NCBI GenBank assembly: GCA_017511005.1
Contig: JAFWLP010000018.1
Coordinates: 1 to 64,000, forward strand
DNA from: Clostridiales bacterium
Lineage (GTDB): Bacteria; Bacillota; Clostridia; Saccharofermentanales; Saccharofermentanaceae
Direction of reading: 5' to 3'
Length of the DNA stretch: 64,000 nucleotides
Shown: in pieces, positions 1 through 64,000 of the stretch
Numbering within the stretch: the first letter of the stretch is position 1
Layout of the letters: each line of letters opens with the position of its first letter
Translations under genes and position numbers: made by a program
Notes under the pieces: model-generated
Database searches by the model: none
Told to the model about the DNA's origin: nothing
Seen by the model: the letters and a program-made list of their open reading frames with translations, nothing else

Positions 1-1
1 A

Positions 2-1132
2 CAGCGGCTTGAATGTTCATCATGCGGAAGCGTTTTCGCACCCGAAGAAGTCGAGTCCGAAGCTAAAGATTACAGACTGGATCTGAAGGCCGAATCGCTG
101 AATGAAGTCTATGGAACTGAAATCGAAAAGTTCATGGACTGTTATGTTTATTCATGCAGCGAATGCGGAGGCGAGATAATCGTCAACGGCACCGAGGCAT
201 CAACGACATGTGTTTACTGCGGAAACCCGAACGTAGTATTCAACAGGATCGCAAGGCAGAAGTGCCCTGAATATGTTCTTCCGTTCTCGATAACAAAAGA
301 AAAAGCCATACAGCTCGTCCGCGAGAAGATCAGCAAGGGCATTTTCATTCCTAAGCAGATCAAAGAATTCTCACCTGAATGCGTACGCGGGATCTATGTT
401 CCGTACTGGATAATAAACGCAACACATACGAATGCCGTCATTGTCTATGGTAAGACCGGCTGGGGAAAGTATGCTGAAGTCAATCATTACGGACGTGCCG
501 GAGATCTGGAACTGAAGAATTTCCCGGTAGATGCATCACGCGCTCTCTCGGATGAGAGCAGTTCAAGACTCGAGCCGTTCGATCTTACGCATCTGAAGCC
601 TTTTGACGAAGACTACCTCGCAGGCTTTTATTCGAACGTATCAGATGTCACCTACAGTGATGTTAAAAATGCAGTTTTAAAAAGAGCTCAGAAATACTTT
701 GATGAAGAGGCACAGGATAATGTAAGAGCCAAAAAAACGAAGATCTTACATTCCTGCCCTTCCTTAAAGCTCGACAACGATATGGTATATGCGATGATGC
801 CGGTCTGGTTCATCACTTTAAATCATAAAAGGAAACACATCACCATTTTGGTCAATGGTGATACCGGAAAGGTCGTCTGCGGAATTCCACTGGAAAAGAC
901 AAAGTTCTATTTGATCCTTTTGGGTCTTGGGCTCCTTCTGTCGGCAGTGGCTTTCGCCGTATTCAGATACACAGCTCTTATCTTCATATCCCCACTGCTG
1001 GACTACCTTCTCGGCGCGGGAATAGTCTTACTGTTTTCGATGGGAATCAGAAAAATAGTAAGAGCAGTCAGGAGCATAAAGCTGGCTCAGGACAGTGATA
1101 TGTTTACCTTCATGAAAAAGAGACAGGGGTGA
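2..1132 (+). CDS. Zinc-ribbon membrane protein, 5' end outside window
   Basis: The frame is open from base 2 through the first ATG at 134, so the gene begins upstream of the window. The extra upstream residues contain LECSSCGSVF, a Cys-x2-Cys half knuckle, followed by a second ribbon (CSECGG...CVYCGN) just after the ATG. The body resembles the protein at 60488-61570: KCPEYVLPFSI matches FQPQYMIPFKY, and both share GIYVPYW/GLYVPFW, the FDxxxLxPFD region, LAGFYS/LPGFYAD, and MMPVWFIT/LLPVWFLA. Two hydrophobic segments near the C-terminus (about residues 255-310 of the part after the ATG) suggest a membrane anchor. It is followed 4 bp later by another membrane protein. No enzymatic motif is seen; function unknown. 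Confidence 0.8.
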   Translation, partial: QRLECSSCGSVFAPEEVESEAKDYRLDLKAESLNEVYGTEIEKFMDCYVYSCSECGGEIIVNGTEASTTCVYCGNPNVVFNRIARQKCPEYVLPFSITKEKAIQLVREKISKGIFIPKQIKEFSPECVRGIYVPYWIINATHTNAVIVYGKTGWGKYAEVNHYGRAGDLELKNFPVDASRALSDESSSRLEPFDLTHLKPFDEDYLAGFYSNVSDVTYSDVKNAVLKRAQKYFDEEAQDNVRAKKTKILHSCPSLKLDNDMVYAMMPVWFITLNHKRKHITILVNGDTGKVVCGIPLEKTKFYLILLGLGLLLSAVAFAVFRYTALIFISPLLDYLLGAGIVLLFSMGIRKIVRAVRSIKLAQDSDMFTFMKKRQG

Positions 1133-1136
1133 TCAT

Positions 1137-1565
1137 ATGGATACTTTAGTTCTGGTAATGTATATAATCATTTCGGTGTTTGCTCTCGGATTGGGATTCG
1201 GCTTAACATTCTGGATCTTAGGAACAATTATCGATAAAACAAACAATATCGGTGACAGCCAAGGTACAAGCGATGATTACAAGGCGTTCATCCGCTTCTC
1301 CTGCAGGAAGGACAAATTATCTCACAAAGAAGAAAAGGACTTCATAAGCACGTACTTTGTTAAGAACGAAGACTCTTCATCCGGGCCTGAGGGAAGCGAT
1401 CCTGTAAGAAGACTATCCGGTGAAGAACTTGCAGAATATGAAGATGCGACAGCGGAAGATGCTGCAGCCAAAAGAGAGGCCATGTTAAAAGGTCCCGGCA
1501 AGAATCACCACCAATGGGATTCAAATGATCTTTCAGGTGTGTTCAGACCGCTGAAGGAAGAATAA
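1137..1565 (+). CDS. Small membrane protein of unknown function
   Basis: This 142-residue protein has one clear N-terminal transmembrane segment (about residues 4-30) and then a hydrophilic, charged tail rich in Asp, Glu and Lys with no motif I recognise. It starts 4 bp after the zinc-ribbon protein, with GGGGTGATCAT ahead of its ATG, so the two are almost certainly co-transcribed and translationally coupled. The tail probably lies in the cytoplasm, judged only from its charge. Function unknown. Confidence 0.65.
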   Translation: MDTLVLVMYIIISVFALGLGFGLTFWILGTIIDKTNNIGDSQGTSDDYKAFIRFSCRKDKLSHKEEKDFISTYFVKNEDSSSGPEGSDPVRRLSGEELAEYEDATAEDAAAKREAMLKGPGKNHHQWDSNDLSGVFRPLKEE

Positions 1566-1580
1566 AACAGATCTGTTCCT

Positions 1581-2108
1581 TTATGAAAGCTGTTTCTGGA
1601 TAAGCCCGATCTGTCTGCTGTAATACCTTAATGTATTGTTGTCAAAGCACACCCATCTGATCATATCAAACTCATCAGGGTGATCTTTAACAAACTCATA
1701 TACTGCCGCCACTGCCACATTGCTGGCGTCTTCAACGGGATATCCGAATGCACCTGTCGATATTGACGGGAAATCAATGGTCCTGATCCCGTTCTTGACG
1801 GCAAGTTCCAGGCAGCTTACATAGCAGGATCTGAGAAGTCTTTCTTCACCATTATTGCCGCCGTGCCATCTGGGTCCAACGGTATGGATTACGTATTTGC
1901 ATGGCAGGTTGTAAGCACCGGTGATCTTGGCTTCACCCATCCTGCATCCTCCAAGCGTCCTGCACTCCTTAAGAAGTCCGGGACCTGCCGCGTAATGGAT
2001 CGCTCCGTCGACACCTCCGCCTCCCAAAAGTGATTCATTCGCAGCATTAACGATGGCTTCAACATCCGTCTGTTTTGTTATATCGCCCTTAATTGCACTT
2101 ATTTCCAT
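1581..2108 (-). CDS. Macrodomain protein, ADP-ribose / O-acetyl-ADP-ribose hydrolase type
   Basis: A single macrodomain of 175 residues, the normal length for the YmdB/MacroD class. Visible motifs are GDIT near residue 9, [21 protein letters not shown] (residues 18-38, the ligand-binding Asn and catalytic loop), and the second loop [11 protein letters not shown] near residue 114. Members of this class bind ADP-ribose and remove acetyl or ADP-ribosyl groups from O-acetyl-ADP-ribose or proteins in the cytoplasm. The gene lies 3 bp downstream of a lipoprotein gene on the same strand, so both may share a transcript, though no functional link is obvious. Confidence 0.9.
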
Positions 2109-2111
2109 AGA

Positions 2112-3329
2112 TTACTCCTCTCTCAGTGATTCATTGTTCATGATCAGATAGAATCTGCAGTATCCGTCTCTGAACATTCCGCCGGTTATGCAGTAACAGC
2201 CGTCAGAATCCACGCGCACCAGGACTCCCTCGTACGCCGGATGGTTCCATGGAATGAAAGCGTCACCGTAAATTGTCTTAAGTTTTTCCTTGAACAGCTC
2301 ATAATGGTCCGGTGCTTTATCAAAACCGTCCATATCATTAACGATATCGATCTCGTAAACCTGGCCCTGGCCATCTTCTTCATTAGTCTTCATAATGATC
2401 TGATTGAACCCGACACCTTCAACGGATGTATCAACGGTATAGTAAATGTAACCCGTGTTGTCGATCTGCTCATTTGTGAATTCAACACCGAGCGCAGCTT
2501 CTGCCATTACCTTGGCGGTGTCCTTATCCTTGCCCATGCAGTAGCTGAGCTTGGATATCAGGATCTTAAGATCTTCTTCCGGAACGCCGGCAAACGTGCT
2601 GCCAGAAGGATATACATCGATCCTGAATTCGTTATTGCCCTCTATCCCATAGCAATCAACGGCATAAGTTACGGATATCTCCGTACCGTTGTGCTCGAAA
2701 AGAAAACTGTCACCGTCTGCAGGTTCCAGATCCGTGCCGCCCGTATTACGGTAATCGCCAAACACCGCCTCGAGAGCCGGCACAAATTCGAACATGGCAC
2801 CGAGCGCATCGTAATCCATATCTCCTTCAGCACCCGGAATCTCAGCTTCTGTCGTCGGCATATACTCGTTATGCCTGGTCATGAATGTTACTCTCGAAAT
2901 GTTTTCACCGTCTTTCCAGAGATAGATCTGGTCGAATTCATAACCGTTGATCCTATAGCCTTCTTCAGGGATCATTGCCTGACGGCTCATGTCTCTTGAG
3001 AAAGCACATCCGCCGTTCCCGGCCCAGAAATCATTCAAAGTGCCGCTGCTCAGGACTTCATCGACATTCTTGCCGAGGCATTGACTTGCCAGAGCTGTAG
3101 CTCCAACGATATTCCCCGCGTCAGGTATTCCTTTCCAAGGATCTTCGGCAGTCTCTTTCACAGACTCAGAAGGAGCCATGGATTCTTCCCCGCTCCCGCT
3201 GACTGCAGTGGCAGCCAGTCCCTCACTCTCACCGGTCGCTCCGGTCTCAACGGGCTTTTGACATGCGCACAAACCCATGCACATTGCGAAGACCAGCATT
3301 ACGGAAACAATAAGCCTTATCTTTTTCAT
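2112..3329 (-). CDS. Lipoprotein of unknown function
   Basis: A 405-residue protein with a type II signal peptide: MKK, a hydrophobic core, and the lipobox LCAC, with Cys23 as the lipidation site. A Ser/Glu-rich linker follows. The rest is soluble and extracytoplasmic, and I recognise no domain in it. It contains two weakly similar stretches (around GATALASQCLGKNVDE and YCMGKDKDTAKVMAEAALGVEF), which hints at an internal duplication. A TATAAT hexamer lies about 50 bp upstream on this strand. The macrodomain gene follows 3 bp later. Confidence 0.75.
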   Translation of the reverse strand: MKKIRLIVSVMLVFAMCMGLCACQKPVETGATGESEGLAATAVSGSGEESMAPSESVKETAEDPWKGIPDAGNIVGATALASQCLGKNVDEVLSSGTLNDFWAGNGGCAFSRDMSRQAMIPEEGYRINGYEFDQIYLWKDGENISRVTFMTRHNEYMPTTEAEIPGAEGDMDYDALGAMFEFVPALEAVFGDYRNTGGTDLEPADGDSFLFEHNGTEISVTYAVDCYGIEGNNEFRIDVYPSGSTFAGVPEEDLKILISKLSYCMGKDKDTAKVMAEAALGVEFTNEQIDNTGYIYYTVDTSVEGVGFNQIIMKTNEEDGQGQVYEIDIVNDMDGFDKAPDHYELFKEKLKTIYGDAFIPWNHPAYEGVLVRVDSDGCYCITGGMFRDGYCRFYLIMNNESLREE

Positions 3330-3422
3330 TATTCCATCCTCCCCTATTCCGTTTTCGCTTCTGTCAAAGCAAATTTACATATATTATACAGCTTCCGGCG
3401 GTAACGGTTCATCTGACCGTTT

Positions 3423-4043
3423 TTATCCCGGACAGGCCTGCTGATTTATATATGTGGCTGTCACATTGCCGTTACCGTCGATCTCAAAGCGCGATATGGA
3501 ACCCGATGGGCCTTTGAATCTGTATTTGGCTCGCTCATCCAGAGTCTGACCCATCATCATGGACTGAAGAAAGCTTAGAGCTGTCCCGTGTGAGACTATA
3601 AGGATCTTCTCATGATCACAGGATATTATTTCCTGAAAGAAGGGATAAAGACGGTTCCAAAGATCCCTGTCCGATTCGGCATCAGCGAACGGTCTGTAGT
3701 CAACATCGTAAGCTTCCGGCTGTGGGATCTTGTTGGCGTCATACCATTCCCATTTCTGCCCGTTTCCGCTTCCCGCATTAACTTCCCTTATCAGTTCATT
3801 GTATTCAGGAACCACTCCGATGATCTGCCATATCTCTCCGGCAGTCTGTGCCGCTCTCTTAAGATCTGAAGATATCATCAGCCAGCTGCCGTCACAGCCC
3901 TTTCTCTTAAGAAAACGGCCGATCTCTCTGGCCTGTTCATGACCTGTTACCGTCAGTTCCCAATCTCCCCATGCACCGGCATGTCCGTTCGTATGATGAA
4001 CAGATTGCGTATGCTGGACCATAATGACCGTTTTGCCTGCCAT
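3423..4043 (-). CDS. Histidine phosphatase superfamily protein with altered RHG motif
   Basis: A 206-residue protein with the fold signature of the phosphoglycerate mutase / histidine phosphatase superfamily: an N-terminal beta strand with the catalytic His, SSDLKRAAQTA near residue 59 (the second conserved Arg), and IVSHGTALSFL near residue 150 (the second His). The usual N-terminal LxRHGxT is replaced by MVQHTQS, so the Arg before the catalytic His and the Gly after it are both changed. The His itself (about residue 11) is present. Substrate unknown; activity as a phosphomonoesterase is likely but not assured. Confidence 0.8.
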   Translation of the reverse strand: MAGKTVIMVQHTQSVHHTNGHAGAWGDWELTVTGHEQAREIGRFLKRKGCDGSWLMISSDLKRAAQTAGEIWQIIGVVPEYNELIREVNAGSGNGQKWEWYDANKIPQPEAYDVDYRPFADAESDRDLWNRLYPFFQEIISCDHEKILIVSHGTALSFLQSMMMGQTLDERAKYRFKGPSGSISRFEIDGNGNVTATYINQQACPG

Positions 4044-4170
4044 TCCCTGCTCCCCTTTCCTTGATCAACCGTTTCCCGAGAACCGGTTCCTTATATCAGA
4101 TATATTTTACATCTATATTCCGTCAGTTCAAAAACACCGTTTATTACAGGGTTAACCATTGAAGCAAACA

Positions 4171-4208
4171 AAGAAAAAGGCCGTCTCATTTGTTTTGAGA
4201 CAGCCTTA
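4171..4208 (-). terminator. Rho-independent terminator downstream of the HEAT-repeat gene
   Basis: On the minus strand AAGGCTGTCTCA and TGAGACGGCCTT form a 12-bp stem with one mismatch, followed by TTTTTCTTTG. It lies about 50 bp past the stop of the HEAT-repeat gene. The plus strand also ends in a T-rich stretch, so it could act in both directions. Confidence 0.75.
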
Positions 4209-4255
4209 TAAATTTTTTGTTTTCCTGTCAGGAACTAAGTCCCAAAGCCCTCCGG

Positions 4256-4603
4256 TCAATAGGTAATTACGTTATCCTTCAAAGCCTCGTATGCTCTCTT
4301 TGCAACTTCCCTGGAGTTAGGATCCGGATCCGCGAAAGCCAGTTTCTTGATGTATTCTTCGCAGTTCTTGGCGTGGATCGCAGTTGCGGAATTGATCGCA
4401 GTCGCTCTTACAAAAGGTGACGGATCGCGCAAAAGTTCGATCAGACCCATTCCGGAATCATAGGTGGGAATCATTCCCAAGGCCATGGCAACAGCCATTC
4501 TTACGTCATCACTTGGATTGTCCAGGTATTTGAGCACTGCCGGAAGTTTCTGTTTGGATCCCAATTTAAGTATCTTGTCCCTCAAAGCGTCTTCACGTGC
4601 CAT
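4256..4603 (-). CDS. HEAT-repeat protein
   Basis: A small 115-residue all-helical protein. Two to three HEAT-like units can be read: LPAVLKYLDNPSDDVRMAVAMALG, then GLIELLRDPSPFVRATAINSAT, then a C-terminal unit with ADPDPNSREVAKRAYEAL. Such repeats make a curved surface for protein or ligand binding. There is no signal peptide, so it is cytoplasmic. It stands alone, with a TATAAT hexamer at 4642-4647 on this strand and a terminator behind it. The specific partner is unknown. Confidence 0.8.
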   Translation of the reverse strand: MAREDALRDKILKLGSKQKLPAVLKYLDNPSDDVRMAVAMALGMIPTYDSGMGLIELLRDPSPFVRATAINSATAIHAKNCEEYIKKLAFADPDPNSREVAKRAYEALKDNVITY

Positions 4604-4835
4604 AAAAAATAGTTCCCTGCCTTCATTTGTTTGTCTTAAGTATTATAGAACAAGCATCAAAGGCATGGTTGAACAAATTTTGCTTTGTTTTCCACGATGC
4701 AAATCCGCAAAACACCTGTTATTCTGTGTTTTCACTGTCCGATAATATAGCACTTTTGGTCAAATGGGCTTTTCGGACCCCCTTCCGATGGCTTCATCCG
4801 CTTCCTCCGGAGTGGCAAACGACCGGGAATGATCC

Positions 4836-5642
4836 TTATCTTCCTTTTATCTCGATGCGGTCAAGGATCCCCTGAACGGAAACTCCGGGGTGAGTCACAT
4901 ACATCCGTGTCACATCCTCCACGAACACCGGATCCGCGCCGGTCCTGGCAGCTATGGCATCTTTTGGCATGCCCTTGTCAACACATTTCATTATCCGCTT
5001 CACCAATGCATAAATGTCATCCGGTGCACTTCTCCCGAGAAGCCTTCCAAGCGGGTTGGTCTTAAGATCTGCCGCTGGGGCATGGCCGTAATATACTTTC
5101 TTTGGATGCATGGACAAGAGCATGTTCCAGGTAGTCTCTATCTGCGTGCCTCTGTGAAGTTCAAGTTCGTAAAGAGGATTCAGGTCACCTACGAGGAGTT
5201 CACCGGAATCAAGCATCAGGCTTATGCTGTCATCGGAATGCCCCGGCGAGGCACACACAACACCTTCGATCCCGATCTCTTTAAGAAAAGCACGGCTCTC
5301 TTCGAGCGGGAAGAATCTTATGTTCTCATCTTTTATGGGAATGAAACCGGCTTTTTTATCTCTGGCAAGGATCCTGTCAGACGAATGAATGAATTCCTTC
5401 TGAACATCAGCTGCGCATATCACCGGTCCCATACCTGCTATTTCCTGCGCGATACCCATGTGATCCGGGTGAAAGTGCGAGATCATGATAAAGCTGATAT
5501 CCTGAACCTTCTCTCCGGCCTCACCGATGGCATGGCAAAAAGCCGGAAGAGTTCCTGCCCATCCGGTATCAAAAAGAACGGAACCGTCCGTTCCTTTGAT
5601 CAGATAAGTATTTGTCGAGCCGTATTTGATTTCCTTGATCAT
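4836..5642 (-). CDS. Metallo-beta-lactamase fold hydrolase
   Basis: The protein carries the di-metal motif HFHPDH (about residues 56-61 from the chosen start), preceded by VLFDTGW, and followed by SPGHSDDS, VGDLNP and YYGHAP, which supply the remaining His and Asp ligands. This order is standard for the metallo-beta-lactamase superfamily. The open frame extends upstream to a TTG at 5687, but those residues have no family character; I chose the ATG at 5642, which begins the usual first strand MIKEIKYGSTNTYLI. No strong ribosome binding site decides between 5642 and the ATG at 5660. Substrate unknown. Confidence 0.8.
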   Translation of the reverse strand: MIKEIKYGSTNTYLIKGTDGSVLFDTGWAGTLPAFCHAIGEAGEKVQDISFIMISHFHPDHMGIAQEIAGMGPVICAADVQKEFIHSSDRILARDKKAGFIPIKDENIRFFPLEESRAFLKEIGIEGVVCASPGHSDDSISLMLDSGELLVGDLNPLYELELHRGTQIETTWNMLLSMHPKKVYYGHAPAADLKTNPLGRLLGRSAPDDIYALVKRIMKCVDKGMPKDAIAARTGADPVFVEDVTRMYVTHPGVSVQGILDRIEIKGR

Positions 5643-5742
5643 AGATATACTCAGGATCATCAGCTTTGAGCCGCACCTGCACGGCAAACACGCTGCCGGC
5701 GCAGCGCAAAGCTGACACGAAGAACAAAATTACTCAGATAAC

Positions 5743-6162
5743 TTATGCCGGATTAGCTTTCCGTTTCTCGCATTCAGGACAATAAGACAGCGGCGTCATC
5801 GAGAAGACTGATTCCTTTCTGAATCCGCATTTGGAGCAGATAAACACGTATTTTGTAAATACTCCGCCCATGGTGGTACTTACTATCCATGTGCCGTCCG
5901 TATCATCATTCTCCTTCAGAGGCTCAGTAACGGCAACCTCCTGGGGCTGTTCGGCAACTTCAATGTCTTCAGACTCCTCAGCAACAGGAACTGCAGGAAT
6001 CTCAATGGTCTCCTCATCGAACCAGGTCCTGGGCCTGGGTTCCCCGAAACTACACTTGCTGATATAGAAAGGACAATCATTACAATCGTCCCTGTTAACG
6101 CACATCCTGTAAACGCCTCTTAATAACTGATCGACCTGTTGTTCTTTGTTCTCATTTATCAT
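5743..6162 (-). CDS. Cys-rich protein with C-terminal zinc ribbon
   Basis: About 139 residues from the chosen start. The N-terminal part has a cluster CVNRDDCNDCPFYISKC; an acidic, Pro/Val/Glu-rich linker follows; the C-terminus has CSKCGF...YCPEC, a four-Cys zinc ribbon. The frame is open further upstream to 6252, but AAAGGAG at 6171-6177 sits 8 nt from the ATG at 6162 and only 2 nt from the one at 6168, which favours 6162. Both Cys clusters could bind zinc or, for the first, an Fe-S cluster. Function unknown. Confidence 0.7.
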   Translation of the reverse strand: MINENKEQQVDQLLRGVYRMCVNRDDCNDCPFYISKCSFGEPRPRTWFDEETIEIPAVPVAEESEDIEVAEQPQEVAVTEPLKENDDTDGTWIVSTTMGGVFTKYVFICSKCGFRKESVFSMTPLSYCPECEKRKANPA

Positions 6163-6336
6163 TGGCATTACTCCTTTACAAGAATAAGAGTATATTTTCG
6201 CGTTCACCGGGACCAAAACATCTTCGGAGTCCCGTTGAGGAGTATTATTCATAAGCTTACGTCAGATGCTTATATTATATCACCTGAAAGGATTAATACC
6301 ATTTGCTTTATCAGGAAGCGTTATCCGGGATATCAT

Positions 6337-7296
6337 TCAGATAATGTAATACCATTCCTCGCCGGGCTTGACCTCTTCGCTCTTAACATGATCGCCGTCA
6401 GACTTATTCTCTTTCTCAAGATTCTTCATGCTGACTTTTGAATTAGGCTCGACTGAAGATGTGATGAAAGAGTTGCCGCCGATAACCGTATTCTCACCTA
6501 TCACGGTATTTCCGCCCAGGATCGAGGCATTGGCATAAATGGTTACATTATCGCAGATGGTCGGATGACGTTTCTTTCCCGAGAGGCGCTGTCCGCCCCT
6601 TGTCGAGAGAGCGCCTATGGTGACGCCCTGATAGATCTTTACGTTCTTTCCGATGATCGATGTCTCGCCAACTACAATACCGGTTCCGTGATCGATGAAG
6701 AAATATTTGTCGATGGTCGCGCCCGGATGGATGTCGATACCGGTAAGTGAATGCGCATATTCAGTCATGAGTCTCGGCAGCACCGGAACTTTCTCAAGAT
6801 AGAGTTCATGCGCCATTCTGTATACCGTAATGGCAAAGAGTCCCGGGAATGCGAGAATGATCTCTTCCAGACAACCTGCAGAAGGATCGCCTTCAAATGT
6901 GGCAAGAAGATCAGTCTCCAGATATTCGCGGATCCTTGGGATCCTGTCAAAGAACGTCTTGCAGATCCTGTAACTCTCCTCATCCAGCTGTTCCTCGGAA
7001 AGCGTTCCCTGACGCATGTAATACTCCAGGGCAAGCCTTATCTGCTTATTGAGATGATAGAACGAATCCTCGATGATGACGGCAAAACTGTTCTTCGGAT
7101 TATAGATCTTATACGTCCTGTCCCTGAAATATCCGGGATAAACGATCTGGAACAGATTGTTGACCAGTTCCTGAACTTCAGACTTGTCCGGCTTGTTATA
7201 GATGTTTATCTCATCTATGTTCTTGCCGCCGTTGTAGTCTTCGAAAATCGTCTTGACTATCTTATCTATCTCTTCCTGTCTGATCTCTTTACTCAT
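6337..7296 (-). CDS. cysE: Serine O-acetyltransferase
   Basis: A cytoplasmic enzyme that acetylates L-serine with acetyl-CoA to give O-acetylserine, the acceptor for sulfide or homocysteine in cysteine synthesis. It has the alpha-helical N-terminal domain (residues 1-180), then the left-handed beta-helix with SLTGIDIHPGATI (His190), FIDHGTGIVVGET (His203) and GVTIGA, the signature of serine acetyltransferases. At 319 residues it matches the longer EpsC-like clostridial form. The O-acetylserine it makes is the substrate of the MccA-type enzyme encoded at 15035-15949. It lies apart from that operon and lacks the 17-bp Rrf2-type operator. Confidence 0.92.
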   Translation of the reverse strand: MSKEIRQEEIDKIVKTIFEDYNGGKNIDEINIYNKPDKSEVQELVNNLFQIVYPGYFRDRTYKIYNPKNSFAVIIEDSFYHLNKQIRLALEYYMRQGTLSEEQLDEESYRICKTFFDRIPRIREYLETDLLATFEGDPSAGCLEEIILAFPGLFAITVYRMAHELYLEKVPVLPRLMTEYAHSLTGIDIHPGATIDKYFFIDHGTGIVVGETSIIGKNVKIYQGVTIGALSTRGGQRLSGKKRHPTICDNVTIYANASILGGNTVIGENTVIGGNSFITSSVEPNSKVSMKNLEKENKSDGDHVKSEEVKPGEEWYYII

Positions 7297-7354
7297 ATGT
7301 TCCTCTTTTCCGGAAAACAGCCTGAATTACTATTGTTTTGATATGTTTCTTCAG

Positions 7355-7383
7355 ATTATAACACGAATGGCATTATGCTCTAA
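7355..7383 (-). promoter_or_regulatory. Probable promoter of cysE
   Basis: On the minus strand TTAGAG (7383-7378), a 17-bp spacer and TATAAT (7360-7355) stand about 60 bp ahead of the cysE start. The -10 is perfect and the -35 weak. No hairpin or leader frame lies between it and the gene. Confidence 0.5.
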
Positions 7384-7384
7384 C

Positions 7385-8503
7385 CTATTCATACTCTCCT
7401 ATAAAAGCAATATCCCATCCGCCATATTCCGTCCTCGCAAGCCAGAATTCATAATCGGTATATTCCTCATCCGGATTCCAGGAGATATTGCCCATTTCCG
7501 GAGAATGGAAATCGATGACAAACTTTGCGACATCAACATATTCCGTTCCTCCGTTAACCGCATTAAGCCACTCGAGATTATCTCCGTTGTCCGCTTCGTC
7601 TCCGTCATAACGTATTGCGTGAAGTTCACATCCTCCCCATGACGCGAATCTGCATTTGATCTGCACCACCGCCTCATAAAGTTCATCATCGGAATATATA
7701 TCCGAACTGCCTATATCGACAGTAACGGGAGCCGACTTTACCGCACCGAGATATTCCTCAAGTGTAATGTCATTTGTCATGATAAATCTTGCGTCATAAG
7801 CACTGCCGACATAACGGAAATGCCATGGTTCATAACCGTATCCGGTGATATGTTCGCGGCCTTCGGGGTAACGGAGGATAAATCCGCAACCAGCCAGCTT
7901 GGCGTGGATCTTCTCCCATATCTCAGGATACTCAACCATATCCTCATTCAGGTTAACATTGGTAAAAGTACCGTCATCATTCTTAAGCCTGAAGTATATG
8001 TCTATCGCAAGACCCGTATGATGCTCTGAACAACCCGGCCGTGCTACCATCCTGGCTGCGTAATCGGCACCGTATTTCTCGGTGAAGCTGTCCATTATCT
8101 CCTGCTGTTCCGCCACGCTCCTGTATCCGGAATCAAGGTCGATATATATGCCGTCATTCTTTTCGAGATCATCCTTAAGACGCAGATAAGCATCGTATGT
8201 CTTCTTCTCCACCTCGACCGTATCACCGTCAGAATTCGCGCCGGTAACCATAACCAGTTCTTCATCCCAGCCGTCGGGCAGCATGTTAAGCTTATTTACC
8301 AGGACAAGATAGTCAAGGCTGTCATTCTCCGTTTCAGTCTCAGAGGTCTCAGAAGAAACCGGTGCCGTCGTTTCCGTCTGGATTATCTGCTCTGAAGTTT
8401 CCTGAACAGGTTCCTCCTTTGAGCAGGATGCCAGCGTCACCGGAATAGCTCCGGCCAGCACCAGACATATTATTCTCTTCATGACTGAGGCGTCTCTAAA
8501 CAC
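7385..8503 (-). CDS. M15-family D,D-carboxypeptidase (VanY-like), lipid anchored
   Basis: A secreted cell-wall peptidase that should cleave the terminal D-Ala of muropeptides. The zinc site is SxHxxGxAxD at residues 159-168 (SEHHTGLAID), with the second half EPWH at residues 225-228. The N-terminus has a lipobox-like LASC (Cys27) and a Ser/Thr/Glu linker. The start is GTG at 8503, because AAAGGA lies 7 nt ahead of it; the ATG at 8482 has no binding site. About 130 residues after the catalytic domain form an extra C-terminal region with no motif I know. Confidence 0.85.
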   Translation of the reverse strand: MFRDASVMKRIICLVLAGAIPVTLASCSKEEPVQETSEQIIQTETTAPVSSETSETETENDSLDYLVLVNKLNMLPDGWDEELVMVTGANSDGDTVEVEKKTYDAYLRLKDDLEKNDGIYIDLDSGYRSVAEQQEIMDSFTEKYGADYAARMVARPGCSEHHTGLAIDIYFRLKNDDGTFTNVNLNEDMVEYPEIWEKIHAKLAGCGFILRYPEGREHITGYGYEPWHFRYVGSAYDARFIMTNDITLEEYLGAVKSAPVTVDIGSSDIYSDDELYEAVVQIKCRFASWGGCELHAIRYDGDEADNGDNLEWLNAVNGGTEYVDVAKFVIDFHSPEMGNISWNPDEEYTDYEFWLARTEYGGWDIAFIGEYE

Positions 8504-8697
8504 GTCTTTATCCTTTCAGTCTCCCAATACTTGATGCCTACCATTTTACCATTACTGCGGAAACATAGACCCCGGAACAACAAACATAATTTACAAATTG
8601 GTAAATCCGCATTAATACGAATAATGATTAAGAGGAGTAGACTTAGGTTGTTAAACTATAAAACATCGAAAAAACAAAATCTCAATGAGGTGAGCAA

Positions 8698-9495
8698 ATG
8701 AAAAAATTATTAAGTTGTTTATGCGCATTTGGCCTTTGTCTCGGATTGGCCGCATGCGCCCCGCAGAGCAAAGAGACCGCTCCTTCTGCAACGGCTGCAG
8801 AAACGAAAAAGTCTTCATCGGATAACATCAGCCTGCATGCTGAAGGATTCGAGGTTCAACCCTCTCCCGACTGGGTAAAGGCACTTCCTGAAGCTCAGGA
8901 TTCTTCAGTTAAGCAGCTCTTTGTCGTTGCGGCGTCTGCCATGGATAAGACGACAGCGTACATCACGATGCACGAGAGAGACAAAGACGGCAATTGGAAC
9001 ATGATCCTTTCCACACCGGGTTTTGTCGGAAAGAACGGCTGCTGTCTTGACGCCGATCACGCCGAAGGCTGTGGCCAGACTCCCGTCGGAAGATATCATT
9101 TCAATGCGGCTTTCGGTATTGCTCCTGATCCGGGATGCGCGATGAAGTATTTCCAGGTAACGGATGACACCTACTGGTCCGGAGACATGAATGAAGGAAT
9201 GCATTACAACGAGATGGTTGACATCAAGGATTATCCGAATCTCGATCTCGAGAACAGCGAGCACATCGTAGATTATGAGTATCAGTATCAGTACTGCCTG
9301 AACATCAGCTTTAACGAAGACGGCACTCCGGGAAGGGGTTCCGCAATCTTCCTTCACTGCTTCGGCACCCAGAAGCCTTTTACCGGCGGCTGCGTTGCGG
9401 TTCCCGAGTATGTAATGGTAAAGATCATGCAGAACGTCGATCCTGACTGTGTCGTAGTCATCGATACGATGGAGACTTTGAACGCAAGCTTCTGA
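8698..9495 (+). CDS. L,D-transpeptidase family lipoprotein
   Basis: A 265-residue lipoprotein with lipobox GLAAC (Cys20). The C-terminal half is a YkuD-type L,D-transpeptidase domain: it has QTPVGRYHF near residue 127, IFLHCFG with His220, and TGGCVAVPE with the catalytic Cys232. Such enzymes form 3-3 crosslinks in peptidoglycan or attach proteins to it; some clostridial members are only putative. The usual Arg after the catalytic Cys is replaced here (GCVAVP). AGGTGAG precedes the ATG. It is transcribed opposite to the M15 peptidase upstream, so the two cell-wall genes diverge. Confidence 0.85.
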   Translation: MKKLLSCLCAFGLCLGLAACAPQSKETAPSATAAETKKSSSDNISLHAEGFEVQPSPDWVKALPEAQDSSVKQLFVVAASAMDKTTAYITMHERDKDGNWNMILSTPGFVGKNGCCLDADHAEGCGQTPVGRYHFNAAFGIAPDPGCAMKYFQVTDDTYWSGDMNEGMHYNEMVDIKDYPNLDLENSEHIVDYEYQYQYCLNISFNEDGTPGRGSAIFLHCFGTQKPFTGGCVAVPEYVMVKIMQNVDPDCVVVIDTMETLNASF

Positions 9496-9503
9496 GAAAG
9501 ACT

Positions 9504-9527
9504 GCGGACGGCACAAACGCCGTCCGC
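9504..9527 (+). terminator. GC-rich hairpin after the L,D-transpeptidase gene
   Basis: GCGGACGGC and GCCGTCCGC form a perfect 9-bp stem with a 6-nt loop starting 8 bp after the stop codon. The tail ACTTATCTTT is only partly T-rich, so this may be a weak terminator backed up by the next one. Confidence 0.6.
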
Positions 9528-9564
9528 ACTTATCTTTAACACTTATTTTGTTACGGTGTTTTTC

Positions 9565-9595
9565 GAGGGATTATGACACATAATCCCTCTTTTTA
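9565..9595 (+). terminator. Rho-independent terminator
   Basis: GAGGGATTA and TAATCCCTC form a 9-bp stem with a 7-nt loop, followed directly by TTTTT. It reads on the plus strand and lies between the transpeptidase gene and the converging gene at 9611. Confidence 0.8.
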
Positions 9596-9610
9596 TGTCA
9601 AAACCGCCGA

Positions 9611-10168
9611 TTACTTCTTAATGCCTTCTCTCCATGTTGCGGGCTTGAATTCCTGTACAAGAGGGAGAAGACGCTTATCAACATCGATCTTGAATACGGA
9701 ATTGAAATTGTTTGTTGCGATCATCTGGCCTGCGAAGCCGACAATGACAACGAGTTCCTGATCGTTAAAGAACTTTCTGAGCTGATCGAAAAGCCCGTCC
9801 GAGACTGAAGTGGGATCCTTAACGATCGATTCAGCCAGAGTTGTAAGAAGTGTCTCCTTCTCATCGTAAACGAGGTTTGCCGGATCGAGTCCCAGGCCCT
9901 TTACGTCACTGATGAAGAAAAGTGAGCATAACTGGCATGAATTCGTTGTTGAGATCTTGTGTGCGAAAAGGATGGCATCCTTCTCACCGATGACTTCAAC
10001 GAGTCTGTTCCAGGATGTGTACCATGCCATGTATGCATCGTATGTTGCAGCATCATTGAGAAGACCCTTCTTCATGTTAGTTACAGCGTTTCTTCCTGCG
10101 AGTTCGTCATAGCGCTCCTTCTCTGCGCCTGTTGCTTCGTTCTGTTCCACCAATTTGATCCTTGCCAT
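9611..10168 (-). CDS. Carboxymuconolactone decarboxylase / AhpD-like protein
   Basis: A 185-residue, mostly helical protein with the AhpD-like redox motif SCQLC (Cys78 and Cys81) after HKIST. Proteins of this family reduce peroxides or act as thiol oxidoreductases through the Cys pair; true decarboxylases lack the CxxC, so a thiol-redox role is more likely. It is the last gene of the run metQ-adh-cmd, 36 bp after the alcohol dehydrogenase, with no terminator seen between them. That would place it under the Cys-codon attenuator and Rrf2-type operator ahead of metQ. The physiological substrate is unknown. Confidence 0.8.
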   Translation of the reverse strand: MARIKLVEQNEATGAEKERYDELAGRNAVTNMKKGLLNDAATYDAYMAWYTSWNRLVEVIGEKDAILFAHKISTTNSCQLCSLFFISDVKGLGLDPANLVYDEKETLLTTLAESIVKDPTSVSDGLFDQLRKFFNDQELVVIVGFAGQMIATNNFNSVFKIDVDKRLLPLVQEFKPATWREGIKK

Positions 10169-10204
10169 TGTCGTAATCTCCTTTGCTTTTTTCTCTCGGT
10201 ATTT

Positions 10205-11365
10205 TTATTTTGCGATCTTCAAGATCTCAATGAACTTTTGTGAATCGAGCGGAACATAGTGTCCCACGGTACCGCCCTTTGTCGCGCGCTTTGCCATGAC
10301 TTCGAAGTCTTTATCATCTATTCCGAGCTCAGATAAATGCGTCTTGAGTCCCAGCTTCTTAAAGAACTTTTCGAGTTCTTCCGATAACAGAAGCGCACGT
10401 TCCCTTTCTGAATAGTCGTACGGATCTTTTCCATAGACTCTGCTTGCGAGAAGCGCAAGTCTCCACGGCTTGATATCTGCCATATACTTTGTCCATGCCG
10501 TGAAAACGATTGCCATGCCTTCCCCGTGTGTGATGTTGTACTGCGCAGACAGCTCGTGTTCGATACGGTGCGATCCCCAGTCAGCCGTTCTTCCGGCATC
10601 AAGGAAATTATTGTGAGCCACCGACGCAAGCCACTGTATCTCAGCCCTTGCATTGATATTTGAAGGATCTTCGATAAGCCTGTCTGCGTTTACCAGCAGT
10701 GCCTTTATCGCGCCTTCTATCAGGTAGTCTGTGGTATCCGAATTCTTCTCGTCTGAGAAATATCTCTCGAGCAGATGTGACAGCACATCCGCGATACCTA
10801 CGAAGGTCTGATATGAGGGAAGGTTTACGGTGTACTCAGGGTTCATGATCGCGAACTTCGGAATGATGCGGTCATCTTCAAAACCTTTCTTCCACTCACC
10901 GTATGAGAGGATCGCGCAGTTTGACGTCTCGGAACCGCTCGATGCCGTTGTCGCGATTACTCCGATGTTAAGGACATGCTCGGGAGAAACACCCTTATCG
11001 AAGAAATCCCAGACATCGCCATCGTACGGTATACCGAGAGCTGTCGCCTTGGCTGTGTCGATGGAGCTTCCCCCACCTACTGCCAGAACGAAGTCAACCT
11101 TGTCTTCCTTGCCCTTAGCAACAAGTTTTCTTACGAGCTCGATGGACGGATTCGGTACTACATCCCCGCTCTCCGAGAACTTTATTCCGAGTTCTTTTAC
11201 TGCTTCCGTGATCACATCGTATATTCCGAGAGTCTTGATGAAGTCACCGCTGTAAACCAATAGGAGTGATGTGACTTTATGCTGCGATAGAAGTGACTTC
11301 AGCTTTTTCTCCGATTCCTCGCCGAAAACGATCTTCGCGGGGTTGTAATACTCAAATCCGATCAT
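10205..11365 (-). CDS. Iron-containing alcohol dehydrogenase (BdhA/YqhD type)
   Basis: A 386-residue group III alcohol dehydrogenase, full length. It reduces an aldehyde to an alcohol with NAD(P)H. The nucleotide loop is GGGSSIDTAKA (residues 97-107). Metal ligands are Asp193, His197, His266 and His280, in the expected contexts ADVLSH, GSHRIEH and NITHGEG. It starts 27 bp after metQ, with AGGAG ahead of the ATG and no terminator between, so it is probably co-transcribed with metQ. That pairing with sulfur import is unusual and may reflect handling of aldehydes formed in methionine or cysteine breakdown. Confidence 0.88.
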   Translation of the reverse strand: MIGFEYYNPAKIVFGEESEKKLKSLLSQHKVTSLLLVYSGDFIKTLGIYDVITEAVKELGIKFSESGDVVPNPSIELVRKLVAKGKEDKVDFVLAVGGGSSIDTAKATALGIPYDGDVWDFFDKGVSPEHVLNIGVIATTASSGSETSNCAILSYGEWKKGFEDDRIIPKFAIMNPEYTVNLPSYQTFVGIADVLSHLLERYFSDEKNSDTTDYLIEGAIKALLVNADRLIEDPSNINARAEIQWLASVAHNNFLDAGRTADWGSHRIEHELSAQYNITHGEGMAIVFTAWTKYMADIKPWRLALLASRVYGKDPYDYSERERALLLSEELEKFFKKLGLKTHLSELGIDDKDFEVMAKRATKGGTVGHYVPLDSQKFIEILKIAK

Positions 11366-11392
11366 CTTGCCCGTTCTCCTGATCTCAATTTA

Positions 11393-12268
11393 TTATCCGA
11401 AAAGAGGTACTACCGCACCGTCGTATGTATCCTCGATGAACTTTGCGACTTCTGGTCCCTGAAGTACTTCTACGAGTGTCTTTATTGCCGGATCGTCAGC
11501 CTTTGCAGGTGATGTTGCGATAATGTTTCCGTATGTCTGTGCAGCAAGACCGTCATTAGCCTCAACTGCGAGTGCCTGGCTTACGTGAAGTCCGCCCTCG
11601 ATCGCGTAGTTACCGTTAATAACCGCAACGTCGACGTCAGGAAGCGCTGCAACGAGCTGCTCGGGTGCAAGTTCCTTGAACTGGATGTTGAGAGGATTCT
11701 CAATGATATCTTCCACAGTGGCATTGATGCCTGCACCGTCCTTGAGCTTGAGGAGTCCTTCCTGGGCGAGGAGCAGCAAAGCTCTTGCTTCATTCGTTAC
11801 GTTGTTGGGTACTGCAATTACGGCTCCTTCTTTAAGATCCTTAAGGTCCTTTACCCTGCCTGCATAGATTCCGAACGGTTCATAGTGAACTGCGCCTACT
11901 GATACGAGATCGGAACCGTTCTCAAGATTGAACTGGTCAAGGTAAGGAACGTGCTGGAAATAGTTCGCGTCAAGTGATCCTTCGATAACGCCTGTATTAG
12001 GTGTGACTGAATCCTCAAGTCTTATGATCTCAAGCGTGATGCCTTTCTCTGCGAGGATCGGCTTTGCGACTTCGAGGATCTCCGAATGGGGTGTGATGTT
12101 AGCGCCTACCTTGAGCACCGTGTTCTCAGCCTTTGCTTCCGTCTGTGCGTCACTAGCTACTGTGGCTGCATCAACTCTTGTTCCGGTTGTCTGAGCGCAT
12201 GCAGCAAGTGATCCTGTAATTGCGAGTAAAAGTCCTGCGGCTATTGCCTTCTTAAATATGTTCTTCAT
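11393..12268 (-). CDS. metQ: Methionine ABC transporter substrate-binding lipoprotein
   Basis: An NlpA/MetQ-family protein that captures methionine outside the membrane for the MetNI importer. It has a lipobox LAAC (Cys24), the N-terminal strand LKVGANITPHSEIL, the conserved NYFQHVPYLDQFN and AVPNNVTNEARALLLL, and NGNYAIEGG, all typical of MetQ. Length (291) is normal for the family plus its signal. It is separated from metN and metI by its own promoter, a Cys-rich leader frame and a terminator, so the binding protein is controlled independently of the permease but by the same kind of signal. AAGGAG stands ahead of the start. Confidence 0.92.
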   Translation of the reverse strand: MKNIFKKAIAAGLLLAITGSLAACAQTTGTRVDAATVASDAQTEAKAENTVLKVGANITPHSEILEVAKPILAEKGITLEIIRLEDSVTPNTGVIEGSLDANYFQHVPYLDQFNLENGSDLVSVGAVHYEPFGIYAGRVKDLKDLKEGAVIAVPNNVTNEARALLLLAQEGLLKLKDGAGINATVEDIIENPLNIQFKELAPEQLVAALPDVDVAVINGNYAIEGGLHVSQALAVEANDGLAAQTYGNIIATSPAKADDPAIKTLVEVLQGPEVAKFIEDTYDGAVVPLFG

Positions 12269-12336
12269 TTTTAGTAATCTCCTTAGAATTTGTTTTATGT
12301 ATTGTTTTTGCTTTAAGAATGATTTTTGTCAGGCAT

Positions 12337-12371
12337 AAAAATGCCCGGCGAGCTGATTCAACTCCCGGGCA
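12337..12371 (-). terminator. Attenuator terminator in the metQ leader
   Basis: On the minus strand TGCCCGG-GAG and CTC-G-CCGGGCA form a 10-bp stem with one bulged G and a 9-nt loop, followed by TTTTT (12341-12337). It lies about 70 bp before metQ, downstream of a Cys/Met-rich leader frame. The 5' arm can alternatively pair with CTCCCGGGTGC at 12472-12462 inside the leader frame (11 bp, two of them G-U), which would prevent termination. This is therefore a regulated terminator. Confidence 0.8.
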
Positions 12372-12402
12372 CATGGCATATGTTCAATTGCATATTACTG
12401 CT

Positions 12403-12525
12403 TTAACATCGATCGTTCTCAAGGCGTGAGGAATGACTTCTTACGCCCTGGGCCATTTCGCGCACCCGGGAGCCAAGCATTCGACAACACATCATGCTAA
12501 CTGTTGTATTAATTGTTCTGTACAT
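12403..12525 (-). CDS. Cys/Met leader peptide of the metQ operon (40 aa)
   Basis: A short frame with an excellent ribosome binding site (AAAGGAGG, with the ATG at 12525) that starts about 25 nt after the predicted transcription start and ends with TAA at 12403. Codons 10-16 read S-M-M-C-C-R-M; the final residue is also Cys. Eleven nucleotides after the second tandem TGT codon lies CTCCCGGGTGC, the strand that can pair with the 5' arm of the terminator. A ribosome waiting at the Cys codons would leave that strand free and allow read-through into metQ; a moving ribosome would cover it. An additional hairpin (GGCGT/ACGCC) lies near the end of the frame. The peptide itself probably has no function beyond being translated. 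Confidence 0.75.
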   Translation of the reverse strand: MYRTINTTVSMMCCRMLGSRVREMAQGVRSHSSRLENDRC

Positions 12526-12556
12526 TTCTCACTCCTCCTTTCGTTGTGATGGCGAT

Positions 12557-12592
12557 ACTTTACTCCTATTTGCCTACTATGTCAATAGGTTA
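12557..12592 (-). promoter_or_regulatory. metQ promoter overlapped by Rrf2-type operator
   Basis: On the minus strand TTGACA (12585-12580), a 17-bp spacer and TAAAGT (12562-12557). The 17-bp operator CCTATTGACATAGTAGG (12589-12573) covers the -35 and part of the spacer, so a bound repressor would block RNA polymerase. The same operator occurs ahead of mccB, iscS and the rrf2 gene. Confidence 0.8.
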
Positions 12593-12656
12593 TTTGAAAT
12601 ATTTTTCTGCCTTTCAAAAATCCGGTTCTCAGTTTGTCAACTGATGGATCCCGTAT

Positions 12657-12785
12657 GGTTTCCTTTTGCGTTGACTTTCGATGAAAGTCAACCATTTTGT
12701 CAACTTGAAAACCCTATCAGGTTTCCTTTTCGCGGACCACAGATGTTTAACAGCACATCGTGGTTCATTTTCCTTTTCGCGGACC
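12657..12785. repeat. Short repeats and hairpins between ecfS and the metQ promoter
   Basis: A perfect 17-bp direct repeat, TTTCCTTTTCGCGGACC, occurs at 12722-12738 and 12769-12785; a shorter copy TTTCCTTTTGCG is at 12659-12670. Between the copies lie two hairpins: ACCAC...GTGGT (12736-12764) and the perfect 10-bp stem GTTGACTTTC/GAAAGTCAAC (12670-12692). No frame or good U-tract terminator is seen. The function is unknown; it may be a small repetitive intergenic element that also ends transcription of the upstream operon. Confidence 0.5.
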
Positions 12786-12805
12786 GTATTTAATCAATTA
12801 CAAGT

Positions 12806-13360
12806 TCAGGATACAGCCGTCTTACGCTCATCTTTACGGACTTCACTTTCCCTGTATCTCTCGAAAAGCTTAATGTACATAATAGGCACTGCTCCTACAA
12901 TTGCCGCGCTTGCCTGGATCCCGTTGGGAATGACCGAACCCAAAGCTGCTTCAACACCATACATGAACGGCAGGGATTCGAATGCAAAGTAACCGGCGAT
13001 CATGATCAGCTCCGCAATGAAAGAAACAATGATCTTGCGGATGAGTGATGTCTTACCCTGAGCATTCCTCTTAAGCAGTATTCCGGCAACTAGCCCCATG
13101 ATCCCTTTGATCAGAAATGTTGCAACCGCGTACTGCGGGTAACCCGCAAGAAGATCTGCAAGCGTGGAACCTATGGCAGCGGGGAAAAACGCAACAGGCC
13201 CAAGCAAGTATGAACTTACCAGTATCAGCACGTCGCCGAGATTGATGTGACCGATCGCAGTCGGTATGTGAAGTTCCGTTCCAACAAAGACCAGTGCCGC
13301 AAGCACGCCGGAATACGCTATCTTCCTTAAGTTGTTTTTATAATCTGCTCTATTGTTCAT
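12806..13360 (-). CDS. ECF transporter substrate-binding (S) component
   Basis: A protein of about 184 residues with five to six hydrophobic segments and the S-component pattern: an N-terminal helix with AYSGVLAALVFVGTEL, then GHINLGDVLILVSSYLLGP and FFPAAIGSTLADLLAGY. S components bind a vitamin, metal or similar small molecule and share an energising EcfAAT module, none of which is in this window. The frame extends to 13411 within metI, but GGAG lies 9 nt before the ATG at 13360, so I chose that start. It is the last gene after metI in the mccB operon. By context its substrate may relate to sulfur amino acid metabolism; the sequence does not show which. Confidence 0.8.
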   Translation of the reverse strand: MNNRADYKNNLRKIAYSGVLAALVFVGTELHIPTAIGHINLGDVLILVSSYLLGPVAFFPAAIGSTLADLLAGYPQYAVATFLIKGIMGLVAGILLKRNAQGKTSLIRKIIVSFIAELIMIAGYFAFESLPFMYGVEAALGSVIPNGIQASAAIVGAVPIMYIKLFERYRESEVRKDERKTAVS

Positions 13361-13380
13361 ATTCTTATTCTCCATATTCT

Positions 13381-14034
13381 TTAGGTTTTTCTGTGTTTTT
13401 TTGACATCCATATTCCGAATTCCTGTATGAGCATCACCATGATTATCAGCAGCGTTACCGTAGTCCAGAGAACATCTTTCTGATAGCGGTAATAACCGTA
13501 CTGAAGTGCGATGGCTCCAAGACCGCCGCCGCCGATGACACCCGCCATTGCTGAATAACCGAGAACAGTGGCGACGTTTATTGCGCCGCCCTGAAGGAGC
13601 GAAGGCATTGCTTCGGGGATGATGAAATGCAGTATCGTGTATAAAGGCGACGCGCCCATTGAAGTTGCCGCCTCAATGATACCGGGCTGGACTTCATTCA
13701 GGGATGATTCAACCATCCTTGCAACGATCGGGATCGCACCGATGGTAAGAGGCACGATCGCTGCGGTTGTTCCGATGGACTGTCCGACCACAAATCTGGT
13801 AAACGGTATAAGTAATACCAGCAGGATCAGGAACGGCAATGAACGCGTGATATTCACGATGGTACCGATAACGAAATTGACACCGCGGTTCTCGAGCAGG
13901 CGGCCTTTGGATGTCGAATATAAAAGCACGCCCAAAGGCATTCCTATAAGGTACGAGAACAGCGATGCGAAGAACGTCATGATAAACGTCTCCCATACAC
14001 CAGTAACAATTGCTTCTCTTATGTAATCACTCAT
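13381..14034 (-). CDS. metI: Methionine ABC transporter permease
   Basis: The membrane subunit of the MetNIQ importer, 217 residues with five transmembrane segments. Conserved stretches include TFIMTFFASLFSYLIGMPLG near the N-terminus, NITRSLPFLILLV, and the cytoplasmic coupling loop EAATSMGASPLYTILHFIIPEA, which contacts MetN. It overlaps the end of metN by 8 bp, so the two are translationally coupled. Confidence 0.93.
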   Translation of the reverse strand: MSDYIREAIVTGVWETFIMTFFASLFSYLIGMPLGVLLYSTSKGRLLENRGVNFVIGTIVNITRSLPFLILLVLLIPFTRFVVGQSIGTTAAIVPLTIGAIPIVARMVESSLNEVQPGIIEAATSMGASPLYTILHFIIPEAMPSLLQGGAINVATVLGYSAMAGVIGGGGLGAIALQYGYYRYQKDVLWTTVTLLIIMVMLIQEFGIWMSKKHRKT

Positions 14035-15034
14035 TTCTGCTTACCTCCGATACGGAAAGTCCGCCTTTCCTGAAGAAATCGATAACAGTCTGACGGTCTT
14101 TTGCAAGAACGGGAAGTTCTATGATCATCTGACCGTAACCGATGCCTCCGACGCTCCTCGTATTAGCGCTCAGGATATTCACCTTCAGTCCCGTTTCTTC
14201 GACAAGGTTTGCGATGAACGGCACATTGGACTGCGTTCCGTCGAAAACGATCCTCACCAGCTGTCCGTTATCATCCGAAGGATCAAAAGGATTGCTTGGG
14301 AACACGAGTTTCTTCGCGGCCTTCGACTGCGGATTCGAGAATACTTCCTTCACTTCACCGATCTCGGCAAGATTGCCGTCATCAATGATGGCGACGCGGT
14401 CACATATCTTCTCGACGACACTCATCTCATGAGTGATGATAATTATCGTCAGTTTTCTTTCATCGTTTATCTTCTTCAACAGGTCTAATATCTCACCTGT
14501 GATCTTCGGATCCAACGCGCTTGTCGCTTCATCACACAAAAGGACTTTGGGATCAACTGCCAGCGCTCTTGCTATCGCCACTCTCTGTTTCTGGCCTCCT
14601 GAAAGACGCGCAGGGTATTCATTTGCTTTCTCGGAAAGTCCGACGATCTCAAGCATCTGCTTAGCTTTCTCACGGCGTGCGGCACGCGGTGTCCCGATGA
14701 TCTTCAGTGACTGCTCAACGTTCTGAATCACCGTACGCTGATTGATGAGATTGAAGCCCTGGAAGATCATGGAGATCGAGTGACGCACTTCCCTCAGCTC
14801 GCGCGCCTTCAGCTTCGCAAGATCTTTTCCGTAGAAACTGACTGTTCCCGAAGATACTTCCTCAAGGCGGTTAAGGGTCCTTACCAGAGTGGACTTGCCC
14901 GCACCGCTCATGCCGATTATTCCGAAGATCTCACCTTCACGGACTTCAAGGCTCACGTCCTTGAGCGCCGTGAATTCCTTTCCGTCGTTCTTGTATGTCT
15001 TATATACGTTTGTCAGTTCAAAGACATTGCTCAT
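14027..15034 (-). CDS. metN: Methionine ABC transporter ATP-binding protein
   Basis: The ATPase of the MetNIQ importer, 335 residues. Walker A is GMSGAGKST (near residue 42), the signature is LSGGQKQR, and Walker B is VLLCDEATSALD. The C-terminal region (about 255-335) matches the NIL/ACT-like domain through which methionine inhibits the transporter, so import should be subject to feedback. The start lies directly against the stop of the upstream cystathionine synthase gene. The gene sits in the order mccB-mccA-metN-metI. Confidence 0.94.
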   Translation of the reverse strand: MSNVFELTNVYKTYKNDGKEFTALKDVSLEVREGEIFGIIGMSGAGKSTLVRTLNRLEEVSSGTVSFYGKDLAKLKARELREVRHSISMIFQGFNLINQRTVIQNVEQSLKIIGTPRAARREKAKQMLEIVGLSEKANEYPARLSGGQKQRVAIARALAVDPKVLLCDEATSALDPKITGEILDLLKKINDERKLTIIIITHEMSVVEKICDRVAIIDDGNLAEIGEVKEVFSNPQSKAAKKLVFPSNPFDPSDDNGQLVRIVFDGTQSNVPFIANLVEETGLKVNILSANTRSVGGIGYGQMIIELPVLAKDRQTVIDFFRKGGLSVSEVSRNE

Positions 15035-15949
15035 TTATTCATACAATCCTTTGCTCAAATATCTGTCACCCCTGTCAGGGAAGACAGTTACGATGTTGCC
15101 GGAACCGATCTCCTCAGCGAGCTTCATCGAAGCTGCAAGTGCCGCTCCGGAAGATGAACCTGCAAGGATGCCTTCGTTCCTCGCGAGGAGCCTGCTCATC
15201 TCGAACGCTTCATCATCATTGACCTTGATCACTTTATCAACCAACGTGATATCCATCGTGTCGGCAATGAAATCATTGCCGATTCCTTCTATGTTGTAAT
15301 CGAAATGCTCTCCGCCTCCGATCGTTGATCCGTACGGGTCAGCGAGCACTCCTTTGATATCCGGATCCTGTTCCTTAAGGTATTTGACGACCCCGGTGAA
15401 TGTTCCGCCGCTTCCTGCGCCTGCTACAAAGTAATCGATCTTTCCGTCAAGCTGGGAGTAGATCTCAGGACCTGTCGTCTCGTAATGTGCGAGAGGATTT
15501 GCCGGATTTCTGAACTGTCTTAAAGAGACAGAGCCTTCGATCCGGCTTAACAGTTCTTCGGCTTTCCGCTCTGCTCCGAGCATTCCTTCTTCTCTTGATG
15601 TATGTACTATTTCCGCGCCGAGGGCGCGCATCACCTGCTGCTTCTCGATCGAGAATTTCTCTGGAACGGTGAATATAACGCGCACGCCCTGGTTGAGGGC
15701 AGCAACGGCTATTCCGATTCCTGTATTGCCGGCTGTGGCATCTACGATCGTTCCGCCGTCTTTTAATATTCCGCGCTTTTTCGCATCATCGATCATGTAG
15801 ACGCCGACACGGTCTTTAACGCTTCCGGCAGGGTTCATGAGTTCAAGTTTTGCATAGATATTTACTCCGGGCCTGACGCCCATATGATTGAGCTTAAGTA
15901 CCGGCGTATTGCCGATCATGCCTCTGATGTCTTCATATACGTTCTTCAT
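15035..15949 (-). CDS. mccA: O-acetylserine-dependent cystathionine beta-synthase / cysteine synthase (MccA type)
   Basis: A fold type II PLP enzyme of 304 residues. The PLP lysine is Lys45 in NPAGSVKDR; the substrate loop reads DATAGNTGIG, and the C-terminal SSSGAALAA is present. In MccA enzymes O-acetylserine and homocysteine give cystathionine; in CysK enzymes sulfide gives cysteine. I favour MccA because it follows an MccB-type lyase by 15 bp, the arrangement known from Bacillus subtilis. Together they turn methionine-derived homocysteine into cysteine. CysK cannot be excluded from sequence alone. Confidence 0.85.
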   Translation of the reverse strand: MKNVYEDIRGMIGNTPVLKLNHMGVRPGVNIYAKLELMNPAGSVKDRVGVYMIDDAKKRGILKDGGTIVDATAGNTGIGIAVAALNQGVRVIFTVPEKFSIEKQQVMRALGAEIVHTSREEGMLGAERKAEELLSRIEGSVSLRQFRNPANPLAHYETTGPEIYSQLDGKIDYFVAGAGSGGTFTGVVKYLKEQDPDIKGVLADPYGSTIGGGEHFDYNIEGIGNDFIADTMDITLVDKVIKVNDDEAFEMSRLLARNEGILAGSSSGAALAASMKLAEEIGSGNIVTVFPDRGDRYLSKGLYE

Positions 15950-15964
15950 GTGTCATTACCTTCT

Positions 15965-17128
15965 TCACTTAGCTGAATTCTCGATAGCCTGCTTAAGATC
16001 TTCGATAAGATCATCGACGTCTTCGATACCGACGGAGAGTCTTATCAGTTCGTCAACGATGCCTACTTCCTTCCTGATATCAGCGGGGATTGCGGCATGC
16101 GTCATAGAAGCGGGATGACATACGAGTGATTCAACACCGCCAAGGCTTTCAGCCAATGTAATGACATTAAGTGATTCGAAAAACTTCTTATAATCGTATC
16201 TGTCGTCAAGTACAAAAGAGATCATTGCGCCGGCACCGTCAGCCTGCTTTCTCTGGATCTCATAACCGGGATCGGACTCAAGACCGGGATAATAGACCTT
16301 GCTGACATATCCGCTCTCATTAAGCCATCTTGCGATCTTCCCTGCGTTTGCAACATGTCTGTCCATACGGACGCCGAGAGTCTTGATACCTCTGATGATG
16401 AGGAAGCTGTCCCAGGGAGCGAGTACTCCTCCGATGGCGTTCTGGAGATAATAAAGACGGTCGGCAAGAGCCTTGTCCTTTACAACGACAAAGCCTGAGA
16501 TCGTGTCGGAATGACCTCCGAGATACTTGGTGCCGCTGTGGATAACGATATCTGCGCCCAAGGTCAGAGGACGCTGCAGATAAGGTGTGAGAAATGTGTT
16601 GTCGACGATAACGAGCTTGTCGTGCTTTCTCGCGATCTTGGAGACTGCTTCGATATCGGTAACCGTGAGGAGCGGATTTGCGGGTGTCTCGATATAGACA
16701 GCTTTTACATCGTCATCGATGGCATTTTCGACCGCTTCAAGATCAGAAGTGTTTACGATCTTGTATGTGATATTGAAGTTCTTGAAAACGTTATCGAGGA
16801 TCCTGAACGTTCCGCCGTAGATGTTGTCGGATACGACAAGCTTGTCACCGCTCTTGAAGTATGAGAGGACAGTGTTGATGGCTGCAAGTCCTGATGCGAA
16901 TGCAAGACCGTATTCGCCCTGCTCAAGGTCTGCGATCAGCTTCTCCAGAGCGGCTCTGGTCGGATTGCCTGTTCTTGAGTATTCCCAGCCTCTGTTCTTT
17001 CCAAGACCGTCCTGCTTATATGTCGATGTCTGATAGACAGGAACATTGACCGCACCGGTCGTCTCATCTCCGTCAATGCCGCCGTGTATAAGTAATGAAT
17101 TAAGTTTAAGATCATTTTTGTTGCTCAT
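15965..17128 (-). CDS. mccB: Cystathionine gamma-lyase / homocysteine gamma-lyase (MccB type)
   Basis: A Cys/Met-metabolism PLP enzyme of 387 residues. The PLP lysine is Lys201 in HSGTKYLGGHSD; other family marks are YSRTGNPTR, ASGLAAI, IETPANPLL and VDNTFLTPYLQRPL. It splits cystathionine to cysteine, 2-oxobutyrate and ammonia, completing reverse transsulfuration with the MccA-type partner. It is the first structural gene after a long leader that holds a Cys-rich reading frame and a terminator, so its expression should rise when cysteine is scarce. GGGAG lies 10 nt before the ATG. Confidence 0.9.
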   Translation of the reverse strand: MSNKNDLKLNSLLIHGGIDGDETTGAVNVPVYQTSTYKQDGLGKNRGWEYSRTGNPTRAALEKLIADLEQGEYGLAFASGLAAINTVLSYFKSGDKLVVSDNIYGGTFRILDNVFKNFNITYKIVNTSDLEAVENAIDDDVKAVYIETPANPLLTVTDIEAVSKIARKHDKLVIVDNTFLTPYLQRPLTLGADIVIHSGTKYLGGHSDTISGFVVVKDKALADRLYYLQNAIGGVLAPWDSFLIIRGIKTLGVRMDRHVANAGKIARWLNESGYVSKVYYPGLESDPGYEIQRKQADGAGAMISFVLDDRYDYKKFFESLNVITLAESLGGVESLVCHPASMTHAAIPADIRKEVGIVDELIRLSVGIEDVDDLIEDLKQAIENSAK

Positions 17129-17161
17129 TTTATTTATTCTCCCGTTAAATTATTTTGAAAT

Positions 17162-17192
17162 AAAAAGCCCGGCGCTTTATTCAGCTCCGGGC
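17162..17192 (-). terminator. Attenuator terminator in the mccB leader
   Basis: On the minus strand GCCCGG and CCGGGC (17192-17167) form a 6-bp GC stem extended past an A-G mismatch by two more pairs, followed by TTTTT (17166-17162). Its 5' arm TGCCCG (17193-17188) is complementary to CGGGCA (17263-17258) inside the leader frame, which gives a mutually exclusive antiterminator. The hairpin resembles the one ahead of metQ in both sequence and position. Confidence 0.8.
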
Positions 17193-17218
17193 ATAAAGGA
17201 CATGAAGTCTGCATGATT

Positions 17219-17302
17219 CTATCTACATCGAACCATATCAAGACAGCAATGGTCAATTGCCCGTGCATACAATAAACAACAACACATGCACATCTTCATC
17301 AT
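17219..17302 (-). CDS. Cys-rich leader peptide of the mccB operon (27 aa)
   Basis: The frame starts at 17302 (or the next ATG at 17299), with GGAAGGAG 6-9 nt ahead, and ends with TAG at 17219. It begins MMKMCMCCCLL and contains seven Cys among 27 residues (positions 5, 7, 8, 9, 19, 20, 26) and five Met. Such a composition is far from chance. Twelve nucleotides after the third tandem TGT codon lies CGGGCA, which can pair with the 5' arm of the terminator. Ribosome pausing at the Cys codons would therefore favour antitermination and expression of mccB-mccA-metN-metI-ecfS. The predicted transcription start is about 28 nt upstream. Confidence 0.82.
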   Translation of the reverse strand: MMKMCMCCCLLYARAIDHCCLDMVRCR

Positions 17303-17336
17303 TACTGTCTCCTTCCGTTTCTCGAATATGGGTGTG

Positions 17337-17372
17337 ATTATAATTCTATTTACCTACCGTGTCAATAGGTTA
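17337..17372 (-). promoter_or_regulatory. mccB promoter overlapped by Rrf2-type operator
   Basis: On the minus strand TTGACA (17365-17360), a 17-bp spacer and TATAAT (17342-17337) give a near-perfect promoter. The operator CCTATTGACACGGTAGG (17369-17353) overlaps the -35 and spacer. It begins only 7 bp after the stop codon of iscU. Confidence 0.87.
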
Positions 17373-17378
17373 TTCTGA

Positions 17379-17768
17379 TCATTTTTCTTCTTTCTTTTCC
17401 TGTCTGCTCTCGTAATCCTTAAGAGCAGATTCGATGGCTTCCTGGGCCAGGACCGAACAGTGCATCTTGTAATCCGGAAGTCCGTCCAAAGCTTCTGCCA
17501 CAGCCTTGTTGGTAAGCTGTCTTGCCTCGGACACCGGCTTTCCCTTTATGAGCTCCGTAGCCATTGAGCTTGACGCGATCGCGCTTCCGCAGCCGAATGT
17601 CTCAAACTTGACGTCCTTAACGATATCATCCTCGATCTTAAGGTACATCTTCATTATGTCTCCGCACTTGGCGTTTCCGACCTCTCCGATCCCGTTTGCA
17701 TCCTCAAGAACGCCTACGTTTCTCGGGTTTCTGAAATGATCCATTACTTTCTCACTGTATAAAGCCAT
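17379..17768 (-). CDS. iscU: Fe-S cluster scaffold protein IscU/NifU-like
   Basis: A 129-residue scaffold on which [2Fe-2S] or [4Fe-4S] clusters are assembled from sulfur supplied by the desulfurase. The three cluster-binding cysteines are Cys35 (NAKCGD, with Asp37), Cys60 (FGCGSAIASSS) and Cys104 (HCSVLAQEAI). It lies 12 bp after iscS on the same strand, the standard clostridial iscS-iscU pair. No SufU-type insertion is evident, so the name iscU (nifU-like) fits better than sufU. Confidence 0.93.
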   Translation of the reverse strand: MALYSEKVMDHFRNPRNVGVLEDANGIGEVGNAKCGDIMKMYLKIEDDIVKDVKFETFGCGSAIASSSMATELIKGKPVSEARQLTNKAVAEALDGLPDYKMHCSVLAQEAIESALKDYESRQEKKEEK

Positions 17769-17780
17769 GATGTGCCTCCC

Positions 17781-18965
17781 TTATAAGATAAACTTGCTCT
17801 TGCCCTCGACCAGATTGCGCCAGACCGGTGAGAAACCGCGCAGATACTCAACTACTTCCTTAACTGATTTGATTATGTAATCAGCATTCTCATCCGTTAT
17901 GTCCTCTCCGAGACTTAAGCGCAGTGACCCGTGAGCAACATCATGCACTCTGCCTATCGCAAGGAGCACATGGCTCGGATCCAGGGAACCTGACGTACAG
18001 GCACTTCCCGAAGAAGCTGCAATACCTTTATCATCGAGAAGGAGCAACAGAGATTCGCCCTCGATTCCCTCGAAGCAGAAATTGATGTTTGAAGGGACTC
18101 TGTTTTCCGCATCACCGTTCAGCGCAGAGTGGGGGATCTCCGAAAGTCCGGCTATGATCCTGTCTCTTACCGGTGTGAGTTTTGCCTTGTATTCATCAAG
18201 TGAATCGACGGACTCCTTAAGCGCGGTTGCCATCGCTGCTATGCCGGGAACATTCTCGGTTCCGGCTCTTCTGCCCTTCTCCTGGGCACCGCCTTCGATC
18301 AGGTTAAATACCTTGATGCCCTTCTTCACATAAAGGAATCCCACACCCTTCGGACCATGGAACTTATGGCCGGAGGCTGAGAGCATGTCGATATTGTCAT
18401 CTACAACATTTACCTTGATATGGCCTACTGCCTGAACGGCATCCGTATGGAATGTAACATTGTTACTTCTGCACACTTCACCGATCTCTCTGATGGGCTG
18501 GATGGTTCCGATCTCATTATTGGCATACATTATTGTGACAAGACAGGTGTCCTCGCGGATTGCTTCCTTAACCTGCTCTGCTGTAACGAGACCGTTCTCA
18601 TGTACATCGAGAAGCGTGATCTCAAATCCCTCATTTTTAAGTTTATTCAGCGTATGAAGAACTGCATGATGTTCAAAAGCTGTTGAGATGATATGCTTCT
18701 TTCCCTTGAGAGCTCCCATCCTGGCAGCAGATAGAATGGCCTGATTATCAGCTTCGCTTCCGCCTGAAGTAAAGATGATCTCATTGGGCTGTGCACCTAT
18801 GCAGTCAGCGATATCCCTTCTCGCCTGCTCAAGCACTTCCTTGGCTTTCTGACCGAATTCATAAAGGCTCGAAGGATTGCCGTACGTATCACTTAACAGA
18901 CCGGTTAATGTCTTTATGGCCGCATCGCTCATCTTTGTGGTGGCGGCATTATCTGCGTAGATCAA
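17781..18965 (-). CDS. iscS: Cysteine desulfurase
   Basis: A PLP enzyme that removes sulfur from cysteine for Fe-S clusters and tRNA thiolation. From the chosen start it opens with IYADNAATT; the PLP lysine is Lys201 (SGHKFHGPKG), and the mobile catalytic cysteine is Cys323 (SSGSACTSGSLDPSHVL). The start is TTG at 18965, since AAAGGAG lies 8 nt upstream and the frame upstream to the GTG at 18992 would coincide with the predicted transcription start. The gene is repressed, by inference, through the operator at its -35. IscS consumes cysteine, which explains its sharing a regulon with the cysteine-making genes. Confidence 0.93.
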   Translation of the reverse strand: MIYADNAATTKMSDAAIKTLTGLLSDTYGNPSSLYEFGQKAKEVLEQARRDIADCIGAQPNEIIFTSGGSEADNQAILSAARMGALKGKKHIISTAFEHHAVLHTLNKLKNEGFEITLLDVHENGLVTAEQVKEAIREDTCLVTIMYANNEIGTIQPIREIGEVCRSNNVTFHTDAVQAVGHIKVNVVDDNIDMLSASGHKFHGPKGVGFLYVKKGIKVFNLIEGGAQEKGRRAGTENVPGIAAMATALKESVDSLDEYKAKLTPVRDRIIAGLSEIPHSALNGDAENRVPSNINFCFEGIEGESLLLLLDDKGIAASSGSACTSGSLDPSHVLLAIGRVHDVAHGSLRLSLGEDITDENADYIIKSVKEVVEYLRGFSPVWRNLVEGKSKFIL

Positions 18966-18998
18966 TGTTCTGTCTCCTTTTCGAAAAATCACAGCGAT

Positions 18999-19035
18999 AT
19001 CTTAATTCCTATTTCCTACTGTGTCAATAGGTTTA
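18999..19035 (-). promoter_or_regulatory. iscS promoter overlapped by Rrf2-type operator
   Basis: On the minus strand TTGACA (19027-19022), a 17-bp spacer and TAAGAT (19004-18999). The operator CCTATTGACACAGTAGG (19031-19015) covers the -35 and part of the spacer. Unlike mccB and metQ, this transcript has almost no leader, so it should lack the cysteine attenuator and respond only to the DNA-binding regulator. Confidence 0.85.
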
Positions 19036-19040
19036 TTGTC

Positions 19041-19075
19041 TTGATTTACCCTTTTGCCTACTGTTATAATAGGTA
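19041..19075 (+). promoter_or_regulatory. rrf2 promoter with internal operator
   Basis: TTGATT (19041-19046), an 18-bp spacer and TATAAT (19065-19070) form the promoter of the regulator gene. The operator CCTACTGTTATAATAGG (19057-19073) covers the -10, which points to autorepression. Its centre is 42 bp, about four helical turns, from the iscS operator on the other side. Confidence 0.83.
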
Positions 19076-19102
19076 ATAATTTCGAAAACGGGGTAATAAG
19101 AT

Positions 19103-19498
19103 ATGATCTCAACAAAAGGCAGATATGGTCTGCGCGTTATGATAGATCTGGCTCAAAACGACAATGGCAGCTATATTCCTCTTAAGGATATTGCCGACCG
19201 CCAGGAGATCTCCAAAAAATATCTGGAGATCATAATGAAGAAGATGGTAGACGGCGGACTCGTAAAAGGTTCAAGCGGCAAAGGCGGCGGTTACAAACTG
19301 GTAAAGAAGCCCGAGAAGTATTCCGTAGGCGAGATAATAACGCTCATGGAAGGCACCATCTCATCTGTTGCCTGTCTCGCAGACAAGAACTATGAATGTC
19401 CCCGGAGGAAAAAATGCGAGACGCTTCCCATTTGGAAGGAATTTGACGGCATAATCCATGACTACCTTTACAGCAAGAAATTAAGCGATCTGCTGTGA
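19103..19498 (+). CDS. Rrf2-family transcriptional regulator (IscR/CymR-like)
   Basis: A 131-residue winged-helix regulator. It opens with MISTKGRYGLRVMIDLA, typical of the family, with the recognition helix near KYLEIIMKKM and the wing in GSSGKGGGYKL. It has Cys91, Cys99 and Cys105 (C-x7-C-x5-C), close to the cluster ligands of IscR (C-x5-C-x5-C), so it may bind an Fe-S cluster; CymR, the cysteine repressor of Bacillus, works without one. It is divergent from iscS. Four matching operators at its own promoter and those of iscS, mccB and metQ define its likely regulon in this window. Confidence 0.88.
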   Translation: MISTKGRYGLRVMIDLAQNDNGSYIPLKDIADRQEISKKYLEIIMKKMVDGGLVKGSSGKGGGYKLVKKPEKYSVGEIITLMEGTISSVACLADKNYECPRRKKCETLPIWKEFDGIIHDYLYSKKLSDLL

Positions 19499-19559
19499 TA
19501 TAATCTCCACGGTTTCCTTTTGAACGGATGCTGAACTTTTTTCAGACCATGGAGCAAAA

Positions 19560-20255
19560 ATGATAAGAGCATTACTTACGATCGATGATGTCTCATCAGA
19601 GAACACACCCGCTATAGTCGACTACCTGAATTCAAAGAACATCCGGGCAATAATGTTCATGGTAGGCCAGTGGGCGGAGAAGCATCCGCAGGAACTCATC
19701 TATGCCCTGCAGCACGGAATGATCGTCGGCAATCACAGTTATACCCATCCTCATTTCTCTGAGCTGAGCTTCGAAGAAAGCATAAATGAGATAGAGAAGA
19801 ACGAGGAAGCTCTTAACCGGTTCTATGAGCAGGCAGGCGTGGAGAGGAAGTACAGGCCTTTCCGTTTTCCCTATGGTGATAAAGGCGGTTCAAACAAAGA
19901 ACGGTTACAGGAATACTTTGCCGCGAACGGATTCGACAAGGTGGATGACACCCGATTCAGTTATCCCTTCTGGAAAGAACAGGGGCTTGATAAGGATATA
20001 GACACTTTATGGACGTTCGATTTTGCGGAATACATGATCAGGCCCGGCAGCGGATTTACATTGGATGATGTTATGAAGCGCATATATGATAAAACTCCGG
20101 ATAACGGTGCTCCCCTTCTCATCGAAGGCAGCAGCCATCTGATCCTTCTTCACGCACATGACGAGACAGAGGAAATGCTTCCGGGTTATTACAGGATCTT
20201 CATAGAGGAATTGCTTAAGAACGGCGTCGAATTTACGGAACCGGCATTTCTTTGA
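19560..20255 (+). CDS. Polysaccharide deacetylase (CE4 / NodB domain)
   Basis: A 231-residue protein made of one NodB homology domain. Motif 1 is LTIDD (Asp9, Asp10), motif 2 is GNHSYTHPHF (His59 and His63, metal ligands), motif 3 is RFPYGDKGG, and a late HAHDET corresponds to the C-terminal His motif. These enzymes remove N- or O-acetyl groups from glycans. No signal peptide or membrane anchor is present, so a cytoplasmic substrate is more likely than peptidoglycan. It starts 61 bp after the regulator gene and may be read from the same promoter. Confidence 0.87.
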   Translation: MIRALLTIDDVSSENTPAIVDYLNSKNIRAIMFMVGQWAEKHPQELIYALQHGMIVGNHSYTHPHFSELSFEESINEIEKNEEALNRFYEQAGVERKYRPFRFPYGDKGGSNKERLQEYFAANGFDKVDDTRFSYPFWKEQGLDKDIDTLWTFDFAEYMIRPGSGFTLDDVMKRIYDKTPDNGAPLLIEGSSHLILLHAHDETEEMLPGYYRIFIEELLKNGVEFTEPAFL

Positions 20256-20285
20256 TAACCAGACACATTATTCTGCACGGCTGTT

Positions 20286-22013
20286 TTATTCCCACTTAAC
20301 TTTGCGGAACACACCGGGAACAAGAACTACATCTGCCATCATATAACGCTTCCTGTCCCATTTCTCCGGGAAGAAACACGGCACTGCTTCAAACACTTCT
20401 CCTGTAACGGCATCAACAAGAGCCCTGGCATTATCTGCCGTATACAACCTGACGTGTGCAGGTCTAATGTCATCCTTAACATACCTGTACAAGATCATGC
20501 TTCCGTCACCGTAAGTAAACATGGAGAAGCCTTTTCCGGATGCGAAGCAATCGGGACTGATGATGCGCTTAAGCCTGTCAGTCACCGGATCCGGTATCAC
20601 GTACATATCCGAAGGATTGTCAGGAATGGACAGGATGAAGATCCTTCCCTTTCCATAGTTGCTCTGAAGCAGTATCGGAGTATGATAATCCCCGTCACCG
20701 CCGTTGATCAAAGACCACGATGCATTATTGCCGTGAACGATCTCGGGAAAAACGACAGGTTTTACGTCATCGATATATCCGGCTCTGTCATCGGTTATCT
20801 GATATCTCGTAACTCCAAGTTTTCTTCCGGTGACCTGAGCCTCCGTCAGTCCGATTTTATTGATGGAATCCCCAAGCTTATTCATAAAGCCTGTAGTGAT
20901 AACCGCATCTCCTCCGGCTTTAACAAAACTCTCCAACCTGTTGATGATCTCAGGGTCTGAAACTGAACTCTCAGTAAGCAATATCAGTTTCCCGTCAGAG
21001 GGAAAGACAGGCGTGGGATCGACGGGAATGCCGAGCATGCCAAGTCTCATCTCCAAATGATTCTCACCTGACGAAGCATAAGGAATATATGAGGGAATGC
21101 CGGCAGGTTCTCCGGTACCTTCAAGCATGCCGTCGATCTTCTTAAGCTGTATTCCGGCACCTCCGGCAAAATAATTACCGATAAGGTCATCCCACTGGAA
21201 GAACATGAGTTCCCGGGCTTTTGCAAAAGCCGTCAGGTACGCCTGCTCAAGATAACGGTCAGCCGACCAGCACTGATAAGTGTCAAACCATCCGCCGCCG
21301 TTTCTTCCAGGCCATGCGTTTTCGATGTATCTGACAAGTGAATAACTCAGGTATTCGGGAAGATGCTGATCAGTATACTCCGGGCTTCTGGTCTCGGTTC
21401 CGATATATGTAGCATCGAAGATCTTCTGCTGTTCATCCGGAAGATAACCGGTGAAATGATAAGATTCCCGCCAGTTAGGATATTTCACGATCATCCTGAC
21501 TCCGGGATTGACAGCCTTTGCAGGTCCCACGATCAGATTCTCCGAGACATCTCTCATGAGGTCTCTTCTGAAAGATACCCAGTCCCTGTCACCTTTTTGC
21601 TTTATGCAGCTCTCACAGGTGCAGTTTGTAAAATAGAAATCATCCAATATGACTTCATCGAAAAGCCCCGCGGCATATCCGGAGATCTGCTTTGCTTTAT
21701 CTTTCATCGCGGGATCCGTATAACAGAAAGTATTGAACAGTCTTCTCTTTCCCGGAACAGCTCCGTCGAAATCCGGCGTAACAGTCGTTATTCCGCCTGA
21801 TACCTTTACGCCTTTATCCTCAAGAAATCTCTTGATCATGAGGATCTGTTCCTTATTGACCTCGAGACCGTCCCTGAAAGTCTCGAGATACACTTTATCA
21901 AGCCCGATATACTTCTCAATAAAAGCATAGTCTGATCCGAGCTTCTCCTCCGTCATCAAAGAAGCAACCAGTGCGGGTATATAAACGGCCGTATCAAAAT
22001 TCCTGTAATGCAT
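20286..22013 (-). CDS. Putative glycoside-hydrolase-like protein (TIM barrel plus GATase-like domain)
   Basis: A 575-residue cytoplasmic protein without a signal peptide. The first 300 residues look like a TIM barrel: TTVTPDFDG, VILDDFYFTNCTCESC (acidic pair in a strand end), MIVKYPNW, and FFQWDDLIGN. Residues about 340-480 resemble the Rossmann-like domain of GH42-type enzymes (LILLTESSVSDPEIINRLESFVKAGGDAVITTGF). The C-terminus is beta-rich. I cannot assign a family or substrate. It is the last of three closely spaced genes with an FMN dehydrogenase and a sugar isomerase-like protein, suggesting uptake or breakdown of a sugar or glycoside. Confidence 0.6.
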   Translation of the reverse strand: MHYRNFDTAVYIPALVASLMTEEKLGSDYAFIEKYIGLDKVYLETFRDGLEVNKEQILMIKRFLEDKGVKVSGGITTVTPDFDGAVPGKRRLFNTFCYTDPAMKDKAKQISGYAAGLFDEVILDDFYFTNCTCESCIKQKGDRDWVSFRRDLMRDVSENLIVGPAKAVNPGVRMIVKYPNWRESYHFTGYLPDEQQKIFDATYIGTETRSPEYTDQHLPEYLSYSLVRYIENAWPGRNGGGWFDTYQCWSADRYLEQAYLTAFAKARELMFFQWDDLIGNYFAGGAGIQLKKIDGMLEGTGEPAGIPSYIPYASSGENHLEMRLGMLGIPVDPTPVFPSDGKLILLTESSVSDPEIINRLESFVKAGGDAVITTGFMNKLGDSINKIGLTEAQVTGRKLGVTRYQITDDRAGYIDDVKPVVFPEIVHGNNASWSLINGGDGDYHTPILLQSNYGKGRIFILSIPDNPSDMYVIPDPVTDRLKRIISPDCFASGKGFSMFTYGDGSMILYRYVKDDIRPAHVRLYTADNARALVDAVTGEVFEAVPCFFPEKWDRKRYMMADVVLVPGVFRKVKWE

Positions 22014-22069
22014 ATAAACCTCATTATGCTTTTGATGCTTTTATCTTTTCGCGAATTACAACAGCAGAT

Positions 22070-22963
22070 TCACATCACAAGACAGCTGTCGTCAATATCA
22101 CTGACACGGGCAAAACCGGTACAGCTCATGATGTATCTCAGCTCATCGTTTACACCCTTAATGAACTTCTGCGCGCCATCTACACCGCCCTCTTCCAGCG
22201 AAGGCAGCATTGATCTTCCGACGGCAGCCGCATCTGCGCCCAGGGCAAGACACTTATAGACATCCGCGCCGCTGCTGATCCCGCAGTCAACGATTATCTT
22301 TACGTCTCTTCCCTCAAGTGCTTTCTTTATCGCGGGCAGGATCTTCATGGGCGGAACCGCATAAGGAAGTCTTCCGTGATGGTGACTTACGATGACCGCC
22401 CTCGCTCCGAGATCCGCGCACTTCACTGCCTCTTCTTCACTCAGCACGCCTTTGATAAAAAACGGCAACGAAGTCGATTCAATATAAGATCGGATCATGT
22501 CTGATGTCTGGACCGCCATCTGTTCTCCGATAACGACATCGAGTCCGTCGTTTCCGAAAATATGATCGATATCCATGCCTATGCCGAATGCTCCCGCATC
22601 TTCGGCAAACTTCATCTGATCCATTACCTTTGCGTTATCGGCATACGGTTTAACTATGCGGACCGTCTTTGCTCCGGTATCGATAATGCGTTGGAACATA
22701 TCGTTCTCCATCATGCCGACAAAGTTAAGTATGTTCAGATTCTTGGCAGCAACGGAGTATTCTTCAAGCCCGGTGAGTTCCCGTCCGTTGAACTGCTTAA
22801 GATGCGAGAATGCAGGCGTCATGACTGGACTTGCTAACTGTTCACCGAACAGGCTGACACTTGTATCGGCAACAATGGAGTCAATGAGACGTTCCTTGAT
22901 GAGGATGCTGTCCATGTATCTTGCCGTTATCTCATTGGCGTCGGAAACTCTACTGTATGCCAT
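22070..22963 (-). CDS. FMN-dependent alpha-hydroxy-acid dehydrogenase
   Basis: A 297-residue member of the lactate oxidase / glycolate oxidase family. It shows VMTPAFSHLK, then LPFFIKGVLSEEEAVKCADLGARAVIVSHHHGR, where the usual SNHGGR with the catalytic His and Arg is recognisable as SHHHGR, and then IIVDCGISSGADVYKCLALGADAAAVGRSML, which binds the FMN phosphate. It should oxidise a 2-hydroxy acid to a 2-keto acid. It is shorter than typical oxidases (about 350-380 residues), lacking part of the N-terminal region. It overlaps the end of the upstream isomerase-like gene by 14 bp. Confidence 0.8.
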   Translation of the reverse strand: MAYSRVSDANEITARYMDSILIKERLIDSIVADTSVSLFGEQLASPVMTPAFSHLKQFNGRELTGLEEYSVAAKNLNILNFVGMMENDMFQRIIDTGAKTVRIVKPYADNAKVMDQMKFAEDAGAFGIGMDIDHIFGNDGLDVVIGEQMAVQTSDMIRSYIESTSLPFFIKGVLSEEEAVKCADLGARAVIVSHHHGRLPYAVPPMKILPAIKKALEGRDVKIIVDCGISSGADVYKCLALGADAAAVGRSMLPSLEEGGVDGAQKFIKGVNDELRYIMSCTGFARVSDIDDSCLVM

Positions 22964-23774
22964 AAAGCACCTCCTTAAGATAGTTCATATAACGGATATA
23001 TTCTTCATCAGTATTAAGATGTTCCAGGATAACCGGCATATCAGTATCCAGACCGTTCATCTTCTCCACATAATATCTCAGCGGATACTCACCCTCACCC
23101 GGAGCACACTCCTGAAGCTGGAATGTATATTCCTCCTTAAGATGAACATCCTTGATATGACAGCTGCGGATCCTGTTGCCAAGGAGCTCCGCGCAGCGGT
23201 CAACAAAAGCTTCCGCTTCATAATATCTCTCAAGTGAATTGGTCATGTTTATGATGTCCATGTGAACGGCAAACCGGTCGCGGTCAACTTCTTCTATCAG
23301 CCTCGCGTAATCCTCAGGGCCGGAGGGGACCATCCACGGCATCGGCTCCAGAGTAAAGAAAGTGTTCCTTACATCCGCTCTGTCTATGATCTCCTGCACC
23401 ATCCCGGCGATCTGTTTCCTGGTTTCCTTCGAGAAGTTTTCCTTATAATGTCCGTCCCATCTCTCACCAACGGCACCTGCAACGTTAACCGCACAGCGCG
23501 CACCGATCCTGTCCGCAAGCTGCAGCTGCCTGACGCAGTAATCTCTTTGAGCCCTGCGGTCAGCCGGATCCAGCGACATGGCATTGCGCCATATGCCTAC
23601 TTCCGCAATAAGAAGATCATGCCTTTTCGCGGCTTCAAGATATTCATTTATCTTCTCTTCAGGATCATTTGCCGACAACGGAAAGACAACGGCACGGCAG
23701 CCGAGACCGGCCTGATTCTCTGCCCACTCTTCAGCAGAGCCGTGCTTCAAAGGACTTGATGTTCCTAAACGCAT
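22950..23774 (-). CDS. Sugar phosphate isomerase/epimerase-like TIM-barrel protein
   Basis: A 274-residue protein of the xylose isomerase-like / AP endonuclease 2 superfamily. The eight-stranded barrel can be followed, with metal ligands likely in FFTLEPMPW (Glu), FAVHMDIINMTN (Asp and His), IRSCHIKDVHL (His and Asp) and PVILEHLNT (Glu). Such enzymes isomerise or epimerise sugars, inosose or hydroxypyruvate. It is the first gene of the three-gene run reaching down to 20286. The substrate cannot be read from the sequence. Confidence 0.82.
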   Translation of the reverse strand: MRLGTSSPLKHGSAEEWAENQAGLGCRAVVFPLSANDPEEKINEYLEAAKRHDLLIAEVGIWRNAMSLDPADRRAQRDYCVRQLQLADRIGARCAVNVAGAVGERWDGHYKENFSKETRKQIAGMVQEIIDRADVRNTFFTLEPMPWMVPSGPEDYARLIEEVDRDRFAVHMDIINMTNSLERYYEAEAFVDRCAELLGNRIRSCHIKDVHLKEEYTFQLQECAPGEGEYPLRYYVEKMNGLDTDMPVILEHLNTDEEYIRYMNYLKEVLYGIQ

Positions 23775-23820
23775 ACTTCCTCCTTCTCAAAGCAACATTA
23801 TGCGGATAACACCCGCAATT

Positions 23821-23868
23821 AACCCGGCGTACCGTGAATGATTATATCAGACACAAAACCGCCGGGTT
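23821..23868 (-). promoter_or_regulatory. Inverted repeat flanking a -10 hexamer
   Basis: AACCCGGCG (23821-23829) and CGCCGGGTT (23860-23868) are a perfect 9-bp inverted repeat separated by 30 bp. Between them on the minus strand lies GATATAATC, a good -10, about 70 bp ahead of the isomerase-like gene. It could be a pair of operator half-sites controlling the three-gene operon, or a long-looped hairpin ending the upstream XRE gene; the lack of a U tract argues against the latter. Confidence 0.4.
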
Positions 23869-23915
23869 GTTTGATAACGGATATAAATAACGCGTATGCG
23901 TACAGGAAGTGATGA

Positions 23916-24962
23916 TCAGGTATATTTGCTGTAGTGATCGATGTCGTTCTGCAGAAGATCCATGACCGTCTGCTTCTGTTCGTCAGTCAGGTCTTCCGCC
24001 TTTATCTCTTCGGCGAATTCGTTATAAAGCTTTACCGCACCTTCCTCATCACCTGCTCTCCTTACAGAAACCAGCTTAAAGAAAGCAAGACTTCTTCTGA
24101 CTCTCAGATAATGGTTCATGTTAAGGGTTTCCTTTCTGGTGGCAAATGCCTTTATGATCTTCTCGCACCATTCGATTACTCTTATTCCCTCTTCACGCTC
24201 TCCGTACCAGGCATAATCCTGCGCGATGGTATTCATCATGCTTGCGGTCAGATCGAACAATGCAACCGAACTGTCAGCGATGTCACCCTTCATCTTCTCA
24301 AATCCGCTCTCGAAAAAAGTCAGCTCCATTCCGATGTTCTCTTTTATGCGGCATGTCGAAATGCTCGGCAGCACATTAATGTGTTCTCTTGCATTATCGA
24401 AATCCTTATCATGAATATAGATCCATGCAACCGCGTAATGAGTCTTCTCAACAAGCTCTTTGTCACTGCAGTGGCTTATCAGATACACGCCCTTGCGTAT
24501 CGCATCCTTGCAGAGCTTTTTTACGCGTTCCGTATCATCAGGAAAACAATTCTCGAGAACAGGATCGGCATACATGCTGAGGTTGGCCGTCTCCTGAACG
24601 TAATCCAGGATTATCTCGAAGCAGCCCGGATTAAGCGTGGTCTCTGTCGATAAATATTCGCTTATCCGGAGAGCTTTCTGTGCCCTGCCTTCGTCACTGT
24701 TGTTCATGCTTTCGATGGTACTTTTCACCCGGGCTATAACTTCATCATTCTCGGATAACGAATCATATCCCAGGAGAGCATCAGTGCTTACGCCAAGGAC
24801 CTTTGCGAGCGGTATCAGCATTGACACGTCCGGCATGCTGTTCTCCGATTCCCACTTGCTTACCGCCTGCGGTGTTACATTCAGAAGATCAGCGAGTTCT
24901 TCCTGTGTAAACCCTTTGTTCTTACGATAATTCTTTATGTTTCTGCCTATTGTGTTTCCCAT
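23916..24962 (-). CDS. XRE-family helix-turn-helix regulator with helical C-terminal domain
   Basis: A 348-residue protein. Residues 5-60 are a Cro/C1-type helix-turn-helix domain (IGRNIKNYRKNKGFTQEELA, then NVTPQAVSKWESENSMPDV). The remaining 280 residues are helical and rich in aromatic and acidic residues, as in TPR-like sensor regions of clostridial XRE proteins that bind peptides or partner proteins. No enzymatic motif. It lies upstream of the three-gene catabolic run on the same strand, which it might control, but that is inference from position only. Confidence 0.85.
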   Translation of the reverse strand: MGNTIGRNIKNYRKNKGFTQEELADLLNVTPQAVSKWESENSMPDVSMLIPLAKVLGVSTDALLGYDSLSENDEVIARVKSTIESMNNSDEGRAQKALRISEYLSTETTLNPGCFEIILDYVQETANLSMYADPVLENCFPDDTERVKKLCKDAIRKGVYLISHCSDKELVEKTHYAVAWIYIHDKDFDNAREHINVLPSISTCRIKENIGMELTFFESGFEKMKGDIADSSVALFDLTASMMNTIAQDYAWYGEREEGIRVIEWCEKIIKAFATRKETLNMNHYLRVRRSLAFFKLVSVRRAGDEEGAVKLYNEFAEEIKAEDLTDEQKQTVMDLLQNDIDHYSKYT

Positions 24963-25084
24963 GTTTTTTCTCCTTGATCAGTCTTTCACGTAATTTCCGG
25001 TAACCATGCATGCATCTTGAGGATATCGTATTGCTATTCGTTCTGTTTTTCAAACAACGGGCAGTTGAGAGGGAATCAACCGGC

Positions 25085-25122
25085 AAAGCAAAGAGCCGCA
25101 CCCGGTATTCCGGATACGGCTC
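25085..25122 (-). terminator. Rho-independent terminator after the anti-sigma-like gene
   Basis: On the minus strand GAGCCG and CGGCTC enclose an inner TCCGG/CCGGG stem, and the hairpin is followed by TTTGCTTTG. It begins about 27 bp after the stop of the gene at 25149. Confidence 0.7.
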
Positions 25123-25148
25123 ATCAATGCCTGAATACTGACCGGCCG

Positions 25149-26057
25149 TCAGCCCAATCCTCCGCCTTCTTCGATAAAGCAGACTACTATCTGCGTATCG
25201 GCGTGATATGTGATCTCAAAGGTCATAAACCGCGCACTGTCCGAAGGCAATAACTTCATCTCAGGTTCAGGTCCTGTCCACGAACCTTCATATACGGTAT
25301 TACCATCATCATCCGAGCTCTGAGACCAAAGCATGTTAAAAGATACTTTTTCCTGTCCGTGTTCTTCACGCTCATAATTGATCAGCGCAAGTTTGTTCTC
25401 AAGGAACCCGTTAAGCTGTTCTTCCGTAGCCTTAAAAGCCATGATCCTTCCACTGTGACCTGTCGCGTTATCACCGACATGGAAAGTAAGGAAAAAGCCC
25501 TCAGAGAACCAGTCTTCCGTATTAAATTCGTGCTCGTAATCCAGAAACCTGGAATCCTTCTCGAGATCGAGGATATTGTAACCCTGCTGTGAATAATAAT
25601 TCGCGAGTTCATTGAGATCAGGGTCCGCGTAATAATCTGCAGTCACGATTACCGATTCCAGATAATCATCCTCTGCCTTATCCTGTTCGGATACTGCCGC
25701 TATGATCTCTTCCGCTTCGGATTCAGACACCATATCCGTCGGGATCACTCTTTCCTCTCTGCCCTTTTGGTCCTGCTCGACACCATCGACAGCACCGTCG
25801 GGGACAGTAATGCTGAAGAGGCTTCTAACACCTGCGTATATGGTATTTCTCGTCGAAGGAACCAATAACAATACTCCTGTCGTTACTGCTACTGCAGCTG
25901 CAGCTGCTATTCCAACCTTAGCGCCCGTACTGAGACGCGTCTTCTTAGCGGGCTTCCTGACTGAAGCCATTTCCATTTCCAATGCTTTTCTCATTTCCAA
26001 TTTCCTATCATCATCAAGCTTGATCTTCTCAAAAGTCTTTACATACTCATCCTGCAT
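25149..26057 (-). CDS. Probable membrane-bound anti-sigma factor or sigma-linked sensor
   Basis: A 302-residue protein with a charged cytoplasmic N-terminus (about 45 residues), a single Ala/Val-rich transmembrane segment (about 47-66) and a large extracytoplasmic domain of unknown type. It overlaps the end of the ECF sigma factor gene by 11 bp, the usual arrangement of a sigma factor and its membrane-bound inhibitor. The short N-terminus shows no zinc-binding HxxxCxxC motif, so it is not a canonical ZAS anti-sigma. The assignment rests on topology and gene order. Confidence 0.65.
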   Translation of the reverse strand: MQDEYVKTFEKIKLDDDRKLEMRKALEMEMASVRKPAKKTRLSTGAKVGIAAAAAVAVTTGVLLLVPSTRNTIYAGVRSLFSITVPDGAVDGVEQDQKGREERVIPTDMVSESEAEEIIAAVSEQDKAEDDYLESVIVTADYYADPDLNELANYYSQQGYNILDLEKDSRFLDYEHEFNTEDWFSEGFFLTFHVGDNATGHSGRIMAFKATEEQLNGFLENKLALINYEREEHGQEKVSFNMLWSQSSDDDGNTVYEGSWTGPEPEMKLLPSDSARFMTFEITYHADTQIVVCFIEEGGGLG

Positions 26058-26535
26058 ATTTGCGGCCCTCCGTGAATCTGTCTCTAAGAACTTCCTTTGC
26101 CCTTGTCAGTCTCATCGATACTGCTGACGGGGCTATGCCCAGGATGTCGGCGATCTCTTTGAGAGAATAACCTTCATAGTAGTGCAGATGCACCGCGATC
26201 CTGAGTTTCCCTGGGAGTTCAGATACAGCATCCAGCAAATCCGTATCTTCTTCATCAAATGCAAGTTCCGATCCTGCCTCGGCCGCGTCATCAAACGGTG
26301 CCCTGAAGACCACATCTCCCGAGCGGAGGAAATCCCTGCACATGTTTGCGGTCATGGTAAGGATATACGCTTTTTCCTTGCCTTTTTTGATCGTGATATC
26401 GGACTTGATCAGTTTAACGAAAACATCCTGAACAACATCTTCTGCATCAGGTCTTGATCCAAGATACGAGTATGCCAGCCTGAATGCATCATCGGCATAC
26501 TGATCGAAGAATCTCAACACATCTTCATTGTTCAT
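26047..26535 (-). CDS. ECF-type RNA polymerase sigma factor
   Basis: A 162-residue sigma-70 family protein with only regions 2 and 4. Region 2 includes FRLAYSYLGSRPDAEDVVQDVFVKL (residues 17-41), which binds the polymerase and the -10. Region 4 includes LRIAVHLHYYEGYSLKEIADILGIAPSAVSMRLTRAKEVLR (about residues 112-152), the -35 binding helix-turn-helix. It is co-transcribed with the membrane protein at 25149, the probable regulator of its activity. Its target genes are not evident in the window. Confidence 0.92.
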   Translation of the reverse strand: MNNEDVLRFFDQYADDAFRLAYSYLGSRPDAEDVVQDVFVKLIKSDITIKKGKEKAYILTMTANMCRDFLRSGDVVFRAPFDDAAEAGSELAFDEEDTDLLDAVSELPGKLRIAVHLHYYEGYSLKEIADILGIAPSAVSMRLTRAKEVLRDRFTEGRKYAG

Positions 26536-26647
26536 TTAACCAACCTTCCTTTTCCCGTTATTTGAGATCTCACCTATAAGACGAACGGGAATCCCCTTTT
26601 CACACATTTTCGCGAAAAATATTTCAAACAATATAAACAGCCTCAGA

Positions 26648-29230
26648 TCAGCCAATCAGCTTGCCTGCAAGATCCGTGAAATCCTTAATGAAGGAATCAT
26701 GATGTGCTTTGACAAAAGCAATATCATTATTCTTGGATGCGTCCTCGAGTGCTTTGGCCTGAGCAGACAGATCATCGGCACCTATTGTTTTTGAAGCACT
26801 CTTTATCGAATGAACCAGGATCTCATAGTTCTTAATGTCATTATTATCTAGATATGAAGTAAGCTCAGCGCACTTGTCCGACGTGCAGTTCACGTAGTCT
26901 GACAGAAGTTCAAGATAAAAGTTCTCTTCTCCGCATGCGTATCCCATTCCGGCATCGACATTGAGGCCTGCGGAACGGGCCTTGTCCAATGTGAGCGTCG
27001 AAGACGTTTTCTCATCCTGTGAAGCCGCGAATTCAAAGACGGCATTACCGTCATCATCAGAACCGGCAACATCTGCGGGCAGATACTTCTTAAGAGTATT
27101 CTCAATATCCTCAACCATTATCGGCTTGGACAGATAACCGTCAAAGCCCGCATTCAGATACTGCTCCTCTGCCCCTACCACCGCATTGGCAGTAAGCGCT
27201 ATGACCGCCGCGCCGTTAAGGATATCATCATCCTTCAGCACCTTAAGAGTCTCTATGCCGTCCATTTCAGGCATCATGTGGTCCAGAAGGATGATGTCGA
27301 ACTTTTCTTTCCTGAGGATATCGATCGTTTCCCTGCCTGATGAGCAGGTAACGGGAGTAATGCCGAACAGCTTCAGGAAGTTGCACGCCACCTTGAGGTT
27401 CATGCCGTTATCATCAGTTACAAGGACTCTTGCATCCGGAGCATAAAGATGTCCGTTCTCATCATTTTCTACTGAACTGATCTTTTTCTTCTCGTCAAGC
27501 CTGCCAACCGGTTCCGGATCGACGACACGCAGTGACAGATCAAAACCGAAAGTGGAACCAATCGCATATTTGCTGTTGACTTCAAGTTTGCTGTCCATCA
27601 TGGAAAGGAGCTTGACCACGATCGAAATACCCAGACCGGTTCCTTCGATATGGCGGTTGCGCTTTTCCTCGATCCTCTCAAAAGACTGGAAGAGCTTATC
27701 AAGATCTTCTTCCTTAATGCCTATGCCCGTATCTGTTACATCTATCCTGAGTCTGACATTTCCGTCTTCCGTTCCCTTGTTGGCGACACGCAGAGTAACG
27801 CTTCCGGTCTCCGTATACTTTACGGCATTGGTCAGAAGGTTCATTATTACCTGGCTGATCCTGACGTCATCCCCGAAAAGCCTTGCAGGAACAGACTCAT
27901 CTATGTCTAGCCTGAACTCAAGGCCCTTCGCCCTTGCCCTTTCGCTTATGGAATTGACCAGGTTGTTTATCAGCTCCGCAACATCGAATTCAACCGGAAC
28001 GAGAGACATCTTCCCGTCTTCGATCTTGGAGAAATCAAGAATGTTGTTTATGATCGACAGCAGCGTGTTTCCGGCGCTCTTGATGTTGGATGAATACTCA
28101 AGGATATTATCGTCCTTTGATTCACGCAGGATCATCTCGTTCATTCCGAGAACGGCATTGATCGGCGTTCTTATCTCGTGAGACATATCCGCGAGGAAAT
28201 CGCTTTTCGCTTTGTTCGCGCTGTCCGCTGCGGACTTCTCGAGCATGAGGACCTTTGCCTCGTATTCCCTCTTTCTCTCAACCTCTTTCATCTCCTCAAT
28301 ACGCTTATTGGTCTTGCGTTCATGCGTATAAGCGATGATATAGAATGCCGCTATCAACGCGAAGACAAGGATGCCAACCAGCACGCTTACTATCAGCACG
28401 GATGCGGTATCCTTATAAAGTGCGGCAGTCTCAACGACTATGACGAGGTGCCACTGGTCGAGGACTTCATCAACAAAGACAACACACTTTCTGCCGTCAA
28501 TGTTCATGTCGAAATTACCCTTGCCTACACTCATCACTTTTTCGAACAGTTCGGCTTTGTCAGGCAGCTCACTGTAGTTCCTGCCCTTCTCGCCGCTGTC
28601 ACGGTGGGCGACGACAGTGCCGTCATAATTCAGGATAAATCCGTATCCGTTGCCGTTTATAGAGATATTCTCCACGGTCTCCTGCACGCCTGTAAGAGTG
28701 AGGTCGAGACCCAATACATTGTTCGTATCGGTAAGGGCTTTACAGACCGAGATAATGACATTGCCCGTCTGGGCATCAACATAAGGCGATACCACAAGGG
28801 GCTGACCGCCTGCCGCAACAGTATCTATATACCAGTCCCTTACAGTGGGATCATAGTCGTCCGGAGGTGTCCAGCCGACACCGTCAACATATCCGCCGTT
28901 AATGACACCATACAATCCCGTATAGCTCTCATCGAACTGGGATGCGGTATTGGCAGACTCTCTTGTGATATATTCGACGATCTCCTCGTTCGTGGCACCG
29001 TTCGCAACCATGTGGTCAACAGTATCGGCAGCTACCCAGAGGACCGATCTCGCAGTCTCTAGATAATTCTCCAAATCTGCCGTGATCGCCGCAGCTTTGT
29101 CATTGCCAAGTTCATTTATGTAGGAATAGGAGGACGTGTACATCAGACGCGTCGTATAGGTTACGAGCATTGCCATAAGGACAAAGGTCGCACCAAGGGT
29201 CAGTAAAAGCGTCTTCCTGTTGTTATTCAT
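26648..29230 (-). CDS. Hybrid sensor histidine kinase with receiver and HPt domains
   Basis: About 860 residues. Order: transmembrane segment 8-28; extracytoplasmic double-Cache-like sensor 35-270, with the YDPTVRDWY and PLVVSPY motifs of amine or acid sensing Cache domains; transmembrane 276-301; HisKA with His351 (MSHEIRTP); ATPase with NLLTNAVKYTETG, DTGIGI and GTGLGIS; receiver with Asp650 (ILLDHMMPEMDG) and Lys703; C-terminal HPt with His807 (LVHSIKSASKTIGA). This is a complete internal phosphorelay. The frame opens at 29302, but GAGG before the ATG at 29230 and the start of the membrane segment favour that start. No response regulator with an output domain is adjacent. Confidence 0.92.
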   Translation of the reverse strand: MNNNRKTLLLTLGATFVLMAMLVTYTTRLMYTSSYSYINELGNDKAAAITADLENYLETARSVLWVAADTVDHMVANGATNEEIVEYITRESANTASQFDESYTGLYGVINGGYVDGVGWTPPDDYDPTVRDWYIDTVAAGGQPLVVSPYVDAQTGNVIISVCKALTDTNNVLGLDLTLTGVQETVENISINGNGYGFILNYDGTVVAHRDSGEKGRNYSELPDKAELFEKVMSVGKGNFDMNIDGRKCVVFVDEVLDQWHLVIVVETAALYKDTASVLIVSVLVGILVFALIAAFYIIAYTHERKTNKRIEEMKEVERKREYEAKVLMLEKSAADSANKAKSDFLADMSHEIRTPINAVLGMNEMILRESKDDNILEYSSNIKSAGNTLLSIINNILDFSKIEDGKMSLVPVEFDVAELINNLVNSISERARAKGLEFRLDIDESVPARLFGDDVRISQVIMNLLTNAVKYTETGSVTLRVANKGTEDGNVRLRIDVTDTGIGIKEEDLDKLFQSFERIEEKRNRHIEGTGLGISIVVKLLSMMDSKLEVNSKYAIGSTFGFDLSLRVVDPEPVGRLDEKKKISSVENDENGHLYAPDARVLVTDDNGMNLKVACNFLKLFGITPVTCSSGRETIDILRKEKFDIILLDHMMPEMDGIETLKVLKDDDILNGAAVIALTANAVVGAEEQYLNAGFDGYLSKPIMVEDIENTLKKYLPADVAGSDDDGNAVFEFAASQDEKTSSTLTLDKARSAGLNVDAGMGYACGEENFYLELLSDYVNCTSDKCAELTSYLDNNDIKNYEILVHSIKSASKTIGADDLSAQAKALEDASKNNDIAFVKAHHDSFIKDFTDLAGKLIG

Positions 29231-29348
29231 ATAAACCTCATTTGAATCCTGTTGCGATAATATTATTATATACAATGAGTTTTTCAATCTGTTTATATGC
29301 ACAAAAGGTGCATTTATTCGGCGAGATCATGTATTGAAAGGCAAATAA

Positions 29349-30065
29349 ATGGATTCTTTCACGCATTTCTGTCCAGAACACACCGGCATGCTGATATTTA
29401 TCGCCGCGGCAGTGACTGCAGGCCTCCTTATATTACGGAAAAGCTCTGACAGGACCGCCATGATCACCGCGGCCGTGCTCTCAGTCCTTACCCTGACAGG
29501 CGAAACTGTCCAGGACATCCTTCTGGTAAGCGAAGGCGGAGACATCATGGGATTCCTCCCCCTGCACCTGTGCAATCTCGGGATCTTTGTAAACCTGGCA
29601 GCATCTTTCACGCGCGGAAAGACACAGCAGTTCTTTGCGGAGATATCGATGCTCCTCATCATGCCGGGCTCGGCAGGTGCCCTGCTCTTTCCGGACTGGA
29701 CGTACAGACCTTTCTGGTCTTACCTTCCGTTATTGTGTTTTTTCACCCATTCCCTGACCGTGTTCATACCGCTCATATTCCTTGTCAGAGGCAAGGTTCA
29801 TGTGTCGGTCAGGCACATATGGTATCCGTGTCTGTTCCTCCTCGCGGTTGTTCCTCCCATATATCTCCTGGACGTTCTCGCAGGACAGAACTATATGTTC
29901 CTCTTATATCCTCCGCAGGATTCACCTCTTGAATGGATCTGCGGCATGGCAGGAGAGTCCCTCTATACTCCGGGACTGATACTCCTTGTCATCGTGATAC
30001 TGATGGCCGAATATGCGCTATACGGGCTCGCCGGAAAGCTGGCAGGAAAACTCAGCCGAACCTGA
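29349..30065 (+). CDS. YwaF-like (TIGR02206/TMEM164) integral membrane protein
   Basis: A 238-residue protein with about seven transmembrane segments. It carries the family hallmark FLPLHLCNLGIFVN in the third helix and a late LLYPPQDSPL-type loop. The bacterial proteins of this family have no settled function; an acyltransferase role has been proposed for the animal relative TMEM164. It is transcribed away from the histidine kinase, and its 3' end overlaps the 3' end of hydF on the other strand by 14 bp. Confidence 0.8.
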   Translation: MDSFTHFCPEHTGMLIFIAAAVTAGLLILRKSSDRTAMITAAVLSVLTLTGETVQDILLVSEGGDIMGFLPLHLCNLGIFVNLAASFTRGKTQQFFAEISMLLIMPGSAGALLFPDWTYRPFWSYLPLLCFFTHSLTVFIPLIFLVRGKVHVSVRHIWYPCLFLLAVVPPIYLLDVLAGQNYMFLLYPPQDSPLEWICGMAGESLYTPGLILLVIVILMAEYALYGLAGKLAGKLSRT

Positions 30066-31194
30066 TGACCCTGTCCAGTATTCCTTTCATCTTGCCGATC
30101 GCGATACCGTAATTGGTCATGGGAACACCCTGTTCGTCCGCCTTTCTGTAACGGCTTGCAACCTCGGTCTCACCAAGCATGCATGCACCGCAGTGAATGA
30201 TGAGATCATAAGAGGACAGATCCTTCGGAAATTCAAGTCCTGATGTGAACGAGAACTCAAAATCCTTTCCGGTATATTCCCTGATCCAGTTTGGGAGCTT
30301 TACCGTTCCTATGTCTTCACACTGGCGGTGATGAGTGCATCCTTCGCTGATGAGTATCTTTGCGCCATCCGTCAGTTTATCAAGCATGTTGGCTCCGCCG
30401 ATCGACTGGTCAAGGATTCCCTTGAACCTTGCCATGAGTATCGAGAACGATGTCAGCGGGATCTCGGGAGGAACTATCTTGGACACCTTACCAAACGCCT
30501 GGCTGTCGGTGATCACCATTCTCACCTTGCCTACTTTTTTCAGAGCAATATCCAGTTCAGTATCTTTTACAACGATGGGAATCGCCCCCTTTCCCAAAAG
30601 GTCACGTATAACCATCTGCTGGGGAAGGATCAGTCTGTCCTTAGGAGCAGACTTGTCGATGGGAACCACGAGTATGATGAGGTCTCCTTCTTCGACCAGA
30701 TCCGATACCAGAGGACGGGATTTGCGCTGGCTTATTAGCACAGCGACCTTCTCCTTCAGTTCCTCTATTCCTTCACCCTTAAGAGCGCTGACCACTATTG
30801 CATTTTCAGGCATATCCGCAGTGCCGAGATCACTCTTATTAATGACAACAAGATAAGGTATCTTGCGCTTCTTAAACACATCAATAAGCTGCTTCTCGTC
30901 ATCTCTGATTCCGATGCTTCCGTCTACCACAAGGATTGCAATATCAGTCTCATCCAGTACTCTGATACTCCTCTCGATCCTCTGGTTCCCGAGAGCTCCC
31001 TCATCATCGATTCCGGGGGTATCGATTATCACAACCGGACCTAACGGCAGCAGCTCCATGGTCTTGCGCACGGGATCCGTCGTCGTTCCCGCGATATCGG
31101 AAACGATCGACAGTTCCTGTGAAGTGAATCTGTTTACAAGGCTTGATTTGCCTGCATTGCGGCGCCCGAAAAATGCGATATGTGTCCGTTCCAT
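30052..31194 (-). CDS. hydF: [FeFe]-hydrogenase H-cluster maturation GTPase HydF
   Basis: The scaffold that receives the diiron subcluster and delivers it to HydA. The GTPase domain has the P-loop GRRNAGKSS, DTPG, and NKSD. A dimerisation domain follows; the C-terminal cluster domain has CTHHRQC and HCGAC, the Cys ligands of its [4Fe-4S] cluster. The frame runs up to 31257, but AAGGAG 6 nt before the ATG at 31194 and the family start METHIAFFGRRN-like sequence favour 31194. It is the last gene of the tm1266-hydE-hydG-hydF run. Confidence 0.95.
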   Translation of the reverse strand: MERTHIAFFGRRNAGKSSLVNRFTSQELSIVSDIAGTTTDPVRKTMELLPLGPVVIIDTPGIDDEGALGNQRIERSIRVLDETDIAILVVDGSIGIRDDEKQLIDVFKKRKIPYLVVINKSDLGTADMPENAIVVSALKGEGIEELKEKVAVLISQRKSRPLVSDLVEEGDLIILVVPIDKSAPKDRLILPQQMVIRDLLGKGAIPIVVKDTELDIALKKVGKVRMVITDSQAFGKVSKIVPPEIPLTSFSILMARFKGILDQSIGGANMLDKLTDGAKILISEGCTHHRQCEDIGTVKLPNWIREYTGKDFEFSFTSGLEFPKDLSSYDLIIHCGACMLGETEVASRYRKADEQGVPMTNYGIAIGKMKGILDRVIRFG

Positions 31195-31294
31195 ATTAAT
31201 CTCCTTGAATTCAATACCCCGCAATTCTGATATTGATTGTACGAGCGATTTCCGCACAAGCGAAGCGCGGGGGACCTAAGCGAGTACAACAATA

Positions 31295-32710
31295 TCAGAA
31301 TCTGAAGTCGCGTTCTCCGTTCTCGATCGCAACCAGTCTGTCACGCAGAACGGCTCGTGCTTTCTCATTGGTAACGTCAGGAATATTCTTCTCGATGAGC
31401 TTTTCGCCGACTTCACGTGTCTCGGGAGATGCATAGTCAACTAAGTATTCCTTCAAAGTCATAAGCGCATTCGGCAGGCAGCAGTTCTGGATCTGCTTGG
31501 CTTTGCAGAGTGCCATAAATCTGTCGCCCGTTCTGCCTTCGCGGTAGCATGCCGTGCAGAATGAAGGAACGTAATCCATGTCGATCAGCCACTTCATTAC
31601 TTCGTCGAGAGAACGTGTATCAGATACATCGAACTGCGCCGTCTCATCAACTCTCTCCTCATGCGTATAACCACCGACGGATGTCCTTGAACCGCCCGAG
31701 ATCTGTGAGATACCGAGATGGAGAACACGCTCCCTGGATTTCTGCGATTCACGGGTGGAAACGATCATACCGGTGTAAGGAACCGCGATCCTGATGCATG
31801 CCACGATCTTCGCAAATGTATCGTCATCGATCGCGTTGGAGAAATCATTGACATCAATATCATCCGCAGGACAGAGTCTGGGTACCGAGATCGTGTGCGG
31901 ACCAACTCCATGAACTGCTTCAAGATGCTCTGCGTGCATGAGTATTCCCGCAAACTCATAACGGTACTTATCAAGTCCGAAGAGAACACCAAGACCGACA
32001 TCATCGATACCGCCTTCCATAGCCCTGTCCATGGCCTCTGTGTGGTAAGCATAATCGTGCTTGGGTCCCGTAGGGTGCAGTATCTCATATGACTCTTTGT
32101 GATATGTCTCCTGGAAGAGAATGTATGTGCCGATACCGGCTTCGTGAAGCTTGCGGTAATTCTCCACGGTCGTAGCTGCAATATTAACATTTACACGTCT
32201 GATCGCACCGTTCTTGTGCTTAATCGAATATATCGTCTTGATGCATTCAAGGATGTATTCAATGGGGTTGTTGACGGGATCCTCACCGGCCTCGATCGCA
32301 AGTCTCTTGTGACCCATATCCTGTAATGCAATGACCTCATCCCTAACCTGTTCCTGGGTAAGTTTTACTCTCGGAATTGTCTTGTTCTTGCCGTGGTAAG
32401 GGCAGTAGATGCATCCGTTGATGCAGTAATTGGATAAATACAGAGGCGCGAAAAGAACTATCCTGTTTCCGTAGAAATCCTTTTTGATCTGCTCCGCAAG
32501 GGCATATATCTCCTCGTTCTTTTCGGGGATCTCACACGCCAGCAGCACAGATGCGTCACGGTGCGAAAGGCCCTTACGCTCTCTTGCCTTCTCCAATATC
32601 TCATCGATCAGTGCGGCGTTGTTTTTATTCTCATCCGCATACTTCAGAGACTCAAGGATCTCGCTGTCGTCGATGAATTCTTCTGCTTTCATTGATTTGG
32701 GATCGTACAT
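31295..32710 (-). CDS. hydG: [FeFe]-hydrogenase maturase HydG, radical SAM tyrosine lyase
   Basis: It cleaves tyrosine to p-cresol and dehydroglycine, giving the CO and CN- ligands of the H-cluster. The radical SAM motif is CINGCIYC (C-x3-C-x2-C). The C-terminal auxiliary cluster motif CTACYREGRTGDRF, with a further downstream CC, is present. Length 471 is normal for HydG and separates it from ThiH (about 370). It lies about 40 bp after hydE. Confidence 0.96.
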   Translation of the reverse strand: MYDPKSMKAEEFIDDSEILESLKYADENKNNAALIDEILEKARERKGLSHRDASVLLACEIPEKNEEIYALAEQIKKDFYGNRIVLFAPLYLSNYCINGCIYCPYHGKNKTIPRVKLTQEQVRDEVIALQDMGHKRLAIEAGEDPVNNPIEYILECIKTIYSIKHKNGAIRRVNVNIAATTVENYRKLHEAGIGTYILFQETYHKESYEILHPTGPKHDYAYHTEAMDRAMEGGIDDVGLGVLFGLDKYRYEFAGILMHAEHLEAVHGVGPHTISVPRLCPADDIDVNDFSNAIDDDTFAKIVACIRIAVPYTGMIVSTRESQKSRERVLHLGISQISGGSRTSVGGYTHEERVDETAQFDVSDTRSLDEVMKWLIDMDYVPSFCTACYREGRTGDRFMALCKAKQIQNCCLPNALMTLKEYLVDYASPETREVGEKLIEKNIPDVTNEKARAVLRDRLVAIENGERDFRF

Positions 32711-32751
32711 GTTATTTACCTTCTTTCTTTTTCAGCACCGGTATTCCACCC

Positions 32752-33813
32752 TCAGTGCTCTCTTTTGTATTTGACGTTGTCACCCCTGTCGGTGACGATC
32801 TCGTAACCTATGTTGTTTATTCTCTTCTTCAGACAGATCATACATTCAGCCGCTTCCTCACCCGTGCATATCTTGTTGTCGTAAAGTTCATATTTCTTTC
32901 TGACACCCACCGGGGACAGATTAGGCATTACTACGTTCGCGCCTGCAAGGATACCGAGTTCTCTTCCTCTCGGATCGATCGTGCCGAGTGCTGTCGTAGC
33001 AGGAAGCAATACCTCCGGAAGCATCAGTCTGATCATGCTGAGCAAAAATAATGTGAGTTCCAGCGTACCGGCCTTCATATCCGCAAACGGCGTCTCTTGG
33101 TGAGGAATGAACGGACCTATTCCGATCATCTCGGGATCCAGCTTTTTCAGAAACAGCAGATCATCTGCAATGTTCTCAACCGTCTGATACGGTGAACCCA
33201 CCATGAATCCGGCACCGGTCTGAAAGCCGATCTTCTTCAGGTTATACAGACACTGCTGTCTGTTCTCAGCGGAAAGATTGGACGGATGCAGTTTTGCATA
33301 GTGATCAAAGTCAGCTGTCTCATGCCTCAGGAGATATCTGTCTGCGCCTGCATCATAGAATGCCTTGTATGACTCATAGCTCTTCTCACCGACCGACAGA
33401 GTAACCGCGACATCCGGATGCTCTTTCTTGATCGAACGGATGATATCAGTCATCATCTCATCCGTGAAATACGCATCTTCACCGCCCTGCAGAACGATCG
33501 TCCTGAAGCCCAGATCATATCCGTAAGACGCACATTCCGTAATCTCGTCTTTGCTGAGTCTGTACCGCTGCGCGTTCCTGTTCGAGCACCTGATACCACA
33601 GTAGTAACAATCGTTCCTGCAGTAGTTGGTAAACTCGATAAGACCCCTCACAAAGACCCTGTTACCGTAATTATCTCTTGCAACCGCAGAAGCTCTTTCA
33701 GCAAGAAGAGACTGCAGTTCGGGAGTATGGTTTTCGAGAAGACAGATGATCTCATCACGAGTGAGACTGCCGGTATCGCAAAGCTTTTCTGTTATTCCGC
33801 GGATGTCAGTCAT
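32752..33813 (-). CDS. hydE: [FeFe]-hydrogenase maturase HydE, radical SAM
   Basis: A radical SAM enzyme acting in assembly of the dithiomethylamine-bridged diiron precursor. The cluster motif is CRNDCYYC (C-x3-C-x2-C), in the context FTNYCRNDCYYCGIRC; GGEDA and RHETAD follow, as expected. The start is the ATG at 33813, which overlaps the upstream gene's stop by 8 bp (ATGACTGA); the TTG at 33822 has no support. Length about 353 fits HydE. Confidence 0.95.
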   Translation of the reverse strand: MTDIRGITEKLCDTGSLTRDEIICLLENHTPELQSLLAERASAVARDNYGNRVFVRGLIEFTNYCRNDCYYCGIRCSNRNAQRYRLSKDEITECASYGYDLGFRTIVLQGGEDAYFTDEMMTDIIRSIKKEHPDVAVTLSVGEKSYESYKAFYDAGADRYLLRHETADFDHYAKLHPSNLSAENRQQCLYNLKKIGFQTGAGFMVGSPYQTVENIADDLLFLKKLDPEMIGIGPFIPHQETPFADMKAGTLELTLFLLSMIRLMLPEVLLPATTALGTIDPRGRELGILAGANVVMPNLSPVGVRKKYELYDNKICTGEEAAECMICLKKRINNIGYEIVTDRGDNVKYKREH

Positions 33814-34063
33814 TTTTGGCAAGTCTCGAATACGTTATCTTCGCAGAAACGCCGTCGAGCATGCCGAGCTTGCCGGATACCGAACTTATCAGATTCTCGG
33901 GCGCATCGACAACGACACTGATGATGGAGATATTCCTCTCACGATATGGAATACCCATCCTTCCGACGACATAATCCCTCACATCGTGAAGAATATCGTT
34001 GATCTGCGCAACTGAATCGGGATTCTCGACAATAATGCCGATAATAGCAACTCTCGTCTCCAT
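33806..34063 (-). CDS. TM1266-type iron-only hydrogenase system protein
   Basis: An ACT/ferredoxin-like small protein, about 85 residues from the chosen start. It shows the family pattern METRVAIIGIIVENPDSVAQIN, MGIPYRERNISIISVVVDAPE and LGMLDGVSAKITYS. The family is named a putative regulator of the iron-only hydrogenase system because it travels with hyd genes; its biochemical role is not established. AAAGGAGG lies 4 nt before the ATG at 34063, which decides the start over the frame's first Met at 34090. It is translationally coupled to hydE. Confidence 0.9.
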   Translation of the reverse strand: METRVAIIGIIVENPDSVAQINDILHDVRDYVVGRMGIPYRERNISIISVVVDAPENLISSVSGKLGMLDGVSAKITYSRLAKND

Positions 34064-34320
34064 TTGACCTCCTTTCGCCCGTTCAGGCAAACAAGGTTCT
34101 GAAGCAATTTAAGTATAGAAAGATTTACTTAAAGCCTTCCGCGTCAGGGCATGCCCTTCCGCACTCAGAACTATCAAGCATAAGGTAACATCTTGGAATA
34201 TCAAAAGCAATCGGGAAAGCCGTTAATTCTAAAAGAAGTCAGGTTTCATTATGATTATTTCCGTTTCCCGGATTCCGGGTACGGCAGTGGTGTGCTTTTT
34301 GGTTAGGTGTAACCGGGAAA
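34064..34320. other. Intergenic region upstream of the hyd operon
   Basis: Together with the terminator that follows, this is a gap of about 370 bp. On the minus strand a TATACT hexamer about 45 bp ahead of the TM1266-type gene may be its -10, but no convincing -35 is present. A small hairpin CCCGG-att-CCGGG lies at 34267-34279, and TTTCCCGG (34264-34271) can pair with CCGGGAAA (34313-34320). No reading frame with a ribosome binding site is seen. Confidence 0.4.
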
Positions 34321-34371
34321 AAGCTGACCAAAAAGCTGGATTTTGACAAAAATCAACTTTTTGATCAGCTT
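34316..34371 (-). terminator. Long-stem terminator after the aldo/keto reductase gene
   Basis: An imperfect inverted repeat of about 23 bp per arm (34321-34371; outer sequence AAGCTGA), with two G-U pairs and one bulge, has a 4-nt loop and is followed on the minus strand by TTTTTCCC. It stands about 65 bp after the stop of the aldo/keto reductase gene. Confidence 0.75.
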
Positions 34372-34435
34372 ATCACAGGAAAAACATAACCAAATACGAA
34401 CCGCTGAACACTCGCTCCGAACCTCAGCCAGCGTG

Positions 34436-35617
34436 TCAGATGTTCTTCTTTTTCTTCCCGATCATGACACGCTTGGCGGTCTTCAGATAGATCTTCTGCC
34501 ACCACGGACGAAGTTTTTTGTCGGCTTCGACAAGCTTTTCCCTGATCGGGATGCTCTGGGGGCAATGCTGCTCACACTTGCCGCATTTTACGCAAAGCGA
34601 TGCGTCGGCAGGTGTCATCCTCAGTGCGACAGTCTGGAAATATTCAAGACGGCCGGAACTCTTGTTCTCGGAATACATATGGTTATAGCACGAGAAGATG
34701 GCAGGGATATCCACTCCCTTGGGACACGGCATGCAGTATCTGCAGCCGGTGCAGTTTACCTTCGTGCTCTCGATGATATACGACTTGATCTTCTCGATGA
34801 AGGCTTTCTCTTCAGGGCCGTAATCCCCGGCCTTCGCATCTGAAGCGATACGGCAATTCTCCTCGACCATCTCAATGGAATTCATTCCGGAAAGAACGCA
34901 TGTGATCTCAGGCTGATCCCAAAGCCACCTGAATGCCCATTCCGCAGGAGTTCTTCCGTGACGTTCATTCGCTATCTCACGCTTTGCTTTCTCCGGCAGG
35001 AGATCAACGAGCTTGCCTCCGCGGAGAGGTTCCATTATGAATACTTTCAGGCCTTTCTCAGAGGCGGCTTTGACACCCGCACGTCCGGCCTGTGTGTGTT
35101 CATCGAAATAGTTGTACTGAACGAGACACATATCCCAGTCGTAAGCATTCAGGATACCCTTGAACGTGTCTGTATCACCGTGAAACGAGAACCCGATATT
35201 CCTTATCTGTCCGCTCTGCTTTTTCTCAGCGATCCATTCTTCGATTCCGATGGCCTTAAGCTTCTCCCATTGGGCAAGATCCGTCATGTGATGCATCAGA
35301 TAGTAATCCACATAGTCAGTGCGGAGACGTTTTAATTCCTCGTTGAAATACTTGTCCAGACCAGCGCGGTTTGTGATCAGATACTGCGGTAGCTTCGTTG
35401 CAAGGTTTATTTTTCCGCGGATGCCGTTCTTCTCTATTATGCGGCCTACGAGCTCCTCACTTCCGGGATATATATATGCCGTGTCAAAATAATTCACTCC
35501 GAGTTCATACGCACGCATGAACTCCCTCTCGGCTTTGTCAAAGTCGATGGAGGTGCCGTTTTTGGTAAATCTCATGCATCCGTATCCCAGGATGGAAATA
35601 CCTCTGCGTTGCTGCAT
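34436..35617 (-). CDS. Aldo/keto reductase with C-terminal ferredoxin domain
   Basis: A 393-residue protein. Residues 1-280 form an aldo/keto reductase barrel: LGYGCMRF, NYFDTAYIYPGSE with catalytic Asp and Tyr, NLATKLP with Lys, and YYLMHHM with His. Residues about 290-370 add two [4Fe-4S]-type clusters: CTGCRYCMPCPKGVDIP and CVKCGKCEQHCPQSIPI. This fusion is common in anaerobes and suggests electron transfer from ferredoxin rather than NADPH alone. The substrate is unknown. It lies upstream of the hyd operon on the same strand but is separated from it by a terminator. Confidence 0.92.
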   Translation of the reverse strand: MQQRRGISILGYGCMRFTKNGTSIDFDKAEREFMRAYELGVNYFDTAYIYPGSEELVGRIIEKNGIRGKINLATKLPQYLITNRAGLDKYFNEELKRLRTDYVDYYLMHHMTDLAQWEKLKAIGIEEWIAEKKQSGQIRNIGFSFHGDTDTFKGILNAYDWDMCLVQYNYFDEHTQAGRAGVKAASEKGLKVFIMEPLRGGKLVDLLPEKAKREIANERHGRTPAEWAFRWLWDQPEITCVLSGMNSIEMVEENCRIASDAKAGDYGPEEKAFIEKIKSYIIESTKVNCTGCRYCMPCPKGVDIPAIFSCYNHMYSENKSSGRLEYFQTVALRMTPADASLCVKCGKCEQHCPQSIPIREKLVEADKKLRPWWQKIYLKTAKRVMIGKKKKNI

Positions 35618-35687
35618 AATCTCAAATCCCCTTTTTTCTGATTATACACATCGCGTTTTCAGATTTTATTAACCTTTCGAAAACAAG

Positions 35688-36236
35688 TCATTTCAATGCG
35701 TCTATGACTGCCGCTTTAACCTCATCCATATCAGCCGTGGGTTCGAATCTTGCAATGACGTTTCCTTCACGGTCAACGAGGAATTTTGTGAAGTTCCACT
35801 TTATGTAAGCCTTATCACCATACTTCTTATTGTTTGACTCCGCAAACTTGTTCAGCGCGGCATTCTTCAAGCCCTTGCCGAATCCCTCAAAGGGTTTCTC
35901 TCCCGCCAGATATGCAAATAGCGGTTCAGCCGTATCACCGTTAACATCGATCTTCGCAAATCTCGGGAATTCCGTTCCGAACTTGACCGTGCAGAACTGC
36001 TGTATCTCTTCATCTGAACCCGGTGCCTGGTTTGCAAACTGGTTGCAGGGGAAATCGAGTATCTCAAAGCCCTGATCCTTCAATTCCTTATACATTGCCT
36101 CAAGCGGTTCATAATGTGGCGTGAATCCGCATCCGGTAGCAGTATTGACGATCAGAAGCACTTTGCCTTTGTAGGTATCCAGGCTTACGTCATTTCCTTT
36201 TCTGTCCTTAACCGTGAAATCATAAACATTACCCAT
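35688..36236 (-). CDS. Glutathione peroxidase family protein (thiol peroxidase)
   Basis: A 182-residue Cys-type GPx. The peroxidatic site is [13 protein letters not shown], with Cys in place of selenocysteine; [13 protein letters not shown] and [10 protein letters not shown] provide the conserved Gln, Trp and Asn. Bacterial Cys-GPx enzymes usually use thioredoxin rather than glutathione. AGGAGG lies 8 nt before the ATG at 36236, which decides that start over the one at 36254. An inverted repeat of metal-regulator type lies about 40 bp upstream. Confidence 0.92.
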
Positions 36237-36274
36237 CGATATTACCTCCTGCAAATTGATTACCGCATATGTGA

Positions 36275-36293
36275 TTAGCTTAGGCTAACTTTT
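36275..36293 (-). promoter_or_regulatory. Possible DtxR/IdeR-type operator upstream of the peroxidase gene
   Basis: TTAGC (36275-36279) and GCTAA (36284-36288) form an inverted repeat in the sequence TTAGCTTAGGCTAAC. It agrees with the classic DtxR box TTAGGTTAGCCTAACCTAA at 15 of 19 positions by eye. No clear promoter could be fixed next to it. If real, it would tie the peroxidase to iron or manganese supply. Confidence 0.35.
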
Positions 36294-36487
36294 ATGATTA
36301 TTCTATTACATCCAGAAGGATCTCTCCCTGACATTCATTGTTTTTTTATTATTTTTCTCACTCTAAATTTTCTCTGATACCATTCGGCTAAACAACAAAA
36401 TTTTATTGTATTTCGATAAATAATTGTTGCAAAACAGATTTTCGAAGTGTATGATTACCTCAACAGGGGAATACGGAGGTTCATGAA

Positions 36488-36856
36488 ATGAACAGAAAAC
36501 TTAAAGCTGTATTGATCGTAACCGGTTCGGTCCTGACACTTGCGGCATCGCTCATATTCCTGATGGTATACGGGGCGGTCGATTATACAAGACGATGCGC
36601 ACACATTGCAGAAAAGCAGGGTATCGCCTGCGAAGCCGGCGACACGCTGTACATAGATGATCTTGCTTATTTTTCCAATTACGATGAGCGGAGGATCACG
36701 GGGATAACCGGCGGTGAAGGCCAAATCTCGGATGACGGAATGAGCGTGGTCATAACAAGGGCAGACGGATTCGCAACCGTCCATGTGTATGCTGATAACG
36801 ATAAAGCACCGGAATCTACGGAACTCGGAATAAAAGTAATGATCAAGGATTCATAA
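36488..36856 (+). CDS. Small membrane-anchored protein of unknown function
   Basis: A 122-residue protein with a positively charged start, one transmembrane segment (about residues 7-30) and a beta-rich extracytoplasmic domain of about 85 residues without a known motif. GGAGG precedes the ATG. It opens a three-gene plus-strand cluster with a lipoprotein and another membrane protein; all three are short, surface-exposed and of unknown function. Confidence 0.65.
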   Translation: MNRKLKAVLIVTGSVLTLAASLIFLMVYGAVDYTRRCAHIAEKQGIACEAGDTLYIDDLAYFSNYDERRITGITGGEGQISDDGMSVVITRADGFATVHVYADNDKAPESTELGIKVMIKDS

Positions 36857-36884
36857 TTATACGGGGATGAAAGGAATAGGAAAA

Positions 36885-37685
36885 ATGAAACATATCAGAT
36901 CAATAGTATTGATAATGTGCGGAGCACTCATTATGTCGGGATGCTCTTTTGCGGGAAAAGACATCGGTGTACCGGATCTGCCTCAAAACGCGCCCTCATT
37001 CGAATCAGAATATTTTGAAGACAGCGGCGAGACGGTATTCCGGTATGGCGGCAGATCTTATTCATATTTCGGAAGACTGAACGGCTCGATGTCAAAAAAC
37101 TCGTTCAATGAATGTCTGGGCTACGTTGATGATGACATGGATACGCGTATGTATTCGCTTACAGAAGATCCGCTGAACAACTATCTGATGATCCGTCATA
37201 CAGGCGGCATCATGGACCAGCCGGAATTCTTAAGGGCAGACGATACGAAGAACAAAGACATCTTCACTCCCTCATACATCAAGTCAGGCAGTTACGAATC
37301 CTGGAGTTCATCAGGCATTCATTACGGGATGCAGTCCGTCAGCATCGGATTGGTCTGCAATACGGAGAATATACGGTCCATAACTTATGAGGCTGACATC
37401 AACGGAACGTCCGCATTCAGCGGAGGCGTTGAATATGCCAACAAAAGCACGATCAGGAAAGGCGATCTGTTTACTCTCGATTTCAACGAACTGGAACTCG
37501 CTGACAAAGCTGTTGCCGGTGAGGTATTCAATATCAGTCTGAGATTCAATGTTACCGATGCTGAAGGCACAGTGCATGAAGTTGACGGAACGTATTCACG
37601 TGACATGATGTTCGGAGCTTCACTGAACGGACTAGAGATAAGAGCTGACGGAAACGGCAGATATTATCTGCTGGAAGATATCTGA
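36885..37685 (+). CDS. Lipoprotein of unknown function
   Basis: About 266 residues, with a type II signal: MKHIRSIV, hydrophobic core, lipobox MSGC. The mature part is beta-rich and unrecognised. The frame opens at 36867, but the ATG at 36885 sits 9 nt after AAAGGA and at the natural start of the signal peptide, so I chose it. It follows the small membrane protein by about 28 bp and probably shares its transcript. Confidence 0.7.
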   Translation: MKHIRSIVLIMCGALIMSGCSFAGKDIGVPDLPQNAPSFESEYFEDSGETVFRYGGRSYSYFGRLNGSMSKNSFNECLGYVDDDMDTRMYSLTEDPLNNYLMIRHTGGIMDQPEFLRADDTKNKDIFTPSYIKSGSYESWSSSGIHYGMQSVSIGLVCNTENIRSITYEADINGTSAFSGGVEYANKSTIRKGDLFTLDFNELELADKAVAGEVFNISLRFNVTDAEGTVHEVDGTYSRDMMFGASLNGLEIRADGNGRYYLLEDI

Positions 37686-37707
37686 GCGGCAAACCGGGTT
37701 AAAGCAT

Positions 37708-38142
37708 ATGGTATCTTTCGGCGTTATCTTTCTATCAATGACCGTTGCGGCAATCCTCGTACCCGGCATCATACTGATCGTAAAAGGTATCAGGGCCGGA
37801 GGGATAAGACGCAGACTGGCAATCCTTATCCCCTGCATAGTTTTATTCACGGTTTCCCTAGCCGGTGCCAAAGCTTACTTCGGCCATAACCGTGTCATCG
37901 GCACATTCGGCGGAGCCGAATACGATGTGATCACGATAGGCGGAGAAACTTACAGAGCAAATTACGACCATGACCATAGTGCCGCGGATACGGGCAAGGC
38001 ATTAGGCAAGGTCACATACAGCGGACCAGCCTCCGGTCAGCACATCGATCCGATGTATGTATGGGAAATAAAAGGCTCGGATGAATACATCTATGCCGTT
38101 TGGGATTATGAAGGAACTATCTACAAAAAGGTTCCGGGATAA
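37708..38142 (+). CDS. Membrane protein of unknown function
   Basis: A 144-residue protein with two hydrophobic segments near the N-terminus (about residues 4-27 and 36-54) and a C-terminal extracytoplasmic part with repeated short beta strands (ITIGGETYRANYDHD). It is the last gene of the three-gene plus-strand cluster. No strong ribosome binding site precedes the ATG, which may point to coupling with the upstream gene. Function unknown. Confidence 0.6.
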   Translation: MVSFGVIFLSMTVAAILVPGIILIVKGIRAGGIRRRLAILIPCIVLFTVSLAGAKAYFGHNRVIGTFGGAEYDVITIGGETYRANYDHDHSAADTGKALGKVTYSGPASGQHIDPMYVWEIKGSDEYIYAVWDYEGTIYKKVPG

Positions 38143-38147
38143 TCTCT

Positions 38148-38594
38148 TCAGCCCTTCTCCAAATATACGAAGACAAGTTCGTCGCTTATCTCTTTCCGGT
38201 CAAAGATCTGATAACCAAGTTTCCGGTACAGGCGGATATTGTCTTCACTCCTCGTACTCGTGAAAAGCTCATAACGCATGCCGGGATAACACTTCTCTAT
38301 CTCAGCAAGCAGCATGCTTCCGTAACCTTTGCATCTGTGATCAGGATGGACCATTAGCTTGCCGATATAAGCTGTCCCGTTCTTTTCGTGAGCACGGACT
38401 GAGCCGATGATCTTATCACCGGTGACCATCTTCAATACAGTGCCAATGTTAAACTCTTCTGTCAGATCCTCAATGGTTTCCCTGAGCGGCGGAATATCCT
38501 TGTCCTTAAACAAAGCCGCCTCGCTCTGATAAGCAAGATACTGCAGCTCCAGGATCTCCTGAAGGTCTTTTTGTTCAGCTTTGATAATGTTCAT
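38148..38594 (-). CDS. GNAT-family N-acetyltransferase
   Basis: A 148-residue acetyltransferase. The acetyl-CoA loop is VHPDHRCKGYGSMLL (near residue 91, the R-x-x-G-x-G/A motif), preceded by a strand GTAYIGKLMV. The C-terminus has RLYRKLGYQIFDRKEI. The acceptor may be a small amine or a protein N-terminus; the sequence does not tell. It lies 18 bp after a lipoprotein gene on the same strand. Confidence 0.85.
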   Translation of the reverse strand: MNIIKAEQKDLQEILELQYLAYQSEAALFKDKDIPPLRETIEDLTEEFNIGTVLKMVTGDKIIGSVRAHEKNGTAYIGKLMVHPDHRCKGYGSMLLAEIEKCYPGMRYELFTSTRSEDNIRLYRKLGYQIFDRKEISDELVFVYLEKG

Positions 38595-38612
38595 GGAACC
38601 CGTGCCGTCCTG

Positions 38613-39116
38613 TCAGTTGATGACGATCTTATCAAAATCGCACTTTACGTTCGAGCCGTTGAGCACTGCAGGGAAATAAAGCATGACCTTTCCCCCGTCA
38701 TCGTCATCACAAAGAACGATAATGTAATCTCCGTCATCCAGAGCATCGACTGATTCATTGTCAAACTGGAAGAGAAAGTCTTCTGATGCCTTTTTCTCAG
38801 GGTTCTCGATATATGCGTAGAGAACATCGTATTCATCAGCGTCCTCTTCATTCTTATATCCCTTTGTACCCGGGAGGAATCCCAGCCAGGCATTCTGCGT
38901 CAGTTCGATGTCCTTATCGACTGTAAAAACTACCTTTCCGCCTGTTTGCTTAAACCCAACGCCTGCATCGTCAGCAGTATCTTCTGCGGCTGCCGCGGTT
39001 GCCTTCGGCTTATCATCATCATCGCGTACTTTACCGCTTCCGCTGTCCTTCTTACCGCATCCGAACAATGCAATGGACATTGCACACAAAATAACCAAAG
39101 CTGCCAATCTTTTCAT
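38613..39116 (-). CDS. Small lipoprotein of unknown function
   Basis: A 167-residue lipoprotein with lipobox LFGC (Cys20), a Lys/Asp/Ala-rich linker and a compact beta-rich domain. An unbroken run of acidic residues (DDDDGGKV) near the end might bind calcium, but no complete EF-hand is present. It is followed by an acetyltransferase gene 18 bp on. Confidence 0.65.
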   Translation of the reverse strand: MKRLAALVILCAMSIALFGCGKKDSGSGKVRDDDDKPKATAAAAEDTADDAGVGFKQTGGKVVFTVDKDIELTQNAWLGFLPGTKGYKNEEDADEYDVLYAYIENPEKKASEDFLFQFDNESVDALDDGDYIIVLCDDDDGGKVMLYFPAVLNGSNVKCDFDKIVIN

Positions 39117-39246
39117 ATTATTTCCCCCTGTAGCTCAAAGCGTTGCCAAAACCGGGAACAATAATGTTCACACGTGAAATGCATATCTTAATTTTAGCAC
39201 AAAGCGGCAAAACTGCCTAATTGCGAAGCCTGAATATCCTCTCAGT

Positions 39247-40311
39247 TTACAGATCCCCGTAACTGAACTCCTCTTCAATTCCGTCTGATGTGACATAGAC
39301 TATCAGATTTCTTTCAGTATCCATGCTCCTGAAAGTTGCCCAATCGTGAAGAGTGACAAATCTTCCGTCTGTTGCAGGAAACATGCTTCTGTCATAACCG
39401 GTATTCCAGTACCATATCCAGTCAGCTTCGAACTCTTCCCTGTTGAATCCGTCAGAAATACGTTCCTCATCTGTTTCCATAAAATAAGTCAGACTCAGGA
39501 CTCCATATTCATCGCCTCCATAAAGAACCCAGGTCGGATCAGCATGATAGCCCTTGCCGTCCAGAACGACATAGGTCCAATCATGATAACCGGCTGAACC
39601 GTCTCCTCCGTAAACCATTGCTTCGACTCCGCACTGAAGCAGAAGATAAGAGTATGCACCCGCTATCTCGCAGCATATTCCCTTTTTGCTCATGAGACAC
39701 GCATAAGTGCTGAAATCATCGACACCCTGACCGTCAATCTCCGAATAGTCATATTGGAAATTTGCGGTCATATAGTCATAAAGGCCCATACACTTCTCAA
39801 AGTCAGAATAATCAGAACGCACCGCCTCATTAAGCATCCGGCAGACCTCATCTTCGAAAGCCTGTTCCCTGGAAAGGAACTCATCCTTTGCCATCATATA
39901 TTTAATCCTGCCGACACCATCTTCATAACCATCCGGTTTAACAAGCGTACATGATGGCGGAAGGAAAGAACCGATAACCGTATCATCCGTACACCACTTG
40001 TATACATCCTCACCGGCACACACGAAAGTATCTTCACCGGATCTTATCGCATCAATTAAATTATATAAAGAATCCCAATGATCATCAGTACAAATGCTTG
40101 AGAGAAGGCCGCAATAAACATGGGGGTTGAATGTAAGCGGCTCCGTTTTTTCTGTAGTTTCCGTGACCGTGGTCTCTACTGATTCTGTATCAACAACCTG
40201 ATCAATGACAGTGTCGCTGACCGGCGCACTGTCGGTTGGCACTGCCGAACTGCAACCGGTAACCATAAGCGCCAACCCCAATAAGGCACTTAACAATTTA
40301 CTTTTTTTCAT
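39247..40311 (-). CDS. Transglutaminase-like lipoprotein
   Basis: About 354 residues with a lipobox MVTGC and a Thr/Glu-rich linker. The C-terminal half is a transglutaminase-like (papain-fold) domain: MGLYDYMTANFQYDY, then KKGICCEIAGAYSYLL with the catalytic Cys, then GYHDWTYVVLDGKGYHADPTW with His and Asp. Bacterial secreted members are usually proteases or amidases acting at the cell surface. The frame opens at 40332, but AGGA 8 nt before the ATG at 40311 and the signal peptide start there support 40311. Confidence 0.82.
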   Translation of the reverse strand: MKKSKLLSALLGLALMVTGCSSAVPTDSAPVSDTVIDQVVDTESVETTVTETTEKTEPLTFNPHVYCGLLSSICTDDHWDSLYNLIDAIRSGEDTFVCAGEDVYKWCTDDTVIGSFLPPSCTLVKPDGYEDGVGRIKYMMAKDEFLSREQAFEDEVCRMLNEAVRSDYSDFEKCMGLYDYMTANFQYDYSEIDGQGVDDFSTYACLMSKKGICCEIAGAYSYLLLQCGVEAMVYGGDGSAGYHDWTYVVLDGKGYHADPTWVLYGGDEYGVLSLTYFMETDEERISDGFNREEFEADWIWYWNTGYDRSMFPATDGRFVTLHDWATFRSMDTERNLIVYVTSDGIEEEFSYGDL

Positions 40312-40420
40312 AGGCTTTTTCCTATCATCCAAAATTCTATTTGTGTAATTATATCATCGACGATAAATCAACAGACTGATACACGTACAATGCCTGAAAA
40401 ATGCCTAAATCACATTGTTA

Positions 40421-40897
40421 TCAGTCTGTTTCCTCAGTTTCCGAAAGCATATCACCCTTAAGGGCATAGAATTTTGCTTTCAATTCATTAAGAAGTTCGC
40501 GGTCATTCGGGGTATATATCTTGTATTGACCTATGCTGTAATCATCATAACTGCTCCCGCCGACAGCGGAACAATCGAAAACGATGTTAAAGTTCCAAGG
40601 ACTGTGATCACAGATGAACTCTTTGCTTTTCAGACGGTTAGCCAGGGAAATAACATTCTTTTCTTTAATGAATCTCTCAAAATGAGCAGCCTTCTCCTGA
40701 TCAACGGCATAAGTGGTGACTATGACCGGAGCGCTGTGATATTCACGGTTCCTGCTGACGATTATCCACTCTCCGGCATCATTCTTCTCTAGAGTGTCCC
40801 GGTGACTTTCCCCGCGCATATCACTGTAACCCGGACTGTACGAGAATGAATCAAGCTCTCCGGCATTGCCTTTTTTACTGCTTTTGAAAAGACTCAT
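40421..40897 (-). CDS. Conserved-looking protein of unknown function
   Basis: A 158-residue soluble protein with no signal peptide. It has an N-terminal Gly/Ser-rich stretch with SYSPGYSDMRGESHRDTL and a mixed alpha/beta remainder; no motif is recognised. A C-terminal helix rich in Lys and Glu closes it. It stands alone between two membrane-associated genes. Confidence 0.6.
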   Translation of the reverse strand: MSLFKSSKKGNAGELDSFSYSPGYSDMRGESHRDTLEKNDAGEWIIVSRNREYHSAPVIVTTYAVDQEKAAHFERFIKEKNVISLANRLKSKEFICDHSPWNFNIVFDCSAVGGSSYDDYSIGQYKIYTPNDRELLNELKAKFYALKGDMLSETEETD

Positions 40898-40986
40898 GAC
40901 ACGGCTCCATTTCGCAAAATCTTATATGAGATAAGAATAGCACAATCTCATAGCAAATATCGTGTATTGACGTCTTCACGGTCCTG

Positions 40987-41850
40987 TCATTCACAAGCAA
41001 GCACTGACTGCTTAGTCTTATCCTTAGCTTTCTTAAGCCTTACATATATAACCACTGCAGCAAATGATGTCAGTTCCCCAATGAGCACGCGCATAATCTG
41101 GTATTCGTCAGTTCCGGTATCTGTAACGACATGAAGCAGATTGGTTACGACACAATTATTGAAGAAGTGGTCTGCAAGACCGATCCATACAGAACCCGAC
41201 TGTTCGAAGAGCAGTCCCCACTTGATACCCATCAGAGCAGAAAGAACAACATAACCGATGCTCATTACCGCAAAAGCAGGAAGCGTCATCTGACCGTCAA
41301 TAACGCTTCTGAGCGGTGTGACCAGATGCCACAGGCCGAACAAGAACGCTGCAATGAGCAGAGCTCCTTTAGAACCGATCTTCTCCTTAAGGTATGTGAT
41401 GTAGAAACCTCTGAACAATCCCTCTTCCATCCACACATTGATGATATTGAATCCTATGCACATAAGCACAAACCCGATACCGGTCTGTTTTGTAACATCG
41501 CCGGTAAGAGAGAAACCCGTAACAAAGAATTCAAGATGACCGGGATTGCCCTGAGCAGAAAGAATGACAAACTCTGCTGCAAAACCTATCGTATAGAAAA
41601 CGGCACATATAAGCAGGCCCTTTATGCAGTCAGGCAGGATCCGCGATACCTTAAAACCGATATCACTCCATTTCCTTCTCCCTATCCCGAGAAGAACAAA
41701 AAGAACGATGATACCGAACACTTTGTTGATAAAGCACTCTGCGAATACCGTCTCATCAGTTCTTATGAAGAAAACCTCCGCTTCATGAACCGCAAGACAG
41801 ATAATGAATACGATTATTGAATTAACTATGCTGTTTCCTCTTAAGATCAT
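40987..41850 (-). CDS. CPBP-family intramembrane metalloprotease
   Basis: A 287-residue protein with about eight transmembrane segments. The active-site motifs of the CAAX/Abi family are complete: EEGLFRGFY (motif 1, EExxxR), FLFGLWHL (motif 2, FxxxH), and ADHFFNN (motif 3, HxxxN). Members cleave prenylated or other membrane proteins; in Gram-positives many protect against bacteriocins. No convincing ribosome binding site precedes the ATG at 41850, so the start is uncertain. Confidence 0.88.
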   Translation of the reverse strand: MILRGNSIVNSIIVFIICLAVHEAEVFFIRTDETVFAECFINKVFGIIVLFVLLGIGRRKWSDIGFKVSRILPDCIKGLLICAVFYTIGFAAEFVILSAQGNPGHLEFFVTGFSLTGDVTKQTGIGFVLMCIGFNIINVWMEEGLFRGFYITYLKEKIGSKGALLIAAFLFGLWHLVTPLRSVIDGQMTLPAFAVMSIGYVVLSALMGIKWGLLFEQSGSVWIGLADHFFNNCVVTNLLHVVTDTGTDEYQIMRVLIGELTSFAAVVIYVRLKKAKDKTKQSVLACE

Positions 41851-41854
41851 ATGA

Positions 41855-41912
41855 AAAGATTCCTTTCGCCGTGTTCTGCATTCAATATACAGAAAGGCAC
41901 AAAAGGAATCAT
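41855..41912 (-). terminator. Terminator downstream of the hydrolase-tetR-GNAT operon
   Basis: On the minus strand GATTCCTTT and AAAGGAATC (41912-41860) close a branched hairpin with an inner TTCTG/CAGAA stem, followed by TTTTC. It lies about 60 bp after the stop of the GNAT gene and just before the CPBP protease start. Confidence 0.65.
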
Positions 41913-41973
41913 TACGTGAATCTTGTACGATCCTTAACTGTTTCTTACATGATCAGTCTATTCCGATCTCAGA

Positions 41974-42384
41974 TCAGGTCCACAGCGAAGTGATGCACAT
42001 TGGCGATGCCCCTTCACTGATCCCAAAACCGCACTTCTCATAAAATTTGACTGCAGTATCATATGCGATAACACAGATACGCATATAATCCCTATAGTAT
42101 TCTTTGACCATCCCGACAAGTTCCCAGCCTATTGATCTGCCGTGATATTCGGGATCGACCAGAAGATAATGGACGTACGCATTCATTATCCCGTCATCCA
42201 TGGCACAGATAAGTCCGACGAGTTTATCACCGTCCCAGGCAGAATAGACTGCCTTGTAATTTCTCATAGCAACAACGAGTTTCTCGGGAAAATGTCCCGA
42301 AGACCAGTCAACTGACAGAAATAGTCTTTCCAATTCTTCTTTCTCGAATTCATGCTGTTCACTGTATTCAATATTCATGATCAC
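41974..42384 (-). CDS. GNAT-family N-acetyltransferase
   Basis: A 136-residue acetyltransferase with the acetyl-CoA loop VDPEYHGRSIGWELV (near residue 77) and a closing FYEKCGFGISEG. It begins within the stop codon of the TetR gene (4-bp ATGA overlap), so it is translationally coupled and under the TetR-controlled promoter. A substrate that is also the TetR inducer is plausible but speculative. Confidence 0.85.
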   Translation of the reverse strand: MIMNIEYSEQHEFEKEELERLFLSVDWSSGHFPEKLVVAMRNYKAVYSAWDGDKLVGLICAMDDGIMNAYVHYLLVDPEYHGRSIGWELVGMVKEYYRDYMRICVIAYDTAVKFYEKCGFGISEGASPMCITSLWT

Positions 42385-42956
42385 ACCAGTATCCTTTCAT
42401 CAAGATCATTCCAGTCAATCGAGGATCTTATTCCCTTCATGCAAGCGATCGAAGCCATGCCGTGAACGATCGACCATATCTTTACCATGTCAATCTCCTG
42501 CTCTTCATATGATTTATCAAGTCCGTTCTCTTTCAGGTGCTTAAGATACATCCTTCGCAACAGAAGAAACGGCGGATAATCATTCTTATATTCTTTATTC
42601 ATTTTAAGATGAGCGGTAATATTCTGCTTGCCGAAAAGGAACACATAATAATCAGGATTCCTATGGAAGAAAGTAACATAAGCTTTCCCCATCGCGATTA
42701 TGGCTTCGTCAGCAGTGGCTCTGCCTTCTATCGCAGCTTCAAGTTCATCCATAAATCTCTCGGTTACGTTATTCTTAATAGCATCGATGAGTTCTTCCTT
42801 ATCCTTAAAGTGCGCATAGGGCGCGGCATGTGATACTTTACATGCTGCCGCAACTTTTCTGAGTGACAGATTCTCTTCCCCGTTCTCATTTATCAGCTTT
42901 ATTCCGGCATCTATCAGAGCCTGTCTGAGATTGCCGTGATGATAACTGTCAGCCAT
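42381..42956 (-). CDS. TetR/AcrR-family transcriptional regulator
   Basis: A 191-residue repressor. The N-terminal HTH is typical: YHHGNLRQALIDAGIKLINENGEENLSLRKVAAACKVSHAAPYAHFKDKEEL. The C-terminal ligand domain resembles the WHG-type dimerisation domain. It overlaps the hydrolase gene by 8 bp and the acetyltransferase gene by 4 bp, forming one operon. Its operators are probably the two imperfect palindromes at the operon promoter, which would make the system autoregulated. Confidence 0.9.
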   Translation of the reverse strand: MADSYHHGNLRQALIDAGIKLINENGEENLSLRKVAAACKVSHAAPYAHFKDKEELIDAIKNNVTERFMDELEAAIEGRATADEAIIAMGKAYVTFFHRNPDYYVFLFGKQNITAHLKMNKEYKNDYPPFLLLRRMYLKHLKENGLDKSYEEQEIDMVKIWSIVHGMASIACMKGIRSSIDWNDLDERILV

Positions 42957-44028
42957 ATAAAGTCATCTCCTTTATCTCTCTTAAAGCATTTTGCGTCTGT
43001 CCCGGGTTTTCCCACAAAGGGCTGTGAGCGGAATCGGATATCTTATAAAAACCTTTTTGCGGTGCTTCAAGAACATCACAATATTCTTCAGCCAGTTCCC
43101 ACGGACAGTTGTAATCATATTCACCGCTGATAAAGAATACAGGAACATCAAAATCAGTCATTGTCTTTCTATAATCAAAACCACTGAGTTCTTCGTAAAG
43201 CGGAGTGGTACGGTATTTCTTCATTGCAGTTATATAATTGATCTTCTCCTTAAGCGTGTAACACCCGCAGGTAATTACAGGCCATACGATACCTTCGAAT
43301 TCAGTCTTGTTATATATCGTACCACCGCCTGCCTTATGAAGCAGATCAACATACACATACCAATCCTTGCACTTAATATTGCCACTGTCAAGATGCTCCA
43401 CTGCATCATCAAGTTTTTTGAGTTCTTTCTTATCGCCGCGCTTCTCGAACACTTCCTTCATGAAATTATACATCAATGTATCATTCTCTTCCGAATCGGT
43501 TACACACTGCGCCATTCCAATGTAAGCATAGTAGTTTTCGGGATGTCTTTGAACTTCCATCAAAGCGATCTTCGTCCCGCCGGAGAATCCCATTATGTAG
43601 ATCTTCTCCTTCCCGAAGCGTTCCTTCAGATATTCGGTAACAGTATATGTGTCATTTAAAAGGTTATCCATGTTTACACTGTCAACATTCATTCCGTTAT
43701 CATAAGCAATGCCCATATAACGGTAATCCCAGTAAACCAACGTAAAGTCATCTTCGATATTCATGTCCTTATACTTATCCGTGAACACATAATCATCAGT
43801 TCCCGGTCCGCTCGACACAAACAACAGCACCGGATTATCCGTATTCCTGCTATTGATGAAGAATCCGTTGGGCGCACCGTTTATGTCCATTACAAACTTC
43901 TTGGACAGACTCTCCGGTTCATCATAAGTCCTGATCCTTCCCGGACTCATTATCCACCAGATAATGAGCAATAGAACGGGAACTGCGATTAAAACTACTA
44001 TTGCCGTCATGACCATCTTTTTTCTCAT
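42949..44028 (-). CDS. Alpha/beta hydrolase with N-terminal membrane anchor
   Basis: A 359-residue protein with one N-terminal transmembrane segment (about residues 8-28) and an extracytoplasmic alpha/beta hydrolase domain. The oxyanion strand is LLFVSSGPGTDDY, the nucleophile elbow GFSGGTK (Ser), the acid likely in FFISGEYDYNCP, and the His in DSAHSPLWE. The wider GPG...DYRYMG arrangement recalls proline-iminopeptidase-like hydrolases. It is the first gene of the operon with tetR and a GNAT protein. Confidence 0.85.
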   Translation of the reverse strand: MRKKMVMTAIVVLIAVPVLLLIIWWIMSPGRIRTYDEPESLSKKFVMDINGAPNGFFINSRNTDNPVLLFVSSGPGTDDYVFTDKYKDMNIEDDFTLVYWDYRYMGIAYDNGMNVDSVNMDNLLNDTYTVTEYLKERFGKEKIYIMGFSGGTKIALMEVQRHPENYYAYIGMAQCVTDSEENDTLMYNFMKEVFEKRGDKKELKKLDDAVEHLDSGNIKCKDWYVYVDLLHKAGGGTIYNKTEFEGIVWPVITCGCYTLKEKINYITAMKKYRTTPLYEELSGFDYRKTMTDFDVPVFFISGEYDYNCPWELAEEYCDVLEAPQKGFYKISDSAHSPLWENPGQTQNALREIKEMTLYG

Positions 44029-44044
44029 CGATACCCTCTCTAAT

Positions 44045-44091
44045 CTTTACATTGTCAACATTGATTATAGCGGCTATCTTTACATTGTCAA
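44045..44091 (-). promoter_or_regulatory. Promoter of the hydrolase operon with two TetR-type operators
   Basis: On the minus strand TTGACA (44091-44086), a 16-bp spacer and TATAAT (44069-44064). The 14-bp sequence CTTTACATTGTCAA occurs twice on the plus strand (44045-44058 and 44078-44091), 33 bp apart, about three helical turns. Each copy is an imperfect palindrome, TTTACA-T-TGTCAA. One covers the -35, the other the transcription start. The TetR protein of this operon is the likely ligand. Confidence 0.75.
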
Positions 44092-44101
44092 GTTTACACA
44101 C

Positions 44102-44137
44102 AAAAAGCAGCCGCTATTGTTCAGCAGGCTGCTTTTT
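44102..44137 (-). terminator. Terminator after the MacB-like ABC operon
   Basis: AAAAAGCAGCC (44102-44112) and GGCTGCTTTTT (44127-44137) form an 11-bp stem; on the minus strand it ends in TTTTTGTG. It lies about 40 bp after the ABC ATPase stop and directly before the hydrolase promoter. Confidence 0.82.
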
Positions 44138-44174
44138 GCTTTCTATATCTTGAGGGGGTTGAAGAATGTCTAGT

Positions 44175-44849
44175 TTATCCGATCGTCTTGCCGTCTTCTA
44201 TCCTTACGATCCTTGTTCCGTACTCTGCGCACTGTTCCGAGTGTGTTACCTGAAGAATTGTCAGTCCCTTCTCCTTATTCAGTCTCTGGAAGAGTTCCAT
44301 TATCTCTTTTGTGGAAGCCGCATCGAGGTTGCCCGTCGGCTCGTCTGCAAGTATGATCGAGGGATTTCCGATTACCGCTCTTGCGATAGCAACTCTCTGC
44401 TGCTGACCGCCGGACAATGTATTCGGCATTGCCTTTCTCTTTTCCGTGAGTCCCGTGATCTCAAGTATCTCATCCAGAGCCTGCTTCATCTCAGATCTTT
44501 TCTTGCCGTTGATCGTCTGCGGAAGAAGGATATTATCAGATACATTCAGATTCATTACGAGGTTATAGAACTGGAACACAAAGCCCATGTTCTTAAGTCT
44601 CAGATCAGAGAGCTCATTATCCTTCAGTGAACCGATATCCTTTCCGCATACTGAGATATTGCCTTCAAAGCTCCTGTCCAGACCTCCTATGAGGTAGAGC
44701 AGTGTTGATTTTCCCGAGCCCGAGGCACCCATGAGTGATACGAACTCACCCTGCTCAACACTCATGCTTGCTCTACTCAGCACCTGATTGAGATTCTCGT
44801 TCTTTCCGAATGCCTTACTGACGTTATTTACTTCAATGATCTTATTCAT
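44175..44849 (-). CDS. ABC transporter ATP-binding protein (MacB/LolD type)
   Basis: A 224-residue ATPase. Walker A is GASGSGKST, the signature is LSGGQQQR, and Walker B is IILADEPTGNLD. The linker EFVSLMGASG and GFVFQFYNLVMNLNVSDN are typical of the MacB/LolD/BceA group that works with FtsX-like permeases. The ATG at 44849 has GGAGG at 8 nt; the upstream frame to 44876 only overlaps the permease stop. It pairs with the large permease directly upstream. Confidence 0.92.
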   Translation of the reverse strand: MNKIIEVNNVSKAFGKNENLNQVLSRASMSVEQGEFVSLMGASGSGKSTLLYLIGGLDRSFEGNISVCGKDIGSLKDNELSDLRLKNMGFVFQFYNLVMNLNVSDNILLPQTINGKKRSEMKQALDEILEITGLTEKRKAMPNTLSGGQQQRVAIARAVIGNPSIILADEPTGNLDAASTKEIMELFQRLNKEKGLTILQVTHSEQCAEYGTRIVRIEDGKTIG

Positions 44850-44868
44850 TTTATTATCCTCCATATAA

Positions 44869-47331
44869 TCACTCATACTTGATCTGTTCTGATATCTTCA
44901 TCTTCCTTAAGTTCTTTATCGGGAAGAGAACAGTTGCCGTAAATACTGCGGTAAGGATGAAGAAGAAAAGCAATGTCTTTACAGGGTCTATTGTGAGATC
45001 AACTACAATCGTTTCCGCATTATCCAAAGCTGCTTTGATGACCATAGTCAGCACACTGCCTACTAAAGTTCCGACTACCGAAGCAGTGACGGAAGTTATC
45101 AGTACTTCTTTAAGAAGGATTCCGGAAAGCTTTCTCTTATTCATTGCAGTGGAAAGCAGAACCGCACACTCCTTCTTTCTTCCCTCGAATCCGATCAGCT
45201 GGTTGGAGATCATGCCTACCGCCGTCATTCCGAGAGCTATTACGATGATCGCTGTTATCACTGCAACAGTCTTCGAATTGCCTGACTCCTGTTCCTCAAC
45301 GATCTCATCAAGTGTCTTAACCTGTGAATATGTTCCCTTGCCGTAGGTCTCAATTGACTGCTTTACTGTCTCGGCATCACCGCATTTGATCAGTATCTGT
45401 CCCGGAAGATCCCTGAACATTGCCTTATATTCGTTTTCCCTGATTAACACCGCATCGACACCCTGATCATAAGGATTGCCTTCGATTATCTTCTGTATCT
45501 TATACTCTCTTTCGATCGGGAAAGCCCCGTTCGGATTGATCGTAAGGGTCATGACATCGCCTTCCGACAGGCCTTTCCTTGATGCGTACTTTTTGTCGAT
45601 GACAACATTACCCTCGTCTATTGATTCAGGCACGTCATCAAAACCTTGGAAGTACGTGAAGCCGTCATCAGGAAGAGCATAGAAGTATCCGATCGTAGAT
45701 TTCTTCTCATCGTTGAGTTTGAATTCCTGCATCGAGAAATAGAGAGACTCCGTTCCCTCAACGCTTTCGAGATGATCGACATATGAGTAATACTTATTTG
45801 CCTTGATGGTATCCATGACAACATCACAATCATATGGGATAGTGCTTATCGTTCCCGCCATACCCGTTGCAACAGCATATACCACGATACACATTGCCGC
45901 AGCGGTTGAGCTGAGCACGCCGCTACCTACGGTGCTTTTTCTTGAGATTGCCTCGACTGCAGCAAGTGACCATGCAGGCTTGTTCATCTTATCGGCGATC
46001 TTTCCGACTCCGGCTGCAGCAAGTTTCAGCAGTCTCGGGAAAAGGAATGCAAGTGCTCCTACCGTTGAAAGCAGGCATAACGTTGCGGCAATCAGATGGT
46101 GTCTGAAGAAAAATGATATTACCGCTATTCCGAGGCAGACCAGGCCAAAGATAAACGTCGATCTGCTGAACCTGTATTCCGTATCCCTGTTGTCGAAAAT
46201 GATATCCCTTATAGATGTCTTAAGCGCTTTAAGTATTGCCTTGAGAGGGATCAGGCACTCGATCAGAACGGCACCCAAAATGACTCCCGCAATGAGTGCT
46301 GCAGACAGCTTCGGAATCTCAAAGAGAACCGATCCGCTCTCACTGTCTCCGATGAACATCATGTTCATGATCGGATCTCTTACAAGAGCATAAAAGACCG
46401 TAGCGGGCAGGCTTCCGAGAAGCGCATACAGAACATTCTCCAAGAGAAGGATCCTGCCTGTGCGTGCCGTACTCATGCCGAGGCTTCTGAGCGTTCCTAC
46501 AAAAGACATTCTCTCGCTTACTATCCTGTTGCAGATGGATGCCGTTACAAATATAACGAGAAGGAATGTAATGGCGAAGAGCAGATAGAAAATGGCTTTG
46601 AACTCGTTAACTATCGCCATGTCTGATTCACTTAAGAAAAGATCCGTTATTGATACGTCAGGAAACGCATCCTCGAGCATGTCCTTTGCCTCATCGATCT
46701 TAGTATCATCTTTAAGATCGATCATAAGGACGTCTGTCTCCCTGTAGCCGCATGAGAGATCGTCACTTGTCTCAAGATTTACGATACCTGTATTACCGCT
46801 GATAAGAGGATTCTTGTTATCGTCTGAGACGAAGCCGCTTACAGTAAGTTCCAGCTCTTTGTCAGCTCTGTCATGGAGAGTGATCTTATCTCCGATCTCA
46901 TATCCGTAATCATCTGCAAATGTCCTGGTAACGACTATCTCACCGTAACCAACTTCCATGGGCTTGATGAACTTCATGTCTATGGCCTCATCAATATCAA
47001 GACCATATATATTCAGCGAGTCTGTCGTCACATAGCAGTATTCACCGTCGATGTTCTTATAGAGCATCTCAGTATTTGATACCAGCTTCATATAATCAGA
47101 TTCAGGAAATCCTTCCGGTAATTCTGACAGATCGCTTCCGCCGGATACGACCATGAAATCGGCCCTCGATACACTTGCGAACAGATCAGCAAAGAGTCTG
47201 TCAAGGCTTGAGCCGAGATCGAAGGAAAGCATCGCGCAAAGCGAGCACATGAAGATCGCAAACACGACGAGCAGCGTGCGGAAAGGCTTTCCGAAAATAT
47301 TTTTTAATGAGTTTTTCAGTATAATATTCAT
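44869..47331 (-). CDS. FtsX-like ABC transporter permease
   Basis: An 820-residue membrane protein with an N-terminal transmembrane segment, a large extracytoplasmic domain (about residues 40-245), a block of three helices, then a second, similarly arranged half and a final three helices. Two FtsX-type permease domains can be read (about residues 250-380 and 690-815). Such proteins drive lipoprotein or peptide work outside the membrane, or antimicrobial peptide defence, through mechanotransmission. It is translated between an M13 peptidase and its own ATPase. Confidence 0.88.
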   Translation of the reverse strand: MNIILKNSLKNIFGKPFRTLLVVFAIFMCSLCAMLSFDLGSSLDRLFADLFASVSRADFMVVSGGSDLSELPEGFPESDYMKLVSNTEMLYKNIDGEYCYVTTDSLNIYGLDIDEAIDMKFIKPMEVGYGEIVVTRTFADDYGYEIGDKITLHDRADKELELTVSGFVSDDNKNPLISGNTGIVNLETSDDLSCGYRETDVLMIDLKDDTKIDEAKDMLEDAFPDVSITDLFLSESDMAIVNEFKAIFYLLFAITFLLVIFVTASICNRIVSERMSFVGTLRSLGMSTARTGRILLLENVLYALLGSLPATVFYALVRDPIMNMMFIGDSESGSVLFEIPKLSAALIAGVILGAVLIECLIPLKAILKALKTSIRDIIFDNRDTEYRFSRSTFIFGLVCLGIAVISFFFRHHLIAATLCLLSTVGALAFLFPRLLKLAAAGVGKIADKMNKPAWSLAAVEAISRKSTVGSGVLSSTAAAMCIVVYAVATGMAGTISTIPYDCDVVMDTIKANKYYSYVDHLESVEGTESLYFSMQEFKLNDEKKSTIGYFYALPDDGFTYFQGFDDVPESIDEGNVVIDKKYASRKGLSEGDVMTLTINPNGAFPIEREYKIQKIIEGNPYDQGVDAVLIRENEYKAMFRDLPGQILIKCGDAETVKQSIETYGKGTYSQVKTLDEIVEEQESGNSKTVAVITAIIVIALGMTAVGMISNQLIGFEGRKKECAVLLSTAMNKRKLSGILLKEVLITSVTASVVGTLVGSVLTMVIKAALDNAETIVVDLTIDPVKTLLFFFILTAVFTATVLFPIKNLRKMKISEQIKYE

Positions 47332-47346
47332 CTTCCGTTACCCCAA

Positions 47347-49344
47347 TCAATACCAGCGTGAGATCCTGTCTTCCGGAGCGATATACATACCGTCTCCCTC
47401 GCTGACCCCATAAGTCTCATAGAATGCTTCGAGCGTTGACAGGACAGCATTCACCCTGATGAGCGCAGGGCTGTGAACGTCATATGCAATCAGGCCGATG
47501 ATCGTCTCGTCGGTGCACATCTCGCACCAAATGGTTGCATAACTCTCGAAGAGATTGATCCTGTCTTCCTTAGTCTTCGTAAGCGAAGTGATGCATTCCA
47601 TCGCGCCCAGATCCGCATAGTTCTCACCGAGCGTCTGTTCACCGTCAACATGATATATGCCAAACACGGTGAAATTGTCCTCGAAATATCTGACAGCCTT
47701 TTCGTTACGCTCATCGAGCTTCTTCATGTCTTCGTCAGGTATCCATGAAGGATCGTATTCGCCTTTTGAATTAAAGAGAATACCGTTGTTGTCAAACGCA
47801 TGTCCCATCTCATGAGCGATTACCATTCCGAGTCCTCCGAGGTTCGTGTAGTAATCTGCATTAACATCGAAGAAAGGTGCGTTGGTTATCGCCACGGTGA
47901 TTGTTATGTTGTTGAGCGAAGGATCATAGCAGGCGTTAAATATCTGCATCTCCATGATGGTATCGGTTCTCGATACAGGCTCATCAAGACCGGCTATGAG
48001 ATCCCTCCAGGCGATCTTTGAATAGTTGCGGCAGAATTCATAGTAGTTGTTGCCGTAAACTTCCGTGTATTTGGAATTATCGTGTCTCTTTATATTTGAA
48101 CCGGTTACATACACGATGTTCTCGAGTTTTTGGAGAAGCTCTTTTCTGGTCGGCTCGCTGAGCCAGTCCGCATTTGAGATCAATTCCCTGTAACCTGCTC
48201 TTATGTCATCGCACATGCCTCTTAATGCGGCATCGGTCTCAGGCGTATAGTAACGTTCAACATAGAGCGGATCGGTCTCTGACTTAAGGCCCATCCTTAC
48301 CTCGTCGATCGCCTGATCGTGCAGGGAGTCATAGTTTCTCCCGACCATTCCCTGGAGCTGAGGATAGTGCGGAGCAATGTATCTTGAATACTGACCGTAA
48401 AGGTTGCCGAGTTCCAGTGCCTTAAGCGCATTGAGATTCTTTTCCGTCAGCAGCGAATTCAATGCTTTCAGCTGTTTCTCATCACTGAGGCAGAACGCAT
48501 CGGCCTTGGAGGCATCGATCCCTATCACTGAAAGATACTTGTCCACATCCACATTGTTCAGCATCTCTTTTATCTGAGCGGAGGAATATACCTTCACGTA
48601 ATCATAACCGTATTCAGCTTCCATGATGTCAAGATCGGTCTCCGCGTAAAGGTCCATTGCCAGATAAGCGAGTTCCTTGCCGTATTTCTCGGCGGTTTCC
48701 TTGTCATATCCCCGTGTCGACAATATTACCTGAGTATCTTCTTTTATCGAATCCAGCGCATACGGGTAATCCCTGACATCAGTAAATGATGTGTTGAGAA
48801 TACCTGAGATCTGTGAGAAAGAAATTAGTCTTCTCTCGGGCTCGAACAGATCAGTATCGATGTAGATATAGAACAGTCCGTCCATGTCATAATCTCTTAC
48901 GAGTTTTGCATCCACTTCCAGAAGCCCGTCTATGGATGAAACACCGTCTATCTCTTCTATCATTGCCATGAGATCATCCGGGATCGGCTCATTCTCAAAG
49001 TCATAAGCCATGAAAGATTCATAAGCGTATTTGATGATGTCTTCCTCGCTGCCTTTGGCGTATCCGTCCCCGGCGATCACGTCTTCAATGATCCCGTTAA
49101 GCTCTTCCTCTATGAGTTTGCTGTCGAATGCCATCTCAACGCTCTGCTCACCGTATTCGAATTCGGCAGTGTCAAAGCGTTCCTGATTGATAAACCTGTA
49201 GTAGTCATCCTGTGCTCTTGCAGGTCCCAATTCTTTTACGGTTGTCTCTTCGGATGATTCCGACGGGATTACGGCAGCACCGCATCCTGTCAGGACAGGC
49301 AAAACCATTACGGCCGCCATTACGGCCGCGGTCATCTTTTTCAT
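47347..49344 (-). CDS. M13-family zinc metallopeptidase, lipoprotein (PepO/neprilysin-like)
   Basis: About 665 residues with a lipobox LTGC. The zinc site is HEMGH (in MVIAHEMGHAFDNNG), and the third ligand is in GENYADLGAMEC (ExxxD). The NAFYxP-type motif is only partly kept (NACYDPSLNNI). M13 enzymes cut short peptides at the cell surface. GGGGAG lies 7 nt before the ATG at 49344. It is the first gene of a run with the FtsX permease and the ATPase, so peptide cleavage and the transporter may work together. Confidence 0.88.
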   Translation of the reverse strand: MKKMTAAVMAAVMVLPVLTGCGAAVIPSESSEETTVKELGPARAQDDYYRFINQERFDTAEFEYGEQSVEMAFDSKLIEEELNGIIEDVIAGDGYAKGSEEDIIKYAYESFMAYDFENEPIPDDLMAMIEEIDGVSSIDGLLEVDAKLVRDYDMDGLFYIYIDTDLFEPERRLISFSQISGILNTSFTDVRDYPYALDSIKEDTQVILSTRGYDKETAEKYGKELAYLAMDLYAETDLDIMEAEYGYDYVKVYSSAQIKEMLNNVDVDKYLSVIGIDASKADAFCLSDEKQLKALNSLLTEKNLNALKALELGNLYGQYSRYIAPHYPQLQGMVGRNYDSLHDQAIDEVRMGLKSETDPLYVERYYTPETDAALRGMCDDIRAGYRELISNADWLSEPTRKELLQKLENIVYVTGSNIKRHDNSKYTEVYGNNYYEFCRNYSKIAWRDLIAGLDEPVSRTDTIMEMQIFNACYDPSLNNITITVAITNAPFFDVNADYYTNLGGLGMVIAHEMGHAFDNNGILFNSKGEYDPSWIPDEDMKKLDERNEKAVRYFEDNFTVFGIYHVDGEQTLGENYADLGAMECITSLTKTKEDRINLFESYATIWCEMCTDETIIGLIAYDVHSPALIRVNAVLSTLEAFYETYGVSEGDGMYIAPEDRISRWY

Positions 49345-49378
49345 ACTCCTACTCCCCTTTGCTTTGTTTTGCAAGCTA

Positions 49379-49432
49379 ATCTTACAAAAGCAATCTTAAC
49401 CTTCCATCACACAAACCTTAACGTAACCTTAA
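49379..49432 (-). promoter_or_regulatory. Promoter with 11-bp-phased repeats upstream of the M13-ABC operon
   Basis: On the minus strand a -10 TAAGAT (49384-49379) has no good -35. Upstream lie TTAAGG copies at 49432-49427 and 49421-49416, exactly 11 bp apart, and a TTAAGA at 49399-49394, two further turns away. Phased 11-bp repeats are typical of PhoB/OmpR-type response regulators acting as activators. No such regulator is in the window. Confidence 0.5.
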
Positions 49433-49593
49433 TCTGCAGATCAGCAAAGATCCGCTTTTACCGGAACACACTCTCTGAACGCATCTATAGTACTGATATC
49501 CTTAATTCTTTCTTAAATAATCTAACCTAAAGAAAATCCGGTTTTTCCGAGTGCTATAATGCAGTCAAAGCAAATTCGGGATGGAATGATCAT

Positions 49594-52215
49594 ATGGCCA
49601 AGAGAAATCAGAGATACAAACTTCCAAAGAACTGGATAGCGGTTCCGTTAATCCTTTATGCGATATTTTTCTTTTTTGCGATCGCGATCATATCCGTATC
49701 CATAGATACCTTCTCTGAGTATTCCTCCACACTTAAGGCAAGGACCGAGACCGAGAGAGCGGCACAATATGCCAGTTTATACGATACCGCATCCGCTGAT
49801 TCATCAGACCAGCTTCTTGAATATTTCAAGAACCTTAATTGCGAATGCATTGTTTTCGATAACAATAAAAACATTATCCGAGCCAACACTGAAGCAACCG
49901 CGATATTGACGGTTCCAAACGATAAAGATAAAGATAAAGATAAAGATGAAGAGAAAGAAAAGAGATTCCGTCTTGTGAACATTTCCGTCTTAACTGACGA
50001 GGATGAGGATTATGATTTCACTTATTATCCCGACCAGAACGGCACGCTCATCATAGTGGAAGAAAATGTCATTAAGCCGGACATAAACGAGATCCTTTTG
50101 CATGCCCCTCTCGAATTCTTTAAGAAGCTCGAAAACAAGGAAACCAACTACATCCCTTACTGGACGGCTTTCAATGTAAAGAAAGGCACAGAGATCATTG
50201 CTTTCAAGACTTATCACGAGCTGTCTCTCAAGGATGTCGGTTATTTCGCACTGTATTTCGTTTCGGCATATTTTCTCGTATCGCTTATCTTCATTCTTTT
50301 TGTGGCTAACATATTAAGAACGCATAAGAACAACAGAAACATGCGCAAGCTCGTCTTCAGGGACAATATCACCGGAAATCACAACTGGTTCTGGTTCGCA
50401 CTCAACAGCAAAAACATAATCAGAAAAAGAAGAGGCAATACCCAGTATGCGATCGTAAGTCTCTCATTCATCGGGTACAGGAATTACGTGCTCTGTCATT
50501 CCGTCGATGCCGGTGAGAGAACACTTATAAACCTCTGGAAGACCATCGAGGTCTTCCTGGATAAGAACGAGCTCTGCGCGCACAGTACGGCTTCCAATTT
50601 CCCGATGCTTATCAAGGCCGCTAACGAAGATGCCGCGAGAACAAGACTTGAGAGGATCATCAAGAGCCTTGAGACCATCGGCGGAGATCACGACTTCAAG
50701 TTCCATGCCGGTGTTTACATGATCGATCCAAAGATCAAGAAGAATGCCGACATCGATCTTCTCTACAACAACGCTTCCACTGCCAGGATGACCCTTGAAG
50801 ACAGTGATGACACCGGCATCGCATTCTTTGACAACAAACTCGTCGAGGACACAAAATGGATTGACAGGGTCACCGAGAGACAGAGAGAGGCAGTGGAGAA
50901 AGAGGAATTCAAAGTCTATTACCAGCCGAAGTATGATCCGCGCACCAACGAACTCATGGGCGCAGAGGCTCTTATCAGATGGATCTCAGATGACATGGGC
51001 TTTGTGTCACCCGGAAAGTTCATCCCTATATTTGAGAAGAGCGGTTTCATCACGGAGATCGATCATTACATGGTCACACATGTTGCAAGGGACCAGAAAA
51101 AATGGCTTGACGCGGGAATGAAATGCGTGCCGATATCAGTCAATATCTCCCGTGCGCATTTCGCGGAGACAAACCTTGCGGAACAGATCAAAGACATGGT
51201 CGACAAAGAAGGTGCTCCTCATGATCTGATCGAGATCGAGCTTACCGAGAGTGCATTTTTCGACGACAAGAAAGTAATGCTCGCAACGATAAGGAAACTC
51301 AAGGAATACGGTTTCCTCGTCTCCATGGACGACTTCGGTTCAGGCTACTCATCACTCAATTCACTTAAGGATATGCCGCTCGACATCCTGAAACTCGACG
51401 CAGGTTTCTTCAGCGGTGACAAGGACAATGAGAGAACGGAGATCGTCGTATCCGAAGCGCTTCAGCTCGCGAAGAAACTTAATATGACAACCGTAGCAGA
51501 AGGCGTTGAGGATCAGGCACAGGTTGATTTCCTCGCGGCGGAAGGCTGCAGCATGATCCAGGGTTATTACTACGCTAAGCCGATGCCGAAGGAAGAGTAT
51601 GAGTTAAGGATAACTTCCGGATATTCACAAAACCAGGCACAGCAGGACACTCAGCCGCAGCAGCAGGCTCAGACACAGACTCCTGAAGTTCAGCCTGTTC
51701 CCGTTCCGGCTGTTCCTGCTCCCGCAGCAGAGCAGAGCCGCAGTCTCACGGCCAGACGGCTTGAAGAACGTGATGCAGAGGCGGTATCCGCGCTCATCAG
51801 GAAGACCATCAGCATCTCAAACACCAAAGATTATCCCAAGGAATTGATGGATCAGCTGATAGAGACCGAGACACCTGAACACGTCCTCGAGAGAGCTTCG
51901 TGGACTCATTTCTACGTTGTAGAACTGCAGGGCAGCATCATCGGATGCGGAGCCATCGGACCTTACTGGGGCAAGGAAGACGAGAGCAGTCTTTTCACGA
52001 TCTTTGTACTGCCTGAATACCAGCACATGGGCGTCGGGCATTTCATCATCAGCACTCTTGAGAAGGATGAGTTCTTCACCAGAGCCAAGCGTATCGAGAT
52101 ACCTGCTTCGATAACGGGCGTTCCCTTCTATCTCAAGATGGGCTACGGTTACAAGAACGGAATAAAGGAACCTGACGAAGAACATCTGATAAGGATGGAA
52201 AAATTCAGAAAATAA
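49594..52215 (+). CDS. Degenerate GGDEF plus EAL phosphodiesterase fused to a GNAT acetyltransferase
   Basis: An 873-residue protein. Order: transmembrane 14-36; extracytoplasmic region with a KDKDKDKDEEKEK run; transmembrane 210-235; a GGDEF-like domain (about 250-395) lacking the GGDEF signature; an EAL domain (about 420-665) with all key motifs (GAEALIRW, NISRAHF, ELTES, MDDFGSGYSSL, KLDAGF, VAEGVED, GYYYAKPM); a Gln/Pro-rich linker; and a C-terminal GNAT domain (about 722-873) with LPEYQHMGVGHFI. It should hydrolyse c-di-GMP at the membrane. The acetyltransferase fusion is unusual. An extended -10 (TGCTATAAT) lies at 49552-49560. Confidence 0.88.
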   Translation: MAKRNQRYKLPKNWIAVPLILYAIFFFFAIAIISVSIDTFSEYSSTLKARTETERAAQYASLYDTASADSSDQLLEYFKNLNCECIVFDNNKNIIRANTEATAILTVPNDKDKDKDKDEEKEKRFRLVNISVLTDEDEDYDFTYYPDQNGTLIIVEENVIKPDINEILLHAPLEFFKKLENKETNYIPYWTAFNVKKGTEIIAFKTYHELSLKDVGYFALYFVSAYFLVSLIFILFVANILRTHKNNRNMRKLVFRDNITGNHNWFWFALNSKNIIRKRRGNTQYAIVSLSFIGYRNYVLCHSVDAGERTLINLWKTIEVFLDKNELCAHSTASNFPMLIKAANEDAARTRLERIIKSLETIGGDHDFKFHAGVYMIDPKIKKNADIDLLYNNASTARMTLEDSDDTGIAFFDNKLVEDTKWIDRVTERQREAVEKEEFKVYYQPKYDPRTNELMGAEALIRWISDDMGFVSPGKFIPIFEKSGFITEIDHYMVTHVARDQKKWLDAGMKCVPISVNISRAHFAETNLAEQIKDMVDKEGAPHDLIEIELTESAFFDDKKVMLATIRKLKEYGFLVSMDDFGSGYSSLNSLKDMPLDILKLDAGFFSGDKDNERTEIVVSEALQLAKKLNMTTVAEGVEDQAQVDFLAAEGCSMIQGYYYAKPMPKEEYELRITSGYSQNQAQQDTQPQQQAQTQTPEVQPVPVPAVPAPAAEQSRSLTARRLEERDAEAVSALIRKTISISNTKDYPKELMDQLIETETPEHVLERASWTHFYVVELQGSIIGCGAIGPYWGKEDESSLFTIFVLPEYQHMGVGHFIISTLEKDEFFTRAKRIEIPASITGVPFYLKMGYGYKNGIKEPDEEHLIRMEKFRK

Positions 52216-52256
52216 TGTAAAATATCTCTTATATTTTGAATAAGGGGTAACTTAAT

Positions 52257-52781
52257 ATGAAAAGGACATTAGCAACTATTCTGGTTGTTACTTTTTTGGT
52301 CACCGCAATTCCGGTACTGACAGGATGCAAGATCAAGCCGAAGAACTGGTACAAACAGACTTTGGATTATTATGGTGAAGGCATCAGGACAAACTGGGTA
52401 AACGAGGATCCTTCATTAGACCTTAACATCGCCAAGGATCTCAAGTCATATGAACCCAACAAAGAGATAGGATATCTTCTCACCGATCTTGACGGGGACG
52501 GCGTTGATGAACTTCTCATCGGATTCAACGACGGTTCCAACACGACGAAGTTTACGGACCTGATCGTTTGGCACTCCGATCTCGGAGCATACAAACTGCT
52601 CGGCGGCGGAGAAGGATACTACATCTATCTGTGCGCGAGCAATGTCATCGCTGTGGATTCCTGGTACGGTTCTCAGACGGAGAGGACTTTCATGCAGTGG
52701 AATTCCAAGACAAACTCCTTCCCCGTTATTGAAGGAGAAGGAAAATATCTTCCTAAGAAATGGGAACTGACTTCTTTCTGA
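52257..52781 (+). CDS. Small lipoprotein with a Ca-binding-like loop
   Basis: A 174-residue lipoprotein with lipobox LTGC (Cys24). The middle reads LLTDLDGDGVDELLIGF, an EF-hand or FG-GAP-like acidic loop that could bind calcium. The remainder is beta-rich and unrecognised. It follows the EAL-GNAT gene by about 40 bp on the same strand and may be co-transcribed. Confidence 0.72.
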   Translation: MKRTLATILVVTFLVTAIPVLTGCKIKPKNWYKQTLDYYGEGIRTNWVNEDPSLDLNIAKDLKSYEPNKEIGYLLTDLDGDGVDELLIGFNDGSNTTKFTDLIVWHSDLGAYKLLGGGEGYYIYLCASNVIAVDSWYGSQTERTFMQWNSKTNSFPVIEGEGKYLPKKWELTSF

Positions 52782-52785
52782 GATA

Positions 52786-54192
52786 TCAGACCGGCTTGCT
52801 GTGCCATTCGTATTCGGGATGTCTGGAATAGTATTCTTCCTTGATCTCGTACATTCTGGCATCGGCTTTCTGCATTGCCTTACGGATGTCATCGTGCTCA
52901 TCGCTGTGGCATGAGCCGATGGCAAAGTGGGCCCTGCCCGGACGCTCACAGTTCTTCCTGAGCTCTTCTTCCAGTCTGACAAATGCGTTCATGTCGGTAT
53001 CCGGGGTGATGATAAGGAATTCGTCTCCGCCTACGCGGTAGATCTCGACATTCCTGTCCTTGATCTCTTTAAGTGTCGCTGCAACATCCTTGAGGAGATT
53101 ATCACCTGCAAGATGTCCCTGCGTATCATTGATCGTCTTGAGACCATTAACATCGATGAAGAAAACACCGAATGGCTTCTTTATAAGATTGACTCCGCTG
53201 ACATCCTCGCTGATCCTGTTGTTCATGGCATTACGGTTAAAGACACCGGTAAGGAGATCCGTAGAGCTCATTATCTTCATCTTGCGGACGTTCTGATCGT
53301 TGGCTATTTCCGCGGAAAGAATAAATGAAGTCAGTCCGAGAGTCTCTTTGATCATGAGAGTCTTGTCTGTCGGGAAATTGCCTGCCCAGATATATCCGAT
53401 GGTCTTGTTGTCAGATCTCAGCGGATAGATAACGAGGCTTTTTACGCCGGCAAACTTAAGAGAGTCGATCCATTCCGGAGCGATCTTATGTGCTTCATCC
53501 ATGTCCCTTTCGCTGGTCATGACATAGCAGTTGCTCTTATTGATAAGTCTGGGCCATGTCTCGATCACGGCGTAGAATTCTTCAGTAAGAAAATCCTCCA
53601 GAGGGACCTGTGACGGATCGTCAGGATCGTAGTCTTCACAAAGAAGCGAATACTCCCTCTTCTCATAATCGGTAAGAAGGACACTGCATCTCTGTGAGCC
53701 GCATTGCTGACGTATATCCTTGATGACCGCCTTCATGGATTCACGGAAATCCGCCGTCTCCCTAAGCTTCAGACATGTCTTGATAACATTGGTGGCCGTC
53801 TCGGAAGAGATATCGGCAAGCTTGTCGATATCGGCCTTGGGATTCATCTCATAGGAGAACAGGAGCAGTCCTTTGTCCGGATTACCTGATTCGAGAGGCA
53901 TCAGGAACACTTCCATCCATGCGTTGTACAGTTCGATATCGAAATAGGTATGGATAGGAATGTTCTGCTTAACACAGGTATCACAGAGAGCCTCAAAATT
54001 GGCAGTCTTCATGATGTATCTGGTATAAGGGACGTTCGTCATAAAATCGTCCAGCGACTTAACGACAGTTCTCCTGTAAGCATCATTTGCGTCAATGATA
54101 ATATACCTGTTATCATCATTTCCCGCCTTGAGATCGACTGAAATGACACAGGCAACGCGCTTAAAATTCTCGGCAAATCCCTTATAATCCAC
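52786..54192 (-). CDS. Diguanylate cyclase (GAF-like sensor plus GGDEF)
   Basis: A 468-residue soluble protein. The N-terminal region (about 1-120) is PAS-like; the middle (about 135-300) is GAF-like, with SVLLTDYEKREY and SLVIYPLRSDNKTIGYIW; the C-terminus (about 310-455) is a GGDEF domain with DLLTGVFNRNA, FIDVNGLKTINDTQGH and an intact GGDEF. It should make c-di-GMP from GTP. No RxxD inhibitory site precedes the motif. It converges on the lipoprotein gene after the EAL-GNAT protein, so synthesis and breakdown of c-di-GMP lie side by side. Confidence 0.9.
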   Translation of the reverse strand: MDYKGFAENFKRVACVISVDLKAGNDDNRYIIIDANDAYRRTVVKSLDDFMTNVPYTRYIMKTANFEALCDTCVKQNIPIHTYFDIELYNAWMEVFLMPLESGNPDKGLLLFSYEMNPKADIDKLADISSETATNVIKTCLKLRETADFRESMKAVIKDIRQQCGSQRCSVLLTDYEKREYSLLCEDYDPDDPSQVPLEDFLTEEFYAVIETWPRLINKSNCYVMTSERDMDEAHKIAPEWIDSLKFAGVKSLVIYPLRSDNKTIGYIWAGNFPTDKTLMIKETLGLTSFILSAEIANDQNVRKMKIMSSTDLLTGVFNRNAMNNRISEDVSGVNLIKKPFGVFFIDVNGLKTINDTQGHLAGDNLLKDVAATLKEIKDRNVEIYRVGGDEFLIITPDTDMNAFVRLEEELRKNCERPGRAHFAIGSCHSDEHDDIRKAMQKADARMYEIKEEYYSRHPEYEWHSKPV

Positions 54193-54305
54193 TGTGGTAC
54201 CTACAAAATAAAAAAACTTTTACATTATTATACTACCAATTTACTCGGTTTCCACATTCCCGGAGTTTGTTTATGAATTGTTAATCTTATTCACAATGAC
54301 AGTGT

Positions 54306-54731
54306 TTATGAGCCTTCAAGCCACTGGTGCATGCCGCACCCGTAGAATTCCGTCGGTCTTTCAATGAAGCCGAACTTCTTGTAGAATCCCTCTTTTCCCT
54401 GCGCGGCCATGAGGGATATCATTACCCTGTAACCGGGTTTCAGGGATGCCCTGATCCTGTCCATGATCGTATTCATTATCTCTCTGCCAAGTCCTTTTCC
54501 CTGATATTCCGGAAGCACGATAACGTCTGCGATATAGACAACATAACCGCGGTCCGAGATTGCTCTTCCGATCGCTATGGGCTTGCCTTCCTCCCGGAAA
54601 CAGACCAGGATGAATGAATTCTTCAGACCCTCAGCAGCTTCCTCCAAAGGAAACGCGCTCCATTCGACGCTCTTACGCATCTCCATGTATTCTTCAGGTG
54701 TAATGTAATCTGTTATCTCATATCCGGACAT
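54306..54731 (-). CDS. GNAT-family N-acetyltransferase
   Basis: A 141-residue acetyltransferase with the acetyl-CoA loop LPEYQGKGLGREIMN (near residue 78) and a closing FYKKFGFIERP. The strand before the loop is VVYIADVIV. The C-terminal GCGMHQWLE is common in a subgroup of Gram-positive GNAT proteins. Acceptor unknown. Confidence 0.87.
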   Translation of the reverse strand: MSGYEITDYITPEEYMEMRKSVEWSAFPLEEAAEGLKNSFILVCFREEGKPIAIGRAISDRGYVVYIADVIVLPEYQGKGLGREIMNTIMDRIRASLKPGYRVMISLMAAQGKEGFYKKFGFIERPTEFYGCGMHQWLEGS

Positions 54732-54755
54732 CTTTATTCCCCTTTTCCGCGAAAA

Positions 54756-55370
54756 TCATACTCCGATAAGCAAAGCCCTGCACGGTGCTCCGTCTGCCCC
54801 GCCGAGATTTACCGGTGCGGCATTCAGAAGATAAACATCTTCCTCAACTCCGCTTAACCTTATTCCTTCAAGGAGCACTATCTCAGCTCCGAGCATTATC
54901 AGATGGACCGCCATGGGTGTTTCAAGCGGTCCCACCGTCTGTGATTCATTTCCAAACAGCAGGATCTTATTATCCGCAAAGACCCTGGCAGCTTCTTCAG
55001 AAATGGTAACATCTCCGCCTACCAGGATCCTGTTATGGCAGTCACATTCCGTTATACCGGAACCCTGTTCAGCTTCTGCTGCCCTGCAGAGGATCGCTTC
55101 AGCATCTTTTGCGGAAAGATCGCCTTCATGGAACGTTACATAGGCATAACCGACGAATCTCTTCAGCTCCACCTGATCGATCGTCCTGCCGCTGTCAATA
55201 AAATGATAAGGCGCGTCAACATGCGTTCCGTTATGCGCGCACATCTGAAAATCAGTAAGATTACAGACCGCGCCTTCACTTATCTTAAGCTTGATCTGCC
55301 GTTCCGGTGACGGGTCACCGGGATAGACCTCACATCCGAACACTTCCTGTGAGATATCATAGATCTTCAT
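54756..55370 (-). CDS. Cyclase-family metal hydrolase (kynurenine formamidase-like)
   Basis: A 204-residue enzyme with the metal-binding signature HNGTHVDAPYHF (HxGTHxDxPxH, near residue 47). EVYPGDPSPE and GNESQTVGP complete the family pattern. Members hydrolyse N-formylkynurenine or similar amides and lactones. The start is the ATG at 55370, since AAGGAG lies 8 nt upstream; the GTG at 55376 is too close. No other tryptophan-degrading gene is near, so the substrate is open. Confidence 0.87.
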   Translation of the reverse strand: MKIYDISQEVFGCEVYPGDPSPERQIKLKISEGAVCNLTDFQMCAHNGTHVDAPYHFIDSGRTIDQVELKRFVGYAYVTFHEGDLSAKDAEAILCRAAEAEQGSGITECDCHNRILVGGDVTISEEAARVFADNKILLFGNESQTVGPLETPMAVHLIMLGAEIVLLEGIRLSGVEEDVYLLNAAPVNLGGADGAPCRALLIGV

Positions 55371-55408
55371 GGGCACATCTCCTTCGAATGATCGTATAAA
55401 CTGATGAC

Positions 55409-56101
55409 TTATCCTCTCGCGGGTTCTGACCAGGCTCCGCTTGTATCATATTCGACCTTGTTCTCGAACTCGATTGCATTTACATATCTGTTGCCGGAGT
55501 TGTAATCGTAATCGTTGAAGACCGTAAGGTTATGACCGAACATGCCCGTTGCACCGATGAGAGAGGAGGAATAAGCATCATTCTGCTTGAAGAAGTCTGT
55601 CTTGTCGGCATCCTTGAACTTGAATCCCTGTCCCTCGAGCGCGCCGATGACAGACTCCCTGTCCGCGAATCTCATGTCGATACCGTTGAACTTCACGTCA
55701 AGATAACCGGTCTCGCCGCTGTCATTGGCATAATCTCCGCAGTCATATTTGAAGCCGTACACACTGCAGTCTTCAAACTTCGCGGCATTAACCGATTTGT
55801 TATAGACATAGATCGCAACATGCGAAGGCTTGCCGTCCTTGAACAGATAGATGGAACTCCGGATGAGCGTTCTCGGTTCCATATCAGGAAGCTCGCTGAT
55901 AATGCCGTTCTTGTGGTCTATTTCGGCAAGTTCAAAACCGGCATCAAGGATCTCGCTGACCTTGCAGTCAAGCTGGAATTCGGATCCGTCAATCGAGATC
56001 TTCATTGACGGATCCAGCGAATCACAGCCCGTAAACAACATTGACAACGCCATTACCAGAATGACAACGGCAGACTGAACCTTTAATACTCTTCCTCTCA
56101 T
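55409..56101 (-). CDS. Lipoprotein of unknown function
   Basis: A 230-residue lipoprotein with lipobox FTGC (Cys26). The mature part is beta-rich with several Asp/Lys-rich loops; no domain is recognised. It lies about 40 bp upstream of the cyclase-family gene on the same strand and may share its transcript. Confidence 0.7.
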   Translation of the reverse strand: MRGRVLKVQSAVVILVMALSMLFTGCDSLDPSMKISIDGSEFQLDCKVSEILDAGFELAEIDHKNGIISELPDMEPRTLIRSSIYLFKDGKPSHVAIYVYNKSVNAAKFEDCSVYGFKYDCGDYANDSGETGYLDVKFNGIDMRFADRESVIGALEGQGFKFKDADKTDFFKQNDAYSSSLIGATGMFGHNLTVFNDYDYNSGNRYVNAIEFENKVEYDTSGAWSEPARG

Positions 56102-56206
56102 TTTTTCCTCCTGTTATCTCCATAGATCAGATAAACATCTGACATTCCCATAATTGAAGATAATCATAACCCAAAAGCCTGATTATTCAAAGAATCCTTC
56201 TGATCC

Positions 56207-57301
56207 TCACAACGAGAATACATACCCGGCCAAAGGTGACATGACGATCATCAGGACCGAGAAGCAGAACGAGTTGACCGATATCAGCGTTGCCCGCTGT
56301 TCGGCAGGAACCATCTGATTAAGAGCAATGTCGGATCTGATCTGGATCAGGTCATCGGCAAATGCCGTTAAGAACCCTCCGAGCGTCATGAGATACCAGA
56401 TGCCCGTAAATTCGCTTACGAGGCCTATCAGAGCGAGCGAAATGCAGAAAGCAAACAATTTGCCGAGTGTCGTCTTCTTCACTTTACGCGCAGCCAGAGC
56501 GCCGAATATGCCGCCCATCGACATAATGAACAGGAGAGGTCCCAAAGACCAGTCGGGAATCCCTGTCATCGGGAGCTTAGCCTGGAGGAAGAAAAGCAGA
56601 AGGACATCTATGCCTCCCACAAGCGCATTCCTGAAGATCAGTCCCGCAACCTTCTTATTGCCCTTAAGGAAGCTGAAAGCGCCCTTATATACGTCTTTGA
56701 AACGTTGGGATAGCGAATCCCCGCTCTTTTTCAGTATCACCTTGTTTTCGCGCAGGAAAAGAAGGAATACCATGTTGACGGCGGATATCCCGAGCGAGAG
56801 GATCTGCGCGTTTCTGTTGCCCATTATCACGGCAACTCCGGCAAAGAGCGTGGCGATGCCGTTCGATATCCTGTAGACCGCGGTCTGTGTCGAGATGTAT
56901 CTGTCGTAACGTTTCTCCTGCCCTTCCTCAAGCAGCGAATCGTACGCAAGAGCGCTGTCGCTTCCTGATATGAAGTTATACGACAGTGCCGCGAATCCTA
57001 TTGATATGAGCACGCAAGGAAATCCCGGCAGAAAGCCTCTGACGGCAGCCGAGAGCATCGACATGACACAGCTTAAGATGAGACTCTTCTTGCGCCCGAA
57101 GACATCGGCAACCATTCCAGACGGTATCTCGGCGATAAGACTTACTATGTGAAAGACCGTCTCGGCAAATCCTATCTGAACGAGCGAATAGCCGTCAGAT
57201 ACCAGGAGCAATACCCACGCCGCGCCCACGATCGAGATATTGAACATGAAGTTTGATATGTAAAGCAGACCGAGCTGCCTTTTGATATTAAGTTTTGACA
57301 T
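56207..57301 (-). CDS. MFS transporter, probable drug exporter
   Basis: A 364-residue major facilitator with 10-12 transmembrane segments. Loop 2-3 has the MFS signature EIPSGMVADVFGRKKS (motif A). The general pattern, including ALAYDSLLEEGQEKRYDRYI, is that of clostridial efflux pumps, including TetA(P)/Tet(40)-like proteins, but the substrate cannot be assigned. Its messenger carries a leader frame and a terminator that also hides its ribosome binding site (AAAGGAG at 57317-57311). That arrangement is typical of genes induced by ribosome-targeting drugs, which supports a role in drug export. Confidence 0.87.
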   Translation of the reverse strand: MSKLNIKRQLGLLYISNFMFNISIVGAAWVLLLVSDGYSLVQIGFAETVFHIVSLIAEIPSGMVADVFGRKKSLILSCVMSMLSAAVRGFLPGFPCVLISIGFAALSYNFISGSDSALAYDSLLEEGQEKRYDRYISTQTAVYRISNGIATLFAGVAVIMGNRNAQILSLGISAVNMVFLLFLRENKVILKKSGDSLSQRFKDVYKGAFSFLKGNKKVAGLIFRNALVGGIDVLLLFFLQAKLPMTGIPDWSLGPLLFIMSMGGIFGALAARKVKKTTLGKLFAFCISLALIGLVSEFTGIWYLMTLGGFLTAFADDLIQIRSDIALNQMVPAEQRATLISVNSFCFSVLMIVMSPLAGYVFSL

Positions 57302-57340
57302 AAAAAAAATCTCCTTTGATTCAGCTTGGGAACAAAGGAG
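57302..57340 (-). terminator. Attenuator terminator and ribosome-site sequestering hairpin of the MFS gene
   Basis: On the minus strand CTCCTTTG (57340-57333) pairs with CAAAGGAG (57318-57311), followed by eight T's that run up to the ATG. The 3' arm contains the Shine-Dalgarno sequence of the MFS gene, so the hairpin should stop both transcription and translation. Its 5' arm overlaps GACTTCTCCT (57345-57336), which pairs perfectly over 10 bp with AGGAGAAGTC (57402-57393) inside the leader frame. Confidence 0.83.
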
Positions 57341-57372
57341 AAGTCATCGAATTTTATTCTGTATCAGGTTGT

Positions 57373-57459
57373 TTATTTCCTGCAAACAGGCAGACTTCTC
57401 CTATAGGACACCCTGTAGAAACCGTTCATAAGCTGAATGTTAGGTGTGATCCAATACAT
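57373..57459 (-). CDS. Leader peptide of the MFS transporter gene (28 aa)
   Basis: A short frame from ATG 57459 to TAA 57373, with AAAGG 10 nt upstream. It begins MYWITPN and contains FYRVSYRRS. Codons 19-23 overlap AGGAGAAGTC, the antiterminator strand. CTTCTC just ahead of the ATG (57467-57462) can pair with GAGAAG of the same strand, giving a resting fold in which the terminator can form. A ribosome paused early in the frame would block that resting pairing and release the antiterminator. The design parallels drug-sensing leaders such as those of erm and msr genes; which drug is not shown. Confidence 0.7.
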   Translation of the reverse strand: MYWITPNIQLMNGFYRVSYRRSLPVCRK

Positions 57460-57495
57460 ATGAGAAGCGCCTTTCTTTAGATTTTCGTCAGGTGA

Positions 57496-57524
57496 AATAT
57501 ATCACATGCTCCGGTCTAAGGCAA
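57496..57524 (-). promoter_or_regulatory. Promoter of the MFS leader transcript
   Basis: On the minus strand TTGCCT (57524-57519), a 17-bp spacer and TATATT (57501-57496). The predicted start near 57489 gives a leader of about 190 nt before the MFS gene. Confidence 0.65.
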
Positions 57525-57545
57525 CACAAGCTTGATCAACTTTTT

Positions 57546-58037
57546 TCACCAGTTATTCTCTTCGTGGAAAGCGAGCCTGTCGCCTTCGTAGCGGAACTTC
57601 ATGGTAAAGACACCAGAATCCTTCATGCCGCCGAACAGGTAGTCGAACATAATCCTGTCGCCTTCCCAAATAGGCAGATCATTTATGTCCGTCAAAGGCA
57701 CCCAGCAGAGTTCGCCTTCGTCGCAGGCACGCTCAGGCAGTTCAAAATTCTCCGCAACGGATGCCGTGAACACGTGCATGTATTCCGTCGGGTATTCTGA
57801 TGAGATAAATGTTATGAGGCCCCTGTAGCGGAAATCACCGATCATGGAAGAAGTGATTCCTGACTCTTCCTTCAGCTCCCTTAATACACATTCTTCAGGT
57901 GATTCATCCGATTCGAAATGTCCGCCGATACCCAGATACTTATCAAGGTTCATGTCGCCTTTTCTGGTCTTGCGGATAAAGAGACAGTCACTGTCTCTGG
58001 TTATGTATATCAGTGTTGTGAGATTCTCAACGCGCAT
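57546..58037 (-). CDS. NUDIX hydrolase
   Basis: A 163-residue protein with a complete Nudix box, G-x5-E-x7-REUxEExGU, in GGHFESDESPEECVLRELKEESGI (residues 38-61). It resembles the 8-oxo-dGTP hydrolase (MutT-like) group by length and by the C-terminal WVPLTDINDLPIWEGDR. It probably cleans modified nucleotides. It is transcribed towards the MFS gene on the same strand but is separated by the MFS promoter. Confidence 0.9.
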   Translation of the reverse strand: MRVENLTTLIYITRDSDCLFIRKTRKGDMNLDKYLGIGGHFESDESPEECVLRELKEESGITSSMIGDFRYRGLITFISSEYPTEYMHVFTASVAENFELPERACDEGELCWVPLTDINDLPIWEGDRIMFDYLFGGMKDSGVFTMKFRYEGDRLAFHEENNW

Positions 58038-58079
58038 ACAAGTATTATACGGAAGATAATACCGGAACTACAAGCCTTA

Positions 58080-58661
58080 TCAGACCTCCATAGCGGTCTC
58101 GCCGTAATCGATGGAATAATCACCGTTGGCAAGCGCGATGCGGAAATTGATGCGGTAGATAATATAAGAAGAGACGTCGATCTTAAATGTCTCTGCCAGA
58201 GCGCACCACTTATCCGCAAGGCTTACGATATAGCTCTCGCGGTGCATGGGAAGAAATGGCGTAAGAGGAAACATGTGCTTTGCGATGATGTCCTTCTCTA
58301 TGTCGTTAAGCTCAAAATCCCTCTCGGCATTAACCTTGGCAATAGCCGGGTGTCTGAAGCCGTGGAACCTTGCGGCCTGATCCTTGATATGCCAATCGTA
58401 AAGGAAATAATCGTGAAGGAGCGCGCCGCGTACCAGACTGTCCTTATCGACGTTGATCTTCAGGGTTCTCTCTAGGAAATATGCCATCAGGAGACTGAAT
58501 TTGGCAACTGCCACGCAGTGCTCGAAAACGGTAGTCTCACCATGCTGTATGTATTTTTTCATCTCCTGCGCTTCAGGACTTAAGATAATGCTCTTACCGC
58601 GGGTAAAAAGGTCCTTCGCGAGTTTATATTCAGTTATGCGTTTTGCAAAATGTAAAGCCAA
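58080..58661 (-). CDS. HD-domain phosphohydrolase
   Basis: About 193 residues. The HD motif is seen as EHCVAVAKFS (first His), RGALLHDYFLYDW (HD pair) and DKWCALAE (last Asp), the pattern of metal-dependent phosphohydrolases of small signalling or nucleotide substrates. The frame opens with TTG at 58715, but a -10-like TATACT overlaps that point, and AGAGG 6 nt before the TTG at 58661 supports a later start. Substrate unknown. Confidence 0.8.
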   Translation of the reverse strand: MALHFAKRITEYKLAKDLFTRGKSIILSPEAQEMKKYIQHGETTVFEHCVAVAKFSLLMAYFLERTLKINVDKDSLVRGALLHDYFLYDWHIKDQAARFHGFRHPAIAKVNAERDFELNDIEKDIIAKHMFPLTPFLPMHRESYIVSLADKWCALAETFKIDVSSYIIYRINFRIALANGDYSIDYGETAMEV

Positions 58662-58841
58662 TTTAAACCTCTTGTGCTTTGATATTATCAAAGCTGAATT
58701 TTCACACCTCGACAAGTATAACGCAACATCGCGTTTTTTACTCGGTAAATTCTTTACATTTTCGGGTCAGCATGCACGAAAAAGTGTGGCAATTTCCGGC
58801 ATCTGTAAAGACGCCGTTAAGTGCTCAAACGCAGTTAAGAT

Positions 58842-59564
58842 TTAGAAGTAATTTTTCCTGATCCTGAGGTTCCACCAGATCTTCCAGGTATCGGTAAACA
58901 TCTTCCAGACATCCCTGAACCTGATCCTTCCGAAAGACTTGATCCTGGAGAAATTCAGTTCGACCGGCATCTCTATGAGCTTGGCTTTTTTCTTCGAAGC
59001 AAGTGCCAGCAGTTCGATGTCAAAGGCATATCCGTCTATCCTTCTCAGAGGAGCGATCTCCCTGATGAGAGTGCCCCGGTAAAGCTTAAGTCCGGTCTGG
59101 GTGTCGTGGCACTTAAGGCCGAACAGGACCTTGAGCATAATGTAATAGCAGATCGAGAATACTTTCCTTGCGAAGGGATACTCCAGCTTCGAATCCTTGT
59201 GCATCTTTGAGCCGATGACTATATCCGCATTTTCGAGCTTCATCTCGGTATAGTATCCGCTGATGAGATTGGCTGACAGGTCAAGGTCGGCATCTATGAA
59301 ACCGACGATATCGCCCTTGCTGTTTATAGCGCCCCATGTGACTGCACCGCCCTTGCCGCGGTTCTTATCATATCCGAAGTCTTTTATGTTGGGATTATCC
59401 GCAGCCGCCCTCTTAACTTCGGCACCGGTATTGTCACTGCTGCCGTCGTTGACAGCGATGATCTCAAAGTCAGACGTGAACGCACGGAGCGCCTGGTCAA
59501 TGGTCATGAGATTATCGTAGATGTGTTCGCCTTCATTATATGCAGGCACGACGATGCTGAGCAT
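58842..59564 (-). CDS. Family 2 glycosyltransferase (dolichol-phosphate mannose synthase-like)
   Basis: A 240-residue enzyme that should transfer a sugar from a nucleotide donor to a polyprenyl phosphate. Motifs: IVVPAYNEGEHI, AVNDGSSDNT, NRGKGGAV, FIDADLDLS (the DxD-like metal site), QTGLKLYR. There is no C-terminal membrane anchor, as in the short DPM1 class. It probably works at the membrane surface on lipid carriers for wall or teichoic polymers. Confidence 0.92.
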   Translation of the reverse strand: MLSIVVPAYNEGEHIYDNLMTIDQALRAFTSDFEIIAVNDGSSDNTGAEVKRAAADNPNIKDFGYDKNRGKGGAVTWGAINSKGDIVGFIDADLDLSANLISGYYTEMKLENADIVIGSKMHKDSKLEYPFARKVFSICYYIMLKVLFGLKCHDTQTGLKLYRGTLIREIAPLRRIDGYAFDIELLALASKKKAKLIEMPVELNFSRIKSFGRIRFRDVWKMFTDTWKIWWNLRIRKNYF

Positions 59565-59606
59565 AATTATCCTTCGCTATAAAAAATTTCGCGATATTTT
59601 AACACA

Positions 59607-60491
59607 TCAGAAGCGTCCGCCGCCACCGCCGGAGAATCCGCCTCCGCCGCCACCGGAGAATCCGCCGCCACCGCCGCCGGAGAATCCGCCTCCGCCGCTT
59701 GATGAAGACTCGTGATGGATGACTCTCTTGTTCTTGAAGACGTCATTCTTCTCGACTACATTGCTGCCGGGAATGGAGTATGTGCTGATAGCCGGCACCT
59801 TATCAAGTTTTCTCCTGGGAGAAGCGATAAAGGTAAAGACAAGCGCCAATCCGACGGGGATGACTATCGTGAAGAACACGATCGCACCGTAATTTTGGTA
59901 AGAAAATTTCCCTAGATCCTTGGTGATGCCTTCCACTGCGGCACCATATTCACCGCTGCCGAGCTTGTCAATGTATTTTCTGAACAGGCCGTAGCAGTCA
60001 TCGTCATCAACGGCAAAATGAGCCGTGCCGTAAGTATAAAGCCAGAAGAATCTTCCACCCTGATAATCGAGCGTAACATCGATCAGGATGCATACGCCGG
60101 AATTGTTCTGGAGCGGAACGGTCTTGACGTTATCCATGTAGTAATCCTCGGCGAACCTCTTCTCGTCCGCATCGGAATTGGAATACTTCCTGCCCTTGTC
60201 TTTGGTGGTAACGATAACCACGTTGATATCTTTCTCTTTGGAAAGCTTCTTTGCGGCAGCGGTAATGTCATCCATTTCCTGACTCGTGAAAAGATCCGCG
60301 TCATCAACGACCTTAACCGTTTTCGCAGGAGAAAGGTTCATGAAGATATAGAAAATGAGGCTTGCGACCATGATCGCGATGAGACCTACGCCGACACCTA
60401 TCGAAGCTCCGTTAAGCTCGGAGAATACCGAGAGCTTCGGCGCTTTCTCCTTTGCCTGATTCATTTCATTAATGTCGATATTTTCGCTCAT
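59607..60491 (-). CDS. TPM-domain membrane protein with Gly-rich tail
   Basis: A 294-residue protein. A cytoplasmic N-terminus of about 28 residues; transmembrane segment 30-52; a TPM domain (about 60-190) with VVDDADLFTSQEMDDI, DINVVIVTTKDKGRKYSN and EDYYMDN; a second transmembrane segment 203-225; then a cytoplasmic tail ending in three GGGGGFSG repeats. TPM-domain proteins include acid phosphatases and Psb27-like factors; bacterial YgcG-type proteins with Gly-rich tails lack a settled role. It overlaps the upstream zinc-ribbon gene by 4 bp, so the two probably form a complex. Confidence 0.87.
   Translation of the reverse strand: MSENIDINEMNQAKEKAPKLSVFSELNGASIGVGVGLIAIMVASLIFYIFMNLSPAKTVKVVDDADLFTSQEMDDITAAAKKLSKEKDINVVIVTTKDKGRKYSNSDADEKRFAEDYYMDNVKTVPLQNNSGVCILIDVTLDYQGGRFFWLYTYGTAHFAVDDDDCYGLFRKYIDKLGSGEYGAAVEGITKDLGKFSYQNYGAIVFFTIVIPVGLALVFTFIASPRRKLDKVPAISTYSIPGSNVVEKNDVFKNKRVIHHESSSSGGGGFSGGGGGGFSGGGGGGFSGGGGGRF
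59631..59702. repeat. 24-bp tandem repeat encoding the GGGGGFSG tail
   Basis: GGAGAATCCGCC begins at 59631, 59655 and 59679, an exact 24-bp period, three copies. Each unit codes for eight residues, so gain or loss of a unit keeps the frame and changes only the length of the Gly-rich tail. Confidence 0.85.
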
Positions 60492-61570
60492 CCCCAGAAC
60501 CCCCTCATGATAAGTCCCAAAACAAATCTTGTGATAACGGCCAAGATACCGAGAACTATAAAGAAGAACATCATCTTCTTGACGGGGCTGACGGGAAGCT
60601 GTCCCGCAACCTCACCCGTCTGTCCGTTCATGGCAAAATAATAGAACTTATTGCGGTATTTATATGCGAGGAACCAGACAGGAAGCAGCGCGTAATTTGC
60701 TTCCATCGCGTCGATCTTGCTGTTGTTCTGCTTAATGTTGAATCTGTCGAAAGTACCCTTCAGCGAACCCTTGAGAGACTTGTCGATACCGTCCATGCCG
60801 CGCTTGGTCGCGCGTCCTGCAAGATCCTGCGGCGACTGGTCGTATCTGTCGGCATAGAATCCGGGAAGATATCTGTAGTCGTATGGGATGAGAGCGTTGA
60901 AATCGAAGGGCTCGATTGCCTCCATCAGGGCATCATCGATCCTCGTCTCACCGTCAAGCGGAACATGATTCCAGCTGAGCTTCGCGTTTCTGTCGAAAGT
61001 ATATGTCTCGATGATCTCATCATCACCCCTGTAGTGGACCTTATCTCCCGTTCCGTGTGCATCAAGAGTCGCATTGATGTTGAACAGCCAGAACGGCACG
61101 TAAAGGCCTGTCATCTTCTCAACATTCTTCTTTGAAACAAACCCGAACGGTGTCCACTTTCCCTTGCCTGCCCATTTGATGAAAGCAGCTTCTGCTGAAC
61201 TCCTCGAATACTTGAAAGGGATCATGTACTGAGGCTGGAACTGGTCGGTAAGCCTCTTTCCGACAAGTGCCGGAGATCCGCAGAATGCGCAGAATGTCGC
61301 GGAAGTATGCGCATCGGTAACGAGCTTTGCACCGCATGCGTTGCACACAAATTCCGTCTGCTCGGGAACTTCCTGCGTCTGTTCTGCCTGCTGCTGAGCC
61401 GGCTGGGGCTGTTCCGAAGGTTCCGGTTGTTTAGCTTCAAGTTCCCCGACTGTTATCGCCAAAGATTTGGGATCGAAAGAAGATCCGCAGTTGGGGCAGT
61501 CGAGCATCTGGGTGTCAGCATTAAGTGTGAGATTGGACCCGCAATTCGGGCATTTGATCGTATCAGCCAT
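60488..61570 (-). CDS. Zinc-ribbon membrane protein, paired with the TPM protein
   Basis: A 360-residue protein. N-terminal ribbon 1: IKCPNCGSNL...LDCPNCGSSF (residues 4-35); a Gln/Glu/Pro linker; ribbon 2: FVCNACGAKL...FCAFCGSPAL (about 73-104); then a conserved domain of unknown role with GLYVPFWLFN and LLPVWFLAYK; and C-terminal transmembrane segments (about 325-355). It is a paralogue of the gene at the left edge of the window. It is coupled to the TPM gene by an ATGA overlap. Confidence 0.87.
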   Translation of the reverse strand: MADTIKCPNCGSNLTLNADTQMLDCPNCGSSFDPKSLAITVGELEAKQPEPSEQPQPAQQQAEQTQEVPEQTEFVCNACGAKLVTDAHTSATFCAFCGSPALVGKRLTDQFQPQYMIPFKYSRSSAEAAFIKWAGKGKWTPFGFVSKKNVEKMTGLYVPFWLFNINATLDAHGTGDKVHYRGDDEIIETYTFDRNAKLSWNHVPLDGETRIDDALMEAIEPFDFNALIPYDYRYLPGFYADRYDQSPQDLAGRATKRGMDGIDKSLKGSLKGTFDRFNIKQNNSKIDAMEANYALLPVWFLAYKYRNKFYYFAMNGQTGEVAGQLPVSPVKKMMFFFIVLGILAVITRFVLGLIMRGFWG

Positions 61571-61619
61571 ATTATCCCTCCCGATTAATTAGTATAACAC
61601 AATTGCTGCGGCGGGATAA

Positions 61620-62342
61620 TCAGATTTCCGTCTCAAGCAATGCCTTGAGAGTCTTCTCGTGGCTCCTCTCGGTCCGGGGATAAACAACCTGTTTGTATTT
61701 CACGCCTTCGCGCTCACATATCTTCCTGACAAACGAATCGGCAAGTCCGGGATTCTTGACCAGAACGGGGCCTATCAGGCTTATGCCGAGAAGATTGTTC
61801 TTACGGACACCGTCCTTCTCGACCGGAACGTCACCAATGACCTTAACGACGTCGAAGACGAATCCTTCAGACTGCTCCGGGATACCCGCCCTGTTGATAA
61901 AACCGACATAACGTTCCTTTGTATCCGGATCCTCAAGGATCACGTCACCTGTGTAACGCTTCCTTCCGGTATCCTTGAATGAGTAATCGAATATCCCGAG
62001 GCCTTCCACAAGAGAAAAATCCGCCGTGATGATACCCTTGCCGAGAATGTCGTAACTGTTGCCGGTAAAGAGCATCGGGACACCGTCATCAATTGCCTGC
62101 GTAAGCTCTTTTAAAGATCTCTTCAGATGATCCGCAGCCATGTTCCTGTTTGACTCAAAGCCTGAACCCATGTAAACAAAATCCACGTCTTTGATGCTGA
62201 TCCTCGAATCGGTGATTGTCCCGCTGACTGTCTCCACGTCAAAGCCCTGATCACTCAGTCTGCGCTCCATGATCCTTACGTTTCCGTTATCGCCATAGAG
62301 ATTCATGTAATCGGGATACAGGTAAAGGATCCTTACTTTCAT
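61620..62342 (-). CDS. GatD-like class I amidotransferase lacking catalytic residues
   Basis: A 240-residue protein aligned by eye with GatD, the glutaminase subunit of lipid II isoglutaminyl synthase: ILYLYPDYMNLYGDNGN at the N-terminus, FVYMGSG, and the C-terminal GISLIGPVLVKNPGLADSF. The nucleophile position of GatD (CGGYQLLG) reads GNSYDILG here, so Cys is replaced by Gly94; the catalytic His of LHGPLL is Ile190 (LIGPVL). The protein has only one Cys, elsewhere. It should not release ammonia from glutamine. It overlaps the MurT-like gene by 4 bp and is probably still its structural partner. Confidence 0.8.
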   Translation of the reverse strand: MKVRILYLYPDYMNLYGDNGNVRIMERRLSDQGFDVETVSGTITDSRISIKDVDFVYMGSGFESNRNMAADHLKRSLKELTQAIDDGVPMLFTGNSYDILGKGIITADFSLVEGLGIFDYSFKDTGRKRYTGDVILEDPDTKERYVGFINRAGIPEQSEGFVFDVVKVIGDVPVEKDGVRKNNLLGISLIGPVLVKNPGLADSFVRKICEREGVKYKQVVYPRTERSHEKTLKALLETEI

Positions 62343-63685
62343 TCAAGTTCCCTCCTTGTCACGAGTGAAAGGATCTTATCCTTATCCGAGAAACAGGTTA
62401 TGACATACAGGAAAGAATTAAGACTGTTCCTGCAATAATCCGCCGCGTCCTGTATCTGTTCGAAAACTTCAAGATCCTGATCACCGATCCCCGCCACACC
62501 GAATCTTATGGCAAGATCGTCGCAGTACTGTCCCGCGAGAATGATCTTCTCGATGCCGGCGTCCTTAAGCCTCTCGAAATTGATATCCCAGAGCCAGCTC
62601 GAATCGGACGTGTAATATTTCCTGCTGATCGCATCAACGATTATCATGACGCTCTTCCTGCGGCTGTCCTTAACCACGACATCTATCGACCGGTCATAGG
62701 ACACGGAATTCTCGTGCTTCGACAGAAGCAGTCTTCCCTGTACGTTACCGAGGCTGAAATCAAGGATCCTTCCGGACTTGAGGATATATCCTCCGAGAGC
62801 TTTGGCAGCCTTGCCTGGCTCAATTCCGGCCAGGGTCGAAGCGGTAAACGCCGCAAGGATGTTGTAGCAGTGATAGATACCGTTGAAGAAAACCGGAATG
62901 TCATACCTGCCGTCGACCGTTATGTATGACTTGCCGTCCTTCTCGCCTGCGGAGGTCAGAGCATGCAGGGTCTCAGGTCTCGTAAATCCGCAGTAAGGGC
63001 ACTTGTACTTGCCGATGTGGTTGTAGTGATAATACTCGTATTCCATCGGGCCCTTGCAGAACGGGCAGTATTTTCCGTCGTTATAGATGCCTACGTGTTC
63101 TTTTGTGTCCGTGGAAAGCCTGTCTGCACCGAAATAGAAAGTGTCCTCCCTTTCCCTTCCGATGCTTGCCACCAGCGGATCGTCCGCATTGAGGATCAGC
63201 GTCATGTCATCGTAAACGGCTTCGCAGATGATCTGCTTGATCCATTCGGGATGACCGTTTCTGGTCATCTGATCCCTGTACAGGTTATTGATAACAAAAT
63301 ACTTCGGATGGAAATGCTTGAAGATCTTTCTCGCATATCTCTCATCGGTCTCAAGAAGGATAACGTCGCTCTTCACCCTGCCGGACATCGTTGAATTGCC
63401 GATGAGGAAAGTCGTGACTCCTTCGATCTGATTGGAACCTTCTTTGTTATAGGCGACGTTAAGTCCGTTGCTCTTAAGCACATGGGCGATCATTTCAACT
63501 GTTGAAGTCTTGCCGTTCGAACCGGTCACGGCAATGGAGATCTCCGGAAGATCCAGCCTTGAGAGGATATCGGGGCATATCTTGAGAGCGTATTTACCCG
63601 GAAGGCTTGAACCGCGCCCGAAAAGCTTTGCCAAGCCCCTTACTATCTTGCAAACAAGGATCGCTGTAAACACTTTAATCTTCAT
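62339..63685 (-). CDS. MurT-like Mur ligase family protein
   Basis: About 448 residues. The ATP loop is VTGSNGKTSTVEM; a Mur ligase middle domain follows, with NLYRDQMTRNGHPEWI and LNADDPLVA. A four-Cys zinc element, CPFC...YKCPYCGF, is inserted, which is the hallmark of MurT. The C-terminal domain has SSWLWDINFERL, but the usual NDxxADGRDxSW reads VDAISRKYYTSDSSW. MurT with GatD amidates the D-Glu of lipid II. With its GatD partner degenerate, this pair may have another role. Start at 63685 (MKIKVF) is favoured over 63730; no clear ribosome site, and TGCTAAAAT lies 7 nt upstream. Confidence 0.82.
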   Translation of the reverse strand: MKIKVFTAILVCKIVRGLAKLFGRGSSLPGKYALKICPDILSRLDLPEISIAVTGSNGKTSTVEMIAHVLKSNGLNVAYNKEGSNQIEGVTTFLIGNSTMSGRVKSDVILLETDERYARKIFKHFHPKYFVINNLYRDQMTRNGHPEWIKQIICEAVYDDMTLILNADDPLVASIGREREDTFYFGADRLSTDTKEHVGIYNDGKYCPFCKGPMEYEYYHYNHIGKYKCPYCGFTRPETLHALTSAGEKDGKSYITVDGRYDIPVFFNGIYHCYNILAAFTASTLAGIEPGKAAKALGGYILKSGRILDFSLGNVQGRLLLSKHENSVSYDRSIDVVVKDSRRKSVMIIVDAISRKYYTSDSSWLWDINFERLKDAGIEKIILAGQYCDDLAIRFGVAGIGDQDLEVFEQIQDAADYCRNSLNSFLYVITCFSDKDKILSLVTRRELE

Positions 63686-63797
63686 CGGTAGAATTTTAGC
63701 ATAAATAAACATTTTTAATATTACATGCATGACACATGATCTTTACTTTTGTTTTTCGAAAAAGCAGACAGTTATCGAACAGATTTGAATAAAAGTG

Positions 63798-63825
63798 TTT
63801 ACAAACCCGCATAAAGGTATATAAT
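63798..63825 (+). promoter_or_regulatory. Promoter of the right-edge leader RNA
   Basis: TTTACA (63798-63803), a 16-bp spacer and TATAAT (63820-63825) point towards the right edge. The predicted transcription start near 63832 leaves a structured leader of about 155 nt before the next gene. Confidence 0.7.
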
Positions 63826-63831
63826 TGCCAC

Positions 63832-63960
63832 ATGACTAATTTTGCATTTACATGGCGTGTTTTCTTTTTTGCCTTTACGGATAAGGGTAATTAGTTCACT
63901 GCATGTAAATAACTTGATTTACGGAATAACAGGGCCCCGCAGTGAACACACATGCGGGGC
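63832..63960 (+). ncRNA. Structured leader RNA, riboswitch-like, class not recognised
   Basis: Four long complementary pairs are visible: GACTAATT (63834) with AATTAGTT (63889); ATTTACATG (63846) with CATGTAAAT (63902); GTTCACTGC (63894) with GCAGTGAAC (63939); GCCCCGCA (63934) with TGCGGGGC (63953). The first two interleave, as in a pseudoknot. The last two exclude each other, as an antiterminator and terminator would. TTTACGG also occurs twice (63874 and 63918). The final hairpin has only a weak U tract (TATTAATTTG). I could not match it to a known riboswitch consensus. Confidence 0.5.
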
Positions 63961-63986
63961 TATTAATTTGTCGGAGGAAAATGACC

Positions 63987-64000
63987 ATGACACAGAAACA
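63987..64000 (+). CDS. Start of a gene cut by the right edge
   Basis: ATG at 63987 follows GGAGG (63973-63977) at 9 nt and opens MTQK before the window ends. The ATG at 63981 is in the same frame but only 3 nt from the ribosome site. The product cannot be identified. It is the gene controlled by the structured leader just upstream. Confidence 0.55.

Follow-up and report, generated by a model that had tools for sequence, protein, structure and literature searches.

A putative cysteine-responsive transcription attenuator family upstream of sulfur amino acid genes in Clostridia

The window, by which we mean the whole 64,000-nucleotide stretch of Clostridiales DNA that was analysed, contains on its minus strand the genes mccB-mccA-metN-metI-ecfS, and further on metQ. 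Two copies of a leader element were found here, one upstream of mccB (element 1) and one upstream of metQ (element 2). The genes concerned are as follows.

15965..17128, minus strand: mccB-like Cys/Met PLP enzyme of the cystathionine gamma-lyase/synthase family
15035..15949, minus strand: cysK/mccA-like cysteine synthase/CBS
14027..15034, minus strand: metN
13381..14034, minus strand: metI
12806..13411, minus strand: ECF-type S component (PF07155)
11393..12268, minus strand: metQ (NlpA lipoprotein), the gene behind element 2

Upstream of element 1 lie iscU and iscS on the same strand and a divergent gene for an Rrf2-type regulator (19103-19498), which resembles IscR and CymR and scores below both cut-offs. 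The interval between the ECF gene and element 2 (12630-12785) holds direct repeats, with 17 identical nucleotides (TTTCCTTTTCGCGGACC) occurring twice, as well as a 38-nt repeat pair that is 71% alike.

Element 1 consists of a promoter, a short leader ORF and a terminator, within which the strands of three predicted helices (terminator, antiterminator and P1) can be placed.

17353-17370, minus strand: ACCTATTGACACGGTAGG, within which the -35 of promoter 1 lies
17337..17365, minus strand: promoter 1, TTGACA-17-TATAAT, 12/12 to consensus (promoter scan)
17303..17314, minus strand: leader 1 SD, AAGGAGACAGTA, with core AAGGAG; also the 5' strand of P1
17219..17302, minus strand: leader 1 ORF MMKMCMCCCLLYARAIDHCCLDMVRCR, 27 codons, seven of them Cys
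17276..17284, minus strand: tandem Cys codons TGT TGT TGT, the proposed stall site
17258..17263, minus strand: core CGGGCA of the antiterminator 5' strand; the predicted helix extends downstream
17240..17249, minus strand: P1 3' strand TTGCTGTCTT, the pairing partner of the leader 1 SD
17193-17188, minus strand: TGCCCG, the terminator 5' arm, doubling as the antiterminator 3' strand
17167..17193, minus strand: terminator 1 stem-loop (folding)
17157..17166, minus strand: terminator 1 U tract (sequence)

A preliminary description of this DNA had claimed a 27-codon frame with seven Cys codons behind a ribosome site, a GC-rich hairpin and U tract after it, and a CGGGCA (17263-17258) that lies 12 nt past the third tandem TGT (17278-17276) and is complementary to TGCCCG (17193-17188). 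We found the frame and its ribosome site where they had been placed on the minus strand, the spacing and the complementarity hold in the sequence, and direct folding reproduced the hairpin with its U tract. The hairpin GCCCGGAGCTGAATAAAGCGCCGGGC at 17192-17167 followed by TTTTTATTTC gave -17.4 kcal on direct folding, and extension by one base gave -18.6 kcal (z -4.8 relative to shuffles). This terminator, which can be read as GCCCGGAGCUGAAUAAAGCGCCGGGC-U5 upstream of mccB, was missing from a simple terminator scan and was recovered by direct folding. The element 1 leader as a whole had a folding z of -3.5.

Element 2 (12590-12337, minus strand), which the preliminary description did not contain, has the same kinds of parts.

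12557..12590, minus strand: promoter 2, TTGACA (12585-12580), 17 nt, TAAAGT, inside and after ACCTATTGACATAGTAGG (-10 read by eye)
12403..12525, minus strand: leader 2 ORF MYRTINTTVSMMCCRMLGSRVREMAQGVRSHSSRLENDRC, with SD GGAGG
12362..12492, minus strand: element 2 as matched by covariance model R1 (E 4.8e-15)
12341..12372, minus strand: terminator 2 stem-loop, -22.5 kcal, then TTTTA (folding)

Its antiterminator, with pairings assigned by eye, would join CTCCCGGG and ATGGC to CCCGGGAG and GCCAT. Because this second element precedes metQ, the binding protein of the transporter appears to stand behind a separate copy of the switch.

A near-palindrome, ACCTATTGACAnnGTAGG, covers the -35 box of both attenuator promoters (12573-12590 and 17353-17370) and occurs twice between iscS and the Rrf2-type gene (19015-19032 and 19057-19074), all on the minus strand. 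With up to three mismatches allowed, the window has 4 matches vs 0.26 expected, and CCTA-N7-10-TAGG was found upstream of 141/170 elements in a pooled set, part of which was called by frame. On sequence grounds, the near-palindrome (CCTATTGACA..TAGG) is perhaps the operator of the Rrf2-type regulator.

The conservation of the leader was evaluated by using the MccB protein as bait in 85 genomes of the genus and extracting the DNA upstream of its orthologs, of which 55 had at least 80% identity and at least 100 nt of upstream DNA. The leader caller, which demands an SD, a start and in-frame tandem Cys codons, found a leader in 53/55 orthologs, compared to a mean of 0.82/55 (maximum 3) for 50 dinucleotide shuffles of the upstream regions and 0/55 on the opposite strand. 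The 53 leaders comprise 48 distinct ORFs, with two tandem Cys codons in 33, three in 19 and four in 1. A terminator was called for 51/53, and in L037 and L040 inspection by eye shows a hairpin whose U tract is interrupted. The GGGC strand in its fixed pattern was present in 49/53; the leaders outside the pattern are L029 (GGGGCT) and L039, L044 and L058, which have other pairings. As for the two leaderless orthologs, mccB sits behind another gene in L057, and in L071 (assembly 75% complete) a 4-nt deletion relative to L045 shifts the Cys codons out of frame. In locus L061 (genome G040), the gene of an MccB with 65% identity is preceded by another kind of Cys-rich leader, MKTVMMTEKMTVCMCCCMNDNSKTVPYVLC, which has a terminator and lacks the CGGGC strand; it is perhaps a diverged or an independent attenuator.

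To look beyond mccB, genome contigs were searched with the sequence pattern TGTTGTCGAATGN{6,12}GGGCN{15,45}CGATGT, for which about six matches are expected by chance according to our arithmetic. It was found that 87 stretches matched, and seven of these (L081, L097, L112, L122, L131, L134 and L144) were removed as lying outside Clostridia and lacking a leader. The other 80 came from Clostridia or Firmicutes, the carriers including Saccharofermentans, Butyrivibrio, Lachnospiraceae, Ruminococcaceae, Eubacterium and Mageeibacillus, among others. The Cys codons belong to the bait in this set and hence are no evidence there. A downstream gene was readable for 76/80 elements, the sequence being too short for a gene call in L088, L114, L116 and L140. 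These genes were 55 Cys/Met PLP enzymes, 13 + 1 ABC substrate-binding proteins (SBP_bac_3, MetQ and fusions such as L141), 2 SDF-family symporters, 2 cysK, 2 LysR and 1 MFS. In L141 (6208-7893) the gene behind the element is a fusion of SBP_bac_3 with a MetQ/NlpA binding protein, and in L149 an element-like leader without the usual terminator precedes an MFS gene and stays in the tally as an exception.

A covariance model was built from alignment A1 and ends at the 5' arm of the terminator. For A1, 67 leaders were selected, leaving out near duplicates and L142, L149, L089, L085, L061, L114 and L146, and 65 were aligned, with the deviant L044 and L090 omitted. The model matched in 68/85 genomes of the genus and gave zero matches in the other 17/85. 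In the family of genome G210 it matched 9/248 genomes (5/107 genera), and class-wide 11/292 genomes (4/183 genera). The genome of the window has two matches, which are element 1 and 12362-12492 before metQ. The L255 match (33 nt) is probably due to chance, and a match in G047 (L002/L256) was taken as chance, there being no model match in L256 and no leader layout in the sequence.

Eleven reference proteins served to classify 85/105 model matches, according to the one that the downstream ORF matched best; the remaining 20 were left unclassified, 19 as weak opposite-strand matches and one as a second match in L215 beside an N run. Most of the 85 had been chosen as not preceding an mccB ortholog, and some (L164, L178, L188, L236 and others) duplicate elements on which the model had been built, L167 being the second copy of the window. 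The genes behind them were MetQ in 57, OAH-sulfhydrylase types in 12, LysR in 7, MccB in 2, and MetN in 2. Five stayed unassigned: by eye, L160 has an amino-acid ABC permease and L201 a gene like the iron alcohol dehydrogenase of the window, and three, located at contig ends or in a fragment, lack an ORF. A terminator followed in 82/85, though its 3' arm and U tract lie outside the model. The element precedes a LysR-type gene in part of the genus (L124, L138, L236, L245-L247 and L249-L251, some of which are the same place), and this gene is possibly a further sulfur regulator. These searches indicate that beyond the genus the putative attenuator has a patchy distribution in Clostridia; the genes behind it are mostly metQ, metY-type, CGS/CGL and other sulfur genes.

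Three competing helices received comparative support: the terminator, the antiterminator, in which the ORF strand CCCGGGC pairs with the terminator arm GCCCGGG, and P1, in which the SD region of the leader pairs with a segment further along the ORF (GGAGACAG/CTGTCTT, GGAGGCGG/CCGCCTC, GAGAAGCAG/CTGCTTC and others). P1 crosses the antiterminator, and therefore the two are mutually exclusive in nested folds. On A1 the antiterminator has 15 pairs with 77.6% of the cells paired, and its covariation was 0.181 vs 0.130 +/- 0.010 in shuffles (0/500), compared to 0.03-0.09 when the strands were slid. Compensatory variants are CGGACA or CGAACA with TGTTCG in L039 and L058 and CCCGGACA with TGTCCGGG in L161.

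Strands were also exchanged between elements. In a cruder swap of whole antiterminator arms among 98 elements, own arms gave -29.2 kcal vs -25.9 kcal for swapped ones (mean rank of own 0.34), and among 99 elements own P1 strands gave -12.6 kcal vs -9.5 kcal, relatedness being uncontrolled in the latter comparison. With 48 disjoint pairs of nearest relatives, the P1 swap cost energy in 29 and helped in 10 (p 0.0017), and the antiterminator swap gave 30 to 11 (p 0.002). In pairs of 0.75-0.90 similarity, the P1 swap cost 2.4 kcal (188 to 58) and the antiterminator swap was near zero, at 0.4 kcal (144 positive, 117 negative). For the window, folding of the unoccupied 5' part gives a 12-pair P1 in which the start codon takes part, and folding of the RNA downstream of a ribosome placed at the Cys codons gives the antiterminator; neither fold is unusually stable (z -1.1 and -1.8, respectively). 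A further stem, noticed by eye, that would join UGUCGA of the Cys codons to UCGAUG close to the stop was dropped, because CGAATG is lost in the CCC forms and CGATGT stays.

The effect of a stalled ribosome was simulated for 97 elements by folding the RNA ahead of a ribosome whose front was set 13 nt beyond the initial base of the A-site codon; the transcript was truncated at the 5' arm of the terminator. Without a ribosome, the mean antiterminator probability was 0.73 (>0.5 in 77% of the elements), with 0.02 for the window. With the front at Cys codon 2 it was 0.92 (>0.5 in 99%; window 0.83), and one codon past, 0.90 (window 0.86). Three codons (9 nt) past, it fell to 0.40, and five codons past, to 0.25, the window being at 0.00 in both cases; the value of zero at the stop codon is a consequence of the simulation set-up. 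Since the antiterminator forms without a ribosome in 77% of the 97, P1 is convincing as an off switch in the group of the window and weaker elsewhere. For complete transcripts at equilibrium, the mean terminator probability of 0.75 in the ribosome-free state fell to 0.47 when the ribosome was stalled at Cys codon 2 and was 0.93 when it stood three codons past, and in the window it was 0.99 in every ribosome state. The terminator thus wins at equilibrium in the window, where antitermination would need kinetics.

The reading frame was counted without the leader filter in the unique elements, 76 of the 80 found by pattern and 79 of the 85 found by the model. An SD-preceded ATG opened into the Cys frame in 75/79 model-found elements (no ATG in 4, another frame alone in 0) and in 67/76 pattern-found elements (frame 1 alone in 4, none in 5); when GTG and TTG starts were allowed, the values were 76/79 and 70/76, respectively. 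At the Cys site of the 79 model-found elements, codon 1 was TGT in 69, TGC in 5, ATG in 3 and TGG in 2, codon 2 was TGT in 76 and ATG, CGT and TTC in 1 each, and codon 3 was CGA in 78 and CAA in 1, counts that lean towards Cys because the model was trained on TGTTGT elements. Sites with a single Cys among the 79 were MWCRM (2), MMCRM (2), MCMRM (1), MCRRM (1) and CMFRM (1), and the distant copies L262, L263, L265 and L266, read by eye, also have one Cys (HCRMC, NCRMC, MCGRM and RCGRM), L266 being without a clear start codon and weak in model score. The CGA after the Cys pair and a CGA-TGT near the stop codon of many leaders lie outside the pairings that we found.

These third positions are nearly fixed. 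Codon 2 is TGT in 76/76 Cys cases and CGA follows in 78/79, whereas sixteen genes of the window use TGC 24 and TGT 18 times and have CGA, their rarest Arg codon, as 3/210. This indicates a constraint at the RNA level also at the Cys site, and it would suit a conserved UGUUGUCGAAUG that is mainly an RNA signal, either a protein or small RNA site or a polymerase pause, with the ORF incidental or keeping the RNA open. We consider such a signal improbable as the main explanation, given the opening of an SD-preceded ATG into the Cys frame in both sets, the change of Cys number by whole codons, the replacement of TGT by TGC at codon 1 and the absence of CGAATG from the CCC forms, including that of the window itself. 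The 3' part of the leader is also constrained as RNA: in L018 the frame over CGGGCA is shifted and CGGGCA is kept, and in L161 the stop codon comes immediately ahead of the antiterminator strand, where CCCGGACA persists outside the ORF. From these two cases, the best reading of the SRA and MAG residues in many Lachnospiraceae peptides is that they represent pairing strands.

The peptide itself might act, if MCCRM sensed a ligand or an antibiotic inside the ribosome and arrested it, and the strong conservation of this motif (67/79 model-found elements) would agree with that. The preceding peptide, however, varies in sequence and in length (start to Cys mostly 12-45 nt), CCCM, CCCT, CCCQ and CCCL forms occur, and the residues after the motif are accounted for by RNA pairing, so that nascent-peptide arrest seems very unlikely.

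In other Firmicutes, sulfur genes of this kind are controlled by T-boxes or S-boxes, and T-boxes and SAM riboswitches scored above cut-off elsewhere in 18/21 and 17/21 genomes, respectively. On that basis, the operon could be controlled by a T-box or SAM riboswitch that is of a type not yet listed, the ORF being there by chance, but Rfam models, RF00230 and RF00162 included, gave zero matches at gathering score over the window, and the T-box and SAM matches of the window genome all lie off this contig. At E up to 5, Rfam gave two matches in 12250-17450, both far below gathering scores, and on 14 further loci it matched once, to a group II intron that lies apart from the element in L111. The conserved leader largely refutes a riboswitch, to which we give scant credence. 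For the leader peptides, NCBIfam gave zero matches (four tried), and Pfam gave zero for the one of the window. That the hairpin, lying between iscU and mccB on the same strand, merely terminates the iscS-iscU operon is hardly conceivable, with a perfect promoter between iscU and the hairpin and the same element before metQ and other genes.

The element is therefore best read against the class of ribosome-mediated attenuators. Comparative sequence evidence establishes the conserved Cys frame, the three helices with covariation, the terminators and the gene contexts. Among the features that mark the class, we found an SD-led ORF with control codons, a terminator before the first gene and a terminator-exclusive antiterminator with covariation, the latter weaker in close pairs and in the whole-arm swap. 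In the folding simulation, P1 forms without translation and blocks the antiterminator in the window, and it fails to block it in 77% of the 97; in silico, a stall at Cys frees the antiterminator strand and later positions cover it. Very probably, then, the element attenuates transcription by a ribosome-mediated mechanism that responds to charged tRNA-Cys, and it belongs to a homologous family before sulfur amino acid genes.

We infer stalling, the charging of tRNA-Cys as the signal and the kinetics in the following model. With no ribosome on the leader, the SD and start would pair with the later ORF part as P1, holding the antiterminator strand in a loop, and transcription would end, making off the default. 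When cysteine is short and the leader is translated, a ribosome would halt on the tandem Cys codons with its front edge just before the antiterminator strand, which, thus freed, would capture the 5' arm of the terminator once that is transcribed. RNA polymerase would then read through into mccB-mccA-metN-metI-ecfS, or at the second copy into metQ, opening genes for methionine uptake and conversion to cysteine. When cysteine is plentiful, the ribosome would cover the antiterminator strand up to the stop codon, the terminator would fold and transcription would end.

The stall and antiterminator logic of the preliminary description is thus supported by the Cys frame in both sets, by the covariation and compensatory variants of the antiterminator stem, which it had named as a check, and by the terminators and gene context; Cys frames in relatives before mccB, likewise named there, were found in 53/55. 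That description was incomplete in having neither P1 nor the second copy nor the breadth of the family. A more elaborate scheme, which we put forward tentatively and hold to be rather doubtful, is an AND gate with the leader's own RBS as strand 1, needing both leader initiation and cysteine shortage, in which CGA would be a built-in pause at the antiterminator edge and the -35 near-palindrome shared with the Rrf2-type gene would add Fe-S or cysteine repression.

A recurring, patchy cysteine attenuator in rumen and gut Clostridia would allow the prediction of sulfur regulons in poorly studied anaerobes, and because its carriers include isolates such as Butyrivibrio, it is open to testing.

Amino acid genes of Firmicutes are usually said to be controlled by T-boxes and riboswitches, with leader-peptide attenuators being rare. 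One leader-peptide attenuator in this phylum is the His leader peptide before hisS/hisZ in Bacilli, whose authors in 2010, in the portion of their article available to us, knew of no precedent outside Proteobacteria and Actinobacteria (PMC2965389). It differs from the Clostridia element in its amino acid, histidine, in its host, Bacilli, and in its genes (PMC2965389).

The cys operons of Mycobacterium have Cys-rich leader peptides, and resemble our element in that a short uORF with Cys codons precedes sulfur genes (PMC1262725). According to the accessible parts of that article, they have no conserved terminator, a Cys run near the stop, a leaderless ORF and a translational mode (PMC1262725), whereas in the Clostridia element the ORF follows an SD, the Cys codons precede the antiterminator strand and there is an intrinsic terminator. 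The absence of an intrinsic terminator and the Cys run near the stop, by which mycobacterial polycysteine uORFs are recognized, do not describe the element of the window. Canestrari et al. (2020) are said to have dealt with such mycobacterial leaders.

In the literature surveyed, the closest Cys attenuator of the terminator type is a published candidate, uORFC-8-2 before cysS in Rhodobacterales, in which tandem Cys codons of a uORF are followed by an intrinsic terminator and ribosome-mediated attenuation is proposed (PMC8632094). As far as the available text of that article goes, uORFC-8-2 is found only with cysS, in alphaproteobacteria, and its Cys codons 14-15, mostly UGC, lie inside the first stem (PMC8632094). 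The Clostridia element differs in its UGU codons, its layout and its sulfur assimilation and transport genes, and cysS was absent from the assigned downstream genes (76/80 in the pattern set and 80/85 in the model set, for which cysS was not among the references). Within the literature surveyed, from which subscription papers and preprints were left aside and some articles were available in part, we found no description of this element, and on sequence we file it as a putative new family, distinct among the ribosome-mediated attenuators, a class already known.

Ribosome-mediated transcription attenuators of the trp/his/leu type are found in Proteobacteria. By layout, our element is like them in its leader ORF, its tandem control codons for the amino acid of the pathway, its three exclusive helices and its intrinsic terminator. 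Unlike them, it would have cysteine as the control amino acid, Clostridia as hosts and the leader's own SD and start as strand 1, an arrangement that is unusual and yields a clear mechanistic prediction.
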